Virus record (IMG/VR): IMGVR_UViG_3300005253_000102
Coordinates: 1 to 53,846 of that record
Origin: a virus
DNA: 53,846 bases
Reading direction: 5' to 3' (one strand)
The notes beneath the pieces are model-generated. The model was not told where the DNA came from. It made no database searches and was given only the letters and a program-made list of their open reading frames with translations. Both the position numbers and the translations under genes were made by a program. The first letter of the stretch is position 1. Every line of letters starts with the position of its first letter. Below are positions 1 to 53,846 of this stretch, piece after piece.

Positions 1-265
1 TTCCCATTCTTTCTATAATTTCCCAACATTTCTCATGTCCTAATTCTTGTATATTCTCTTCCATTCTAGTTATACATATATAATTTGCTATTTCATTATA
101 AATTGGTTTTTTTAATTGCTCTAATGCTTCTGTTAGTCCTTCTTCTTCATTATTGGCTATAATCACCATACTATCTAATGTTTTACACCTATAGCAATGA
201 TTATGAAATACCTTACCTTTTTCTTCTCTCATATATCCACATTTTTTACATTTTAATAAAATCAT
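1..265 (-). CDS. Zinc-ribbon protein, partial (cut by left edge)
   Basis: An open frame starts at an ATG (complement of 263-265) and runs off the left edge without a stop. The first 32 residues carry two CxxC pairs (CKKC near residue 6, CYRC near residue 29), which should form one zinc ribbon; the rest is charged and helical. It is the most downstream visible member of a minus-strand run of tiny genes. Function unknown; zinc binding is inferred from the cysteine spacing. Confidence 0.6.
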   Translation of the reverse strand, partial: MILLKCKKCGYMREEKGKVFHNHCYRCKTLDSMVIIANNEEEGLTEALEQLKKPIYNEIANYICITRMEENIQELGHEKCWEIIERMG

Positions 266-303
266 TTTATACCTTTTCTTTCTTTAGGTTTATGCAAATT
301 AAT

Positions 304-558
304 TTATTTAATAACAGACACTATTTCTTTGCGTATCTCTTTTAATGTTTTTTCTTCAATATCCTTTCTATATCTTTCTACTTCTATTATTACCCCACTT
401 CTTGCTCCCATTGGACACTTAATAGCTTGAACATATCCTAAATTAAAAATTTTAGTATCTATTTTTTTCTTTTTTTCAGATGAAAATTTTTCAAGTCTTT
501 TTAGGTCTATATAGAATATAAAACCTACTAAATCTTTTGGTATATCTTTTATTTTCAT
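304..558 (-). CDS. Hypothetical 84-aa protein
   Basis: Small Lys/Glu/Ile-rich protein that I do not recognise. Its ATG overlaps the stop of the upstream gene (ATGA arrangement at 555-558), which suggests translational coupling in the minus-strand operon. There is no cysteine motif, signal peptide or membrane segment. The C-terminal third is strongly charged and probably helical. Confidence 0.6.
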   Translation of the reverse strand: MKIKDIPKDLVGFIFYIDLKRLEKFSSEKKKKIDTKIFNLGYVQAIKCPMGARSGVIIEVERYRKDIEEKTLKEIRKEIVSVIK

Positions 559-698
559 TGTTTATCCTCTCTTTTATGTATGAATATTTTAATTACAGTT
601 TCATCTTTTAATAATTCTATAACTTTTTTTATATAATTATCTTTATCTATTATAAGCCTTTGTAATTTATTATTTTGTTCATAATTAATATATATCAT
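555..698 (-). CDS. Hypothetical 47-aa protein
   Basis: Very small gene lying exactly between two neighbours: its ATG overlaps the TGA of the metallopeptidase-like gene (695-698) and its TGA overlaps the ATG of the 304-558 gene. This tight packing on both sides is the main reason to accept it. The product begins MIYINYEQNN and is Lys/Ile-rich. Not recognised. Confidence 0.5.
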   Translation of the reverse strand: MIYINYEQNNKLQRLIIDKDNYIKKVIELLKDETVIKIFIHKREDKQ

Positions 699-1165
699 CT
701 TTTTACCCTTTTCCATATATCAATCCACCTACATTTTTCTTCATTAGCAAAATTAATGGCTCTTTTTTCTAATGGAATACTATTATGGTAATTTATATTA
801 GAAAAATATAATTTATTATCCACCATGCTTCGTTCTAAGTCTAATTTTTCAGGGTCATCTTGCCATTCTATTGCATGTTTTATTTCATGTAATAAAGCGC
901 CTATAAGATATTCCTCTTTATTTATAGGTATATTTCTATTAAATTTCTCCAAATATATTTTGGTAATATGAAAATGCCTGTCAGCAGTGGTAATACTAAT
1001 AATATTATCTATTGAATGAAAGTATTGCCCAGAGTATTCTATTTTTAATTGAGTAGAAAGCCCATAATTAAATTGATAATGAGTAAAAATCTCTCTTAAA
1101 TAATTTATAATTGCACTATCTTTACCAATTGCTATAATTTTAGTCCTATTCATTGTTACATACAT
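695..1165 (-). CDS. Putative zinc metallopeptidase (HEIKH motif)
   Basis: A 156-residue protein with an HExxH motif (HEIKH, about residues 93-97) in a helix preceded by hydrophobic residues, the zinc-binding and catalytic signature of gluzincin/minigluzincin-like peptidases. The longer open frame begins further upstream, but the ATG at 1165 is preferred: it is preceded by GGAGAT and shares a base with the upstream stop (TAATG). The third zinc ligand cannot be assigned. It could be an SprT/ImmA-type relative or a degenerate member. Substrate unknown. Confidence 0.55.
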   Translation of the reverse strand: MYVTMNRTKIIAIGKDSAIINYLREIFTHYQFNYGLSTQLKIEYSGQYFHSIDNIISITTADRHFHITKIYLEKFNRNIPINKEEYLIGALLHEIKHAIEWQDDPEKLDLERSMVDNKLYFSNINYHNSIPLEKRAINFANEEKCRWIDIWKRVKR

Positions 1166-1329
1166 TATATTATCTCCTTTATATTGTAGGAACAAAGCCA
1201 CCCATTGCCTACATTGCCACCAAAATAGTCTACTCCGTCCCAAATAGCATATAATTTGTTATTTTCTATTTTTAATTTTATATTCCAACTATTACCTTCT
1301 TCATCAATCAAAGTATGTTCATTATTCAT
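1165..1329 (-). CDS. Hypothetical 54-aa protein
   Basis: The start at 1329 (MNNEHTLIDE) follows an AGAAAGGGG ribosome site and overlaps the upstream TGA (ATGA). The end overlaps the next start (TAATG at 1163-1167). Short beta-rich sequence with Trp and Gly residues (YAIWDGVDYF). Not recognised; coupling on both sides supports it as a real gene. Confidence 0.5.
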   Translation of the reverse strand: MNNEHTLIDEEGNSWNIKLKIENNKLYAIWDGVDYFGGNVGNGWLCSYNIKEII

Positions 1330-1598
1330 AATAACCCCTTTCTTTCTAATCTGGTTCTCCAATTACTATTCCCACTTTTACAAACTAAGCATATATAATT
1401 ATCTTTCATATTATCAGTCCAGTTATCTTTATTATTTACTCTTATATGATATTCTTCTTTACATTTAATACAAACTAAATTTACAAATTGCCTTCTAGTA
1501 GATATACCTGCTTCTTCTTTTACTTTTTTAGCATATTCTCTTAATTCTTTACTATTCTTTTTGCTCTTAGATTTTGTTTTATATTTTTTACGTTTCAT
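1326..1598 (-). CDS. Basic zinc-ribbon protein, 90 aa
   Basis: The N-terminal 25 residues are almost all Lys/Arg/Ser, followed by two CxxC pairs (CIKC and CLVC, about residues 43-46 and 71-74) that fit a zinc ribbon. A basic tail plus ribbon suggests nucleic-acid binding (inference). The stop overlaps the next start. The family is not recognised. Confidence 0.55.
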   Translation of the reverse strand: MKRKKYKTKSKSKKNSKELREYAKKVKEEAGISTRRQFVNLVCIKCKEEYHIRVNNKDNWTDNMKDNYICLVCKSGNSNWRTRLERKGLL

Positions 1599-1605
1599 AT
1601 TATCC

Positions 1606-1767
1606 TTATATATCCATTAAATATTCATCTGTTCTACAATTTTTACAGCCTTTAAAATATGTATTTTCTTTTATTTTTTCGTAATATCCTTCATTTATAA
1701 GTTTTAAACCCTCTTCTATACCTTCCCAACCACAACCATTACATCTTACTGTATTTTTAGTTACCAT
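1606..1767 (-). CDS. Zinc-ribbon miniprotein, 53 aa
   Basis: Small frame with a strong AGAGGAGAT ribosome site before the ATG (complement of 1765-1767). Two CxxC pairs: CNGC near residues 9-12 and CKNC near residues 41-44. The sequence starts MVTKNTVRCNGCGWEG and resembles a single rubredoxin-like or ribbon knuckle. Function unknown. Confidence 0.55.
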   Translation of the reverse strand: MVTKNTVRCNGCGWEGIEEGLKLINEGYYEKIKENTYFKGCKNCRTDEYLMDI

Positions 1768-1820
1768 TGTATTATCTCCTCTATTATAAGTATACCATAT
1801 CTTTTATGTTTTGGCACAAG

Positions 1821-1985
1821 TTATTTTTCTTCTTTTATTTTTAAACTGTTTATACACCAACCAAATTTGTCAGATAAAGCGTCAACAACTTCATCAAAAC
1901 TTTCTACTTCTACTATTGTCTTTTTAGGTAGTTTAGTCTTTAATCCGTCAGTATCCCAATCAATATCAAAACACGTTACTTTCAT
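1821..1985 (-). CDS. Hypothetical 54-aa protein
   Basis: ATG preceded by AGGGGGATAAT. The product starts MKVTCFDIDWDTDG, is acidic and mixed alpha/beta. Similar short proteins occur in phage early regions, but I do not recognise this one. It almost abuts the upstream gene. Confidence 0.5.
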   Translation of the reverse strand: MKVTCFDIDWDTDGLKTKLPKKTIVEVESFDEVVDALSDKFGWCINSLKIKEEK

Positions 1986-1986
1986 A

Positions 1987-2154
1987 TTATCCCCCTTGTG
2001 TAAAATTATTATTTCTTTCTATATCATCTAATAAAACCTTAGCATAAGGCAACCTATTTACTTCTCCTTTATTAGTGCTATGATAATAAGCTTTACCTAA
2101 TCTATTTGCTTTACGTTTCCGTTCCTCTAGTCTTATCTTATAAGTTTTTCCCAT
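1987..2154 (-). CDS. Hypothetical basic 55-aa protein
   Basis: Lys/Arg-rich N-terminus (MGKTYKIRLEERKRKANRL) likely to be helical. The gene begins inside the end of the upstream gene (overlap 2138-2154) and ends two bases before the downstream start. Not recognised. Confidence 0.45.
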   Translation of the reverse strand: MGKTYKIRLEERKRKANRLGKAYYHSTNKGEVNRLPYAKVLLDDIERNNNFTQGG

Positions 2155-2344
2155 AATTATTTACTCTCCTTTTTTCAATAATACAATTAAAACATATAAC
2201 ACCTTGAAAAGTTTCTTCTGAATGTCCTCTGAATAATACAAAATAATCTTCGTATGCGTATTCATCATAATCAATCTTTTTACCACATAATAAGCACTTG
2301 TTTTTAAGAGATAAGTCCTTACTTGATACCTTGTAATTATTCAT
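2138..2344 (-). CDS. Zinc-finger protein, 68 aa
   Basis: Start chosen at 2344 (MNNYKVSSKD) because a strong AAAGGAGGAA site precedes it; a longer frame upstream lacks such a site. CLLC and CFNC pairs flank an aromatic, acidic segment, consistent with one structural zinc site. It overlaps genes at both ends. Confidence 0.5.
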   Translation of the reverse strand: MNNYKVSSKDLSLKNKCLLCGKKIDYDEYAYEDYFVLFRGHSEETFQGVICFNCIIEKRRVNNYGKNL

Positions 2345-2507
2345 TTGTTCCTCCTTTTTTATGTTCATCACAATATTTAATTCCGTCTGCATTAAAACTT
2401 TGTTCTTTCCATATAGGTATAATTACACCCTTTTTAGCTAATTCTCTAAAAGTAATTAAGTCAAATTTCTCTTTCCGTTTACAAATTGGGCATATAGTAG
2501 TATACAT
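2337..2507 (-). CDS. Zinc-binding small protein, 56 aa
   Basis: Starts MYTTICPICKRKEKF, giving a CPIC knuckle at residues 6-9. A Cys and a His near the C-terminus (KYCDEHKK) could complete a CCCH site. The 3' end overlaps the start of the next gene. Unknown function. Confidence 0.5.
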   Translation of the reverse strand: MYTTICPICKRKEKFDLITFRELAKKGVIIPIWKEQSFNADGIKYCDEHKKGGTNE

Positions 2508-2508
2508 A

Positions 2509-2655
2509 TTAATTTATATTTTTTATTTCAAAATGTTCAGACTGTAATACATCACTGCTATTATAAATTTCATTAAATGCTAAATCTTTATAATATTGGT
2601 CATTTTTTAATTCTTTTGCTTCTTCATATCTAAATCTAATTATAACCTCTTTCAT
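2509..2655 (-). CDS. Hypothetical 48-aa protein
   Basis: Preceded by AAGGAGGGATTA, a strong ribosome site. The sequence starts MKEVIIRFRYEEAKEL, with a probable beta strand then helix. Not recognised. Confidence 0.5.
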   Translation of the reverse strand: MKEVIIRFRYEEAKELKNDQYYKDLAFNEIYNSSDVLQSEHFEIKNIN

Positions 2656-2673
2656 AATTAATCCCTCCTTTTA

Positions 2674-2859
2674 TTATACATAATTATCTAAATCTCCATA
2701 TTTATCAATATATTTTCTCTTTAATCGTTCTAATGTTATAGGATTATACTCTATATATCTATTGCAATACAAAGCAAGTAAATCTTCTGCCTGGTTTTGT
2801 TTGTTAGGGATTTTTTCCAATTCCTCAATATCTTGCCACATATTAATATCATTTGCCAT
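2674..2859 (-). CDS. Hypothetical 61-aa protein
   Basis: An ATG at 2859 with upstream GGAGGATTTTGATT is preferred over an in-frame TTG two codons earlier. Acidic first half (WQDIEELEKI) and basic second half; probably all helical. Not recognised. Confidence 0.5.
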   Translation of the reverse strand: MANDINMWQDIEELEKIPNKQNQAEDLLALYCNRYIEYNPITLERLKRKYIDKYGDLDNYV

Positions 2860-2877
2860 AATCAAAATCCTCCTATA

Positions 2878-3042
2878 TTATGCTTCTTTATCTCCTCCTG
2901 CAACATCTAAGACAATATCTCCTTTATCATCAGTATTAATGCCTGAAAAATCCCAATAAGTAAAATCTGTTCCTAACCATACTATTGCATTTTTATTTAT
3001 TCCCTCTTGCTGTAAATATTTAATTAAGTCTTTTACTTTCAT
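2878..3042 (-). CDS. Hypothetical 54-aa protein
   Basis: Upstream TTAGGAGAAAATTATT gives a ribosome site. The product starts MKVKDLIKYLQQEG, with a central aromatic stretch (FTYWDF) and an acidic C-terminus. It resembles short phage proteins of unknown role. The stretch 3043-3151 upstream shows a GGGGGTG ribosome-like site followed by a frame of about 27 codons without a normal start codon, so no gene is called there. Confidence 0.5.
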   Translation of the reverse strand: MKVKDLIKYLQQEGINKNAIVWLGTDFTYWDFSGINTDDKGDIVLDVAGGDKEA

Positions 3043-3151
3043 AATAATTTTCTCCTAATATAGTTATATTTCACTTGCCAATGTCTCTAAACTGCTTTCA
3101 TATTCATAAAAACCACATACTATATCATAGTCGACTTTATCAATAATTATA

Positions 3152-3523
3152 TTACACCCCCTTTATTGTTTTAGATATATATTTTATAGGTATAAATAAA
3201 TTTACTACTTCATATCCTAAATTATATATCACACCATTATATTTATTTTTTAAAAATCTCAATAAATCAGATATATTTTTATATTTTTTTTTGTAATTAT
3301 ATTTGTCTATTTTTAAATCGTATAACCTGGCTTTATTTATGCTTATTATATATTTATATTGGCAATTTTTAAACCTATACTCAGGGATATATTCAGAAGT
3401 AAAGAAAAAACTTCTAGCTAAATTAGATATATTTTTATCATTTTTAGAATATAAATTTGCACTAAAAAATTCAGGTTCAATTTTATTTTTGATATTTATA
3501 TTGCTATAATGATATATATACAT
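3152..3523 (-). CDS. Hypothetical 123-aa protein, YHYS-type N-terminus
   Basis: Begins MYIYHYSNINI and contains RSFFFTSEYIPEYR near residues 38-51 and a central Tyr/Lys-rich segment. The layout (YHYS, then FFxxS..PE, then ARLYDL) recalls small phage and plasmid proteins sometimes grouped as ADP-ribosyltransferase-like or polyvalent-protein modules. That is only an impression, so no function is assigned. It abuts the next gene. Confidence 0.55.
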   Translation of the reverse strand: MYIYHYSNINIKNKIEPEFFSANLYSKNDKNISNLARSFFFTSEYIPEYRFKNCQYKYIISINKARLYDLKIDKYNYKKKYKNISDLLRFLKNKYNGVIYNLGYEVVNLFIPIKYISKTIKGV

Positions 3524-3527
3524 AATT

Positions 3528-4166
3528 TTATCCTTTATTTATTTTTGTTAGTTTATCCCTATTATACCCTAAATTGTAATCAATAGCCCCCAATAAATCA
3601 ATTTCATGTTTTCCTATATCAATCCAAGAATTAGCTCCCCAAGACCCAAGTCTAAAGCAATTATTAGCATAGGTTTCTATATTCCATAAATTTTTGTCAA
3701 TAGTAAATGTATATAACTTTAAATTTTTGTAATTTAATTCTATATGTTTAATTTTAAATAACCTTGCCAACGCTTTTAATTTTTTATTTTTAATAATATG
3801 AATACTATATAAATCTTGTTTTTCTAAATAATAACACTCTTCACAAAAAAATTCATCATTTAATATATTTATTTTATCTCTATATTCATAATCGTTGCAT
3901 TCATCGCAATAAGAAAAACTATCATCTATACACTTCTCGCATAATATATCCCCTTTTACTTCTCTTAAATCTATTTCAGGATATAAATCATTACAATACT
4001 CGCAAGCTTTACCCTCTAAAATTATACCATTTATAATTTGTATAATTTTAATTTCCGATAATTGTATTTTATTGCCTATTTTTAATATTCTATCATTCAA
4101 TCTAAATTTTATTTTATCCCTTAAATCCCTTATTTCATGCCTGGCTTTCAGTTTTTCATATAACAT
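3528..4166 (-). CDS. Multi-zinc-finger protein, 212 aa
   Basis: Four CxxC pairs at about residues 55-58 (CEYC), 76-79 (CEKC), 87-90 (CDEC) and 108-111 (CEEC), arranged as two consecutive zinc sites like a LIM or treble-clef pair. They are flanked by a basic N-terminal helix and an unrelated C-terminal domain of about 100 residues. Likely a nucleic-acid or protein adaptor (inference). It sits just downstream of the SprT-like gene. Confidence 0.6.
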   Translation of the reverse strand: MLYEKLKARHEIRDLRDKIKFRLNDRILKIGNKIQLSEIKIIQIINGIILEGKACEYCNDLYPEIDLREVKGDILCEKCIDDSFSYCDECNDYEYRDKINILNDEFFCEECYYLEKQDLYSIHIIKNKKLKALARLFKIKHIELNYKNLKLYTFTIDKNLWNIETYANNCFRLGSWGANSWIDIGKHEIDLLGAIDYNLGYNRDKLTKINKG

Positions 4167-4176
4167 ATTGCACCCC

Positions 4177-4635
4177 CTATTTTAATATTAATTTATATTT
4201 TTCAGTATATTTGCCATTATTATTTTTTGTGCTACAAGTAATACAACTATAATTTCTCTTTAATATTCTATTGTAGGTATAGGTTTCTTTACATATAGGA
4301 CAAATATATATTCGTTTTCCTTTAGGTCTATTTATTATACTAGAATCTACAAATCTTGAATCATTACAACCTACAATTTTACAAATAACTTTCCAGTATT
4401 GACCATGCCCTGCTGTATACCCTGCTATAATATGGGCTACTTCATGCTTTATGGTATTAAGTATAATAGCTTCATTATTTAATTCTGTAAATTCTTTAGA
4501 TAAAGTTATTTTTTTAGTTTTCCAATGGCAACACCCCAACCTTTTTTTAGCCCTATCAATTTCAATATTCCAATCAAAAATATTATGTTGTTTTAATATT
4601 TGCTTTCCTATTATTAAAGCCTGGTCTGTATTCAT
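4177..4635 (-). CDS. SprT-like zinc metallopeptidase
   Basis: A 152-residue protein with HEVAH at residues 64-68 inside a helix, then AGHGQYW at 75-81, whose His is the usual third ligand of the SprT/SPRTN family (family knowledge). A C-terminal zinc ribbon follows (CPIC 112-115, CITC 131-134), as in full-length SprT-like proteins. SPRTN cleaves DNA-protein crosslinks in eukaryotes; bacterial and phage members are poorly characterised. It is the first gene of the A+T-rich minus-strand run. The ATG is preceded by AAGGGGG. Confidence 0.8.
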   Translation of the reverse strand: MNTDQALIIGKQILKQHNIFDWNIEIDRAKKRLGCCHWKTKKITLSKEFTELNNEAIILNTIKHEVAHIIAGYTAGHGQYWKVICKIVGCNDSRFVDSSIINRPKGKRIYICPICKETYTYNRILKRNYSCITCSTKNNNGKYTEKYKLILK

Positions 4636-4665
4636 TTTTGTATTCCCCCTTCTAATTTAAGTATA

Positions 4666-5058
4666 TCATATATTTAAAAAATTACAAGGGCAAAAACTAA
4701 AAAAGATGATTTTTTTATTCAGTAGTTTTTTAAATTGTTCTTTTCGACAATTTAATGAAAGTGTACGACGAGACTCGACCCCTGCAAAGGGACTTTCGAT
4801 GGATAAGCGATTTATAGCTTGTGCTGTTATAATATACTGTTTAAGGTCTGCATTAGTCATATCATTAATTGTAAAGGCACGTGCAATTCTGAAAGATTCT
4901 TTTTTAAAGGTATTATCCTCTCTATAATTTTCTTTGACAAAATAATACGCTGCTTTCATTAGTATTTTAGGATTGGATGTGTTTTGAACTATTTCATGTA
5001 ATAGTGAAAGGTTAATTGTACCAAGGGCAAATTGTATAAAAATTTCTTTATCAGTCAT
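4666..5058 (-). CDS. ALGT-motif protein with helical repeats, 130 aa
   Basis: Starts MTDKEIFIQFALGT: the recurrent ALGT motif at residues 6-14. The next roughly 100 residues parallel the C-terminal domain of the adjacent NADAR fusion, including a shared pattern of NPKILMKAAYYFV here against DPSVLTATAKYFV there. The fold is probably a short alpha-helical (LRV/HEAT-like) solenoid. It lies downstream of the NADAR gene in the same direction with no obvious SD. The C-terminal 25 residues are hydrophobic and differ from the paralogue, which may reflect read-through after an end mutation. Confidence 0.65.
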   Translation of the reverse strand: MTDKEIFIQFALGTINLSLLHEIVQNTSNPKILMKAAYYFVKENYREDNTFKKESFRIARAFTINDMTNADLKQYIITAQAINRLSIESPFAGVESRRTLSLNCRKEQFKKLLNKKIIFFSFCPCNFLNI

Positions 5059-5095
5059 GATACTTGTACATTAGTTAGTGATAAATAGTTTACAT

Positions 5096-5893
5096 TTAAT
5101 CTTCAAATAGGAGAGAATGAATACGGTCGAGATCACGCTGTAGTGGTTCTTTTGCTACATTGTAGTAGTGACTGGCTCCCATTGTTAATTTATTACGTTT
5201 ACAATTTTCAAGACTTTTTATCTGTCTGGCCAACATAACATATTCTTTGACTAATGGAGGAGTATTTTCGTTAGTTATAAATGTATTTAATATTATATCA
5301 GCATATGCTTCATCCGCTACAGCACCATCAGATTCTACTTTAATTCCAACGAAGTATTTTGCAGTCGCCGTAAGTACAGATGGATCTTTTGATGAATGTA
5401 TAAGTGCTGCTAGATCGTATGGGTCGAACGTGCCAAGGGCGAGTTGGACTAAAAGTTCGGTGGAGGACATTTGATTGTATTCTAGGCTGTCACGGATGCT
5501 CATTAGGATTATGCCTAAGTTATTTAGGCCTTGACCTTTGCAGATGCCCCAGTAACGGTCGTTCCAATTATTGCCTTCGATTAGTTCAGCTGGCGCGGTG
5601 TTCATTAATTTTTGGCCTAGTTCAGGGTCTTTAAATTTGACTTCGAGAATTTTCTTCATGATGTCGAGTTTGATATCGTTCCAGTCACCTCTTATTTTTA
5701 GTTTTCGACCAGCGCGTTTGGCTTGTCCTGGATCTTTGAGCTTTGCGATTTCACACTGGTCCATTTGCCTTAAACTTTTCTGAGCCTGGAAGGCGTGTTC
5801 AGTAGATGGGTAGGTTCTTCCGTTGTAGTTTATGTTACAAAGAAAAAAGTTGGACAGGAATCTGTATTCCCCTTGGAATGAATCAATCTTCAT
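5096..5893 (-). CDS. NADAR-domain protein fused to an ALGT-motif domain
   Basis: Residues 1-138 form a NADAR (YbiA-like) domain: FLSNFF near 12-17, the YPSTEHAFQAQK segment at 28-39, GNNWND at 108-112 and the final GLNNLGIILM. NADAR enzymes hydrolyse N-glycosidic bonds, and some remove ADP-ribose from guanine in DNA in DarT/NADAR toxin-antitoxin pairs (family knowledge), so a counter-defence role is plausible. Residues 142-265 start MSSTELLVQLALGT and match the neighbouring 4666-5058 protein. The gene overlaps the dCMP deaminase gene by 11 bases. Confidence 0.8.
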   Translation of the reverse strand: MKIDSFQGEYRFLSNFFLCNINYNGRTYPSTEHAFQAQKSLRQMDQCEIAKLKDPGQAKRAGRKLKIRGDWNDIKLDIMKKILEVKFKDPELGQKLMNTAPAELIEGNNWNDRYWGICKGQGLNNLGIILMSIRDSLEYNQMSSTELLVQLALGTFDPYDLAALIHSSKDPSVLTATAKYFVGIKVESDGAVADEAYADIILNTFITNENTPPLVKEYVMLARQIKSLENCKRNKLTMGASHYYNVAKEPLQRDLDRIHSLLFED

Positions 5894-6350
5894 CGTTGTT
5901 GAATAATATAAGGTTTACTCCAACTTTTTCAAGTAGCCGCCTTGCTACTAAATGAAATTCGTCAGGTCTCCATGAGGCGTCAAATATGACAGTTTCGATG
6001 CCCGTTTGGATAATTGCTTTGGCACATTCGTTACAAGGAGCAAGTGTGCAAAACATAGTTGCGCCTTTGAGTTGTGACGGGTCGATCGTATTAAGGATGG
6101 CGTTAAGTTCAGCATGGACGACAAATGCGTATTTGGAATGAAGAAAATCTCCATCCCTAGTCCAGGGAAACATTAGATCGTCATCGTCAGGAATTCCGTT
6201 AGGCATTCCATTGTAACCTACACCTATAACCTTGTTATTCTTGACGATACAGGCGCCGCATTGTGTACTGGGATCTTTTGACCGTTGGGCTGCCAGCTTG
6301 GCGATACCCATAAAAAGCTCATTCCAACTGATGTAATCTTTTCGTTTCAC
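5883..6350 (-). CDS. dCMP deaminase
   Basis: Converts dCMP to dUMP for thymidylate synthesis. The cytidine-deaminase zinc site is intact: HAE at residues 79-81 (His ligand and catalytic Glu) and PCNEC at 105-109 (two Cys ligands). A further GACIV segment near 32-36 and the 155-residue length match ComEB/T4 Cd-type enzymes. Translation likely starts at GTG 6350 after AAAGGAG. It is the first gene of the 6350-4666 operon, with a TGTATAAT -10 box about 30 bases upstream. Confidence 0.92.
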   Translation of the reverse strand: MKRKDYISWNELFMGIAKLAAQRSKDPSTQCGACIVKNNKVIGVGYNGMPNGIPDDDDLMFPWTRDGDFLHSKYAFVVHAELNAILNTIDPSQLKGATMFCTLAPCNECAKAIIQTGIETVIFDASWRPDEFHLVARRLLEKVGVNLILFNNDED

Positions 6351-6671
6351 TATATTTATACTCCTTTAAATCTATGCTTATTATACACTGGTCGAGCCTG
6401 AAAAGTTCCTAAAGGTTTTTAAGCCTACAATATTTTTCAAGTAAATTCAATCAGCCATATGCAGAGTGCTTTCACGGAACTATTTTATAATCGATGGAAT
6501 AGTACGCAGATAGGATTCGTCAGAAAGCCCTGAGCATATTCCTGCTTGAATAGGCTTGTGATGTTGTTTAAGCCTAAAGAAAATTTTGAACTTATCTGGA
6601 ATCCTATGTGGTATAAAAGTATTCACAGGCAACTTATATGATTCGACCAACTTAATCTCGGGAGAAGCGAC
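6351..6671. other. Divergent intergenic region
   Basis: This 321-base stretch separates the leftward and rightward transcription units. It holds the minus-strand -10 box at 6380-6385, a plus-strand TATAAT at 6486-6491 without a clear -35, and the SD of the 6672 gene at its right end. A 66-codon minus-strand frame (6480-6680) has no ribosome site and overlaps the plus-strand start, so it is not accepted as a gene. Confidence 0.5.
6380..6385 (-). promoter_or_regulatory. -10 box of the dCMP deaminase operon
   Basis: Read on the minus strand, the context is CAGTGTATAATAAGCATAG. This closely matches the AAGTGTATAATTAGTATG found before the genes at 10366 and 11726. No good -35 is visible. It would give a leader of about 25 bases containing AAAGGAG. 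Confidence 0.5.
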
Positions 6672-6917
6672 ATGAGACATTTTAAGGGTAAACTAATTCT
6701 CATAGGTGATCGTCCTTCAACACCTACGCGTAAATTTTGGGATCTTATGGGATGGTGTAAAAAATGTGGCGGTGAACTTAAAGAAGATCAAGAATATCAA
6801 GAAGATCAAGAAGATGAAACACGGGCACCACGTAGTCGTCATGTAACACGTACAAAAAACGCATGCACACGTTGTGGCCACATAGATGTGAGTAGAAGAA
6901 AAAATCGTAGAAGTTAG
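6672..6917 (+). CDS. Zinc-ribbon protein with acidic repeats, 81 aa
   Basis: ATG preceded by GGGAGAAG. CKKC (about 29-32) and CTRC (about 65-68) pairs should bind one zinc. Between them lies a Glu/Asp/Gln repeat (EDQEYQEDQED), then a basic stretch. The C-terminus is Arg/Lys-rich. First gene of the rightward unit; function unknown. Confidence 0.6.
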   Translation: MRHFKGKLILIGDRPSTPTRKFWDLMGWCKKCGGELKEDQEYQEDQEDETRAPRSRHVTRTKNACTRCGHIDVSRRKNRRS

Positions 6918-7015
6918 ATGAAAATATTTGGACCTTTCTTTTTATGTGAAGGGTACTATAATATAACAAAGTAAATACACATAAGTGCATAACACGCCTT
7001 TAGATGGTGGAGACA

Positions 7016-7150
7016 ATGAGACTTCGATTTAATAAGAAAACAAGATTACATACGGTACAGCGAGGTACCAGTATGGGATCGTGTAGTTATCGAGTCTTGT
7101 GGCCCGTCTCTTTACCGTCACCAACACCCCTCGATAATATTATACGATAA
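7016..7150 (+). CDS. Possible 44-aa basic peptide
   Basis: Short frame starting MRLRFNKKTRLHTVQR, preceded by GGTGGAG at a suitable distance and downstream of a TATAAT (6957-6962). It ends just before the structured segment at 7159-7208. No family recognised. It could instead be untranslated leader of the tRNA operon. Confidence 0.35.
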   Translation: MRLRFNKKTRLHTVQRGTSMGSCSYRVLWPVSLPSPTPLDNIIR

Positions 7151-7158
7151 ACTTTCTG

Positions 7159-7208
7159 CGGGACAGAAACTAAGAGTTCCGGCTCTTCAACGGTTTTCAC
7201 TTGTCCCG
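7159..7208 (+). ncRNA. Structured RNA element upstream of the tRNA array
   Basis: CGGGACA (7159-7165) pairs perfectly with TGTCCCG (7202-7208), enclosing a second hairpin AAGAG-ttccgg-CTCTT (7172-7187). The closed two-stem element sits about 40 bases before the first tRNA. It may be a processing signal or small RNA. There is no T-run, so it is not an intrinsic terminator. Confidence 0.4.
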
Positions 7209-7250
7209 TGTGAGGTGAGGTGAGCGTATGCGTGTTGATTTTGAAGATTT

Positions 7251-7325
7251 GGCGGGTGGCAGGTCTGGGTACCTAATGGGTCTCATAAGCCTATTATTTG
7301 CAGGGTTCGATTCCCTGACCCGCTA
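7251..7325 (+). tRNA. tRNA-Met (CAT)
   Basis: Seven-pair acceptor stem (GGCGGGT with ACCCGCT, one G-T), T-arm CAGGG-TTCGATT-CCCTG, and anticodon loop CTCATAA giving CAT. It could be elongator Met or, if lysidine-modified, an Ile reading AUA; a separate Ile(TAT) tRNA is present. No encoded CCA. Confidence 0.8.
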
Positions 7326-7333
7326 TTAAATAC

Positions 7334-7409
7334 CTGGGTGTAGCTCAGTGGCCAGAGTTCTCGGCCTGGACCCGAGATGCCGAAGGTTCGACTCCTTCCA
7401 CCCAGACCA
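7334..7409 (+). tRNA. tRNA, probably Pro (TGG), with C33
   Basis: Acceptor CTGGGTG/CACCCAG, a normal D-arm and T-arm GAAGG-TTCGACT-CCTTC; encoded CCA at 7407-7409. The 5-bp anticodon stem CTCGG/CCGAG encloses loop CCTGGAC, putting TGG at 34-36 but C instead of the near-universal U at position 33. Confidence 0.7.
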
Positions 7410-7415
7410 TTTTAT

Positions 7416-7489
7416 AGCCCGGTGATGGAATTGGTATACATGCTGGTTTCAAAAGCCAGATTTTGAGAGTTCGAATCTCTCCTGCGCCA
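7416..7489 (+). tRNA. tRNA-Leu (CAA), imperfect acceptor stem
   Basis: Anticodon loop TTCAAAA gives CAA. The body aligns base by base with the Leu(TAA) gene at 7669, including an unusually short variable loop for Leu. The acceptor stem has two mismatches (A-C and C-C) out of seven. T-arm GAGAG-TTCGAAT-CTCTC is intact. It may be decaying. Confidence 0.65.
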
Positions 7490-7501
7490 TGTATAAAATA
7501 T

Positions 7502-7576
7502 GGGTGGCAATGTTCCAAGGCGGCGACAAGGTCTCCAAAACCTCGTGGCTAGGTTCGATTCCTAGGCTGCTCGCCA
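7502..7576 (+). tRNA. tRNA-Trp (CCA)
   Basis: Anticodon loop CTCCAAA gives CCA. Acceptor GGGTGGC/GCTGCTC has several G-T pairs. T-arm CTAGG-TTCGATT-CCTAG. Encoded CCA end at 7574-7576. Confidence 0.75.
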
Positions 7577-7583
7577 AAAATTA

Positions 7584-7662
7584 GGAGCGGTAGTGTAAGT
7601 GTGCATCGCCGGGGTTAAACCCGGAGGACTAGAGTATTCCAGCAACTTTAGTCGCTCCGCCA
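7584..7662 (+). tRNA. Atypical tRNA-like gene, isotype undetermined
   Basis: Perfect acceptor stem GGAGCGG/TCGCTCC (one G-T) and encoded CCA, 76 bases to the discriminator. The anticodon stem CCGGG/CCCGG closes a 6-base loop GTTAAA rather than 7. The T-arm lacks TTCRA: CTAGAGT/ACTTTAG forms a 7-bp stem with a 9-base loop (7629-7651). Anticodon could be read as TAA or GTT. Confidence 0.5.
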
Positions 7663-7668
7663 AAATTT

Positions 7669-7743
7669 GGGCCTGTGGTGGAACTGGCATACACAATCGG
7701 TTTAAGCCCGATTATTTTGAAGGTTCGAATCCTTCCAGGCCTA
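7669..7743 (+). tRNA. tRNA-Leu (TAA)
   Basis: Acceptor GGGCCTG/CAGGCCT, anticodon loop TTTAAGC giving TAA, T-arm GAAGG-TTCGAAT-CCTTC. The variable loop is only six bases, although Leu tRNAs normally have a long one. Paralogous to the 7416 gene. Confidence 0.75.
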
Positions 7744-7750
7744 TGTATAT

Positions 7751-7825
7751 GCCTCTGTAGTCCAATGGATAGGGCACTCGGCTACGAACCGAGCAATATA
7801 GGTTCGACTCCTATCAGAGGTACCA
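7751..7825 (+). tRNA. tRNA-Arg (ACG)
   Basis: Acceptor GCCTCTG/CAGAGGT, anticodon stem CTCGG/CCGAG, loop CTACGAA giving ACG, T-arm ATAGG-TTCGACT-CCTAT, encoded CCA. A clean cloverleaf. An A at position 34 implies inosine made by the host TadA. Confidence 0.85.
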
Positions 7826-7831
7826 AATAAC

Positions 7832-7903
7832 TGGGCAGTAACTCAGTGGTAGAGGACCTGTCTTATATACAGGTAGTCGTTGGTTCGATCCCAACCTGCC
7901 CAA
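7832..7903 (+). tRNA. tRNA-Ile (TAT)
   Basis: Acceptor TGGGCAG/CTGCCCA, anticodon loop CTTATAT giving TAT, T-arm GTTGG-TTCGATC-CCAAC. It would read AUA directly, a useful supplement for an A+T-rich phage. Confidence 0.8.
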
Positions 7904-7912
7904 TTAAATTAT

Positions 7913-8001
7913 GGAGGGTCGCAAGGCTGGCGTGCTTATCGGTCCTGAAAACCGTGATGGGTTAATAGCCTGTGTGGGTTCGATCCCTACACCCTCCGCC
8001 A
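7913..8001 (+). tRNA. tRNA-Ser (TGA), with C33
   Basis: Class II length with an extra variable arm; perfect acceptor GGAGGGT/ACCCTCC and encoded CCA. The anticodon loop CCTGAAA gives TGA, again with C instead of U at position 33. Confidence 0.75.
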
Positions 8002-8042
8002 AAATGCGCAACGCAAAATAGGTACATTTTTCGTTGAAAAAA

Positions 8043-8070
8043 TGAAGAAAAAACCGGGTATTTTTCTTCA
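8043..8070 (+). terminator. Hairpin, probable bidirectional terminator
   Basis: TGAAGAAAAA and TTTTTCTTCA form a perfect 10-bp stem around ACCGGGTA. It lies after tRNA-Ser and just before a -10 box at 8081, so it probably separates two tRNA transcription units. Confidence 0.5.
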
Positions 8071-8080
8071 AAAAATTCTG

Positions 8081-8086
8081 TATAGT
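8081..8086 (+). promoter_or_regulatory. -10 box (TATAGT) before the second tRNA group
   Basis: Context TCTGTATAGTAATATG resembles the TGTATAAT boxes elsewhere in the window. The ATG that follows is immediately closed by TAA, so no leaderless gene is formed. A 16-codon basic frame at 8130-8180 (MRKRKLKRCRKPYEGP) overlaps the first tRNA and is probably not a gene. Confidence 0.35.
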
Positions 8087-8170
8087 AATATGTAACCGTT
8101 AAGGTTATAAAGAAATAGGGTAACATCAAATGCGAAAACGAAAACTAAAGAGATGCAGGAAGCCTTACGA

Positions 8171-8243
8171 GGGTCCCTAGTCTAATTGGAAAGGCACCGG
8201 TCTTCTAAACCGGTAAAATCTGAGTTCGAGTCTCAGGGACCTA
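8171..8243 (+). tRNA. tRNA-Arg (TCT)
   Basis: Anticodon stem CCGGT/ACCGG with loop CTTCTAA giving TCT. Acceptor GGGTCCC/GGGACCT pairs fully only if the T-stem is four pairs (TGAG/CTCA). TTCGAGT loop present. Reads AGA, common in A+T-rich genes. Confidence 0.75.
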
Positions 8244-8247
8244 TAAT

Positions 8248-8319
8248 GGGCCGCTGGCGCAATGGTAGCGCAGTGGACTTTTAATCCATTGGTTCCGAGT
8301 TCGACTCTCGGGCGGCCTA
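8248..8319 (+). tRNA. tRNA-Lys (TTT)
   Basis: Acceptor GGGCCGC/GCGGCCT, anticodon loop CTTTTAA giving TTT, T-arm CCGAG-TTCGACT-CTCGG. All stems are well paired. Confidence 0.85.
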
Positions 8320-8329
8320 TAAAAATTAC

Positions 8330-8406
8330 GGACCTCTAGCTCCAATGGTTAGAGCATCGGCCTGTTAAGCCGAAGTGTCTCGGTTCAAATCCGAGGGGGT
8401 CCTCCA
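8330..8406 (+). tRNA. tRNA-Asn (GTT)
   Basis: Acceptor GGACCTC/GGGGTCC, anticodon stem TCGGC/GCCGA with loop CTGTTAA giving GTT, T-arm CTCGG-TTCAAAT-CCGAG, encoded CCA. Confidence 0.88.
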
Positions 8407-8414
8407 AAATATGC

Positions 8415-8490
8415 TGGGATGTAGTTCAGTTGGTAGAACGCTTGACTCTGAATCAAGAGGCCGAAAGTTCAAATCTTTCCATCCCGGCCA
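8415..8490 (+). tRNA. tRNA-Gln (CTG)
   Basis: Acceptor TGGGATG/CATCCCG, anticodon stem CTTGA/TCAAG with loop CTCTGAA giving CTG, T-arm GAAAG-TTCAAAT-CTTTC, encoded CCA. The T1-G72 end pair fits tRNA-Gln. Confidence 0.82.
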
Positions 8491-8496
8491 AATTAT

Positions 8497-8571
8497 GCCG
8501 GTGTAGCTCACCTGGTAGAGCGGCGGTCTTGTAAACCGCTGAAGAGGGTTCAAGTCCTTTCACCGGCTCCA
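8497..8571 (+). tRNA. tRNA-Thr (TGT)
   Basis: Acceptor GCCGGTG/CACCGGC, anticodon stem GCGGT/ACCGC with loop CTTGTAA giving TGT, encoded CCA. Last tRNA of the main array; the promoter of the 8614 gene starts seven bases later. Confidence 0.88.
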
Positions 8572-8577
8572 AAATAG

Positions 8578-8608
8578 TTGCACTTTATATGAATATTGAA
8601 TGTATAAT
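8578..8608 (+). promoter_or_regulatory. Promoter for leaderless gene 8614
   Basis: TTGCAC (8578-8583), 19-base spacer, TATAAT (8603-8608), then only five bases to the ATG at 8614. A start of transcription at or next to the ATG would leave no room for an SD, and none is present. Confidence 0.55.
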
Positions 8609-8613
8609 GATAT

Positions 8614-10024
<1,411 letters not shown>

Positions 10025-10048
10025 TTGGCTCTGTAGCACCTCCAAATG

Positions 10049-10249
10049 ATGACAAGAAAAGAAAGAAAAGTACAGAAAGCACTCGGGACGTGGTCACCAA
10101 AATTAGAAGACTATTATAAGTCTTTTGAGTTTTGGGTAGTGTACGGTGACTATGGAAGAAACTATGGAGTTAGGGTATTTCACGTTTGGATTTGGAAGCT
10201 ACTGATTGTATATAGGCAGGGTTTTGAGATTGCGTGGAACCCAGAATAA
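10049..10249 (+). CDS. Small ALGT-motif protein, 66 aa
   Basis: Starts MTRKERKVQKALGT (a second ATG lies one codon upstream), so the motif is almost at the N-terminus. The remainder is rich in Trp, Tyr and Phe with a hydrophobic stretch FHVWIWKLLIVY that could contact membrane or protein. No SD and no -10 box just upstream; it may be expressed with gmd. Unknown function. Confidence 0.5.
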   Translation: MTRKERKVQKALGTWSPKLEDYYKSFEFWVVYGDYGRNYGVRVFHVWIWKLLIVYRQGFEIAWNPE

Positions 10250-10251
10250 AT

Positions 10252-10325
10252 GCGGGTGTGATGTAGTGGTAGCATGTCAGTCTTCCAAACTGAGCGCGAG
10301 GGTCCAATCCCCTCCACCCGCTCCA
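10252..10325 (+). tRNA. tRNA-Gly (TCC)
   Basis: Acceptor GCGGGTG/CACCCGC, anticodon stem TCAGT/ACTGA with loop CTTCCAA giving TCC, T-arm GAGGG-TCCAATC-CCCTC (TCC in place of TTC), encoded CCA. Isolated from the main array, between two ALGT-motif genes. Confidence 0.85.
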
Positions 10326-10330
10326 ATTTT

Positions 10331-10361
10331 TTGTACCTTTATGAAAACTTAAGTGTATAAT
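10331..10361 (+). promoter_or_regulatory. Promoter for leaderless gene 10366
   Basis: TTGTAC (10331-10336), 19-base spacer, TATAAT (10356-10361) and four bases to the ATG at 10366. The spacer length is the same as at 8578-8608. The context AAGTGTATAATTAGTATG is repeated exactly before gene 11726. Confidence 0.55.
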
Positions 10362-10365
10362 TAGT

Positions 10366-10581
10366 ATGATAAAGATACTTGTAATATCTTATAGGTGGAT
10401 TATACAACGATGTATATTTTGTGGCAGTAAGAAAAGATCGTATCATCCATTTGGTACTTTACATTGTTGTCCTACCGACGCAGCAGATATTCAAAGCAAT
10501 GGAGTTAATGGATGTTCTTTGTCGCGAAAGTTTATAACATGTAAAGAAGCAAAAATACAACGGGCATTAGGACTTTTATGA
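10366..10581 (+). CDS. Zinc-ribbon ALGT-motif protein A, 71 aa
   Basis: Paralogue of the next gene. Both share RWIIQRCIFCGSKKRSY / RWLTRRCVFCGSEKRPY-type N-termini, a CPTD and a C-SLS element (likely one zinc site), and end with the ALGT motif: KEAKIQRALGLL here, at the very C-terminus. No SD; promoter immediately upstream. Its TGA overlaps the next ATG. Function unknown; the motif as a C-terminal tag is the clearest feature. Confidence 0.6.
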   Translation: MIKILVISYRWIIQRCIFCGSKKRSYHPFGTLHCCPTDAADIQSNGVNGCSLSRKFITCKEAKIQRALGLL

Positions 10582-10799
10582 AGATACTCACAATGACATG
10601 GAGATGGCTTACAAGAAGGTGTGTATTCTGTGGTAGTGAGAAAAGACCTTATAGTGATAAACACTTTAATATTGAATATTATTGTCCTACTGATCTGAGA
10701 TTTTTACAGGACGTCGAAAACATATGTTGTAGTCTGTCGAACACGTTTATATCACATAAAGAGGTAAAAGTACAAAGGGCTTTAGGACTTTTTTTTTAG
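10578..10799 (+). CDS. Zinc-ribbon ALGT-motif protein B, 73 aa
   Basis: Tandem duplicate of the preceding gene, translationally coupled through ATGA. CVFC near residues 15-18, CPTDLR and CCSLS supply further ligands. It ends KEVKVQRALGLFF. The two copies differ at many positions while keeping the cysteines and the terminal motif, so the duplication is old and the motif is under selection. Confidence 0.6.
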   Translation: MKILTMTWRWLTRRCVFCGSEKRPYSDKHFNIEYYCPTDLRFLQDVENICCSLSNTFISHKEVKVQRALGLFF

Positions 10800-10817
10800 G
10801 TCCAAAAGGATTTTAAG

Positions 10818-11426
10818 ATGTTCTTCATTGGTGATGTTCATGGGCAGTATGCAGCTTACTTTGACTGGCTCAACAAATTCAAATCTCAAAAATCGATTCA
10901 GGTAGGTGACTTTGGGCTAGGTTTTGGTAATGCTACTCCCGCACCTTGGGACATGATTCACCGGTTTATCCGTGGCAATCACGATGACCCTGCTGCGTGT
11001 AATGCACATTCTAATCATCTTGGAGATTACGGTGTTACAGAGGATGGCATATTTTTTGTCGCGGGTGGTTACTCTATTGATGTTGACTGGAGAAAGTCTG
11101 TACAACATGAATATCCCTACCCTATTTGGTGGGAGGATGAAGAAATTGCTGAATCAGAATTTGAAAAGATTCTGGAACTCTATAAAGCTACAAAACCAAA
11201 AATTGTAGTTTCACATGATTGTCCTTCAGAGATCAGGGATACTCTACTTGAAGGTGGTCATCCACATCGCAATCGGACTAGTGATGGATTACTGTCCGCA
11301 ATGTTTAAAGCACACCAACCTGAGCTTTGGGTATTTGGACACTATCATGAGTCAATTGATATGAAAGTCAATGATACCCGCTTTAAAGGTCTTGCTGAAC
11401 TTGAAGTATTTGAATATGTTATATAA
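10818..11426 (+). CDS. Calcineurin-like metallophosphoesterase
   Basis: All motifs of the two-metal phosphoesterase fold are present: GDVHG at 5-9, GDFG at 30-33, RGNHDD at 52-57, a later SHDCPSE, and GHYHE near the C-terminus. 202 residues is typical of single-domain phage and bacterial enzymes. Substrate (protein phosphate, nucleotide or RNA end) cannot be predicted. ATG follows an AAAAGGA site. No signal peptide, so cytoplasmic. Confidence 0.88.
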   Translation: MFFIGDVHGQYAAYFDWLNKFKSQKSIQVGDFGLGFGNATPAPWDMIHRFIRGNHDDPAACNAHSNHLGDYGVTEDGIFFVAGGYSIDVDWRKSVQHEYPYPIWWEDEEIAESEFEKILELYKATKPKIVVSHDCPSEIRDTLLEGGHPHRNRTSDGLLSAMFKAHQPELWVFGHYHESIDMKVNDTRFKGLAELEVFEYVI

Positions 11427-11428
11427 TT

Positions 11429-11514
11429 ACGGGCGGTGGTAGTGTGGACTACCAGGCGCTCTTGGATTGGTCTTCGCTGTTCGAATCAGTAAGGAGTGTT
11501 TCCACGCCGTCCGT
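11429..11514 (+). ncRNA. tRNA-like structured RNA
   Basis: ACGGGCGGTG at 11429-11438 pairs with the 3' segment up to 11514 (about 10 bp, with G-T pairs). Inside are a D-arm-like hairpin GTAG-tgtgga-CTAC and a second helix CGCTCTT (11457-11463)/AGGAGTG (11492-11498) enclosing CTG-TTCGAAT-CAG, a T-arm-like loop in the wrong place for a normal tRNA. 86 bases, in the size range of class II tRNAs. It could be a degenerate or rearranged tRNA. Confidence 0.45.
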
Positions 11515-11561
11515 AATCTAAAATTTAATTATAGCCGCCGGGAACTATATTATAAGCAAAT

Positions 11562-11598
11562 AAAAGAGCTTGATGATAGTATATCATCAAGCTCTTTT
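11562..11598 (+). terminator. Strong intrinsic terminator, bidirectional
   Basis: Perfect 16-bp stem AAAAGAGCTTGATGAT / ATCATCAAGCTCTTTT around AGTAT, with A- and T-runs at the ends. It ends transcription after the phosphoesterase and tRNA-like element. Confidence 0.85.
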
Positions 11599-11610
11599 AC
11601 ATTATAATAT

Positions 11611-11681
11611 GGGCCGGTGAGCTAGCGGATAAGCTGTCCTTTTTACTGGGCGAATCGGGAGTTCGAATCTCCTCCGGTCCA
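11611..11681 (+). tRNA. tRNA with 8-base anticodon loop, isotype undetermined
   Basis: Acceptor GGGCCGG/CCGGTCC, D-stem AGCT/AGCT and T-arm GGGAG-TTCGAAT-CTCCT are sound. The only fully paired anticodon stem (TGTCC/GGGCG) leaves an 8-base loop TTTTTACT. Depending on register the anticodon is TTT (Lys), TTA (ochre reader) or TAC (Val). It lies just after the terminator and before leaderless gene 11726. Confidence 0.6.
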
Positions 11682-11715
11682 CTATTTCAAAGGACCCATC
11701 TTCACATCTAAAGTG

Positions 11716-11721
11716 TATAAT
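11716..11721 (+). promoter_or_regulatory. -10 box for leaderless gene 11726
   Basis: TATAAT in the context AAGTGTATAATTAGTATG, identical over these 18 bases to the site before 10366. Four bases separate the box from the ATG. No clear -35. Confidence 0.5.
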
Positions 11722-11725
11722 TAGT

Positions 11726-12346
11726 ATGAACGCATCTACAATAAACTTCGCGGTTAAGAAGGCTGTGCAGACACCTCCTCGTGCGTCGCAATATCTTAGG
11801 CTACATCCTTTAGCCACAACAGTTTACCATTACGATGGTTCGTGGATTGTATCTACGCCAGCGGCGACGAGGGGTATGATCGAATTAGTATGTAGTGGTA
11901 AGGGTGATTTTGAAATTATGCGTTTGATCGATCGAGGGGTGCTTGTGCTAGATATAGTGAGTGATAAAGAGTATGAAGTGCAACTTGCCGTAGGTTCAGT
12001 TGATTATAGAACTTACCGTCTGCAAAGCAAGATCGCCGCGAAATATCAGTTCTCTTATGATACCTTGATGACCTTGTCAATGATTGAAAATTTGATAGTT
12101 CTCTGTGATTATAATATCTTTGCCGAGGCTCAGGGGCCTTCATCCGACGGTCAGAAATATTTAGAAATTATTCCAAGAAATGGTACTGTAACTTATGACT
12201 ATCTCAATAATCCAATCTTAAATCCGACGAATACAGTACATTATGTTGATAAGTTTAGCTTTACCGATATGCTCCGTCGTGGAATTATAGTACGCCGGGG
12301 ACATAAGTGGAGGTTAAGCAGAAACTACTGGGAGTTTAAACTCTAG
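11726..12346 (+). CDS. ALGT-motif protein, 206 aa
   Basis: The N-terminal half contains FEIMRLIDRGVLVLD (about 62-76), then DKEYEVQLAVGSVDYRTY (about 80-97), the extended form of the motif. The C-terminal half has a similar element FTDMLRRGIIVRRG without the motif, so the protein may be an internal duplication. The LxxRGVLV segments look like the end of a winged-helix, but this is speculative. No SD; -10 box directly upstream. Confidence 0.65.
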   Translation: MNASTINFAVKKAVQTPPRASQYLRLHPLATTVYHYDGSWIVSTPAATRGMIELVCSGKGDFEIMRLIDRGVLVLDIVSDKEYEVQLAVGSVDYRTYRLQSKIAAKYQFSYDTLMTLSMIENLIVLCDYNIFAEAQGPSSDGQKYLEIIPRNGTVTYDYLNNPILNPTNTVHYVDKFSFTDMLRRGIIVRRGHKWRLSRNYWEFKL

Positions 12347-12428
12347 GATGCCGAAAAATACCCACCGCCAAAAAATTCCAAAACCCCGTTTTTGCTTCGC
12401 AAAAGCAGCGAGAAATGAGGGTCGGGAA

Positions 12429-12476
12429 GGTAGTATACCATTACTTTGAAATTTTTGAGAGAACTGTGTGTATTAT
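12429..12476 (+). promoter_or_regulatory. Promoter for gene 12486 with upstream palindrome
   Basis: TTGAAA (12446-12451), 19-base spacer, TATTAT (12471-12476), ATG nine bases further on. Just upstream GGTA-gta-TACC (12429-12439) is a possible operator. The stretch 12347-12428 holds only a weak TTTTTGC-ttc-GCAAAA hairpin. Confidence 0.5.
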
Positions 12477-12485
12477 AAAGTATCA

Positions 12486-12827
12486 ATGAGCAACTACGAT
12501 TTTACTGGCACTGAGCGTAAATTTATTAGCATGTTTCTTAATGTGTGTCAAAAAGTAGTAAATTGGAAAGAATATGGTCCTACAGAATGGTATACAATGT
12601 TCGATCCGTCCGTTGTAGGTGATTCTATTTTGCCTATTATATTGAAAACAAAACCTGCAGAGCGTCGAATTATTCGAATGATGGTTAAACTAGAGTTGCT
12701 CTTGCCAGAGATTGAAGATGATAAAGAATACGCAGTACAACGTGCATTAGGCTGTGTTATAGGACGAATTTACTATATGCCTAAAGAAATACGAGAAGAG
12801 CTTAAAGATGAGGCAATAGACATATGA
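12486..12827 (+). CDS. ALGT-motif protein, 113 aa
   Basis: ATG 12486 is preferred to an in-frame GTG at 12468 because the GTG lies upstream of and runs into the -10 box. The motif is internal near the C-terminus: DDKEYAVQRALGCVIGRIYY. The preceding hydrophobic segment MVKLELLLPEI corresponds to the LVxxGxV segments of related proteins. Not recognised. The stop overlaps the next ATG. Confidence 0.6.
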   Translation: MSNYDFTGTERKFISMFLNVCQKVVNWKEYGPTEWYTMFDPSVVGDSILPIILKTKPAERRIIRMMVKLELLLPEIEDDKEYAVQRALGCVIGRIYYMPKEIREELKDEAIDI

Positions 12828-13147
12828 GTTGTGCATTTTCATACTTATACTTACCTGCACAATACAGGGAAGTAATTATACGTCTTCTTTCTCACCATAA
12901 TAGTTTTATTGTACAATATCCAGAGCCTCGCCCGAATAATGCTCATAGGTGGTTTTTTGTGATGGCACCAAAAAGTAAACAGTCTCAGGTAATTCCTGAC
13001 GAAATAGGTAAATACTTAGTTGATTCTGGTTGGGTAGATCCTGAATTAAGTGATGAAGAATATCAAGTACAAATAGCGTTAGGTTCTATTGATTGTAGGG
13101 TATATAAAATAGCACCTGCGAAACCAAAAGATTTGAAGGAAATATAG
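12824..13147 (+). CDS. ALGT-motif protein, 107 aa
   Basis: Related to its upstream neighbour in layout: a domain of about 65 residues ending in KYLVDSGWVDPEL, then SDEEYQVQIALGSIDCRVYKI. Coupled at both ends (ATGA upstream, TAGTG downstream), so it forms one operon with 12486 and 13147. Function unknown. Confidence 0.62.
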   Translation: MSCAFSYLYLPAQYREVIIRLLSHHNSFIVQYPEPRPNNAHRWFFVMAPKSKQSQVIPDEIGKYLVDSGWVDPELSDEEYQVQIALGSIDCRVYKIAPAKPKDLKEI

Positions 13148-13431
13148 TGAATCATAGTGAGAAGTTACAAAAGTGTCTGGACGCGAAAGACGCTGTAGAG
13201 ATAATTGCAGAAGAAAAAGTCACTGGTAAACTTTCTGAAGTAGGTGACGATTATGTTGCTATTGTTCACGCAGTTGAACGGGAAATTATCGAAACAGTTA
13301 CAATTACTGAAGGTGAGCGTAAAGGTGAAACAGAAGAGCAGAAGCATACTATAGTAATTGAACTAGAAACCATTATACTTCTTAAAGATATTCATGCAGT
13401 ATCAAGAATTATGAAGAAGAAATTTAAGTAA
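13147..13431 (+). CDS. Small beta-rich protein, 94 aa
   Basis: GTG start overlapping the previous TAG; its own stop overlaps the next ATG (TAATG). Alternating hydrophobic/charged strands (VTGKLSEVGDDYVAIVHA, then IVIELETIILLKDIHAVS) suggest a small SH3/Sm-like barrel. No ALGT motif. Function not assigned. Confidence 0.55.
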   Translation: MNHSEKLQKCLDAKDAVEIIAEEKVTGKLSEVGDDYVAIVHAVEREIIETVTITEGERKGETEEQKHTIVIELETIILLKDIHAVSRIMKKKFK

Positions 13432-13820
13432 TGCATGATACACCACCGTATCCAGGAAGAAGACCCCGATTGGACTTTGATGAACTTAAAATGCAAATTG
13501 CATTAGGGACTCTTCCACCTGAATACATAGGGTTACAAGTACATGATCCTGAGGTTTTGGATAGGTTAGCAAACCTTCCTGATGAAGACATCCGCGCTGC
13601 TGTTGCAGTACATCCTAAGGTACGTTTAAGTACTCTACTGCGATTGATAGAGGACTCTACTACTGGTTCGACTCTATTAGTTTTACTCGCAGCACATTCA
13701 AAAGTACCTGAAGAAGTATTGTTCAAATTAGCTAAACATAAAGATCCTCGAGTGAGTGAAGAAGCAAAGGGTGTTTTATTCATTCGGAGTAAAGGAAGGA
13801 TAAATATTCAAGATGATTGA
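13431..13820 (+). CDS. ALGT-motif protein with LRV/HEAT-like repeats, 129 aa
   Basis: After a Pro/Arg-rich N-terminus, DELKMQIALGTLPPEYIG (about 17-34) is followed by repeat units: DPEVLDRLANLPDEDIRAAVAV and, later, VPEEVLFKLAKHKDPRVSEEA. These match the leucine-rich-variant pattern (D..VR.AVA..P..P...L), an alpha solenoid used for protein contacts. The motif itself resembles a first, degenerate repeat. Lies just before groES. Confidence 0.68.
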   Translation: MHDTPPYPGRRPRLDFDELKMQIALGTLPPEYIGLQVHDPEVLDRLANLPDEDIRAAVAVHPKVRLSTLLRLIEDSTTGSTLLVLLAAHSKVPEEVLFKLAKHKDPRVSEEAKGVLFIRSKGRINIQDD

Positions 13821-13836
13821 AGTAAAGGAGAAATTG

Positions 13837-14115
13837 ATGAACATTGAGCCTCTCGAAGACCGAGTAGTAATAAAGCCTCTTGAAGAAAAGGTAAGGCCTG
13901 GTGGGATTATTATTCCTGTAGAAGCTAAAGAAAAATCGATGGAAGGTACAGTTGTGGCTGCAGGTTCTGGTACAAGACGCCTTAAAGTAGGTGATACAGT
14001 TTTGTACAGTAAATTTGTAGGCACTGAAGTTACTTATCAGGATGAAGATTTTCTCATTATGAAAGAATCTGAAGTTCTTGCAATAATTGGATCGAATAAT
14101 AATGGAAGAAAATAA
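13837..14115 (+). CDS. groES: GroES-type co-chaperonin
   Basis: Starts [18 protein letters not shown] after AAAGGAG; a longer frame from 13813 is less likely. 92 residues with the mobile loop ([12 protein letters not shown], about 20-31) that docks on GroEL, and the GTVVAAG and [10 protein letters not shown] strands of the family. It caps the host GroEL ring, presumably to help fold phage capsid proteins as T4 gp31 does. No GroEL in the window. It overlaps queE by 14 bases. Confidence 0.93.
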
Positions 14116-14881
14116 AATTGCATCTATACAAACACATTTACGTATTTGTGAAATGTTTGCATCGATTCAAGGCGAAGGAGTTACTGCGGGAGTTCCCTCA
14201 GTATTTGTAAGGTTTTCTGGGTGTAATTTGCAATGTGTTTTCTGTGATACTCCTTATACATGGAATTGGGAAGGTACTGAGTTTGCCCATAATACTAAGG
14301 CGTGGGAAAATTCTAAATATATACAGGCTAACGAAATGTCTACGTACACTCCTATAGAACTAAAAGACAAAATTTGTGAATTAGCAGGTCCTGCAGTCAA
14401 CACCGTTGTACTCACTGGTGGCGAACCTATGTTGTGCAGTAAGACTAAAGCATTTATTGATTTGTTGAAATTGCTTAAAACATACAGATTTAGGATAGAA
14501 GTCGAAACAAACGGTACAATACGACCCAACGATGAAGTTGTTGAATTGGTAGATCAGTTTAACGTTTCGATGAAGTTATCTAATTCAGGTATGTCCTATA
14601 CGAAACGGGTCAAAGAGAGTGCTACTTTATTTTTTGCAGGTAATCCAAAGGCTCGGTTTAAGTTTGTGATTATGAACGAGGGGGATATTAAAGAAGTTCA
14701 AGCGATACAGGAGCGATTTAATATTCCTGCAGGCAAGATTCTTTTGATGCCTGAAGGAAGAACAGAAGAAGAAATTAAAGAACACGCAAAAATCGTAGTA
14801 GATACATGTATGAGTAATGGATATACTTTTTGTAATCGTCTACACATTTGGCTGTGGGGCGGCGAAGCTCGTGAGGTATAA
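14102..14881 (+). CDS. queE: 7-carboxy-7-deazaguanine synthase (QueE), radical SAM
   Basis: Catalyses ring contraction of carboxytetrahydropterin to 7-carboxy-7-deazaguanine (CDG). Visible: [14 protein letters not shown] near 17-30, the cluster motif CNLQCVFC (Cys41, 45, 48; QueE has CxxxCxxC), and LTGGEPML for SAM binding. 259 residues, usual QueE length. ATG 14102 preferred over an upstream TTG. Together with the DpdA-like gene 2 kb downstream it points to deazaguanine in phage DNA rather than only in tRNA (inference). Confidence 0.9.
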
Positions 14882-14900
14882 ATTATAAAGGGTAATGTAT

Positions 14901-16292
14901 ATGTGCGATGATGCTAGCTATGACAAAGCAATTCCAGAAGTTGACGATGACGATGATGATTATGCATTTGAAATGGATGATGATCCCTGCATAGAATATT
15001 CTGAATTAAGTTTACATCCAAGGTCTAAAGAAATTCAAAAAGATTTTGATGTCACTCATAAGGTAATTGATATTTCTGTCGCTGAAAAGATTCATTTTGA
15101 TGAGGTGTATGCAGAAATTAAATTCCTTCTTTTCTTTGGTGAAGAACCTACTAACAATCGAAATTGGTATAGTCCTCTTCAACACAATATTCGAGCACAC
15201 GCATTATATATGTTACAGAAGAATGGTAAGATAAGAATTGATGGATTTGACGGCACATCTGCACAAAGCTCGTTAAAAATAAGTTCGAAAATTGAAGTAT
15301 TAGTACCCGCTTCAGGAGCATTTGTAATTACTTTGGCGGATGGTACAGAAGTAGTTATCAGGTTGACCAGGGGAAGTACAATAGAATGGGCGGTTTTTTG
15401 TAAAAATTCTGTGGAATACAGTAAATGGGATAAAATGTTCCGTGCTGCTGTAAAGGAATATAATCAGTATAAAGATAGTATATTTGATCAGGAGGGTAAG
15501 TTCATTGATTTACCCCAGGTCTCTTTTGAGGATATTTTTCTTGATGCAAAAATTCGTAAGGTAGTACAAACAAATATTATTGATTACATTGATAAAAAGA
15601 AAGTACTCATTAAACAACATAATGGAATTCCTACAAAGCGTGGAGTTATTTTTGCAGGAGATCCTGGCACGGGTAAAACGTTTTTATCAAGGGTATTAGC
15701 CAATACATTAAATACTACTTTTATGGTAATCACAAATTTATCTTCTTTGAATGAATTAAAGTCTATTTTTAGGTTTGTAGCACAATTTGATAGAGTTGTA
15801 TTACTATTTGAAGATATCGATATTTATATAAAGCATCGTGAGCTTGGATCTGGACTACTTCCTACTATGCTTAATGCCCTTGATGGGATTGAAACAATTA
15901 CAAATCATTTGGTTGTCCTTTGTACTACAAATAATGTTGAATCATTTGATGATGCTTTAAAAAATCGGCCAGGAAGATTTGACACAATTCTTATATTTGA
16001 TGCGCCGAACAAAGACTTGAAACAAACAATGTTAAAAGGATTTTGTAAAGAAAAGGATGTAGCAGATACGGACTTTGTAAAGGTTATTGATATGGTGCCG
16101 TCGAAATATACTGGCGCGCATTTAAAAGAATTATATATCTCCGCGTGTATATTGGCAATTGAAGAAAATAGTATGAATGCAAAGGATATAGTTATTTTAA
16201 CTACCGATATATTTGAGCGTGCCCTAAACAGAGTAGAGAGAGGTGCAACACATAAACATGTAATAGGTTTTGGTAATGATAACAAAGAATGA
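14901..16292 (+). CDS. AAA+ ATPase
   Basis: Acidic N-terminus (Asp-rich to residue 28), an alpha/beta domain to about 200, then one AAA module: Walker A GDPGTGKT (about 253-260), Walker B VVLLFEDID, sensor-1 CTTNN and arginine-finger NRPGRFD. Closest in style to FtsH/Bcs1/Cdc48-type AAA proteins but with no protease domain. Probably a hexameric remodeller of unknown substrate. ATG 14901 is eight bases after AAAGGG; ATG 14895 is too close. Confidence 0.82.
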   Translation: MCDDASYDKAIPEVDDDDDDYAFEMDDDPCIEYSELSLHPRSKEIQKDFDVTHKVIDISVAEKIHFDEVYAEIKFLLFFGEEPTNNRNWYSPLQHNIRAHALYMLQKNGKIRIDGFDGTSAQSSLKISSKIEVLVPASGAFVITLADGTEVVIRLTRGSTIEWAVFCKNSVEYSKWDKMFRAAVKEYNQYKDSIFDQEGKFIDLPQVSFEDIFLDAKIRKVVQTNIIDYIDKKKVLIKQHNGIPTKRGVIFAGDPGTGKTFLSRVLANTLNTTFMVITNLSSLNELKSIFRFVAQFDRVVLLFEDIDIYIKHRELGSGLLPTMLNALDGIETITNHLVVLCTTNNVESFDDALKNRPGRFDTILIFDAPNKDLKQTMLKGFCKEKDVADTDFVKVIDMVPSKYTGAHLKELYISACILAIEENSMNAKDIVILTTDIFERALNRVERGATHKHVIGFGNDNKE

Positions 16293-16620
16293 AATTGATG
16301 TACAAATTGCATTGGGCACTGTAGACACACCTCAACAAATTGCACGGTTAGTTAGAAATACTGTTGATGTAGAAGCGTTAGAGTGGGCAATTAAGTATAG
16401 GAATACTAAAGTTCGTGCAGCTGCAATTAATAATGCTGCATTACCAATAGGTTTACTTTTATGTGCATGTGTTTTTGAGACTAGTAAAACAACTAAAGAA
16501 GTGCTTGAGAGAGTTGTTAGTGAACGTCGTGGGGAAATAGAATGTGTATTAAATGTAATAAAATATTATCCTCAACTATCGATGGATTGGAATGATGCCG
16601 CTACCCCCAAACACAGTTGA
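16276..16620 (+). CDS. ALGT-motif protein with LRV-like repeats, 114 aa
   Basis: Starts MITKNEIDVQIALGTVDTPQQ inside the end of the AAA gene. The motif at 6-13 runs straight into helical repeats: VEALEWAIKYRNTKVRAAAI, with later helices. A very short protein dominated by the motif plus one or two repeat units. Overlap suggests coupling to the ATPase, so it could be an adaptor for it (inference). Confidence 0.65.
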   Translation: MITKNEIDVQIALGTVDTPQQIARLVRNTVDVEALEWAIKYRNTKVRAAAINNAALPIGLLLCACVFETSKTTKEVLERVVSERRGEIECVLNVIKYYPQLSMDWNDAATPKHS

Positions 16621-16822
16621 AGTTAAACCAGAAAATAAATGTGATGTGTGCGGAGAAAAGAATGCAAGGTACTATAACATTACATACTACATTCACGTAT
16701 GTGGTATGAAATGTTTTGAAGAATTTATTGTAGGGTATAATAGAGAAATAGAAGAAATTTCTCGAAAGTTACTTAAACCTGATGAAACTGATGCAGTGAG
16801 GAAAGAGAAGGATGATTTGTAG
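16592..16822 (+). CDS. Zinc-finger protein, 76 aa
   Basis: CDVC near residues 17-20 and a VCGMKCFEEF segment near 37-46 give four Cys in the spacing of a treble-clef/MYM-like finger, followed by an acidic helix. Overlaps neighbours on both sides. Unknown partner. Confidence 0.55.
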   Translation: MMPLPPNTVEVKPENKCDVCGEKNARYYNITYYIHVCGMKCFEEFIVGYNREIEEISRKLLKPDETDAVRKEKDDL

Positions 16823-17558
16823 TGTTGAGTTGCCTATAAAGTATTTGAATCATTCAGGATATTTTGACTTTGACTTTGTTATTGCGAGTACATGTTTGAA
16901 GTACCCTGAATATATGAAGTATTTCATGGATATGAAAGATGAAAGCGCTAGATTTGTTATATTAGACAATGGTGCATTTGAAACAGGTGAAGCTATTCAA
17001 GATGAAGAATATATTGAACTAGCAAGAAAACTTCAACCGGATGTGCTAGTTGTTCCGGATGTATATAAGGACAATGCTGCAACGGGTAGTAGAGCGGTTA
17101 AATTTTTTGATGTATGGAAAAGTTATCCAGTAGAAGGTGCAGCATTAATGGGGGTACTTCAAGGAAATTCTTGGGATACTCTTGTATCTATGTATCGAAC
17201 ATTATATTCTTCTGTTTGTCAATATATAGGTCTTCCGTACGCCACAGGCATAGACCGCTACCAGTTCTTGAAGGCTCATCCTGAAATACATAATGTGCAC
17301 ATTTTAGGAGTACCCACATTGACTGAAATATATGGGCTAAGGCTTCTTCCGAATGTTGTGTCGATTGATTCATCTCTTCCTATTAAATGTGCGAAGGACG
17401 GAAAGCTTATCAACGAGGCGTTAATATCAGATTCTTATGCACAACCCGATGAAACAGGGTTGGATCCTTTAACATTATCATATAATTTGCAAATGTTCAC
17501 AGCATTATGCAATGGTAAAACAGAAATAGTTCCTATAATATCGGAGGTTACAGAATGA
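16812..17558 (+). CDS. DpdA-like DNA deazaguanine transglycosylase
   Basis: The TGT-like signature is visible in order: LDNGAFE at 51-57 (TGT DSGGFQ, catalytic Asp), MGVLQGN at 113-119 (TGT GIVQGG) and SIDSSLPIK at 184-192 (TGT nucleophile Asp region, D..LPTR). It lacks the C-terminal tRNA-TGT zinc site, and at 248 residues is far shorter than bacterial Tgt. Phage DpdA enzymes of this type swap guanine for a 7-deazaguanine in DNA (family knowledge). Neighbouring QueE and DUF366-like genes support it. Which subfamily, and so how much guanine is replaced, cannot be told. Confidence 0.75.
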   Translation: MICSVELPIKYLNHSGYFDFDFVIASTCLKYPEYMKYFMDMKDESARFVILDNGAFETGEAIQDEEYIELARKLQPDVLVVPDVYKDNAATGSRAVKFFDVWKSYPVEGAALMGVLQGNSWDTLVSMYRTLYSSVCQYIGLPYATGIDRYQFLKAHPEIHNVHILGVPTLTEIYGLRLLPNVVSIDSSLPIKCAKDGKLINEALISDSYAQPDETGLDPLTLSYNLQMFTALCNGKTEIVPIISEVTE

Positions 17559-18124
17559 AAGCAATAGATTTGGGCCGTATAGATTACGATGGCTCCCAAT
17601 TGCATCACGCATTTGCATATGAGCAGGCTAATAAATTGGGCGCAACCATTTGCTATTTTAGAGGCAATGCAAACGTGAAAGAACATCTTGTTGATCTGGA
17701 AGATTCGCTTGCTGATGACTTTATCAAGTCTGAGGAGATGTGGCATTTTATTATTGAAATTCCCAAAGCCACGATTACCGAAATGGTGGTGTGGCAGAGA
17801 TTGTTCATTTCTATGTGTATTGATAATCTTAGGGCATTTGAAGCAGTTCTTGAACTTGGTATCACTCGTGAAGGTGATGACATTATGGTAGGAGATAGAA
17901 AGCTTTCTGTTTCTATTGCTACATTATCGCGTTTTAGTGGATTAATTCATGTAGGAATTAACATCAATGTAGGAGAGGGATGTCCTGTTGAAGCAATTGG
18001 TTTAAATGAGTTTATAAAAGAAAAAGAAAGATGCTCTTCAATATTTGGTGGAAATATGGCGGTGGCTTTTGCAGAAGAATATGAAGATGTTAAAAACGCA
18101 ACTTTTAAAGTGATTGAGGTGTAG
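17555..18124 (+). CDS. DUF366-like protein, probable deazaguanine pathway enzyme
   Basis: N-terminal DYDGSQLHHAFAYE (10-23), FRGNANV (35-41) and HLVDLEDS (44-51), with MWHFIIEIP further on, match what I recall of the DUF366 family. It is coupled to the DpdA-like gene by an ATGA overlap. I recall a phage decarboxylase (DpdL) acting on CDG being proposed in such clusters but am not certain it is this family. Role in making the inserted base is inferred from context. Confidence 0.6.
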   Translation: MKAIDLGRIDYDGSQLHHAFAYEQANKLGATICYFRGNANVKEHLVDLEDSLADDFIKSEEMWHFIIEIPKATITEMVVWQRLFISMCIDNLRAFEAVLELGITREGDDIMVGDRKLSVSIATLSRFSGLIHVGININVGEGCPVEAIGLNEFIKEKERCSSIFGGNMAVAFAEEYEDVKNATFKVIEV

Positions 18125-18125
18125 T

Positions 18126-18599
18126 ATGAAAAATATGAAAATATGGGAATGTAAATGTAATTGTCACAGTTCTAATGATGAACTTATGAAGCATTGTATA
18201 CCGTGCTGTTATCCTTGTGGTAGATGCGGACGTAATGTGAAACGGGGATTTGGAGATGATCACGGTAAAAAATGTAAACCGTTACTAACTTCTGAAGAAC
18301 AATCAGTTGTTGACTCTGCAAGAGATCTTATGGAAAAGGTTATTGCACGCATAGAGACAAGTACAAAGCAATACGGTACAAACTATGTATTGGCTGATGT
18401 GATGAAAGAGACTGAAGATGAAATGTTAGACATCATTGGATGGCCGCTACTTGAAGTAATTCGGATGCGCCAACTTTTTTTGAAAAAACTTGGCCAACTC
18501 GATGGTAAGTATCTAGATAAGTTTTTGGCATTTCAAACATCTGAATACCTATCGCATCTGAAAGAAAAGATTGATGCTGAACTTGTTAAACGTCAGTAG
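18126..18599 (+). CDS. Cys-rich zinc-binding protein, 157 aa
   Basis: The first 50 residues carry a dense Cys/His set (CKCNCH, then HCIPCCYPCGRC, then CKP), enough for two zinc ions. The rest is helical with an acidic middle. ATG 18126 lies just after the previous TAG. The family is not recognised. Confidence 0.55.
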   Translation: MKNMKIWECKCNCHSSNDELMKHCIPCCYPCGRCGRNVKRGFGDDHGKKCKPLLTSEEQSVVDSARDLMEKVIARIETSTKQYGTNYVLADVMKETEDEMLDIIGWPLLEVIRMRQLFLKKLGQLDGKYLDKFLAFQTSEYLSHLKEKIDAELVKRQ

Positions 18600-18606
18600 T
18601 AACCGA

Positions 18607-18620
18607 ACTATTTTAATAGT
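18607..18620. repeat. Perfect 14-base palindrome, possible operator
   Basis: ACTATT-TT-AATAGT lies directly upstream of the AGGAG (18621-18625) of the 18636 gene. It could bind a dimeric regulator or fold over the ribosome site. Confidence 0.3.
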
Positions 18621-18635
18621 AGGAGTAATAAAACG

Positions 18636-18983
18636 GTGACTATGTTAATGGCTAAAGACAAAAATGACAAACTATTCAAAGGGATGGGGACATTTCATGC
18701 AGTCAAAATGCTTGAAGGTATGCCTGAAGATTTAGTAGATCTATTTATGCCAAATGATGAAGATGAGTTAGCTCAATTAGAAATGAATATTGTAAAGTGG
18801 TTGGCCAGAATTAAAGAGCGTGCAAAAGTTATACAGTTGCAAAAACATTATGGATTACCTCTAAGGCCTAACCAATCTTTGAGGGATGTGTCAATTCGCT
18901 TAAAGATTTTGGAATTGAAGAAAAACCGGAAGTTTAAAAACGGTGACGGTTTCCAACCGGGTAAAGGTAATAGTGGCTTGTAA
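18636..18983 (+). CDS. Hypothetical 115-aa protein
   Basis: GTG start ten bases after AGGAG (in-frame ATGs at 18642 and 18648 are alternatives). An acidic helical middle (PNDEDELAQLEM) is followed by a basic C-terminal third ending in a Gly-rich tail. Not recognised. Confidence 0.55.
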   Translation: MTMLMAKDKNDKLFKGMGTFHAVKMLEGMPEDLVDLFMPNDEDELAQLEMNIVKWLARIKERAKVIQLQKHYGLPLRPNQSLRDVSIRLKILELKKNRKFKNGDGFQPGKGNSGL

Positions 18984-19164
18984 GTATGAAAAAAGAATAG
19001 TAGTCTTTTTATCTCAAATAGCAGAATGTTGCGGGGATATACGGTGTAATGAAAGTGTTTGCGATGAATGCAAAGTACGCATTGTAAGGTGTTCTAAATT
19101 AGTAAAGCGGGGACAAATTCCTATATTATATTATGCAGAGTTAGTAAGGATGACTTTACATTGA
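18973..19164 (+). CDS. Small Cys-rich protein, 63 aa
   Basis: GTG 18973 follows AAAGG and overlaps the previous gene; a GTG at 18943 would add ten residues. Contains CC, C-NESVCDEC and a later Cys, possibly one zinc site. Function unknown. Confidence 0.4.
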   Translation: MACKYEKRIVVFLSQIAECCGDIRCNESVCDECKVRIVRCSKLVKRGQIPILYYAELVRMTLH

Positions 19165-19165
19165 T

Positions 19166-19693
19166 ATGGATAAGTATAAAACGTCTACATTTTTAACTGG
19201 CCTCTTTTGTAAGTTTCGTTTACAGGATAAAGACATTCGAAAAGCTATATCAGAGCTTTACGGGACTTTGATAGATTCAATTCTTAAAGAGACCTCTGAA
19301 GAAAAACGCATTTTACTTTTTAGGTCGTTAATACCTGCAATCAAAAGTACTATTGAATACTTTGACCATATTAAGAAAAGTAATTTACCGGTGGACAGAG
19401 AGCTTTTTCAGGTAGTCAGTAAATTAATAATACACTGTGATCACGTTATTCAAAAGGTTGGAATTAGGGTTGATGGCACCGCTCGAGTATTTGACGATAT
19501 TATGAAACAAGTACTCATTGACGATATTACATGTGATATAGGGGATTGCATCAGTTTGTATAAAAAAACTTCTTTAGTTACTGAAAAGTCCGACGTTGTA
19601 GATAGGCTTACTGTATTATTGTCTGACTATAATGTTGTTATGCATACAAATTTAACTCCTGCAGATGTTTTAGAACCGAAAGAAGATATGTAA
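19166..19693 (+). CDS. Hypothetical 175-aa helical protein
   Basis: Begins MDKYKTSTFLTGLFCKFRLQ; predicted largely helical with no membrane segment or recognisable motif. Lies in the run of unknown genes leading to the portal, so it may have a head or packaging role (position only). Confidence 0.5.
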   Translation: MDKYKTSTFLTGLFCKFRLQDKDIRKAISELYGTLIDSILKETSEEKRILLFRSLIPAIKSTIEYFDHIKKSNLPVDRELFQVVSKLIIHCDHVIQKVGIRVDGTARVFDDIMKQVLIDDITCDIGDCISLYKKTSLVTEKSDVVDRLTVLLSDYNVVMHTNLTPADVLEPKEDM

Positions 19694-19694
19694 A

Positions 19695-19943
19695 TTGAAC
19701 TATAGTAATGACGATGGGTCTTCTTCTCCATTTAAGAAAGGAAGACTTAATGAAATTGTAAAGCCTAAACGACCTAGGCATACTAGGTCTTCGTACAAGT
19801 CAGACAAGGATGCGATTGACGCACTAGTTATAGACCTTGTACAAGTATTTGCAGATGTTGGTATAGTAATAAAGAATATACATACAATTGCGAAAGGCCT
19901 TATTAAGTTGGGGTGGGTAAAATTAAAGAAGATAGAAGGATAA
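19695..19943 (+). CDS. Hypothetical basic 82-aa protein
   Basis: TTG start (no nearby ATG). The N-terminal half is basic (KPKRPRHTRSSYKSDK) and the C-terminal half helical with a possible helix-turn-helix. It ends four bases before the portal gene. A small-terminase role was considered but nothing supports it beyond position. Confidence 0.4.
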   Translation: MNYSNDDGSSSPFKKGRLNEIVKPKRPRHTRSSYKSDKDAIDALVIDLVQVFADVGIVIKNIHTIAKGLIKLGWVKLKKIEG

Positions 19944-19947
19944 ATTA

Positions 19948-22059
19948 ATGGGATATATACTCCCCGGCGGGCGTTTTAGTAGATACGGTGATTCTCTTAT
20001 TAATGCAGATACTCAATCTGCTATGGTTACTGTACCGCAAGTTAAACCTATCTCAGGCAGATCACTTACGGGCGCCCAAGGGCGTATTGCAGCTGCAAGA
20101 AGTGTGACCGCTACAGATATTAGTAGAACTGCTCCTACATTTAATGATCCTCGATACACATTTACCACATTAAGTATTCCTACAGATTTAAGAACATTAA
20201 ATGGTCTTTACAGATTTTTTGATGATACAGATCCATTAGTAGGCAATGCTATTAGGCTTCATTGTGAATTCCCACTTTCCCGAGTATCGCTGAAAGAAGT
20301 AGGTGATCCGGTTATTCAAAGACATTATGAAGATATGTGGGAACGTATCCAAATGGATAGCCTTCTTTTTAACATAGGCCTAGAATATTGGCGTATTGGT
20401 AATGTGTTCCCATATGGTGCATGGAATGTTGACGATATGATGTGGGAACAATTTGTGATATTGAACCCGGATTATGTTACGGTTGAAGGAACTTATCTTA
20501 ATCAACGGCCGTTTATTAAACTTCAGCCAGATGAACATTTGAAAAAGATTGTGACTACGGGTCAGCCGAAGTTTTTGTATGATCAACTCCCACCTGAAAT
20601 TGTCAAGTATGTTCGTATGGGTCAGGAGATACCTCTTTCTCCTCAAAATGTTTTTCATATTGCACATAATAAATCGCCGTATGAAACGTTGGGAAGATCT
20701 GTAATTAAGCGTATTCTTAAAAGTTTAATATATGAAGATCGTATGTCAATGGCAAATTTTGCAATTGCTACTCGACAAACAATTCCAATCACGGTAGTTA
20801 AAATTGGTGACCCTAATTCTGGTTGGGTTCCGAATGATGAAGAACTTGAAGAAGTTCGAGAATTATTATCTGCTCGTGAAGTTGATCCAAACTTTACAAT
20901 TATTTATCACTGGGGCATTGATATTCAATTTTATGGTGCGTCAGGTAAAATTTGGAATCTTACAAATGAATTCAATCGAATAATGAAATGGAAGATGTTA
21001 GGCTTAGGCATATCAGAAGCCATTTTAACTGGCGGAAGTTCGTATGCCACAGCATATGCGCAATTAGAAGTACTTAGACAGCGATACCTACATTTTCAAC
21101 AGACTATGCAAACGTTTGTGTATCGCGGCGTTTTTGAGCCAGTTGCGTATGCTTGCGGATTTTATAAAACAGAAGATGTTGTTGCGGGTAGATATTATAG
21201 CGGGAAAAAATTTGGTAATCCTACTGATGCTGATATGCCTGAAACCGATATATTGTCCAAACACGCTGCTAATTTCAATAACGAGGATAATGAAGATTAT
21301 GTAGCTCAGTTGAAAGCGAAGCACGCTGCTAATGTGTCTGGGAAAGCACTTGTGTATCCTAAACTTGATTGGGATCTGCTTTCATTATCGAATGATGTAC
21401 AATATCGTAACTTTTTAATGAATTTTGATAGGCTGTTTCCAGGACAGCGTAAAGTTTCTGACTCAACTTTTTACCAGGCTGCGAAAATTGATAAAGATGC
21501 TGAACGTGAAAAATTGGCAAAAGAACATAAAGAAAATCTTCAGGATCAATTTGATAATGCAAAGATTGACCAGGAATATAGGAAGAAGTTTGCGGACGAA
21601 GGATTACCTTTCCCTGCAGATAAAGTTGCACAGCAACAAGGAGGAGGAGCTGGTGGCGTCGGCGGAGCAGGCGGTGCTCCGGGAACATCCCCTGGTCCGG
21701 GAGGAATGGCACTTCAACCAGGACAACCTGCACCAATGGGCGGTACGGGTGGTGGTAATTTAATGGGTTCTCCAGCAACACCTAATGCTCCTGTAGGCCA
21801 AGGTAATTTTTCTGGTGATGGTGGAGGTAAAACTCCTGGAGTTCCACGAAGTCCAGAAGCTAGTAGAATGCATTCATTAGATCTTCAAAGATCCTTAACG
21901 AGATCATCGATAGAACTTGAACAAGAGCTTGCGGAAGAAGCTACACAATTGCGTAAAGCTAATGCAGATGCAGGTATTGATGTAGGAAAAATTGATGAAG
22001 AGATTAAATCTAACCTTAAATCTTACGAAAATTCGCAAGATTCAACAGATTCTGAGTAG
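19948..22059 (+). CDS. Portal protein
   Basis: 703 residues. The N-terminal 500 residues show portal features: FDDTDPLVGNAIRLH near 90-104, a long alpha/beta stretch with VFHIAHNKSPYETLGRSVI, and the helical stem region. The C-terminal 190 residues are a charged helix then a Gly/Pro-rich low-complexity tail and a final coiled-coil-like segment. It forms the dodecameric ring at the unique vertex for DNA entry and exit. Followed by sigma-like genes rather than directly by the protease, which is unusual. Confidence 0.85.
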   Translation: MGYILPGGRFSRYGDSLINADTQSAMVTVPQVKPISGRSLTGAQGRIAAARSVTATDISRTAPTFNDPRYTFTTLSIPTDLRTLNGLYRFFDDTDPLVGNAIRLHCEFPLSRVSLKEVGDPVIQRHYEDMWERIQMDSLLFNIGLEYWRIGNVFPYGAWNVDDMMWEQFVILNPDYVTVEGTYLNQRPFIKLQPDEHLKKIVTTGQPKFLYDQLPPEIVKYVRMGQEIPLSPQNVFHIAHNKSPYETLGRSVIKRILKSLIYEDRMSMANFAIATRQTIPITVVKIGDPNSGWVPNDEELEEVRELLSAREVDPNFTIIYHWGIDIQFYGASGKIWNLTNEFNRIMKWKMLGLGISEAILTGGSSYATAYAQLEVLRQRYLHFQQTMQTFVYRGVFEPVAYACGFYKTEDVVAGRYYSGKKFGNPTDADMPETDILSKHAANFNNEDNEDYVAQLKAKHAANVSGKALVYPKLDWDLLSLSNDVQYRNFLMNFDRLFPGQRKVSDSTFYQAAKIDKDAEREKLAKEHKENLQDQFDNAKIDQEYRKKFADEGLPFPADKVAQQQGGGAGGVGGAGGAPGTSPGPGGMALQPGQPAPMGGTGGGNLMGSPATPNAPVGQGNFSGDGGGKTPGVPRSPEASRMHSLDLQRSLTRSSIELEQELAEEATQLRKANADAGIDVGKIDEEIKSNLKSYENSQDSTDSE

Positions 22060-23023
22060 TAGCGCCGTTCTAAATTTCCGTAAGTACGGGGAAGATGATG
22101 TGGTGACTCCAGAATTGTTGGATAAATATAGGCAGGGTGATGCTAACGCTGCTAATGTTATTGCGAAAGAGATTCTTAAAAATATTCATGGCGCAATGAA
22201 ACATTTAGGTATCATGGAAGGTGCACCTCCGCAAGAGTGGAAAGATTTTAGAGATAAAACTGCCCTGCGTATATGGGAATATTCTGTACCACGATACGAT
22301 CCTACTCAAACAAAATTTAATACATTTGTATTCAACATGGTTGGCAATATGTGGAAGAATTGGCTGAAACAAAAATCTACTGCACCTTTAGATGTGGGAC
22401 CTAGTATTGACGAGCCTGAGCAGGAGATGGCTATAGAAGATCCTTTTGCAGCAGGTTTTAAATCTGAAGTGGAAGCACAAATTATTGAATCTGCTCTTTT
22501 AGAAAATATTAAAAACCCCCGACACCGTGAAATTTTGGAATTGTGGTTAGCTGAAGATCCTGGTGAAAATGTATTAACTAAGGCAGCTAATGTCGCAGAG
22601 ATGTACAATAAGGCTCACCCTGAAAAGCCTATTGATGCCGACCGGATGTATAGGTTAGTGATATATGAAATCTATCCGTTAGTACTCGACGCGTTACCAG
22701 AGGCTGCTAGCGGTGTTGGGTATATTAGAAATCCTAAAACGGGTCCGGGAGATATAAAATGGATACGGAAGCCTAAGCCTGAAGAGGTTACGCCTTCAGA
22801 TGAAACTGTTTTCGAAGAAGAAGAGTATACACTCTCGGAAGAAAGGGTTGCACCAACATATAGAATTGATCCTCAAACTGGTGAACGCACTTTGATAAGT
22901 TTAGATATGAGAAGAAAAATAACTGCAGTACAAGAGGTATGGTGTCACACTTTGTTGACATTTTTAAGTATAGAACGGTATGGCAAATTTAGACGAACTG
23001 TTAAAAGCAGTACAAAAAGATAA
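21995..23023 (+). CDS. Sigma-like protein (degenerate region 2), 342 aa
   Basis: Residues about 80-125 (WKDFRDKTALRIWEY, YDPTQTKFNTFVFN, MWKNWLKQK) follow the pattern of sigma-70 region 2 (W..f..ydp.kG.kF.tya). The rest is acidic and unassigned. The start is uncertain: ATG 21995 overlaps the portal end by 65 bases with AGGA upstream; GTGs near 22098 are alternatives. Overlaps the clear sigma factor downstream, so the two may work as a pair. Confidence 0.6.
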   Translation: MKRLNLTLNLTKIRKIQQILSSSAVLNFRKYGEDDVVTPELLDKYRQGDANAANVIAKEILKNIHGAMKHLGIMEGAPPQEWKDFRDKTALRIWEYSVPRYDPTQTKFNTFVFNMVGNMWKNWLKQKSTAPLDVGPSIDEPEQEMAIEDPFAAGFKSEVEAQIIESALLENIKNPRHREILELWLAEDPGENVLTKAANVAEMYNKAHPEKPIDADRMYRLVIYEIYPLVLDALPEAASGVGYIRNPKTGPGDIKWIRKPKPEEVTPSDETVFEEEEYTLSEERVAPTYRIDPQTGERTLISLDMRRKITAVQEVWCHTLLTFLSIERYGKFRRTVKSSTKR

Positions 23024-23771
23024 GAAGAAAACTTTATCTAAAGAAGAAGAAGTAAAGTTAGGGACGATTATTCAATCTCTCACATCTACAGAAACTTCTA
23101 AACAAAAAGCTATTGAGAAACTTGTTCTCAAAAATATTTTCTTAGTGCTTAAAATCTGCCATAGATATAAACGAAAAGAATTTGAATTTGAAGATTTGGT
23201 AAGCTATGGAATTTTAGGGCTTTTCACCGCGGCCCGAAAATTTGATCCCACACGTAAAAATCGATTCGCATCTTACGCACGTCATTGGATTAAAGAAGCA
23301 ATAATGAAGGCCATTCGTGAATACAGTGGCCTACCAAAGATTCCGGTATACCTGGTTAAAAATTTATGGTTGGTCGCTCGTATTTTGTCCAAAGATGATA
23401 CAATAACAGATATGGCACTGGCAAAAAGTGCAGGTATTTCTGAAAAAGATGCTGCATACTTACGTACCTTAATGTTTAAGTTTATTCAATTTGATGTATC
23501 GTATGTGGTAAAGTTCCCAGTAACTCCTGAAGACATGTATGCTTTGAAAGAACGTGATGAACTAATTTACAAAGCTTTGAGTACGCTATTAACTAAAGAT
23601 GAATTTACTGTTTTGGCGCATACCCATGAGTTATGCGGGTATACAAAAATGACGTTTGCGAAGATTGAAGATGAATTAGAAATAAAAAATCCCCGTAGAC
23701 TTAAAGTAGAAGCATTGAAAAAGTTGAGTAATAATCCAATTATGCAAGAGTTGTATAAAGAAGGATGGTAA
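22980..23771 (+). CDS. RNA polymerase sigma-70-family factor
   Basis: 263 residues. Region 2 is clear at about 48-112: [51 protein letters not shown]. Region 3/4-like helices follow ([14 protein letters not shown]; a C-terminal [19 protein letters not shown] resembling 4.2). It would direct host core polymerase to phage promoters, probably late ones, given its place beside the portal and a TATAAATA element downstream (inference). Confidence 0.85.
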
Positions 23772-23772
23772 G

Positions 23773-24354
23773 ATGACCGAAAAAAGTTTTAAAGACATGT
23801 TGAATGATGCTGAAGGCGTTAAAGCGGTGCAAGTTATCTCAGTAGTAACGGGTGTAGAAAATATTAGTACACCTTGTGAAAATGCTACCATTGAAGAAGC
23901 TGAAGAAATCTGGGCAAATCTTGAGGCATCCCTCAACCCAGAGGCGGGCTTTGGGTTAACTGCGAATCAAATCGGGGTGAATAAGCGTGTTGGATTCATT
24001 CAATATGCTGGAAAAGTGTACCGATTGTTGAATACTCGAATAGTTGAGACAGGACCTACGACTGTAATTTATAACGAAGGCTGTTTGAGCTTGCCAGGTA
24101 AGACAATAAATACAGAAAGATACCATACAATTACGGTAGAAGACGAAATTCTTGGCAGAATGCAACTTACCATGGCAAAAGACGGTCTTTTACCTGTGAT
24201 TTTTCAGCATGAAATTGATCATATGGATGGAAAAACAATTCTTGACCGGAAAAGACAACCTTTTCGTAGAAGTGCGCCAAAAATCGGTAGAAATCAACCC
24301 TGTCCCTGTGGATCAGGTAAAAAACACAAGAAATGCTGCTTAAATGCTGAATAA
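23773..24354 (+). CDS. def: Peptide deformylase with C-terminal SEC-C zinc motif
   Basis: All three deformylase motifs: [10 protein letters not shown] (59-68), EGCLSLPG (102-109, Cys ligand) and QHEIDHMDG (145-153; two His ligands and catalytic Glu). It removes formyl from nascent N-terminal Met. After residue 170 comes [18 protein letters not shown] (172-189), a SEC-C zinc finger as found at the end of SecA. Phage deformylases are known but normally lack any tail, so the fusion is unusual. SD AAGAAGGATGG. Confidence 0.9.
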
Positions 24355-24362
24355 TCGTGTAA

Positions 24363-24692
24363 ATGGACATTACTCTTGACGAAATTCGCGTGCAAATTGC
24401 GCTGGGGACCTTTGATCCCTCGATCTACCCTGAAATTTATCATATAACTGACCGAGAAATTCTCACATTTCTCGCGTTTTGTGACGATGTTGTACTAAGG
24501 CGCGCAGTTGCATCCAATCCTAATACTCCTTTCAAAGTACATTATAAGCAATACACAGAAGATCCTGATTTTTTGGTGAGGGAATGTGCTTGGGAACATA
24601 CCCGACTGCGATATGTCCGCATGTTTTATAAGGAACCCCCAAGACCTTCTTGGCGAAAAGACATCGATCCTTACGATACTTCTTGTAAATGA
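24363..24692 (+). CDS. ALGT-motif protein with LRV-like repeat, 109 aa
   Basis: Starts MDITLDEIRVQIALGTFDPS, the motif at 7-16, then helices and a textbook LRV unit VLRRAVASNPNTPFKV. Ends with a basic, Pro-rich tail. No SD. It is the last motif-bearing gene in the window and sits at the end of the portal/sigma/deformylase run, beyond which structural genes begin. Confidence 0.68.
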   Translation: MDITLDEIRVQIALGTFDPSIYPEIYHITDREILTFLAFCDDVVLRRAVASNPNTPFKVHYKQYTEDPDFLVRECAWEHTRLRYVRMFYKEPPRPSWRKDIDPYDTSCK

Positions 24693-24827
24693 ACTATTAT
24701 ATTAGCTGAGGTGTTATTTGATTGCTTATAGTTTAATTAGGAAAGAGTTAGGATTTGTATAACAGTCTAAAAAATAGTTTTTTGAAAAGTAACAATACCT
24801 TTTCTCCCCCCCGCTTTCTAATTCGGT

Positions 24828-24835
24828 TATAAATA
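24828..24835 (+). promoter_or_regulatory. T4-like late promoter candidate TATAAATA
   Basis: Exact match to the T4 late -10 element, 19 bases before the ATG of the first appendage gene. A tract of seven C lies just upstream (24806-24812). Whether the sigma factor at 22980 recognises it is unknown. Confidence 0.45.
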
Positions 24836-24854
24836 AATTACAGGACGAGCAATT

Positions 24855-25226
24855 ATGGCGAGCAAACGCGTAGCGGTTGCTAGTGGCCAACCGTTTAACA
24901 TACCGGAAAATGGCATCATAAGTAGCGTCTCGGGTTCTTGGCAATTGATAGGTGAAGTTGTAAGAGGCAGAGCGGTTAGGGTTCAAGGCGTATACTGGTC
25001 TACTGAAATTGTAGGCGCTAAATTACTTATTCGTGATATTGAAAGGCATGTAGAACGGGGGGGGGTCACGAACCAACCAGGTGTTACATGGTATGAAGCA
25101 GATTGTTTGGGTCCGGATCCAGCAATTGATCTTTTTTCGGCACACCTTACTTTATTTTTACCTTTTGAGTATTATTCGTCAGGCTCTGCTGGAGATAAAA
25201 TAGTGATTTATGGCGAGTTTGTTTAA
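24855..25226 (+). CDS. Putative virion protein, 123 aa
   Basis: Beta-rich sequence (strands separated by Gly/Ser) with no signal peptide. Context (before fibre-like genes, after a late-promoter candidate) suggests a capsid or tail decoration protein. A run of nine G at 25057-25065 lies inside the coding region and is slippage-prone. No family recognised. Confidence 0.5.
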   Translation: MASKRVAVASGQPFNIPENGIISSVSGSWQLIGEVVRGRAVRVQGVYWSTEIVGAKLLIRDIERHVERGGVTNQPGVTWYEADCLGPDPAIDLFSAHLTLFLPFEYYSSGSAGDKIVIYGEFV

Positions 25227-25228
25227 TT

Positions 25229-25687
25229 ATGAGTGTTGTTAGACGTTCACCACGAACTAATTTTGGTACTCCTATATATGCAGGCCAACTTCATATTGAT
25301 AATTCAACTGCATATAGCAAAATTACGGTAAATAATAGTGGAGCTATTGTAAATGCTCCAGGATTAAGATATAGTGAGGCTGATTCTATTTGGGAATTTT
25401 CTAATGACGGTATTACGTGGGTACCAATTAGTTCAGGTGTTTCAGGAAGTGCTAATTATAAAGTTATTGAATTTCTTTCTTTGGATATACTTGCAGAAAT
25501 AGATCATACTTTACCAAATGGACAAACATATACTATGGGAGAGGGAAAGTATATGAGCATCTATTTTAATGGTCAATTATTAAGCCATGATGGTAATCGT
25601 GAATATGATTATGTAGAGATTAATAGTACTACTGTTAAATTTCATTTTGAAATTCCTGCAGGTGCTATACTTACATATATAGTGTAA
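25229..25687 (+). CDS. Putative tail fibre or appendage protein, 152 aa
   Basis: The N-terminal part resembles short fibre heads (GQLHIDNSTAYSKITV, LRYSEADSIWEFSNDGITW). The C-terminal 60 residues (SIYFNGQLL to IPAGAILTYIV) match the C-terminus of the next gene, so both end in the same beta-domain, probably a receptor-binding or trimerisation tip. Confidence 0.55.
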   Translation: MSVVRRSPRTNFGTPIYAGQLHIDNSTAYSKITVNNSGAIVNAPGLRYSEADSIWEFSNDGITWVPISSGVSGSANYKVIEFLSLDILAEIDHTLPNGQTYTMGEGKYMSIYFNGQLLSHDGNREYDYVEINSTTVKFHFEIPAGAILTYIV

Positions 25688-25788
25688 ATATTTTGAATTT
25701 TTTGTAAATTTGACCTATATTAGTATAAGATAAGTTTATGTAAAGGCAATCAGTTTTGTTTGCATCTTATGCCAGTCAATTTCTGCTG

Positions 25789-25825
25789 TATAATCTTGTA
25801 AATTAAAGTTCATAACATATAAATT
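25789..25825 (+). promoter_or_regulatory. Candidate promoter elements before gene 25850
   Basis: TGTATAAT (25787-25794) resembles the -10 boxes of the early cassettes. TATAAATT (25818-25825) resembles a late element and lies 24 bases before the ATG. Either could drive the 25850 gene. Confidence 0.35.
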
Positions 25826-25849
25826 ATTTAACTATGGGGTAAACCTGAT

Positions 25850-26791
25850 ATGAGTGACACATTTCGTACGCTTTTAAGGCAGGCGGAACAAATCAGTGGC
25901 AGTGCAACGTATGACGACACGTTGGGGCTGTCAGGTGCAGAAACGTATCTTGATAAAAGTTTAGAAAAAGATCTTAACTATCTTCGGTCACAAGTAAAAG
26001 TAATCACAGGTGAGACAAATTGGTATGATGCTCCTGGTGTTGATCTTGCATCTTTGGCAACCGATGAACAAGGAATGTCAGGATCATTTGCAAATATCTA
26101 TACCTTCACTGGTATGGATGACAGAAATGATACTACGCCGACTTACACGTCTCAAAACTATGTTACCAATGGTAATGATCTTGAAGCTTCAATCGGTGAT
26201 TTGGATGCTCAAGTAAAATCAAACTATGATGGTTACACAGCATTGACTCTTGACGCTGTTGTAGCAGTTGGATCTACAGTAGATGAAGCGATTACGGTTA
26301 CAGCTTCAGGTTCTACTTTTAGTGCGTTGTTAATTTATGATGACCTCCATGTTGGCGGCGATATCCTGGTTGAAGGTACCGTTGACGGTGTTGATATCGC
26401 AGGGTTTGCTTCTGTGGCCCAGACATTTACTGGTATGGATTCTGCGTCTGATTCTACACCTACTTATTCAAGCACTAACTATGTAGCGAATAGTACCAGT
26501 CTAGAAGTAGCTATTGGCGCCTTGGATGCAGCTATTTCAACCGCTGATGTCAGTAAAGAAGTAGAAAGAATATCGTCTCCAGTTACTTCAGGTTCAGCTC
26601 ATACTGTTCCAGGTAGTAACAGTCATGCTGCAGGAGATGGTTCTACTATGGATATCTACTTGAATGGTCAGCTAATACAGTCTAATACTGGAACAGAATT
26701 GAGGGATTACCTTGAGTCAGCTACAGATGAAATCAAATTCACTTTCACTGTTCCGACAAATGCTTATTTGACTTATATTATTCGTCAGTAA
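25850..26791 (+). CDS. Tail fibre/appendage protein with internal repeats, 313 aa
   Basis: Two copies of a repeat of about 37 residues begin TFTGMDDRNDTTPTY (about 86) and TFTGMDSASDSTPTY (about 190), each ending in IGDLDA/IGALDA. A DDLHVGGDILVEG segment is typical of fibre beta-shafts. The C-terminal domain (DIYLNGQLI to VPTNAYLTYII) is shared with the upstream gene. Probably trimeric. Confidence 0.65.
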   Translation: MSDTFRTLLRQAEQISGSATYDDTLGLSGAETYLDKSLEKDLNYLRSQVKVITGETNWYDAPGVDLASLATDEQGMSGSFANIYTFTGMDDRNDTTPTYTSQNYVTNGNDLEASIGDLDAQVKSNYDGYTALTLDAVVAVGSTVDEAITVTASGSTFSALLIYDDLHVGGDILVEGTVDGVDIAGFASVAQTFTGMDSASDSTPTYSSTNYVANSTSLEVAIGALDAAISTADVSKEVERISSPVTSGSAHTVPGSNSHAAGDGSTMDIYLNGQLIQSNTGTELRDYLESATDEIKFTFTVPTNAYLTYIIRQ

Positions 26792-26806
26792 ATTTAAGCT
26801 GCTAAT

Positions 26807-26842
26807 AGAAAGAGAGTGGTGTTTTATACCCACTCTCTTTCT
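26807..26842 (+). terminator. Intrinsic terminator
   Basis: AGAAAGAGAGTGG (26807-26819) pairs with CCACTCTCTTTCT around a short A+T-rich loop, followed by TATTTAT. It ends the first appendage transcription unit. Confidence 0.8.
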
Positions 26843-26900
26843 ATTTATAATCGAACTATGTTATGGTAGAACGATTATTATAATTGAAAGGAGAGTTGTG

Positions 26901-27110
26901 ATGTTAGGTGAAGTGCGTATTGAACAGGTGTGTAAAGTTTTAGAAGTTGAAGAAAAAAAGATGCACGACCAGATTGTGCATTTAAATGGTCAAATAGTAT
27001 ATAATCGAAGAATCCAAGAACTTCTCACTCAATTACTTCGTGAACTTACAGCTGAAGAAGGTAAATCCAAAACAACTAAATCCAGGGTAACAAAGAAGCC
27101 TAAAAAATAA
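26901..27110 (+). CDS. Small coiled-coil protein with basic tail, 69 aa
   Basis: ATG 26901 follows AAAGGAGAG. Residues 1-50 form one long amphipathic helix; the last 18 residues are Lys/Thr-rich. Ends next to the fibre gene start. Possibly a fibre chaperone or connector (inference from position). Confidence 0.5.
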   Translation: MLGEVRIEQVCKVLEVEEKKMHDQIVHLNGQIVYNRRIQELLTQLLRELTAEEGKSKTTKSRVTKKPKK

Positions 27111-27845
27111 ATGAATAGTTACCGTACACGCATATTTGATGGCCAGATAGGCTTTGGATCTGGTAGTAAAATTAATGCGGATGATATTCCTGAAAGTCTT
27201 ACGCGGTTTTGGTTAACTAATGCCGCGCAAGAAATTTCTGGATCAAAGATTTTTGGTGATGATCTTGATATGAGTTTTAACAGCATCGTTAATGTTGTTG
27301 ATCCTACATTAGATCAAGATGTTGCTACTAAAAAATATGTAGATACTGTATCTGGATCAATTGGTAGTAATTTAGAATCAAATTATGCTACTAAAACTTA
27401 TGTAGATACAGTAAGTGGAAGTATAGGTCAAGACTTAAATCATCAAGTATTAGAATTATATGCTTATGTTGATACAGCAAGTGGTAGTTGTGCTCAGAGT
27501 CTTCAAAGTGTTACTAATATAGGCAATACTACTACTAACGATATTACAGCAGCTAATCTAAAATCGAATACTGATATTTATGTTAATTATGACGGCCCCG
27601 AAGGCGATTCCTACCTTTATTTTTATAATGTGGGTTCACCTGTTGGTGTGTCCATAAGTTGGAATGATTCCAGTAATAAATTTATAGCGACCCCCAAATT
27701 AGCTGCACCAAATTTAGAAGTTACCGGAGACAATAACTCTAATGATACTTCTTATGTAGCTATGGTTTTACATGGAACTGATAGTTCCCCGCCCGCAGCG
27801 TCTACTTATCCTCGAGGAACAATCTATATTCAGTACACACCTTAA
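27111..27845 (+). CDS. Tail fibre protein, 244 aa, paralogue of 51052
   Basis: Contains repeated KKYVDTVSGSIG / KTYVDTVSGSIG units, a LNHQVLELYAYVDTASGS segment and SVTNIGNTTTNDITAANL, all also found in the large S74 fibre at 51052-53256, with 39 identical bases (27423-27461 and 51262-51300). It lacks the S74 C-terminal domain and ends in a different short domain. It may be an alternative or helper fibre. Confidence 0.7.
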   Translation: MNSYRTRIFDGQIGFGSGSKINADDIPESLTRFWLTNAAQEISGSKIFGDDLDMSFNSIVNVVDPTLDQDVATKKYVDTVSGSIGSNLESNYATKTYVDTVSGSIGQDLNHQVLELYAYVDTASGSCAQSLQSVTNIGNTTTNDITAANLKSNTDIYVNYDGPEGDSYLYFYNVGSPVGVSISWNDSSNKFIATPKLAAPNLEVTGDNNSNDTSYVAMVLHGTDSSPPAASTYPRGTIYIQYTP

Positions 27846-27861
27846 AATGTGGTAAATTAAA

Positions 27862-29178
27862 GTGGCAAAACTAAGAAAAGATATTTTTTTAATAGCAAAA
27901 GCATTTAATACTGATTCGGCTTCGTGGCAGCCTGCAGCTGGTGTGTTAGGTTTAGGGGTTACTAAATTCTATCCAGGATACTTTGAACCCCTATCTGAAA
28001 TATATTTTGAAGCTACATGGGAACACATAGCAGGAGAAGGTATTAATGGTCCTGAAATAACAAAGGTGAGATTATATGATAAAACAAATAGTGTTCAAAT
28101 AGTTGAGATTTCAGTTACTAATGATCCAGGGTTCCATCGAGTAAGGTCGGGCAATTTAATGGGTACGCTGGGCACGGGAAATAGAGAATTATATGTTCAA
28201 ATAAGCAGATCAGGTGGCTCTGTACCTTCGACATCACTTTATACAGCAAGATTAATAGTCATTCAAAATGGGACAATAATAAAGACAGCAACCTACTGGC
28301 AAGTGGGAGATGATGATATGACGGTTTCAGCAGGACCTATTGAAGTCTCTGACCCCGCTAGAATGTGGAATGATTTTGATAACTATGATGGTACATTAGA
28401 CTTTTTTTTTCAAACTACACATGCAATGGAGGTCGGAGCTACTAACTCAACAATTACATTGTATGATATGGATAATACAGCAAATATAGGATCGGTAAGG
28501 ACATCGAGCTTATCGTTTGTATTTGGCGAAGACTTAACTGTTTCGCCAAATAATAATGCAAGGCACACAGTGAGAATGCAGTCAACAGGCGGACCATTTT
28601 TTGGTAGTTCCATAAAAATAGCACATTATGTAATAACTCAAGATGGTGAAGGAACTCCATTAACTAAAACAGAATGCCCTATTCAAGTAACTAAATCTAC
28701 ATTTTTAGGAAGTTCTACAAGTTATTCTCCGGCTAATAGAAAATGGTGTGGATATGATCCTGCTGATTATGTAGATGTCACAATACCATCAGGAAGTGCT
28801 GAGTATACTATGAAAGTTACTGGTGGAACTGGATATGTTAAATTAATTAAAGATACAACAGATATAGCAAATAGTGAAGTCACAACAACATCTGCAACAC
28901 ATGAAAGGGTCACAGGTGTTGACATAACGCTTCCAACCTCGGAGACTGATGTCTCGGCAGATGCAAAGGTTAGTGCTGGTGGAAATACCGTTTCTATATC
29001 ATCAATGAGAATTTTATTATATTTAATAGAAATTCAACCAGTAGATACCCCTATGCTATTGAACATTGGCGATGCCTGGAAATCCGTCGACTCTATGAAA
29101 ATAAACATTGACGATGTTTGGAAGGATGTTGTTGGAGCTCAAATTAATATTGGTGATGCTTGGAAGACTATATTTTAG
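27862..29178 (+). CDS. Virion appendage protein with INIGDAWK repeats, 438 aa
   Basis: GTG start. Several beta-sandwich-like domains, then three C-terminal repeats LNIGDAWKSV, INIDDVWKDV and INIGDAWKTI spaced by about 14 residues. Short INIGD-W-K repeats are known at the ends of some phage tail and appendage proteins. Possibly host-surface binding. Unrecognised otherwise. Confidence 0.6.
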   Translation: MAKLRKDIFLIAKAFNTDSASWQPAAGVLGLGVTKFYPGYFEPLSEIYFEATWEHIAGEGINGPEITKVRLYDKTNSVQIVEISVTNDPGFHRVRSGNLMGTLGTGNRELYVQISRSGGSVPSTSLYTARLIVIQNGTIIKTATYWQVGDDDMTVSAGPIEVSDPARMWNDFDNYDGTLDFFFQTTHAMEVGATNSTITLYDMDNTANIGSVRTSSLSFVFGEDLTVSPNNNARHTVRMQSTGGPFFGSSIKIAHYVITQDGEGTPLTKTECPIQVTKSTFLGSSTSYSPANRKWCGYDPADYVDVTIPSGSAEYTMKVTGGTGYVKLIKDTTDIANSEVTTTSATHERVTGVDITLPTSETDVSADAKVSAGGNTVSISSMRILLYLIEIQPVDTPMLLNIGDAWKSVDSMKINIDDVWKDVVGAQINIGDAWKTIF

Positions 29179-29198
29179 TATAAATTAGCGGCTATAAT
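29179..29198 (+). promoter_or_regulatory. Candidate promoter elements before gene 29270
   Basis: TATAAATT (29179-29186) followed by TATAAT (29193-29198) in the gap between the appendage gene and the 29270 gene. No -35 recognised. Confidence 0.3.
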
Positions 29199-29269
29199 AG
29201 TCATAAGGTCATGGCAGGTAAATTTGTAGGTATACAATATTATAAGTAACTATTTTGAGGAGAAAAGAA

Positions 29270-29494
29270 ATGGCTGATCCGATTACTTCAGACCAAACGA
29301 AAAGTGTAAATAATCCTGTACAAAATAATGTAAAACAAGAAATCGTAGACCATCCCTTTAGGGGCGCCGCAATTCATATCAAAGAAGATGGTACATTTGC
29401 TGTTGAATTGGCAGGGATTACCCCAATGGAATTGTACGGTGCTTTACATCTGGTGACCGAAAAGGTTAAAAAACAATTAAATGGTGGCCAATAA
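29270..29494 (+). CDS. Hypothetical 74-aa protein
   Basis: ATG after TGAGGAGAAAA. Ends with a helical GALHLVTEKVKKQLNGG segment after a short beta motif (GAAIHIKEDGTFAVEL). Possibly a head or tail minor component. Unknown. Confidence 0.5.
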   Translation: MADPITSDQTKSVNNPVQNNVKQEIVDHPFRGAAIHIKEDGTFAVELAGITPMELYGALHLVTEKVKKQLNGGQ

Positions 29495-29572
29495 GATATA
29501 GTCAGTCCCCCTTATAGGAAACGGTACTATATTAGTTTTTGTAAGTTACCATGTAGTTTGGAGTACTGACAT

Positions 29573-30016
29573 TTGAACCCAATTGAACAGACCGCGCAAT
29601 TTTTATTTAGGGCGGTGAAAAAAGCTTCAGTAAATCATACAGATATCCATGAGGGTGATCACATTGTAGTCACTGGTGCAGATGATGATATTGTAGGTGT
29701 TGTTAATAGTGTCGGCACTACTGAAGATACTACTACTGAAGATACTACTACTACTGTTGTATTAGATACAGGTTTAAGTGAAGAAACCCTTCAAGTTTCG
29801 AGCAAAAATTTTATTCATATAATCCAGAGGGCAGATATGTTAGACATGCGCAAGCATATTGATTATGAACGTGGCCTAACGGATGCGGATAAAGACACAC
29901 ATAAGTACACTGAAAAAGATCAACGTCCCGTACTCGGCCCCGATGAAAAGTCGGATAAATCCGAACTTCCTACATCTAAAATTTCACTTGTGATGAAAAC
30001 TCAAAAGGATAGTTAA
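29573..30016 (+). CDS. Hypothetical 147-aa protein upstream of the protease
   Basis: TTG start eight bases after GGAG. The N-terminal half has a KOW/SH3-like strand pair (GDHIVVTGADDDIVGVV) interrupted by a Thr/Glu/Asp repeat (TTEDTTTEDTTTT). The C-terminal half is charged and disordered. Probably a head-assembly accessory by position. Confidence 0.5.
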   Translation: MNPIEQTAQFLFRAVKKASVNHTDIHEGDHIVVTGADDDIVGVVNSVGTTEDTTTEDTTTTVVLDTGLSEETLQVSSKNFIHIIQRADMLDMRKHIDYERGLTDADKDTHKYTEKDQRPVLGPDEKSDKSELPTSKISLVMKTQKDS

Positions 30017-30019
30017 TAC

Positions 30020-33000
30020 GTGTCTTTACAAAAGTACGCATCTCTTAAGCTCGCATCAGTAATAACTACTGAACAAGAATTTGATGAAATTATTGAAAGG
30101 TCTACTGTCATAGCCGGGGGAGATCATTCAGTTCAGAAAGTAGTTAGGTTCAATCCTGATTTTGTATATGCGAGGTTTAAAGCAATTGGATGTCTTTGTG
30201 TAGATGGTCCTAATGCCAATGCTGATGGTTTTCCTTATGATCAATTCTTAGATAGTCGTGCAGGTTATGGGTATCAATCATTTATAGGAAAGCATGCTTT
30301 TGTTGAACACAGCAGTGATAATATCAATAATTCAATTGGTAACCTCCACAGTGCTTATCTAAATCGTTTCAATACTTCCAAATTTGGTAATAAAGAGTGG
30401 CAGATTCTTAACGATGATGAACGTCATTATACTTTAGCTAATAGAGCGTCTCATGAAGATGGCAGTGTTGAAGTACTTATGGCGATCGATCGAAAAGTGT
30501 CTCCAAGAATTGCTCGAATGCTTGAGACAGATTCTCCAGTAGGGTGTTCTATGGGCACCAATATTGATTATAGTGAATGTACTGTTTGTGGTAATCGTGC
30601 GTATATTGAAGAGAATTATTGTCCTCATATTAAATTCAGTAAGGGCCAAAATGTTCTTATTCCTGCCAGTCAAATTTCTGACCTCATTAAAAAAGGTGCT
30701 ATTAAAAAAGAATGGTTACCCTTTATACTGCATCGTGCACAAGACGTTAAAGCGGTCGCAAGTAATGCACGCAGAATGGTTTATGCTAAGGCGTTTGAAG
30801 TTAACTATGGCCTTAGCTTTTTTGAATTATCAGTTGTTGCCAATCCTGCATTCCACCGTGGATATAAACTAGAAAAAATTGCAAGCACTTCTAAGAAATC
30901 CTTTCAACAGTTGATGCCCCTTATTTATTCGGCAGAAAGTCAACCCATTGAGGTTGTTCTTAGTGTTACAGATGGATTTTATAGCAGTGTGTTAGAGGCC
31001 TTTGCAAATCAAATAGGTCAACCTTTAGATCAATGGACGGACGAAGAAAGACTTTTATTTGAACGTAATGGTGAAATTGCTAAAAGTGCTTTACAGTCTG
31101 GAAATGTACATGAAGTACTAACAAAGAAAATTAATGCCCCGTATTTAGTTAAAGAAGGGATTGAACTTATTCCTTCTGATAATGCAGGATTTTATCAAAT
31201 TGCTAATCCTGATGAATTGTTAACGCGTACATTTGCAGGAACAAGATTACGCTCTGTTTCAGGGATAGTAGGTACGCCTGAAGAAAATTATTATGGTTGT
31301 GTGATTTGCCAAGGGGTATATAATCGTAATTTACATACGAAGACTGCTGCGTATGAATGGAACACTTTTAATAAGTTTTCTATTTGTCCCAGTTGTGAAC
31401 AAATTAGTAGATTATCAGAAAATAATGAAGGAGAGGTATACGCTATGTCAAAAGACCATACCGGTAAAACAGCTGCGGAAGGTACTAACCTTCCTACTAC
31501 ATCTGAATTTACTGGGGATAAAGAGGTAACCATTGGCAATCCTCGAGAAAAAGAAACTGAATTATATAAGGGCTGGGCTGCCAAAGGTAGTGGCCAGATT
31601 GAAAAGGAGAAGGAATATAGGCCTATGGGAACAATTTTTATCGACGCAATTGTTGCGAGAAAGGATCTTAATGATCGTTCTGCACGAATTGCGGAACTTT
31701 CGAAATCCGCGGGTATCCTACTTGGCCGCACTAAACTTGCGTTAGATGCTCCTGAAGATTTCCTCGCTGAAATGGGCGGTGGAAAACCTCCGGAACTTGA
31801 CGTCCCAAAAGGTGTGGAAGGTGTGGAAGGTATGGAAGGTCCTGCAGGTCCTGAAGATGATATGGGTATTGCAGTTGCAATAGATATAGGATCTGGGGCA
31901 GATTTACGCACTACTCTAGAAAATACTAAAGCTGATCTTGAGTTGATTCTAGGTGATTTAGAACAAGCTAAGTCGATGGTGGGCACTAGCGAAGGAGAAG
32001 CAATTGATGCTCTCGCCAATAAGCTTCGTTGGGGTAAGCGCCAGGCAATTGTCGCACAAAAAGTTGCAGCTGAAGCAGATTCATTAATTGAAGATGCTGT
32101 ATCTGCTGTTGAAGATGCGATGGCTAAACTTCAAACCGCTTGTGAATTTCTTTATGCTGAGGAAGGAAGGCCAGCCAAAGAAAAAGAGGCTAATAACGAA
32201 AAATCTGACTCTGACTCTGACTCTGACTCTGACTCTGAGAAATCTGATGGTGATTCCAAAGGTGGATTTCCATTTGATAAAAAAGATGGTAAAAAAGATG
32301 GTAAAAAAGATGATAACAATAATAACAAAGAAGTCGATTCTGAAGGAGGAGACGATATGTCCAAAGAAGCACGCCTTGAGCTGAATTCAAGAAATATTCA
32401 GCTTCTGCGAGACCTTAAGGACGTTGTTACAGGTTCTTCGTCACTCGTAAAAGTCGCAGCTACCGAAGAAGAAGTGGTAACTGATGGCGAAGCCGAGGTT
32501 AAAACCGAGGTTGTAGACGAGAAGGACACTGAAAAGGAAGCTTCTGGGACGAAAGCTACTAAGTCAGCAGACGTTAAAGAAGCTGCAGCTCAACCACCTA
32601 CTGGTGCCCGTGATCCTGGTGATTATGGTGATCCCGGAGCGATTGAATCTCATGAGATGAAACGCTGGTGGCAGGATATGTATCCTGAATTTGAGAAGAT
32701 GAAATCCGAAGAACAACGTCTGGAACTCAACATTCCTGAAGGTAAAGTAGAATTGTTAACCGGCACGTTGGGTCAGCGCGAAGAAAGTGATCCAGAAGTT
32801 GGTAAGCAGACCGACGCTCCTGCAATTTTTGCAAAGCGTTTTGCAAACACCTGGGAGCCTAAGAAATCTTTTTATGGAGTTCTGAAGGTTGCCGAGGATG
32901 GTGCAGTTGAAGCTTTCACTACTAACTTTAGTGATGTCACCGACGATGACGCTGGTAAAGATCAGTTTGATGCGTTCACATCAGACGATTACATGAGTGA

Positions 33001-33868
33001 AATCGTTGACACTGTTAAAGAACATGGTATTGAAGCTACTCGTAAGCTCATGAATGGTAAGACTGCTCAGTTGGAAGGTATTACGCCTGGTAAGACTGAA
33101 AAGGTTAATCCGTTGTATGACACTGACGAGGAGAAGAAAAACTCTAACACACCGCGTGATGGCGAACGCCCTGATCCGAAAGATGGTCATGGTAAAGCTG
33201 TTTCGAATGATAAAGCATACTATGCTAAAGCTTTCGGTGACGAAGGGTACGCTTCTGATCTGGTAACAGCTCAGAAGAAAGTTGCTACGCTAGAATTGAA
33301 GCTCGTTGATGCTGAAATGGATCGGAAATCTGGTCTTATCGCTAAACACGCCCTTCATCTGGCACGTGTTGCTGCTTCCCGTGGTATTATTCCGTTTGAC
33401 TTAGCTAATGTTCAGGCTCAAGCAATGGAATACATTAAGTATGACGAGAACAGTATCAATGCAGTTACTGCTCATCTCGAGAAACTGCCGGTTGTGACTC
33501 AGAGAGCTCTTGAAGCTTATCAGATTCCGGAAGCAGAAGACATGAGTTACGGTGTAATCCATAATTCCTTGGATGCAGTGGACAAGATCCGTATGGAACA
33601 CACTGATGCAGAAACCGTAGCACCCGATGGAATTCAAACTGCCGTCGAAAATAACGCAAAGCTGTCTGATGCAGACAAGGCGCCGCGTATTTCGAAGCAA
33701 GCTTCTGAAACTGTTGTGCCTCAAATGCACGCTGATTCAGCTGCTGAAGCAGGTGGTCTTCCTGATGTTACTAAGTTCTTTACAAGTACGATTGAAAACC
33801 GGTTAAGGAAGGCAGGCAAACTTGACGAATGTATCGCCAAGGGTTGGCTGAAGTCTAACCGTAGGTAA
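30020..33868 (+). CDS. Prohead protease fused to scaffold, with nested internal starts
   Basis: 1282 residues from GTG 30020. Residues 1-290 fit a prohead serine protease: VEHSSDNINNSIG with His97, CSMGT with Ser177, a zinc-like CTVC at 187-190, and ELSVVANPAF at 269-278. The middle is charged with Gly/Glu repeats and an (SD)n run. The last 500 residues are scaffold-like with coiled-coil (VATLELKLVDAEM). Two in-frame ATGs have strong ribosome sites: 31445 (GAAGGAGAGG) and 32357 (AAGGAGGAG), both starting MSK, so separate middle and scaffold products are likely. Confidence 0.78.
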   Translation: MSLQKYASLKLASVITTEQEFDEIIERSTVIAGGDHSVQKVVRFNPDFVYARFKAIGCLCVDGPNANADGFPYDQFLDSRAGYGYQSFIGKHAFVEHSSDNINNSIGNLHSAYLNRFNTSKFGNKEWQILNDDERHYTLANRASHEDGSVEVLMAIDRKVSPRIARMLETDSPVGCSMGTNIDYSECTVCGNRAYIEENYCPHIKFSKGQNVLIPASQISDLIKKGAIKKEWLPFILHRAQDVKAVASNARRMVYAKAFEVNYGLSFFELSVVANPAFHRGYKLEKIASTSKKSFQQLMPLIYSAESQPIEVVLSVTDGFYSSVLEAFANQIGQPLDQWTDEERLLFERNGEIAKSALQSGNVHEVLTKKINAPYLVKEGIELIPSDNAGFYQIANPDELLTRTFAGTRLRSVSGIVGTPEENYYGCVICQGVYNRNLHTKTAAYEWNTFNKFSICPSCEQISRLSENNEGEVYAMSKDHTGKTAAEGTNLPTTSEFTGDKEVTIGNPREKETELYKGWAAKGSGQIEKEKEYRPMGTIFIDAIVARKDLNDRSARIAELSKSAGILLGRTKLALDAPEDFLAEMGGGKPPELDVPKGVEGVEGMEGPAGPEDDMGIAVAIDIGSGADLRTTLENTKADLELILGDLEQAKSMVGTSEGEAIDALANKLRWGKRQAIVAQKVAAEADSLIEDAVSAVEDAMAKLQTACEFLYAEEGRPAKEKEANNEKSDSDSDSDSDSEKSDGDSKGGFPFDKKDGKKDGKKDDNNNNKEVDSEGGDDMSKEARLELNSRNIQLLRDLKDVVTGSSSLVKVAATEEEVVTDGEAEVKTEVVDEKDTEKEASGTKATKSADVKEAAAQPPTGARDPGDYGDPGAIESHEMKRWWQDMYPEFEKMKSEEQRLELNIPEGKVELLTGTLGQREESDPEVGKQTDAPAIFAKRFANTWEPKKSFYGVLKVAEDGAVEAFTTNFSDVTDDDAGKDQFDAFTSDDYMSEIVDTVKEHGIEATRKLMNGKTAQLEGITPGKTEKVNPLYDTDEEKKNSNTPRDGERPDPKDGHGKAVSNDKAYYAKAFGDEGYASDLVTAQKKVATLELKLVDAEMDRKSGLIAKHALHLARVAASRGIIPFDLANVQAQAMEYIKYDENSINAVTAHLEKLPVVTQRALEAYQIPEAEDMSYGVIHNSLDAVDKIRMEHTDAETVAPDGIQTAVENNAKLSDADKAPRISKQASETVVPQMHADSAAEAGGLPDVTKFFTSTIENRLRKAGKLDECIAKGWLKSNRR
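32343..32359 (+). promoter_or_regulatory. Internal in-frame ribosome site and start (scaffold)
   Basis: AAGGAGGAG followed by ATG at 32357, codon 780 of the 1282-residue frame. It would give a 503-residue scaffold starting MSKEARLELNSRN. A similar site (GAAGGAGAGG, ATG 31445, codon 476) lies upstream. Confidence 0.6.
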
Positions 33869-33903
33869 TTATTAATGTTTAACGTTTTTAAGGAGGTTTA
33901 ACT

Positions 33904-34464
33904 ATGGCGAATAAGCTCGTAGTTCGCGGGTTCTTCGGTATTAAGCAGACATTCAACGTAGCGTCTGCTGCAATCGGAGGTGACCCGTACAACAGTAACC
34001 AATTACCGACTGGTACGTGGTATGCAGGAAATCTTTTCGTGATTTCCACGGCATCCACTGGTATTGGTAATGGTGTCGATGCATATGTTTCGATAGCCAG
34101 TACATCTGGTAGTGCCTGTATTGGTGTTGCTATGGAAAATTCTGCTGATGCATCAACAGCTGTTGCTGGTATGTCTCAGCCGAGTGGATCTAAAGTGACT
34201 ATTTTACACGGCCACAGTGAGTTTGAAATGACAGCCGCATCTGCAACTGAGGGCCGCCGTATTTACGAACAGGGTTCAACCCTGGGTAATATGGAATCGG
34301 CTTCTCTCATGGACTTGGTTTATGTTAGTACAAACGGCAAGTTCACTAATTTGGTTAGTCACGCCGCTTCTGGCGTAGATGCACCACCGGTACCGCTTGG
34401 TTATGTTACTAAAATTCCAGGGGCCGGAAACTCTTACACATTAGGCGTTGTCCTTTTTGGATAA
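33904..34464 (+). CDS. Putative capsid decoration protein, 186 aa
   Basis: Preceded by AAGGAGGTTTAACT, among the strongest ribosome sites in the window. Small beta-rich, Gly/Ser/Thr/Ala-rich protein directly before the major capsid gene, the usual place of head decoration proteins. Codon use is more G+C-rich than in its neighbours, matching high expression. Confidence 0.65.
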   Translation: MANKLVVRGFFGIKQTFNVASAAIGGDPYNSNQLPTGTWYAGNLFVISTASTGIGNGVDAYVSIASTSGSACIGVAMENSADASTAVAGMSQPSGSKVTILHGHSEFEMTAASATEGRRIYEQGSTLGNMESASLMDLVYVSTNGKFTNLVSHAASGVDAPPVPLGYVTKIPGAGNSYTLGVVLFG

Positions 34465-34483
34465 ACCTTAGGAGGTATTTATT

Positions 34484-35455
34484 ATGCGTAAGCAAGCTAG
34501 TTCATATCCGCCGGGGTTCCAGAAAAGTGCTCCTAATGCGGGTTTTGGCGTAGAGAAGAAAGCTGATTTCTCTACAACTGATCCTTACACTCAGTATACA
34601 GATGCTAGTGAAGCCGATCAGATTTTCACGCTTCTACAAACAGAAGCAGGTCGTCAGGCACTTGGTGCCCAGATGGCGATTCCGATTCGTACCCAGCTTG
34701 ATTACCAGGGCATGGCACGTAGATTTTTCGAGATCGACGTACTTGGTCAGGGTCAGATCGCTCGTTACGATCGTGACATTAACGCTTTTGCGGCTACAGT
34801 CACTAAGAAAGGTGAGTCTGTACAGTTCATCGTTGAAGGCGAATATGTCGAGCCGGTAACGTGGGAAATTTTCGCTCCCGCAGCCATCCGGTTGAAAGAA
34901 ATCCAGCAGCGTCGTTTCAATGTTCTCGATCGTATGCAGGAGCGGATTCGTATCGCTGTGCAGATCGAAGAGGACACGCAGTTCTTAGCACTGACTGAAA
35001 CTACTGTTGCTGCTAACACCGCTAACAACCCTATCGTGACAAGTACGGGTGGTTGTTCCAAAGACTTTATGAATAAGCTCTCTGCTGAAATCATGAAGTG
35101 GGATTTGCCCGCATATGCGTATTTGATGAATTTCAAGTCGTATTCTCACCTTCGTTCGTGGAAGCGTAACGATGTTGATCCTGTGACCCAGCGTGAAATC
35201 TGGCAGACAGGCCTTGTTGGATCCTTGTGGGGAATCGATCTTATCGTTTCTCGTTTGGTTCCGAATAACTGGGTCTACTGTTACTCAGAGCCGCGCTTCA
35301 CGGGTGTGTTGCCTATTCGTACTGATCTTATCCTTCTGCCGGATGACACTCCGAAAGAAGCTTTAATCGGCTATGTCGGTTACGAAGAGCTCGGTATGCT
35401 GTTGATTAATGCGAATTCTGTCGCAAGAGGCACATTCTCTGGATTCCCGTCATAA
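34484..35455 (+). CDS. Major capsid protein (HK97 fold, inferred)
   Basis: 323 residues. N-terminal extension, then an E-loop-like region (ARYDRDINAFAATVTKKGES), a long spine helix (RLKEIQQRRFNVLDRMQERIR, written in part) and A-domain strands ending LLINANSVARGTFSG. Assigned from sequence character and from its place after protease/scaffold and decoration genes. Strong ribosome site TAGGAGGT. Highly biased codon use. Confidence 0.85.
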   Translation: MRKQASSYPPGFQKSAPNAGFGVEKKADFSTTDPYTQYTDASEADQIFTLLQTEAGRQALGAQMAIPIRTQLDYQGMARRFFEIDVLGQGQIARYDRDINAFAATVTKKGESVQFIVEGEYVEPVTWEIFAPAAIRLKEIQQRRFNVLDRMQERIRIAVQIEEDTQFLALTETTVAANTANNPIVTSTGGCSKDFMNKLSAEIMKWDLPAYAYLMNFKSYSHLRSWKRNDVDPVTQREIWQTGLVGSLWGIDLIVSRLVPNNWVYCYSEPRFTGVLPIRTDLILLPDDTPKEALIGYVGYEELGMLLINANSVARGTFSGFPS

Positions 35456-35486
35456 GTTGACTTGGATTGATTGAATGTTGAATAAC

Positions 35487-35514
35487 GTGAAGGAGGGGTA
35501 ATTCTCTCCTTCAC
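35487..35514 (+). other. Hairpin after the capsid gene
   Basis: GTGAAGGAG and CTCCTTCAC form a perfect 9-bp stem around a 10-base loop. No T-run follows, so it is not a typical terminator. It may stabilise the capsid mRNA or mark a processing site. Confidence 0.45.
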
Positions 35515-35543
35515 AAAAAGAAAATAAAGGAAGGTTTCGATAA

Positions 35544-35741
35544 ATGGCTCAAGATGCAAGTTCACAAATAACTAAGGTCATGAATCGTCTCCGTGCGCAA
35601 TTGTTTAATACGATAGAACAGATGGGTTTTGATGAGCAACAGTGTAAAGCGTATAAACAGACGGTGAAAGATATAACGTCGGACGCCTGGAATGGTGTCA
35701 CAAGTATAGTTGAAATATTAGAAAGTAAAATTAAGGAGTAA
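35544..35741 (+). CDS. Hypothetical helical 65-aa protein
   Basis: ATG after AAAGGAAGG. Predicted to be two helices, with one Cys. Sits between the capsid gene and a second small head-region gene; possibly a minor head component. Not recognised. Confidence 0.5.
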   Translation: MAQDASSQITKVMNRLRAQLFNTIEQMGFDEQQCKAYKQTVKDITSDAWNGVTSIVEILESKIKE

Positions 35742-35747
35742 AGAAAA

Positions 35748-36419
35748 ATGGAAGAGCAAGTAAAGAAAGACATTATAGTAGTTGCACGAGAAGGTTATTC
35801 TGTGTTACTGGATGTAAATGGTCGAACGTTTGATATTGATTGTCACGAGGCCATTAATTTGAGTAATATATTTCCGGTCGATGTTCTTGAAAGGTGTTCA
35901 AGTTTATCAGCACATTTAGAAAGTGGTAATTTAGTATACTTTGAACAAGGTACTACACTTTCGAAAGATATTACTGCTTCTGTAGAAATTAAGCCGTTGC
36001 GGGAAGAAGCTGCACAGCATATCATATCGCAGTATGATCAGGCTGAAAGAGATGTCAAGAGAACCAATATGGAGCTGGAAACGCGCGCTAATATCTCTGA
36101 AGAGACACGTAACCATATCCAGGAACGTGTTCAGGCGGGCAAAAAAGAAATCCTTCAGACAGATAGAAAGTTTTTGACGAAAACTATTAAAGCAGTTCAA
36201 ACTACTAATGAAGTGGTTAGTCCGCCTAAAGACCGTCAAAATGCAATGACTGTAAACGAACTGACAATGAAAGTTAGTATGGATATTAGTCCGGCAGAGT
36301 TTGCTAAAAAGCAAGCAGCTTCAAAAGATAAACTTATATCCGGTGAAGAAGCAGATGAAGAGCGGGCAGAACAAGAAATTGCAGAACAAGAGCGTGTAGA
36401 ACAAGACGCTAATGAATAA
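35748..36419 (+). CDS. Hypothetical 223-aa protein, acidic coiled-coil tail
   Basis: N-terminal beta domain (VLLDVNGRTFDIDCHEA), then long charged helices and a Glu-rich C-terminus (EEADEERAEQEIAEQE). Probably a head or neck assembly protein by position. Confidence 0.5.
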   Translation: MEEQVKKDIIVVAREGYSVLLDVNGRTFDIDCHEAINLSNIFPVDVLERCSSLSAHLESGNLVYFEQGTTLSKDITASVEIKPLREEAAQHIISQYDQAERDVKRTNMELETRANISEETRNHIQERVQAGKKEILQTDRKFLTKTIKAVQTTNEVVSPPKDRQNAMTVNELTMKVSMDISPAEFAKKQAASKDKLISGEEADEERAEQEIAEQERVEQDANE

Positions 36420-36442
36420 GGGCAATAAAGGAGACTAAGATA

Positions 36443-36964
36443 ATGGCCGTAACGGTTACATGGGTTGAATTTAATGGTACGGATCTAGATACAGGTAATG
36501 GTACTGCACTAGCGTCTAATCTTAATTTCGGTTCTGTGGATAGTGCAGATTTGGCTACAGCTAGTAATCCTATTGCAGCAGCTTCAAATAGTTATGTAAA
36601 GTATTGGCAGGCTCAATGGTCTGGGTCATTTACTTCAGTATCTAACGCGAAGTTATATAAATCTGCCGGTGCGCTTATTTCAGGTGAAACGCTTAAATTT
36701 TCTGGTAGTTACACAAAATCAGGTGCGCCTACACAGACTGGTTTAAGTATTCCTGATATTCCAACGTCGTTACCTGGAAGTAACAATATAGCTTTACCTA
36801 ATACAACTGACGGTACGTTGTGGCAGGCTGACTATGAAAGTACTCCGGATTATGCGTCTGGCGCGAGATCTTCGACAATGGTCTTTCAGTTACAAACTGC
36901 TTCGGGGATTGCCGCAGGACCAGTAAATCAGAAGACAATTTCTCTCACTTATGACAGGACTTGA
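36443..36964 (+). CDS. Putative virion beta-protein, 173 aa
   Basis: Starts MAVTVTWVEFNGTD, and is rich in Ser, Thr, Gly and Asn with alternating strands, like small appendage or decoration proteins. The first eight residues are echoed by a 20-codon frame at 53279. The homing endonuclease gene begins 36 bases after it. Confidence 0.55.
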   Translation: MAVTVTWVEFNGTDLDTGNGTALASNLNFGSVDSADLATASNPIAAASNSYVKYWQAQWSGSFTSVSNAKLYKSAGALISGETLKFSGSYTKSGAPTQTGLSIPDIPTSLPGSNNIALPNTTDGTLWQADYESTPDYASGARSSTMVFQLQTASGIAAGPVNQKTISLTYDRT

Positions 36965-36990
36965 CGATTGGTATAGTCGCCAAATAGTAT
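36961..36990 (+). promoter_or_regulatory. Candidate promoter for the homing endonuclease
   Basis: TTGACG (36961-36966), 18-base spacer, TAGTAT (36985-36990), with the GTG start ten bases on. Homing endonuclease genes in phages often carry their own promoter. No SD. Confidence 0.4.
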
Positions 36991-36999
36991 GGTATTCGA

Positions 37000-37674
37000 G
37001 TGGATAGATATTATATTTATATGTATTTAGATTTTGATAATGTTCCTTTTTATATTGGAAAAGGATCAGATACTCGATATAAAGTACGTAATCATTTAGG
37101 AAATAATCATAGTAATGGTCTCCTAAAGAATAAAATCTGTAAGGTTGGTGCAAAGAATGTTAGAATTCACTTTCTTCATAAAGACCTTACAGAGAAAGAA
37201 GCTTTTCGTCAAGAAAGATATTGGATTAGCTACTATGGTCGTAGAGATTTAGGAATAGGTACTCTCTGTAATCTAACAGACGGTGGAGAAGGGACATCTG
37301 GACGGATACATTCTGTGGAGGCTCGGCGTAAAATTGGTGAGTGGTCTAGAAATTTTGTAAGAACAGAGGAACACTGCGCCAAAATAAGTACTGCCCAAAA
37401 AGATAAACCGCGTCCTTGGACTGCTGGAAAGAATCATGGGATGTATGGTAAACATCATACTGACGAAGCCAAGTGTAAAATGGGCGAAAGTCGTAGAGGG
37501 AAAGCTGTTGGAGAGGTTCATCATAATGCTAAATTGACAGAAGAGGATGTCCTTAAAATACGTGAACTGTTTATTTTACCTAATTATGACCGAAGAACCT
37601 CCGCAAAACTATTTGGAGTTAGTCCAACGGTAATTACTAATATAGTTAAACGGAAAACTTGGATACATATTTAG
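37000..37674 (+). CDS. GIY-YIG homing endonuclease
   Basis: 224 residues from GTG. The GIY-YIG core is at 6-20 (IYMYL then FYIG), followed by an Arg at 26 and the catalytic-region Glu in QERYWI near 71. C-terminally, NUMOD3-like repeats (RIHSVEARRKIG, GKHHTDEAKCKMG) and a HTH-like end (TSAKLFGVSPTVITNI) should bind DNA. It is inserted between late structural genes with no intron visible, so a free-standing mobile gene. Confidence 0.88.
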   Translation: MDRYYIYMYLDFDNVPFYIGKGSDTRYKVRNHLGNNHSNGLLKNKICKVGAKNVRIHFLHKDLTEKEAFRQERYWISYYGRRDLGIGTLCNLTDGGEGTSGRIHSVEARRKIGEWSRNFVRTEEHCAKISTAQKDKPRPWTAGKNHGMYGKHHTDEAKCKMGESRRGKAVGEVHHNAKLTEEDVLKIRELFILPNYDRRTSAKLFGVSPTVITNIVKRKTWIHI

Positions 37675-37791
37675 GGCAATAATAAAACCATTGTATTATG
37701 GATAGTAATCCAATACTAGCCAAAGCAAAAATTAGATGCGGAAGTGAATCCAATCGATTCCGGATCTAATTTTATGGATAAAGGAAAATAA

Positions 37792-38211
37792 ATGTGGCAA
37801 GCAACATTTAGTAATGGTGAAGTACTTAATGAATCTAATGCTGAAGGCCAAGAAATTCTGTTCGGCAAAGTGTTGAAAAGACTTGATGATCTTGAAAGTT
37901 TATCTATAATCTTAGACAATAAAATATTCACCGTTAGAATGGTGGATGGAAGATTTTCAACTAGTATTAATGGTGATACAAATCATTTTTTTGCTTCTGA
38001 TGTTGACATAACTTCATTGACAAATATTCGACCGATTTATTTTATTAGAGAAACAGTTCAAATTACAGCGCATGTAAATGCATTATTTTCTAAAGGTCCT
38101 CCTTCTGTAAATTTTATTGCATTAGGGTTTCAAGCAAATTTTAATGGGCAGAACATAAAACGATATTTAGCAATCCTTCCGAATGGGGCGTTTGTAATAA
38201 GGGATGAATAG
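37792..38211 (+). CDS. Hypothetical 139-aa protein
   Basis: Starts MWQATFSNGEVLNESN; mixed alpha/beta with FRETVQ-like strands. Between the homing endonuclease and neck genes. The gap 37675-37791 contains short inverted repeats (TGGAT-agta-ATCCA and CGGAA..TTCCG) but no gene. Unknown, possibly structural. Confidence 0.5.
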   Translation: MWQATFSNGEVLNESNAEGQEILFGKVLKRLDDLESLSIILDNKIFTVRMVDGRFSTSINGDTNHFFASDVDITSLTNIRPIYFIRETVQITAHVNALFSKGPPSVNFIALGFQANFNGQNIKRYLAILPNGAFVIRDE

Positions 38212-38222
38212 AGGATAATTAA

Positions 38223-39002
38223 ATGCAGATTGTATATAAAGGTCAAAGTGAACGTATATGGACAGAGTTCAAGGATGAGAATGGCACACCTGTTCAGCCT
38301 TCCGGAAGCGTGTATGTAATGGTTCAATACCAGACAGGCACAGTTCAAGTTGATAATAAGTTAGCTACCTCTGCAGGAAATGGTAGGTTTTGGTATGAAA
38401 TTAGTCCTGATACTACTTGGGAGTACGGGTACTATGGTGCATGGTGGAAGTCTGATGCGTTAGGTCTTGAAGCTACTCAAGATATTCCAAATGTATTCAA
38501 AATTGAAGACCGTAGAGAATCTATTATTAAAGCACAAATGGCTGAAAGAGTAAGATCTCAATTATATATGCATGCAGATATGGGTGGCTTTGCAAATAAA
38601 TTTCCGAGAGATAGGGAGATCCTCGACTTTTTACAGGATAGTTTGAATTGGTGGAATGCATATCCACCTGCAATAACGTTTCACACATTTTTAGCTATTC
38701 CTCAACCATATTGGGCTATAGTTGAAAAAGGCGCGGTGATCACAGGACTTACTGCACTAGGAGTGTATGAAGCTGGAAAACACTTTATATACAATGATAA
38801 TGGTATATCATTAACTCGTGATCGTAGTGCGAAGTATGCAGGAATTTTTGGTCCGTTAATGCAAATGTATATAACAAATTTAAAATCGATGCGAGTGAAA
38901 TACGCATTGGATCATGTTAATGTCCGTGGAATGTTCAGTAGCACCACTGGATTTCCACGTTCACTATCTCGCGCTTTACGTGGCGTGAGTAAATTCTCTT
39001 AA
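38223..39002 (+). CDS. Neck or head-completion protein, 259 aa
   Basis: N-terminal beta domain (QIVYKGQSERIWTEF; YVMVQYQTG), then aromatic-rich helices (DSLNWWNAYPPAITFH) and a long amphipathic helix near the end. Order between head and tail genes suggests a head-tail connector. No family named. Confidence 0.5.
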   Translation: MQIVYKGQSERIWTEFKDENGTPVQPSGSVYVMVQYQTGTVQVDNKLATSAGNGRFWYEISPDTTWEYGYYGAWWKSDALGLEATQDIPNVFKIEDRRESIIKAQMAERVRSQLYMHADMGGFANKFPRDREILDFLQDSLNWWNAYPPAITFHTFLAIPQPYWAIVEKGAVITGLTALGVYEAGKHFIYNDNGISLTRDRSAKYAGIFGPLMQMYITNLKSMRVKYALDHVNVRGMFSSTTGFPRSLSRALRGVSKFS

Positions 39003-39017
39003 TCTGGTGTGGAGTAA

Positions 39018-39986
39018 ATGTCTCCTATTGTTAACAGTGGAAATCCCTTAAGTGACGGTGAAGCCCTTTACCGTGAATGTGAGCTTGGGCTTGACGCCGA
39101 AGTTGTAGATTATATGAGGGAGTCGCACACTCTGCAAATTCGGGTAGGGGGTGAACCATTTTACATTTTTCAACGTGCAGAACAAGGAGAGTTTCGCAGT
39201 AAATCTATTACTTCATGGGAAACTACTGCATCTCAATACTCTGCATATATTTGGCAACCTACTGATGGTGAAGATACTCATCCGAATTCGCGTACACAGA
39301 AGAATACGTTTAAGATTTTCAATGATGCGGTCGAATTAACTCGTGTATTTGATAAAGATTCAATTGCATATGATACGGAATATGCGATAGAAGTAGAAAC
39401 TGGTATAGATGTTGATACTGTAGGTGCTGTCCTGATTTGGTTCAATGAAGAATTTATTCCAGGTAATGTATCGTATTCGTACAGGAATATTTGCTCGTGT
39501 GTAGATAGATCTACGGGGTATCCTAATAGGGAATGTCCTATTTGCAGAGGTACTAGTTATCCTGCTGCGTTTACACAATATCTTACTTCTGCAACTAAGT
39601 ATAATCCTGTGAATACTGTTCTTGTAAGAGTTCCAATGGCTGCAGAAGATGTACCAGTTGAACAAATAGGTAGGGTAACAAGACGGGATCTAATGCATTG
39701 GATTGCGTATAATGCTCCTTATGTAAACAACTACGATTTAATCATAGGTACTATGGGACGAAATACTGGGGTTGTGTGGGAAATAGTTAATAAGAGTGAT
39801 AGTCGTTGGCGAGGTATTTTGATGCATCAAGAATTCGGTACTGTGCGTATTGAAGACAGTGATATTAGATATCAATTGGCACCTGATGCGGTTAAGCCAG
39901 TATTTACAGAAACGGTTACGGTTACTTCTGACGCGGAAATTGTGTATGGAACAGCTTTTACTTCTGACGCGGAGATTACTGTGTAG
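39018..39986 (+). CDS. Structural protein with Cys cluster, 322 aa
   Basis: Contains CSCVDRSTGYPNRECPICRG near 155-175, four Cys likely binding zinc, inside an otherwise beta-rich protein. The C-terminus carries an imperfect repeat (VTSDAEIVYG / FTSDAEITV). Probably a neck or tail-completion protein by position. Confidence 0.55.
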   Translation: MSPIVNSGNPLSDGEALYRECELGLDAEVVDYMRESHTLQIRVGGEPFYIFQRAEQGEFRSKSITSWETTASQYSAYIWQPTDGEDTHPNSRTQKNTFKIFNDAVELTRVFDKDSIAYDTEYAIEVETGIDVDTVGAVLIWFNEEFIPGNVSYSYRNICSCVDRSTGYPNRECPICRGTSYPAAFTQYLTSATKYNPVNTVLVRVPMAAEDVPVEQIGRVTRRDLMHWIAYNAPYVNNYDLIIGTMGRNTGVVWEIVNKSDSRWRGILMHQEFGTVRIEDSDIRYQLAPDAVKPVFTETVTVTSDAEIVYGTAFTSDAEITV

Positions 39987-39993
39987 GATAGAT

Positions 39994-40581
39994 ATGTTGA
40001 ATTTTAAGAAAGTATCTTTGAACTTTAAGACGTCTCAAATGGATATTGATCCTGAAGGTATTAATTTTTTGGATCTTGGATATGGGCGTACACGTTATGA
40101 AGAAGAAATGGGAGAGGCTCCACCTGAAGGACGCTTTTTTGTAGATATAGACGAAGATACAGGACCAGATGCTTTATGGAATCTTGATGAAGGTATTCCA
40201 TTGGCAGATAGTTCCATAGGGGGAACAATTAATTTAGGACATATTATGGCGTATTTACAAAATCCTGAATTTGTGGCTCAAGAAGTATTACGTGTTGCTA
40301 AACCGGGGACTAATGTAGAAATAGGCACATATATTTCGATTACGGATTTTATAGCGGATGCAAAAATTTGGGGATTAACTTCCGACGACATAAAATATAT
40401 TGAAGAGACGATTGCAGAAGGAAAGGCTAGGATGGGATGGGAAGCTGGCCCTGATGAATGGGCTAAAAATACATACGCTTTTATAGATGCTCTTAGTAAG
40501 GGTGCTCGTCTTATTGAAAGAGATTGGGATGGAGTATATGAAAATGGTGCACATGTTTTCTTTACTTTCCAAGTGGTGTAG
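39994..40581 (+). CDS. Class I SAM methyltransferase-like protein
   Basis: FLDLGYGRTRY at 25-35 (motif I-like), FFVDIDED near 48-55 (acidic end of strand 2) and IPLADSSIGGTINLGHIMAYLQNPEFVAQEVLRV, written in part, with motif-4-like layout follow the small-molecule methyltransferase plan. ATG 39994 preferred over a long upstream frame. Embedded among neck and tail genes, an odd place for an enzyme. Target unknown; it may be structural or inactive. Confidence 0.65.
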   Translation: MLNFKKVSLNFKTSQMDIDPEGINFLDLGYGRTRYEEEMGEAPPEGRFFVDIDEDTGPDALWNLDEGIPLADSSIGGTINLGHIMAYLQNPEFVAQEVLRVAKPGTNVEIGTYISITDFIADAKIWGLTSDDIKYIEETIAEGKARMGWEAGPDEWAKNTYAFIDALSKGARLIERDWDGVYENGAHVFFTFQVV

Positions 40582-40584
40582 ATA

Positions 40585-41667
40585 ATGCGGTATCAGCAAC
40601 CTCGAAATATAAAGCAAAACTTTACGAATTTTGTCAACAAGATTTTTACTTTGAATGAAAATTGGCAGAATACCGATGTAGAGATTGTTGCATTGACTGG
40701 GGAGAATTCCCCAGAGGCGTTTGAGCAGTATCCGTGGAATGAAGAAAAATATCCGTTAGTTGTACTGTTCGCTGAAGGCACTACAGATGATCATTGGGCA
40801 ATTGATAGTAGAATTGGCCATTATTGGGACACATTGAAAATCGGTTCAAGACCTCGTGATACTATTGCACTTTCTACCACTTCTATGGTTGCATTTGGAG
40901 TTAAGACTGAAGACTATGACATGCCTCTACGTTCGGTTGATCTCGCTCTGCAATATGTTGGACCGTACGAAAATGATATAATAGTGCGCCTATGGAATAG
41001 TGGATCATCGGGTCCCGGCACAATTTTAGCTAGTGGTAGTATTTCTGGGAAAGAATTTAGTATTATGGAGTGGGCGTCCACTTCGTTGTTTCCCATCGTT
41101 ACGTTAGTAAAAGATACGAATTATTTTGTATCCGTCCATACAAGTGGATCATCAGGAAACTCGTACAATTTAATGTTAGACAATGATCCGGATGCTACAG
41201 TTACTCCATTCATTAGACTTTCTACAGGTACTTCAGGTAGTTGGTCGTCCGTATCAGATGAAACTGTTTTTGCCCGAGTAAATGGGCCAGTATACTATAG
41301 AGTTGGTGGAGGATTAGAGAGCACTATAAGAGTTTTCGTTGAATCTAAAGATTTAGCAACTACACAGAAAATTGCAGATTTGCTTTTTGTGTATTTTCAC
41401 TTGGCGAAACACTCGAACCCTCAACGTAAAGAGAAGATGGGCACAAGTGCTAATGAGACAGGAATGAACTACGACTTCGTAAGTGATTTAACGGACGAAG
41501 GGATCTATATTATAGACGTAGACAAGGGTCCAGAATCTGTCCGTGTACGTGGAAATGATAGATTATTTTCGGTTGATTTAAGCCTGTCTGTATATTCAAA
41601 TTGGGTAGAAGACTTTATTTTACCTGTACTTGAAGATATAAATACTGATGATATAACAGGTTACTAA
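40585..41667 (+). CDS. Tail-completion protein with inserted beta domain, 360 aa
   Basis: The first 80 and last 130 residues resemble a small tail-terminator-type alpha/beta protein (FVNKIFTLNENW; TIRVFVESKDLATTQKIADLL). Between them lies a roughly 170-residue beta-sandwich-like insertion rich in Gly-Ser (WNSGSSGPGTILASGSIS, VHTSGSSGNSYN). Directly before the sheath gene, matching the tail-terminator position. Confidence 0.55.
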   Translation: MRYQQPRNIKQNFTNFVNKIFTLNENWQNTDVEIVALTGENSPEAFEQYPWNEEKYPLVVLFAEGTTDDHWAIDSRIGHYWDTLKIGSRPRDTIALSTTSMVAFGVKTEDYDMPLRSVDLALQYVGPYENDIIVRLWNSGSSGPGTILASGSISGKEFSIMEWASTSLFPIVTLVKDTNYFVSVHTSGSSGNSYNLMLDNDPDATVTPFIRLSTGTSGSWSSVSDETVFARVNGPVYYRVGGGLESTIRVFVESKDLATTQKIADLLFVYFHLAKHSNPQRKEKMGTSANETGMNYDFVSDLTDEGIYIIDVDKGPESVRVRGNDRLFSVDLSLSVYSNWVEDFILPVLEDINTDDITGY

Positions 41668-41714
41668 TGAAAATAAGTGGATTATATATAATAACATTAT
41701 GGAGGTCGTAAGAA

Positions 41715-43091
41715 ATGACTTACACACCACCTTCGGTTAGAGTTACTAGTATTGCGAACAATCGTATAATCAATATTGATGAGGATGCGCGTATTCCTTG
41801 TGTTGTTGGCGAAGGTCCGTCTACTAGAATTGTTACCGATACTGCAATTACGAGGGGCTCAGCGGGCCAGTTTGATGTCCTTCCAACTAGTGGTGCTGCC
41901 GTAGGGTATGCTTCACTGGTAACAGTCTCACCTTATCCGGGTGCGGCTGCAAGTTATTCAAGTTGGGCGGGGTATTACACTACTTCTGGATCAGCCTCAA
42001 TTTATTGGTATGGTACTGCGGGATCTACTGCACCTAGAGTAGGTGAAGTATATTATGTTTCGTATACATATGATGTACCTTCTAGTCAGTTTACTCCTCA
42101 ATTGTTTGTTGATTCAAACGATGTTAAAGCGTTTTATGGTGCAGAATCAACAGACACAGGTAAACTTACAATTGCTGCAAACATGACACTTGAAAATGGT
42201 GCACCAGCAGTTATGTGTCTTCAAGTTTCTGGAAGTGTCGCAGCTAGTGCTAATTGGAGTACTGCATTTGATAAGTTGAAAAAGAAATCTAATATTGCGT
42301 ACATAGTTCCGATTACTAGTGGATCGGCAATTCAGAATTTAGCGATTACGCATTGTGATATTGAATCCAACCCCGATATTGGCCATGAAAGAGAATGTAT
42401 TATTGGTGCAGATTCTACTGTGGTTACTGTAGACAATTTTGTTTCCAAGGCTAATGCATTGGATAATAAGAGAGTTGTTCTTGTTGCGCCAGATGCAGAC
42501 GTTACACGTACAGCTTCAGCAGGAACTGCCCTTGTTCTTGGTGGTGAATATATTGCAGCAGCATTGTCCGGACTTATTACAGGCCAGGATAAAATTATCA
42601 AGCCAGTTACAGGTAAACAGATTGTAGGATTTACAATTCCTGATGATCAGTATGAACCGTATGATATGAATCGTATGGCAAATGCTGGTGTATGCGTGAT
42701 TTTCGCAAAGTCTGGAGTTATTAAAGTACGCCATGCAATTACTACTGACACTTCAAATGCAGACAATAGAGAAATTTCTGTTGTTGCCGCAGATGATTTG
42801 GTACGTAGAATTACGCGTTCATCATTGACAGCAGCATACATTGGTAAAGGTATTGTGATCAGTGAAAGTACCCCTGCTGGAGTAGCCGCTACTGTTAAAG
42901 CAATTTGGAATTCACTCGTGCGCGATGGCTTGATTGATTCATATGGAACAAAAAATGATCCTACCACTGGTGAAGTTCCTATTACTGCGGCACAAGATCC
43001 TAATGAACCTACACGTATTAACGTGACAGGCTCAGTTAAGTTTTTGTATCCGTTAAACTATATCAATGTGGAATTTTACATTTACGTGTAA
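41715..43091 (+). CDS. Tail sheath protein
   Basis: 458 residues. The C-terminal half carries the sheath core (MANAGVCVIFAKSGVIKVRHAITTD, given in part) and the family's final strand-rich end (NYINVEFYIYV). N-terminal PPSVRVTSI also fits. Contracts during injection. Strong ribosome site TATGGAGG. Its presence defines a contractile tail. Confidence 0.88.
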   Translation: MTYTPPSVRVTSIANNRIINIDEDARIPCVVGEGPSTRIVTDTAITRGSAGQFDVLPTSGAAVGYASLVTVSPYPGAAASYSSWAGYYTTSGSASIYWYGTAGSTAPRVGEVYYVSYTYDVPSSQFTPQLFVDSNDVKAFYGAESTDTGKLTIAANMTLENGAPAVMCLQVSGSVAASANWSTAFDKLKKKSNIAYIVPITSGSAIQNLAITHCDIESNPDIGHERECIIGADSTVVTVDNFVSKANALDNKRVVLVAPDADVTRTASAGTALVLGGEYIAAALSGLITGQDKIIKPVTGKQIVGFTIPDDQYEPYDMNRMANAGVCVIFAKSGVIKVRHAITTDTSNADNREISVVAADDLVRRITRSSLTAAYIGKGIVISESTPAGVAATVKAIWNSLVRDGLIDSYGTKNDPTTGEVPITAAQDPNEPTRINVTGSVKFLYPLNYINVEFYIYV

Positions 43092-43113
43092 ATGAGAATA
43101 AGGAGATATATTA

Positions 43114-43593
43114 ATGGCTAGACTTCCACAAACTCGGGCAGAAGTATTCTATTCGTACGAAATCCAGATAAATAATATTCCGGTCGGTACGCTTAGAAAC
43201 TTTACCCCGCGTCAAACCCGTACACATGAACATGTACGTGAAGTTAGTACTAATGGTGGCGAGATCGTTGAAATTGTCCCGGGTGTGCCTACGTACCAGG
43301 TCACTTTGAATAAGGTGCGCTTGTATGAAGATACTCTGCTCGATTTCTTTGGGATTGTTTCTCAAGACATTCAGAAGCAAGTCCAATCTATCAACGTGAT
43401 TGAAACCGTTTGGAAACCTACTAATGTTCCTAACAGTCAGATAACAGGTCCTGCAGAAGCGGATACCGCTGGTACGCGTTTGAGAACGCTTACGTACGAG
43501 GATTGTTGGATTACTGAATGGGGAAAGACTATTTCGTCTGAGGGTCTTTTGATTGTTGAAGATATGACAGTCCAGTGTACTCGTGTAGTGTAA
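43114..43593 (+). CDS. Tail tube protein
   Basis: 159 residues, beta-rich, with EVSTNGGEIVEIVPG and a long final strand. Right after the sheath gene and before two small tail-assembly genes and the tape measure, the standard tube position. Forms the inner tube. Confidence 0.8.
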   Translation: MARLPQTRAEVFYSYEIQINNIPVGTLRNFTPRQTRTHEHVREVSTNGGEIVEIVPGVPTYQVTLNKVRLYEDTLLDFFGIVSQDIQKQVQSINVIETVWKPTNVPNSQITGPAEADTAGTRLRTLTYEDCWITEWGKTISSEGLLIVEDMTVQCTRVV

Positions 43594-43638
43594 TTTGATT
43601 AAGAACGTTTATTTGTAAGAAAAAATAAGAGGAGACAT

Positions 43639-44181
43639 ATGTCTATTTTAGAACAGTTAGGTGTACAGACTCGAGGACTCATTGAAACTATGGTTCCATT
43701 TGAAACGTGGGAGGGTAGTGATGTTCAACAGTGGCAAGTAACAATGCAAATGTTGACTATGGGAGATCTCGTAGAAGTTGCAAAACTTACTGGAAATGTT
43801 TCCCCATTAGAGATGGCGTATTTGACAAAGGTTTATCTTTTGACAAAATGTATGAAGTCTATTAATGGTAGAGAGATTGTTACTGCAGAAGACTTAGAAG
43901 AATATAATAAAGAGCACAATCTTGCAGGTAATAGTACAATTTCATTATTTGAATATAAGATAATATTCATTAAAAAGTTGAGTGAGGCCGTTGTTAATCG
44001 TTTAGCGTTTTTGTACGATGAAATGTCAAATAGATATGTAGCATCGTTATTGGGGAAGAGTGTTATACCTGATGAATTAGATGCGACGAAATTTGATGCC
44101 GATTCAAATGTTGGAGGGAACCGAGATGCAGGAGAAGAGACGGTAAGTGATGAATCAGATAACCCTTCAACAGCTACGTAA
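43639..44181 (+). CDS. Tail assembly chaperone candidate, 180 aa
   Basis: Helical protein with an acidic C-terminus, between tube and tape measure. It overlaps the next frame by 32 bases. In many phages this pair is linked by a programmed frameshift; here the second frame has its own ATG and ribosome site, and no slippery heptamer stands out. Confidence 0.6.
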   Translation: MSILEQLGVQTRGLIETMVPFETWEGSDVQQWQVTMQMLTMGDLVEVAKLTGNVSPLEMAYLTKVYLLTKCMKSINGREIVTAEDLEEYNKEHNLAGNSTISLFEYKIIFIKKLSEAVVNRLAFLYDEMSNRYVASLLGKSVIPDELDATKFDADSNVGGNRDAGEETVSDESDNPSTAT

Positions 44182-44818
44182 TATTTTAATTGGTGGGAAG
44201 TTTCCATCTGAGACGGTAAAAGTAAAAGGAATTTCATTTGAGTTCACTTTTACTGATGACGATATTTCGCTTTGTAGTACTGTTATAGATTGCGTAGAAT
44301 TCCTTTCAAAGGTTGTCAAGTGTGCTGTATTCGATAGTATTGTACAGCTTACTGATCTTCCTAGCGTATATTTTTATCCCTTACAAACTGCATATTTTGA
44401 ATTTCAACGCACTACACTGTGTGCTTTGTTGGAAGCTGTTGTTGAGTTTGTTAAAAGTAATGAATCTCGGGGATTATGGCTTATATATAAGCACAGTGAC
44501 TCATCTCATGTATTATCAATTAACAACGGTAAATTGCACTTAATACAGCAACGGTGGGTTGCACTTAATGCAATGAATGATACAAAAGATAATATGACAA
44601 TGATCACAGATATTTTTGAAGCTGCTAAACCTTGGTTTGATAAAGAACTATATGCGAAGATTAAAGAGCATACTGATTCGATGCGGGAGAACGCTTTCTT
44701 TGATAGCGATTCATACGATGATCAACTCCGTGAAAAAGCTAGAAATGTAGTAGCACAACAAAAAATTGATACAGAAACTGAAGGTGATATCATTATAATA
44801 GAAGAGGAGAAAGGTTAA
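44150..44818 (+). CDS. Second tail assembly chaperone candidate, 222 aa
   Basis: ATG 44150 follows a purine-rich GGAGAAGAGACGG. Helical, with a long acidic end (TETEGDIIIIEEEKG). Its stop overlaps the tape measure start (TTAATGG). Role inferred from position. Confidence 0.55.
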   Translation: MNQITLQQLRNILIGGKFPSETVKVKGISFEFTFTDDDISLCSTVIDCVEFLSKVVKCAVFDSIVQLTDLPSVYFYPLQTAYFEFQRTTLCALLEAVVEFVKSNESRGLWLIYKHSDSSHVLSINNGKLHLIQQRWVALNAMNDTKDNMTMITDIFEAAKPWFDKELYAKIKEHTDSMRENAFFDSDSYDDQLREKARNVVAQQKIDTETEGDIIIIEEEKG

Positions 44819-46659
44819 TGGCTGATCAACAAAATTCTGCTCCAGATAATCGTGAAGATATCATGAAAAGTGCCTCAAAATCTGGGCATGATGTTAAAAA
44901 GCTTCGACAGTATATAAAAGCTCTTAAGGGGTTACAAAAAGGGCTTAAAACAGAGAGTGATCAATATAAGGCTCTTGAAAAGGATGCGAAGCGATTAGAA
45001 ATTGCTGTGTCTCGACTAATTAAGTCGAAAACTCAACTTGCTAAAGTTGCGGACACTTTAACTTCTAAACTAGGAAGTAGTGGTGCAGGGGGTGGAATTA
45101 CACAGTTTGGTACTGCCGCAGTAAACGCATCAACATCTGTAAATAAATTAGATGGCTCTATGAATGTTCTTGGAAAATCAACTAATATGGCTGCAAGTAC
45201 ATTTGCGGGATGGGTATCTGCAGTGCAATTAGCAATTGCTGTAGTGGTAAAACTTGCAGATGAACTTGATAAAGCACAAATTAAGCAGGCTAATTTACAG
45301 CGAGCTTTTGGTGCGGGTAATATATCGATTCGTGAATCTTTTAATGCAATAGCTACTGGTTGGAAAATAGCAGGTGCTGCGGGAGCAGAAGCTGCACCGA
45401 AGTTAAATGCAGCGATTCGCGCAGCGAGAGGGCAGAGTGGAGGAGACTTAATGAAAGAAATGGGAGGAACACAAGGGGCTACATTTAAAAAATTATTGAA
45501 ATATGATGTAGCCGCTCCTGTTGATATGGCGGATAAAATTAAAACTCTTGCAGAAGTATTCAATATTCGTACTAGTGGGGGGATAAATGAACAAATTGAT
45601 TACCTATTAAACACGATAATTGAAAGTGGATTGCCTATGGAAAGATATACCGGATTAATTGTTGAATTGGCTACGCAATTTGCAGATGTTGGAGTTACTA
45701 TAACGGATAGTGCAAGAGCGTTTAAGCTATTCGAAGCGTCTGTAGATAGTGGTGCTATGACTATGGGTTTACAAATGAAAATGATTAATTTAGCTACGAC
45801 TCAGCAACTTACTGCAGGCGGATTTCAGGGGAGAGTGATAACTGCCGCATTTGCTCAGGATATGAGTGCCAACATGGATCCGCAGACTATTGCAGCGTTA
45901 GATAAAGCAGCAGGTGCCTTGTATGGAGGGAAAAAATTTACAGATATCAGCGCTTATGAGGCATCTAATGTTTTAGCGGATAGATCAGTAACTTCTGAAG
46001 GATTATATGTTAAAGCGATGGAAGGCTCTTATAAAAAACTTATGCAAATTGAAAAGGCATCTGGGTGGGGTGCAGCAGAACAAACCGCACAGGCAATAGG
46101 TATACCAAGTTGGAGAGAATTTAAAAAAATAGGGCCTGAATTAGCAGCGGGTGGTGCGATAACGGAAGAAAAATTACGAGAAATTATGATGACTGAGGGT
46201 GACAAAATGTTAGAAGCGTCTAAGGGAATGTTAACAGCTTCTGATGGTATGACAGATGCGATGGAACTTGCAGAAGACAATGCAAGGCTTAATCAACAAT
46301 GGTATTCTGAGTGGAGGGCATTTTGGGCACATACAACAGGCTTGATTGTGGAAGCTTTAGGAGGCGAGACTGTGGGTGATGTCATTGAAACAGGTTTTAT
46401 AGCTACTTATGGGCAGTTAATAGCTGGACCCGCCGCACTTCCTATGTCTTGGGCATTAAAGCAGACTGGTTTATGGAAGGAAGCTACAGAAAGTTCTGAA
46501 ATGGGAAAAACTCAAGCACATAAAACACCAGGCACGCCTTTAATCCCTGGTGAAGATGAATTAAATGTAGAAGTGATGGAGGGAAAAAGTGTGCAAATTA
46601 AAGTGCAGTTAGTAGACACTCCTACAGGTGAAAAAGTGGGTGGAACCCTTGGGAAATAA
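44818..46659 (+). CDS. Tape measure protein
   Basis: 613 residues. The N-terminal 90 residues are a charged coiled coil (KKLRQYIKALKGLQKGLKTE), then a Gly/Ala-rich hydrophobic region (FAGWVSAVQLAIAVVVKLAD) and helical domains. Position and composition are typical, though it is short, predicting a modest tail. No lysozyme domain. Confidence 0.78.
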   Translation: MADQQNSAPDNREDIMKSASKSGHDVKKLRQYIKALKGLQKGLKTESDQYKALEKDAKRLEIAVSRLIKSKTQLAKVADTLTSKLGSSGAGGGITQFGTAAVNASTSVNKLDGSMNVLGKSTNMAASTFAGWVSAVQLAIAVVVKLADELDKAQIKQANLQRAFGAGNISIRESFNAIATGWKIAGAAGAEAAPKLNAAIRAARGQSGGDLMKEMGGTQGATFKKLLKYDVAAPVDMADKIKTLAEVFNIRTSGGINEQIDYLLNTIIESGLPMERYTGLIVELATQFADVGVTITDSARAFKLFEASVDSGAMTMGLQMKMINLATTQQLTAGGFQGRVITAAFAQDMSANMDPQTIAALDKAAGALYGGKKFTDISAYEASNVLADRSVTSEGLYVKAMEGSYKKLMQIEKASGWGAAEQTAQAIGIPSWREFKKIGPELAAGGAITEEKLREIMMTEGDKMLEASKGMLTASDGMTDAMELAEDNARLNQQWYSEWRAFWAHTTGLIVEALGGETVGDVIETGFIATYGQLIAGPAALPMSWALKQTGLWKEATESSEMGKTQAHKTPGTPLIPGEDELNVEVMEGKSVQIKVQLVDTPTGEKVGGTLGK

Positions 46660-46661
46660 AG

Positions 46662-47648
46662 ATGGCGAGTAAAAAAGAAAAACTAAAATTTTATAGGCTT
46701 CCGACTGTACCATCATACAGAACGGATGCGCCTGCTGTTAGTATTCGTGGATACAAAAATAAATATCCTGAGTTTGTAAAATACGATACACAACCATCCA
46801 CAGCTGTTGAAGCTAATCTTGTTAGTGGTTCATATCCTGGGGATGCTCCTGTGTATTTCTTTGGAGATAAAGTAGTACCATATAGTTCTTTAGAATTTGT
46901 AATTGATGGAATATTTGAGGCATACGATCGTTCAAGATATGATTTAGCTTCGTTGTCGTCAAAAATATACATTTTAGAAACTACTAGTGCGGGCACATTT
47001 GGGATTTCTTATGATAATTATCCTACAACTGATGCTGCGTTTAGAAAACCCTATGTAGAACCACTTAGTACTGCGTTTTTGGAATCTATATCATTTTATG
47101 TTAATCCTACGACGATTAGAATACGTAAGAAGAAATTTTTCCAAAAGTTACGTACGCGTGCAGGTTGGGTATTCCAACATTGGGGTCCTGATATAGGAGA
47201 AATTACACTAGAAGGTACCACGGGTAATATAACACCCGATCCTAAAATACAAGTAGGCAAGGTCTTTGGTCTCCCTATTTTACCTCAAGTAGTAGAAGAG
47301 GCACCAACTAAATCTAATTCTCCTGCATTAAAAGCGTTTAGGATATTGGAACAGTGGTATGATGAAGATCAAAATGATCAATCCCAAAGTGCTAGCGTAG
47401 GCCAATTAACTGCTCTTGAATTTCGTGGACGGATATATGTAGGACATTTTGCTGAATTTAATTTTGAAGAACGTGGTACTCATCCATTTCAGCTTTTTTA
47501 CCAATTAAAGTTCTTGATACACTATGATACAGGTGCTTTATCCGACGCTACTACACGGTCTGTAAATCAGATTATTCGGAATGACGAAACCCTTAGAAAA
47601 ATTTTGGAGCTGAAAAAAGCACAATCAGAAAGTGAAACATTAGAATGA
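46662..47648 (+). CDS. Baseplate/tail hub-associated protein, 328 aa
   Basis: Contains SISFYVNPTTIRIRKKK and GWVFQHWGPDIGEITLEG near 145-185, a pattern typical of phage baseplate proteins near the hub. The C-terminal part ends in an acidic helix. Overlaps the next gene by four bases. Confidence 0.7.
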   Translation: MASKKEKLKFYRLPTVPSYRTDAPAVSIRGYKNKYPEFVKYDTQPSTAVEANLVSGSYPGDAPVYFFGDKVVPYSSLEFVIDGIFEAYDRSRYDLASLSSKIYILETTSAGTFGISYDNYPTTDAAFRKPYVEPLSTAFLESISFYVNPTTIRIRKKKFFQKLRTRAGWVFQHWGPDIGEITLEGTTGNITPDPKIQVGKVFGLPILPQVVEEAPTKSNSPALKAFRILEQWYDEDQNDQSQSASVGQLTALEFRGRIYVGHFAEFNFEERGTHPFQLFYQLKFLIHYDTGALSDATTRSVNQIIRNDETLRKILELKKAQSESETLE

Positions 47649-49846
47649 GTAAACCTAAGCAAAATATTGATGATTATACTGTAGGCAATTTTTATCCTGA
47701 GGCTCTCCTTGTGTTTGTTTCGATAGATGAAAATGGTGATCCTATAAGAAATTTGGCTAGTGCGTTTACTACTATTCCTGATATTAGTGATATTACTGAT
47801 GTACAACTTTCTCTGGGTAGTACTGGGAAACTTGGCCAATTTACTGTACGTATTAATAATGCTAATAATAAGTATTTTGTTGCCGACGATATGGAAATGG
47901 AAATTACAAATTTGAAAAAGGGGACAGTTGGAACATTTACTAGTTCTGTGGATGCTAATCGTATAGTTATTGAAGAGGCAGAGGCTGCAACAACTTGGGA
48001 AAATGTTCAGGATTTTTTAAATAATGAAGTGTTCCCACGGGTATACCCCGATCCTCCTGAAGGCGATGATGGACAAACATATATTGTATATCAAGATGGA
48101 GATGAGTATATATATAACATTATTTCTAATGATTCAGCAGCTGCGGAGTCTCAGGATCCCCCTGTTCAAGGGGAAAATCCTCCACCTGCAGAAGAAGAAG
48201 TAACAGAAGAACTAACAGAAAAGCAAAAACAGGATAGAATTGTCGCCGCAAATAGGAAGAGGTTTCAAACAGAGAGGCTCAACTTGAAAAAAGTTCCTCT
48301 CAGCATAGAGGAAGTTGCAGAGTTAAAGAAAAAAACAAAGCACCAATCTGCGTTCTTTGAAGAATACGGAGGCCAGTTAGAGAATGGTAGGTGTGTATTT
48401 GTTCCTATGCAATTAATGGTATGTTTACTGACCCGTAGATTTAAGGATAAAAATGATCCAGAGGATATGATTGTTGCATTTACTGGATTTATTGATAGTG
48501 TCAGTGAAGAATACGATGGAAAAGCTAGTATGCTTCGTATTCAGGGAACTGATGTTTCAAAATTAATGCACATAACTCAAGCAAATGTAAATCCATCACT
48601 TTTCCAGCGTGCTCTTCCCGGGGGGGGTCAATATAAAATATGGTCAAATATCTTTTCAGGTCAACAAGGATGGCAGATCATCAAAACTCTTATAATAGGT
48701 GGAGAAGACACTGAAGGGCAGGCTATACACGGCGCAGGCCATTTTGTGTACAATGCAAAATATAGTCCAGACAGTAGTACTGACGGTAAAACTGTTGAAA
48801 AACGTGCAATACTTACAGGGTTGAAGTTCCAAGCAGCTCAATGGGACAAAGATGGCAATGTGATTATTGCGAACGATAAATTAGACAAACTTTTCTTTAG
48901 GCCCGGACGAGTACATATACAGATTTTACCTTTTGAAGTATCCCCTAAAGGTTTGAGGGATTTGTCAGTATATAAGAAAATTTTTGGCGCATCTTTTCAA
49001 AATTGGCAAAATGAATATCGCAGTCATCTTGAAATTGCAAATGAAGTTGCACAATTATCTAATTATGAATTCTATGCTGATCAGTTTGGTGATATTTGGT
49101 ATCACCAGCCCAGATTTCATAATTATCATATTTTGACTAATGATAACCCTGAAGTATATATTATTCGTGACGAGGATATTATAACTTACCAGTTTACTGA
49201 AAGTGATAAGGATGTTGTATCAACGATTTATGTGGCAGGCCAACCAAATTATTCAGAGGTTCCTCCACAAATTATGAAGATGACTGGATTTTATGAAGAC
49301 AGTAGTTTGTTACGTAAATATGGTAGACGGATGATGAGTTTAAGTCATCCATATATCACAGATACGAGTGATTGTTTTTACTTTGCAAAATCTTGGATGC
49401 TTCGAGTCAATGCAGGAAGATTTGTTGGGACAATAACAATGTTAGGTCGTCCTGAATTACGTATGCATATGCCTGTGTACATTCCTATGCGCAATATGAT
49501 ATATTACATTATAGGAATTTCACATAAGTTTGTATATGGTCAAACGTTTACAACTACGTTACAATTGAAATATGGGCATAAACCTTGGGAAATTCTTCCA
49601 GAAATTTTGGATTATGGTATTCCTGATAAAATATCCTCTGAGAATCCGAGTACTGATTCAGAGGGCACTGCATCAGCACAAGGTGATAAAACGTTGGCAT
49701 TAGGGGAAAATGTACCCGTTACTCCAGAACCTTCACCTCCACGTGAAAGTACAAATACTCCTATTCAAAATACAGAAAACTTTACGGGTTATGGAATTGC
49801 TAATCCAGGTGTAACATATCCTGATATCCCGGGCAGGAGTAATTAA
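47645..49846 (+). CDS. Baseplate hub protein, 733 aa
   Basis: Large beta-rich protein with gp27/gpD-like features (LGQFTVRINNANNKYF near 60; later FTESDKDVVSTIYVAGQPNY). A charged linker (about 175-230) separates two domains, and the last 90 residues are Pro/Ser/Thr-rich. Followed by an overlapping spike gene, as in hub-spike pairs. Contains a run of eight G at 48620-48627. Confidence 0.72.
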   Translation: MSKPKQNIDDYTVGNFYPEALLVFVSIDENGDPIRNLASAFTTIPDISDITDVQLSLGSTGKLGQFTVRINNANNKYFVADDMEMEITNLKKGTVGTFTSSVDANRIVIEEAEAATTWENVQDFLNNEVFPRVYPDPPEGDDGQTYIVYQDGDEYIYNIISNDSAAAESQDPPVQGENPPPAEEEVTEELTEKQKQDRIVAANRKRFQTERLNLKKVPLSIEEVAELKKKTKHQSAFFEEYGGQLENGRCVFVPMQLMVCLLTRRFKDKNDPEDMIVAFTGFIDSVSEEYDGKASMLRIQGTDVSKLMHITQANVNPSLFQRALPGGGQYKIWSNIFSGQQGWQIIKTLIIGGEDTEGQAIHGAGHFVYNAKYSPDSSTDGKTVEKRAILTGLKFQAAQWDKDGNVIIANDKLDKLFFRPGRVHIQILPFEVSPKGLRDLSVYKKIFGASFQNWQNEYRSHLEIANEVAQLSNYEFYADQFGDIWYHQPRFHNYHILTNDNPEVYIIRDEDIITYQFTESDKDVVSTIYVAGQPNYSEVPPQIMKMTGFYEDSSLLRKYGRRMMSLSHPYITDTSDCFYFAKSWMLRVNAGRFVGTITMLGRPELRMHMPVYIPMRNMIYYIIGISHKFVYGQTFTTTLQLKYGHKPWEILPEILDYGIPDKISSENPSTDSEGTASAQGDKTLALGENVPVTPEPSPPRESTNTPIQNTENFTGYGIANPGVTYPDIPGRSN

Positions 49847-51045
49847 TGCGCGCATTCAACGCAAAAGATTTTTCGTCACACTTTACACAAAAACCTCAAC
49901 CAGGTACGTATTTGAGACCCGCAGTGATTACAAGTGTAAACCCTGCTATAGGTACAGTTAATATTGAATGGTTAGATCATCCAGGCGTACGTCAAGATAT
50001 ACTACTATCTCCGAGTGGTCAGGGAATATTTGAATTACCTACAGTGGGCAGTGTAGTATTAGTAGGTTTTGGTATTGGATTTGATGCATATATTTTAGCG
50101 TACATACCTGTAGGTTATAGAGATTTAGTAGGTACTCCTCGGGAAGGTACCCAGGAAGGTACCCAGGAAGTCACAGCGCCATTAATGAAACTTGGCGTAG
50201 GTGAAAAGATGTTGGTATCGTATTTAGCGAAATCAGAGGAAAATCAGAATAATCAATTTGCAACACCATCAACAACTGGCACGTATTTACATATGTCAAA
50301 TGTTGGTGATATTCTTATGAAAACAGCAGAAGGGGATTACTGGAGATTGGATAGACGTAATAATATTATCCAACAGAATTCTATGAACTATCGCGTAATT
50401 ACTGAAGCAGGTATTTTAGACTTTGGGTTAGTTAAACGTTCATCTACTGAAGATATTATTTCGGTTGCGGGATCTCCGTTGGGCGATGATACCTCTGTTG
50501 CAGGTTCTGAAAACGCACTTACAGAATTTCGTTTAAGGATTTTAGAAACTGCTGATGCAAATGCTCTCACTGCTCCAGAAGTTGAAGATCCTCTTATTGA
50601 ACTCACACTGGGTACAAAAGTTACGAATGATGGAGAGATTGTAGTAACTGATGGTACTTACGCAGACACGTCTGATGGAGATCAAAAAGAAATTATGATT
50701 CAGCTTAAAACAAAAGCTGACCAAGGTTTTGAATTTACCGTAGATAAGGAAGGTAATCTTACAATTAAAGTGAATGGTAATGTAAAGTTTGCAATTAGTG
50801 AAGGGGATATGCAGATAGATATTGACGAAGGACGTGAACTGAGGCTAGGCGGAAGTAATGGTGAGCAGGCACTTTTAGGTGAATCCTTTCAAAGAAGCTT
50901 TAATTCCCTTGTAGAATATGTGAATAAACTACATTATATAACACCTGCGGGTAATCTTGCGCCGCTTATCCCATCATCTGCACCTGCAGGAACGGCGAAG
51001 AAGTCATCATCTGTTGACCTTTCTAAAAAAATAAAAAGTGAATAG
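49846..51045 (+). CDS. Baseplate spike (gpV/gp5-like), 399 aa
   Basis: An OB-fold-like N-terminus (AVITSVNPAIGTVNIEWLDH; ELPTVGSVVLVGFG) is followed by an REGTQEGTQE repeat and a C-terminal beta-rich part (FTVDKEGNLTIKVNGNVKF, AISEGDMQIDIDEGRELRLG) consistent with a beta-helix needle. It pierces the host envelope. A 12-base repeat GGTACCCAGGAA encodes the GTQE units. Confidence 0.75.
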   Translation: MRAFNAKDFSSHFTQKPQPGTYLRPAVITSVNPAIGTVNIEWLDHPGVRQDILLSPSGQGIFELPTVGSVVLVGFGIGFDAYILAYIPVGYRDLVGTPREGTQEGTQEVTAPLMKLGVGEKMLVSYLAKSEENQNNQFATPSTTGTYLHMSNVGDILMKTAEGDYWRLDRRNNIIQQNSMNYRVITEAGILDFGLVKRSSTEDIISVAGSPLGDDTSVAGSENALTEFRLRILETADANALTAPEVEDPLIELTLGTKVTNDGEIVVTDGTYADTSDGDQKEIMIQLKTKADQGFEFTVDKEGNLTIKVNGNVKFAISEGDMQIDIDEGRELRLGGSNGEQALLGESFQRSFNSLVEYVNKLHYITPAGNLAPLIPSSAPAGTAKKSSSVDLSKKIKSE

Positions 51046-51051
51046 TATATA

Positions 51052-53256
51052 ATGGCTATTGATCCAGTACAAATTAAACGTTTACTTGGACTTGCGATTC
51101 ATCAAGCGCTGAAAGCTACGCCTGATAAAGACCCACGCAGGGATTTACAGACGGGTGAAAAACTATGGATTCGCGCGGCAGGTCCAATGGTTGATTATTT
51201 ATATGACAGTAATATTTTAACTGCAGTTACAAAGAATTACGTAGATACTGTATCGGGATCAATAGGTCAAGACTTAAATCATCAAGTATTAGAATTATAT
51301 AGTTACGTTGACGCGGTATCGGGAAGTAGCGTTGCGCAAGATCTTCAGAGTGTTACTAGTTTAGGGAATACTACTACAAATCCATTATTAGTGCAAGTAT
51401 CTGGTTCTACATTTAGTACTTTGACTGTTTTCGGCAATACTGTCATAGGTGGTGTATTAGATATTCAATCGCACAAAATTATAAATGTTACTGATCCTAC
51501 ATCAAATCAAGATGCAGCTACTAAAATTTATGTAGACACCATATCAGGATCAATAGGTAATAACTTAGAATTTAACTATGCTACCAAAACTTATGTTGAT
51601 ACCGTAAGTGGAAGCATTGGTACAGATCTTAATGATCAGATTCATAAAGTCAGAGAGTACACAGATGACGAGATAGTTACAGTATCAGGAAGTATTGGAA
51701 TAGACTTAAATCATCAAGTATTAAAATTATATGCTTATGTAGATACCTCATCAGGAAGTAGTGCTCAGAGTCTTCAGGCCGTCACTAATATAGGTAATAC
51801 TACTACACAGGATATCACCGCAGCGAATTTAATAGCTACTACTTCTGGATCTTCGCTCAAAGATACCTTAATTGACGGAAATCTTCAAGTCAATGATGAT
51901 CTTATAGTTAATGGTGATAAGGTCTATATTAACCACAATGGTCCTGAAGCTTCTTCTTATTTCTTCTTCTATGAGAATGGATCTAATCAGGGAGCCTTCC
52001 TTGGATGGTGGGATGCGGAGGATAGATTTATAATATCACATAGTTTACAATCTGCTATTGATTTAAAAGCCGGTGGTGATTTAAAAGCCGGTGATAATAT
52101 TTATATTAATTATGATGGTGCCGATGGTGATTCGTATCTGTATTTCTATGAAGGAGGTTCTGCTACCGGCGCGTTTTTGAAATGGGATGACGGTCCTGGT
52201 GTCTTTGTTTTCGACCACGGGATATCGACAACAATCGGTAACTCAACTTTTGTTGGTGATGTTAGAATTGGAGATCGACTGTTCGTTAATTCTAATGGGC
52301 CTGAAGGCGACGGCACTATCTTTTTCTACGAAGGTGGAGCTGAAGGCGGGGCAGCCTTATGGTGGAGAGACAGTACAACTAATTTTGAATTATCTCATTT
52401 TCTTGTTGTAGCCTCTTCTGGTTCACACTTTAATACATTAACTACTACTCATGACCTATTAGTAGGTGGTGATATTCAAGGTGAATATATACAAATATTT
52501 GGGCAGATAGACTGTCAGCTACCCACCGGAGGGACTTCTGGCCAGGGAATTGCTATGACGTCATTTGATGGCATAGGGTTGTTAAGCCTCGAGAACGGAA
52601 CGGCAGTGGCGAATGTTATGGCCCCGTTTTTGAGGGGAAAGGCATCTCATACGACCGCTTCAGGATTGTTGATCCAGGGGGAACCCTATGTAGATGATGG
52701 GACAGCTGCAGGGGCGGTACATATAAGAGCTAAAGACCCTGATGGAAATAGTGGCATAGATGCAGGCATTGTGTTAGAGGTCTACAACTGGACGACAAGT
52801 CTACTAACTATAGACTACGCTGGAGTTGTGAAGATTGATGCAAACGTACTGGATATGGATTCACACAAAATTATAAATGTGACAGATCCAGGTGACGCTC
52901 AAGATGCAGCCACTAAAGCTTATGTAGATGCTGCGTCAGATGAACGACTAAAAACAAATATCGTACCATTAACCGGATGCCTTGAAAATGTTAATCAGTT
53001 AAATCCTATACGATTCAATTGGAATGATAAGGGTAAAGGTTTTGCAAAAGATAATCTTGCAGATACTGAAGTGGGATTGATAGCGCAGGAAGTAGCCAAA
53101 GTGTATCCAGAAGTAGTCTTCCATAAACATGATGATGATAATAATTTGGCTATAGATTATTCGAGATTAACTGCTGTGTTGATTAAAGCAATACAAGAAC
53201 TGTCTTCAAAAGTGAAAGATTTAGAATTAAATAAAGTAAACAATGATATTAAATAA
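51052..53256 (+). CDS. Tail fibre with S74 intramolecular chaperone
   Basis: 734 residues. Repeated YVDTVSGSIG / YVDTISGSIG units and NHQVLELYSYVD segments, then shaft repeats (GPEGDGTIFFYEGG-type) and a C-terminal S74 domain from about 630: SDERLKTNI, EVGLIAQEVAKVYPEVV, and LAIDYSRLTAVLIKAIQEL. S74 domains drive trimerisation and are usually self-cleaved at the Ser of the SDER motif (family knowledge). It follows the spike gene directly and shares repeats with 27111-27845. Confidence 0.85.
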   Translation: MAIDPVQIKRLLGLAIHQALKATPDKDPRRDLQTGEKLWIRAAGPMVDYLYDSNILTAVTKNYVDTVSGSIGQDLNHQVLELYSYVDAVSGSSVAQDLQSVTSLGNTTTNPLLVQVSGSTFSTLTVFGNTVIGGVLDIQSHKIINVTDPTSNQDAATKIYVDTISGSIGNNLEFNYATKTYVDTVSGSIGTDLNDQIHKVREYTDDEIVTVSGSIGIDLNHQVLKLYAYVDTSSGSSAQSLQAVTNIGNTTTQDITAANLIATTSGSSLKDTLIDGNLQVNDDLIVNGDKVYINHNGPEASSYFFFYENGSNQGAFLGWWDAEDRFIISHSLQSAIDLKAGGDLKAGDNIYINYDGADGDSYLYFYEGGSATGAFLKWDDGPGVFVFDHGISTTIGNSTFVGDVRIGDRLFVNSNGPEGDGTIFFYEGGAEGGAALWWRDSTTNFELSHFLVVASSGSHFNTLTTTHDLLVGGDIQGEYIQIFGQIDCQLPTGGTSGQGIAMTSFDGIGLLSLENGTAVANVMAPFLRGKASHTTASGLLIQGEPYVDDGTAAGAVHIRAKDPDGNSGIDAGIVLEVYNWTTSLLTIDYAGVVKIDANVLDMDSHKIINVTDPGDAQDAATKAYVDAASDERLKTNIVPLTGCLENVNQLNPIRFNWNDKGKGFAKDNLADTEVGLIAQEVAKVYPEVVFHKHDDDNNLAIDYSRLTAVLIKAIQELSSKVKDLELNKVNNDIK

Positions 53257-53278
53257 CACTTTTATATAGAGGCCATAA

Positions 53279-53341
53279 AATGACATTAACAGTAACTTGG
53301 ATTGAGTGGTCCGAACGTGATAAGATAGAAATGGGACTATG
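53279..53341 (+). pseudogene. 20-codon remnant resembling the start of gene 36443
   Basis: Reads MTLTVTWIEWSERDKIEMGL then TGA; the first eight residues resemble MAVTVTWVE of the 36443 gene. Its stop overlaps the next ATG. Either a truncated duplicate or a short leader peptide. Confidence 0.35.
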
Positions 53342-53846
53342 ATAATTACCACTGCACAATTACAACAGATAGTTAATACAATTGGAATATCTACTTGTTT
53401 TGTCAAAGCATTAGTAGGGCTATCTCGCCCTGCAAGAATGGCTTTAAAAATGCAGTTGAACCGGTCAAAGCGTGCATTGAAAGCAGAGTTGGCTACTTAC
53501 GCATTTAAATCTAAAATTGCTGCTCGAAAACAAGTTGAGATTAACAAAGTGTTTTCAAGTGCAAGTGCAATTCTTAGTCAGCAAAAGAGAGTTTTACACT
53601 TGTTAAATATTGGTCCTGAATTTAACGATTGCGCAGAAGTACAGAAATTAATAAACTCGTTATTATCACTTGCCAATGTTAAAGGGATTTCGTTGGGTGG
53701 ATACAGAGACGCTGAAAATATATTAAATGCATTAAATTTTGAGGCACAACAAATTGCAAAATCTATTGATTTTGCAGAAAATGTTGTGGAAACTGTCAAT
53801 ACTCAAATTGACTCAGTTGACAAGTATATAAAGGTACTTGATGCGA
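53339..53846 (+). CDS. Helical protein, partial (cut by right edge)
   Basis: Open frame from ATG 53339 (overlapping the previous TGA) to the window end without a stop, 169 codons visible. A hydrophobic N-terminus (IGISTCFVKALVGLS) is followed by long amphipathic helices (SRPARMALKMQLNRSKRALK) and Ser/Leu-rich heptads. Probably a fibre- or baseplate-associated structural protein; not recognised. Confidence 0.55.
   Translation, partial: MIITTAQLQQIVNTIGISTCFVKALVGLSRPARMALKMQLNRSKRALKAELATYAFKSKIAARKQVEINKVFSSASAILSQQKRVLHLLNIGPEFNDCAEVQKLINSLLSLANVKGISLGGYRDAENILNALNFEAQQIAKSIDFAENVVETVNTQIDSVDKYIKVLDA

Follow-up and report, generated by a model that had tools for sequence, protein, structure and literature searches.

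The window analyzed here, a stretch of 53,846 nucleotides of viral DNA (IMG/VR record IMGVR_UViG_3300005253_000102), carries on its plus strand a frame of 1282 codons (30020–33868) that opens with GTG and runs without a single internal stop. It is followed on the same strand by a gene at 33904–34464, which corresponds in gene order to the decoration gene of phage G and matched no family in PHROG or in a further family search, and by the gene for the major capsid protein at 34484–35455 (PHROG 2522, E 5e-53), whose product is 38% identical to phage G gp27. The capsid gene is thereby placed two positions downstream of the long frame. Module alignments divide the frame into a protease module (30020–31444, + strand, codons 1–475), a middle module (31445–32356, +, codons 476–779) and a scaffold module (32357–33868, +, codons 780–1282), and an internal in-frame ATG sits at each of the two borders. 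The first is codon 476, at 31445, and the second is codon 780, at 32357; translation from either begins with MSK, just as a preliminary description of this DNA had stated. We propose that the frame probably encodes three head-assembly proteins with identical C-terminal ends by means of three translation starts. Computed from these starts, the predicted co-terminal products are 1282, 807 and 503 aa long (140.7, 87.5 and 55.2 kDa), the shorter two agreeing with the nested products of about 800 and 500 residues that had been anticipated.

The preliminary description had also placed a protease at the front of the frame. By sequence, the N-terminal module belongs to PHROG 18299, a family of head maturation proteases (E 1.4e-11), and it is homologous to gp19 of Bacillus phage G (hhalign 99.8%), which bears out that assignment. 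The module also matches PHROG 2774, to which the long frames in cluster C mycobacteriophages belong, and its homologues among annotated phages are found in phage G, cluster C mycobacteriophages, Gordonia, Rhodococcus and Erwinia phages, and other phages. We take as candidate catalytic residues Ser177, within GCSMG, and His92 or His97, within GKHAFVEH; S177 and H97 are invariant among 10 aligned sequences. The family match and the gene order thus give the frame a protease at its N-terminal end and a position upstream of the capsid gene, as in lambda C/Nu3, and they support the reading of codons 1–475 as a maturation protease with predicted activity on head proteins. No Pfam family matched the frame at E 0.1 or better, and this includes the peptidase family of lambda C (S49). 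The herpesvirus protease family, assemblin, was likewise not matched in Pfam at E 0.1, and the PDB sequences gave no relevant match. A search of NCBIfam returned zero matches to the frame, and the search of PDB sequences gave nothing meaningful. The AlphaFold model of the protease (pTM 0.38) was too poor for use.

Since no other candidate scaffold gene lies between the protease module and the capsid gene, the scaffold is most likely formed by the last 503 residues, as judged from their position and acidic composition. The scaffold module was aligned from nine members; it matched no Pfam family at E 0.1, and its AlphaFold model, mostly helical and of low confidence (pTM 0.24), was too poor to use. 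The middle module, also aligned from nine members, is acidic (pI 4.5) and ends in a variable charged linker, and the Pfam search found no known family for it. A box common to the N-terminal ends of the middle and scaffold modules was significant in four relatives (L031, L051, L052 and L054; 0 of 300 shuffles each), and it was not significant in the window (131 of 300) or in L003 (228 of 300). In L010 the similarity between the two N-terminal ends was equaled in 1 of 300 shuffles, but it lay off the box, and hhalign found no relation between the middle and scaffold module profiles.

Each internal start in the window is preceded by an SD sequence of the AAGGAG type. Site 1 (31428–31447, +) consists of AAGGAGAGG followed by ATG 31445, in the context AAGGAGAGGTATACGCT ATG TCA AAA, and site 2 (32341–32359, +) of GAAGGAGGAG followed by ATG 32357, in the context GAAGGAGGAGACGAT ATG TCC AAA. 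The predicted energy of pairing to the 16S tail is -9.4 kcal/mol at 31445 and -12.3 at 32357, as compared with -12.3 for the gene at 33904, -11.6 for the capsid gene at 34484, and only -5.6 kcal/mol for the weak ribosome site at the GTG that starts the whole frame. Among the 317 internal in-frame ATG and GTG codons in window ORFs of at least 140 codons, ATG 32357 ranks first, and ATG 31445 ranks sixth, tied with ATG 31832, so that it is unexceptional when judged from the sequence of the window alone. The earlier description of the frame and of a ribosome site before each of the two ATGs is confirmed. The pattern AAGGAG N4-12 ATG occurs 16 times on both strands of the window, compared with 4.3 expected from shuffles, and three of these occurrences fall within the span of the frame, namely both internal starts and a site at 31992 with an ATG in another frame. 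Two other internal codons were considered as further starts and rejected: ATG 31832 has a strong SD sequence but lies within a Gly-Glu repeat, and codon 536 (MGTIFID) has a conserved Met but a weaker SD sequence (-6.7) in a part where the protein is well conserved.

Searches of viral contigs yielded many loci that were repeats of one contig and, besides the window, 13 distinct contigs that encode the locus; a search of genome contigs returned no relatives. The fused frame is found in 10 of the 13 (L001, L002, L006, L014, L003, L011, L009, L031, L032 and L051), complete in nine and cut at its 5' end in L014. In all 11 fused frames, the window included, both internal sites have a start codon and an SD sequence, even though the frames diverge to about 40% identity, so that at two sites there is the conserved internal in-frame start behind an SD sequence that is characteristic of lambda C/Nu3. 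The codon is ATG in every frame at site 1; at site 2 it is ATG in seven frames and GTG in the four of one clade (L009, L031, L032 and L051). Across these frames, SD strength at site 1 lies between -7.3 and -13.2, and at site 2 between -10.4 and -17.6. Of the 10 complete frames, nine show ribosome sites that become stronger from the frame start to site 1 to site 2; the exception, L011, misses this order by 0.2 kcal/mol.

The two sites also stand out from other conserved start codons. In the clade of the window (six complete frames), 11 alignment columns have a start codon in every frame, which is always ATG, and codons 780 and 476 rank first and second in SD strength (means -11.9 and -10.4; next column -6.7) while having the least conserved protein around them. 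Across nine complete frames six columns qualify, with means of -13.8 at codon 780, -5.6 at codon 1, and -4.6 or weaker at the remaining four internal columns. Site 1 is missing from this comparison because a variable insert after it in the L009 clade shifts the alignment. When the L009 clade was analyzed separately, codon 508, which corresponds to site 1, ranked first of 12 columns (-10.6) and again had the least conserved surroundings; this analysis took ATG only, placing the GTG of site 2 outside the filter. As a control, the capsid gene has seven conserved ATG columns with means of -5.4 or weaker, and the portal gene provided zero usable columns. The SD sequences are kept among relatives although the residues that they encode change, and we therefore take selection to have acted on the SD sequence and not on the peptide. 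Judged from these alignments, it is the conservation across relatives, and not the sequence of the window alone, that exceeds chance, and the two nested starts of the preliminary description are upheld on this ground. The middle start at 31445 is less well supported than the scaffold start at 32357.

In the remaining 3 of the 13 related contigs, the protease is a gene of its own and is separate from a single middle–scaffold frame: L010 has a protease of 339 codons and a second frame of 792 codons, L052 has 326 and 1036 codons, and L054 has 300 and 910 codons. The C-terminal parts of the second frames are homologous to the scaffold module in all three (hhalign 98.8% for L010; HMMER 1e-22 for L052 and 2e-33 for L054). 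The second frame of L054 contains strong internal SD–ATG combinations at codons 110 (-16.9) and 204 (-12.8), and that of L052 contains one at codon 118 (-12.3). In L010 the scaffold position of the second frame lacks a start with an SD sequence, and homology between this frame and the middle module was not found. Phage G, which has a homologous protease and capsid protein and in which the gene order agrees as far as the decoration and capsid genes, differs from the window in having three separate genes, gp19 (protease, 300 aa), gp20 (162 aa) and gp21 (486 aa), ahead of the decoration and capsid genes where the window has one frame. Its gp20 begins with MSKK and has a charged tail at its end, and hhalign detected no homology between it and the middle module; gp21 resembles the scaffold part weakly (HMMER E 0.0055; hhalign probability 4%). 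The division into three modules within one frame, as originally described, thus agrees with the separate protease genes of three relatives and the three genes of phage G, the scaffold being assigned to its role as set out above. On balance we favor the view that this is a three-tier nested assembly gene, in which protease, middle and scaffold modules share one frame, have their own ribosome sites and would form a dose series with a common end, and which occurs among relatives in one-frame, two-gene and three-gene states.

Three other explanations of the internal sites must be weighed. If only the scaffold start at 32357 were used, the frame would give two products, as in lambda C/Nu3 or Mu, and ATG 31445 would be a leftover gene start or an ordinary Met. 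Such a reading would account for the tied sixth rank of site 1 in the window, for its lower SD strength relative to site 2 in all but one of the 11 frames, and for the greater variability of the residue after its Met, which includes Val and Ile in the L009 clade. We nevertheless regard it as unlikely, since all 11 frames retain ATG and SD sequence at site 1, in a place of lowest protein identity, and since a real gene begins at the site 1 module border in three relatives. A role for the internal SD sequences in slowing the ribosome at module borders, so as to aid folding without initiating anything, fits the position of both sites at such borders; it would need no start codon at fixed spacing, yet one is present in all 11 frames, which makes this explanation very improbable.

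The third explanation, that only the full-length protein is made and is then cut by the protease into protease, middle and scaffold, treats the SD-like sequences as by-products of Glu-Gly-Gly-Asp, and several statistics are compatible with it. Shuffling of synonymous codons in the window gave no significance for SD strength (p 0.61 at codon 780 and 0.16 at codon 476), because EGGD-x-M nearly spells an SD sequence by itself, and in seven fused frames an equally strong SD sequence arose in 14–63% of shuffles at site 2 and in 4–79% at site 1. The SD signal resides in residue choice as much as in codon choice, and as the shuffles are non-significant at most sites, we do not count them as support for internal initiation. 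The motif K-x-A-[ST], at which the protease might cut, occurs in the frame more often than expected (6 vs 1.35, p 0.003). The capsid protein of phage G is shortened from 282 to 255 residues, according to the N-terminal sequencing in PMC5646251. The protease responsible would presumably be gp19; from the protein lengths, the cut would follow VALA and therefore agrees with K-x-A-[ST] in alanine only, and we did not adopt this motif as the cutting site despite its enrichment. Against cutting alone as the source of the three proteins stand the start codons conserved at the correct spacing in 11 of 11 frames, the persistence of the SD sequence through changes in the residues that encode it, and the lack of SD sequences at other conserved Met columns, and we consider this explanation quite improbable. 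RNA openness is above the frame median at 17 of 20 start sites and is seldom extreme, so it is not counted as support either. Codon use speaks for the three-start reading in four of the seven frames tested: with the capsid and 33904-type genes as reference, adaptation is better in the scaffold part than in the protease part for the window (0.686 vs 0.584, p 0.001), L003 (p 0.003), L009 (p 0.002) and L032 (p 0.021). It speaks against that reading in the other three, L001, L002 and L006, where this step is missing. Predicted promoters (11 vs 9.0 expected) and terminators (6 vs 3.4 expected) do not fall at either of the two internal starts.

We predict the frame to work on the same principle as lambda C/Nu3 and Mu I/Z, in which protease and scaffold likewise occupy one frame upstream of the capsid gene and the scaffold start is internal and lies behind an SD sequence; the Nu3 start lies inside lambda C. 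Whereas those systems have one nested product, the window frame is predicted to have two. Because no Pfam family, and thus no Pfam peptidase family, matches the frame, the likeness to lambda that had been drawn earlier holds for the principle only. The UL80 family of cytomegalovirus, and UL26/UL26.5 of herpesviruses, which are of the same kind, resemble the window in combining a protease–scaffold fusion with shorter co-terminal products in the same frame. The four nested proteins of cytomegalovirus described by Welch et al. in 1991 (cited in PMC9732275) reportedly come from separate transcripts, whereas internal ribosome sites are predicted from the sequence of the window; Pfam indicated no sequence relation between the window frame and UL80. 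The PHROG 2774 frames of cluster C mycobacteriophages and of Gordonia and Rhodococcus phages (e.g., Alice gp90, Myrna gp97 and Stormageddon gp13) share the homologous N-terminal protease, and the six examined are 852–1511 aa long and stand two places before the capsid gene. Beyond the protease their homology to the window frame is not detectable, and the six aligned actinophage frames have no strong internal SD starts at shared positions outside conserved protein. In PMC3224144, lambda C and Nu3 are described as the protease and the scaffold within a single initiator complex, and PMC4378225 gives gene 27 of the Mu-like Pseudomonas phage PaMx73 a putative internal start with an SD sequence at Val177, in the same relative place as in Mu. 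Our searches of open-access literature showed no phage protease–scaffold frame with two internal starts.

In nested protease–scaffold genes such as those of lambda, Mu and herpesviruses, the proportion of protease to scaffold is determined by the shorter products. By analogy, in the three-start arrangement that we favor, the weak site at 30020 would give a scarce full-length protease–middle–scaffold protein, the start at 31445 a middle–scaffold form, and the strongest site, at 32357, abundant scaffold, so that ribosome-site strength would set the ratios and few protease and many scaffold molecules would be loaded per prohead. Because all forms would share the scaffold end, the protease and middle forms could be drawn into the growing prohead. 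After assembly, the protease would cut the scaffold and the N-terminus of the capsid protein. As to the middle product, our guess is an internal core protein or one linked to the portal. Two conserved internal ribosome sites, stronger toward the scaffold, would extend nesting to a single phage gene that makes a dose series of three proteins and would define a middle head protein that has so far gone unannotated. Gene callers report the longest frame only, and a search for hidden starts is therefore worthwhile in other long hypothetical frames that precede capsid genes. Within the L009 clade, codon 711, which ranked second in the separate column analysis (-9.6) and combines a conserved ATG with a better conserved protein around it, may be a further start of this kind.

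A related box lies close to the N-termini of both the middle and the scaffold modules in two relatives with a separate protease gene followed by a middle-scaffold second frame (L054 7866-10598 and L052 2488-5598) and in two related viral contigs with the fused protease-middle-scaffold frame (L031 and L051). In L054 the two boxes are nearly identical, and the shared box appears to be an internal duplication; in the window, duplication of the box between these modules is no longer detectable. A weak ChaB-like match, below the Pfam cut-off, follows the middle start in L031 (codons 529-572) and L051 (codons 526-573), and in the fused frame of another contig, L032 (3448-7704, with a counterpart at 7001-11335), a different stretch of about 60 residues, read by eye, is seemingly present twice, one copy per module. 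The ChaB-like match and the doubled stretch appear to reflect domain shuffling within the frame. The window carries three short tandem repeats, all within the middle module: a 9-base unit at 31809-31840 and, in the charged linker preceding the scaffold start, a 6-base unit at 32204-32238 and a 12-base unit at 32278-32316.

The motif K-x-A-[ST], recorded for the window frame (30020-33868), L051, L052, L054, and L010 (a further relative with a separate protease gene), is enriched in such protease-scaffold frames (window frame, 6 versus 1.35 expected; L054 second frame, 6 versus 1.33). It also occurs where the protease domain ends (LEKIAS) and likewise at the capsid N-terminus (KQASSYPPG), and may be a cutting site. 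Homologous protease-bearing frames in L020 (6378-10013, Myrna gp97) and L029 (6354-9602, Skog) are noted or named in public records as tape measure or LysM-like endolysin; their protease match suggests that they are head-maturation genes.

Within the window's portal gene (19948-22059), an in-frame ATG at 21763 (codon 606) follows a strong Shine-Dalgarno-like stretch (predicted pairing with the 16S tail, -12.2 kcal/mol), an arrangement also found in L008 and in L011, a contig with the fused frame. Because the context is glycine-rich (GGTGGGNL|MG), the stretch is probably a by-product of glycine codons. Between the portal and head genes lies a phage-encoded sigma-70 region 2 protein (22980-23771), and a homing endonuclease-like gene (GIY-YIG/NUMOD3) sits amid the structural genes at 37000-37674, its own GIY-YIG match falling slightly below the Pfam cut-off.
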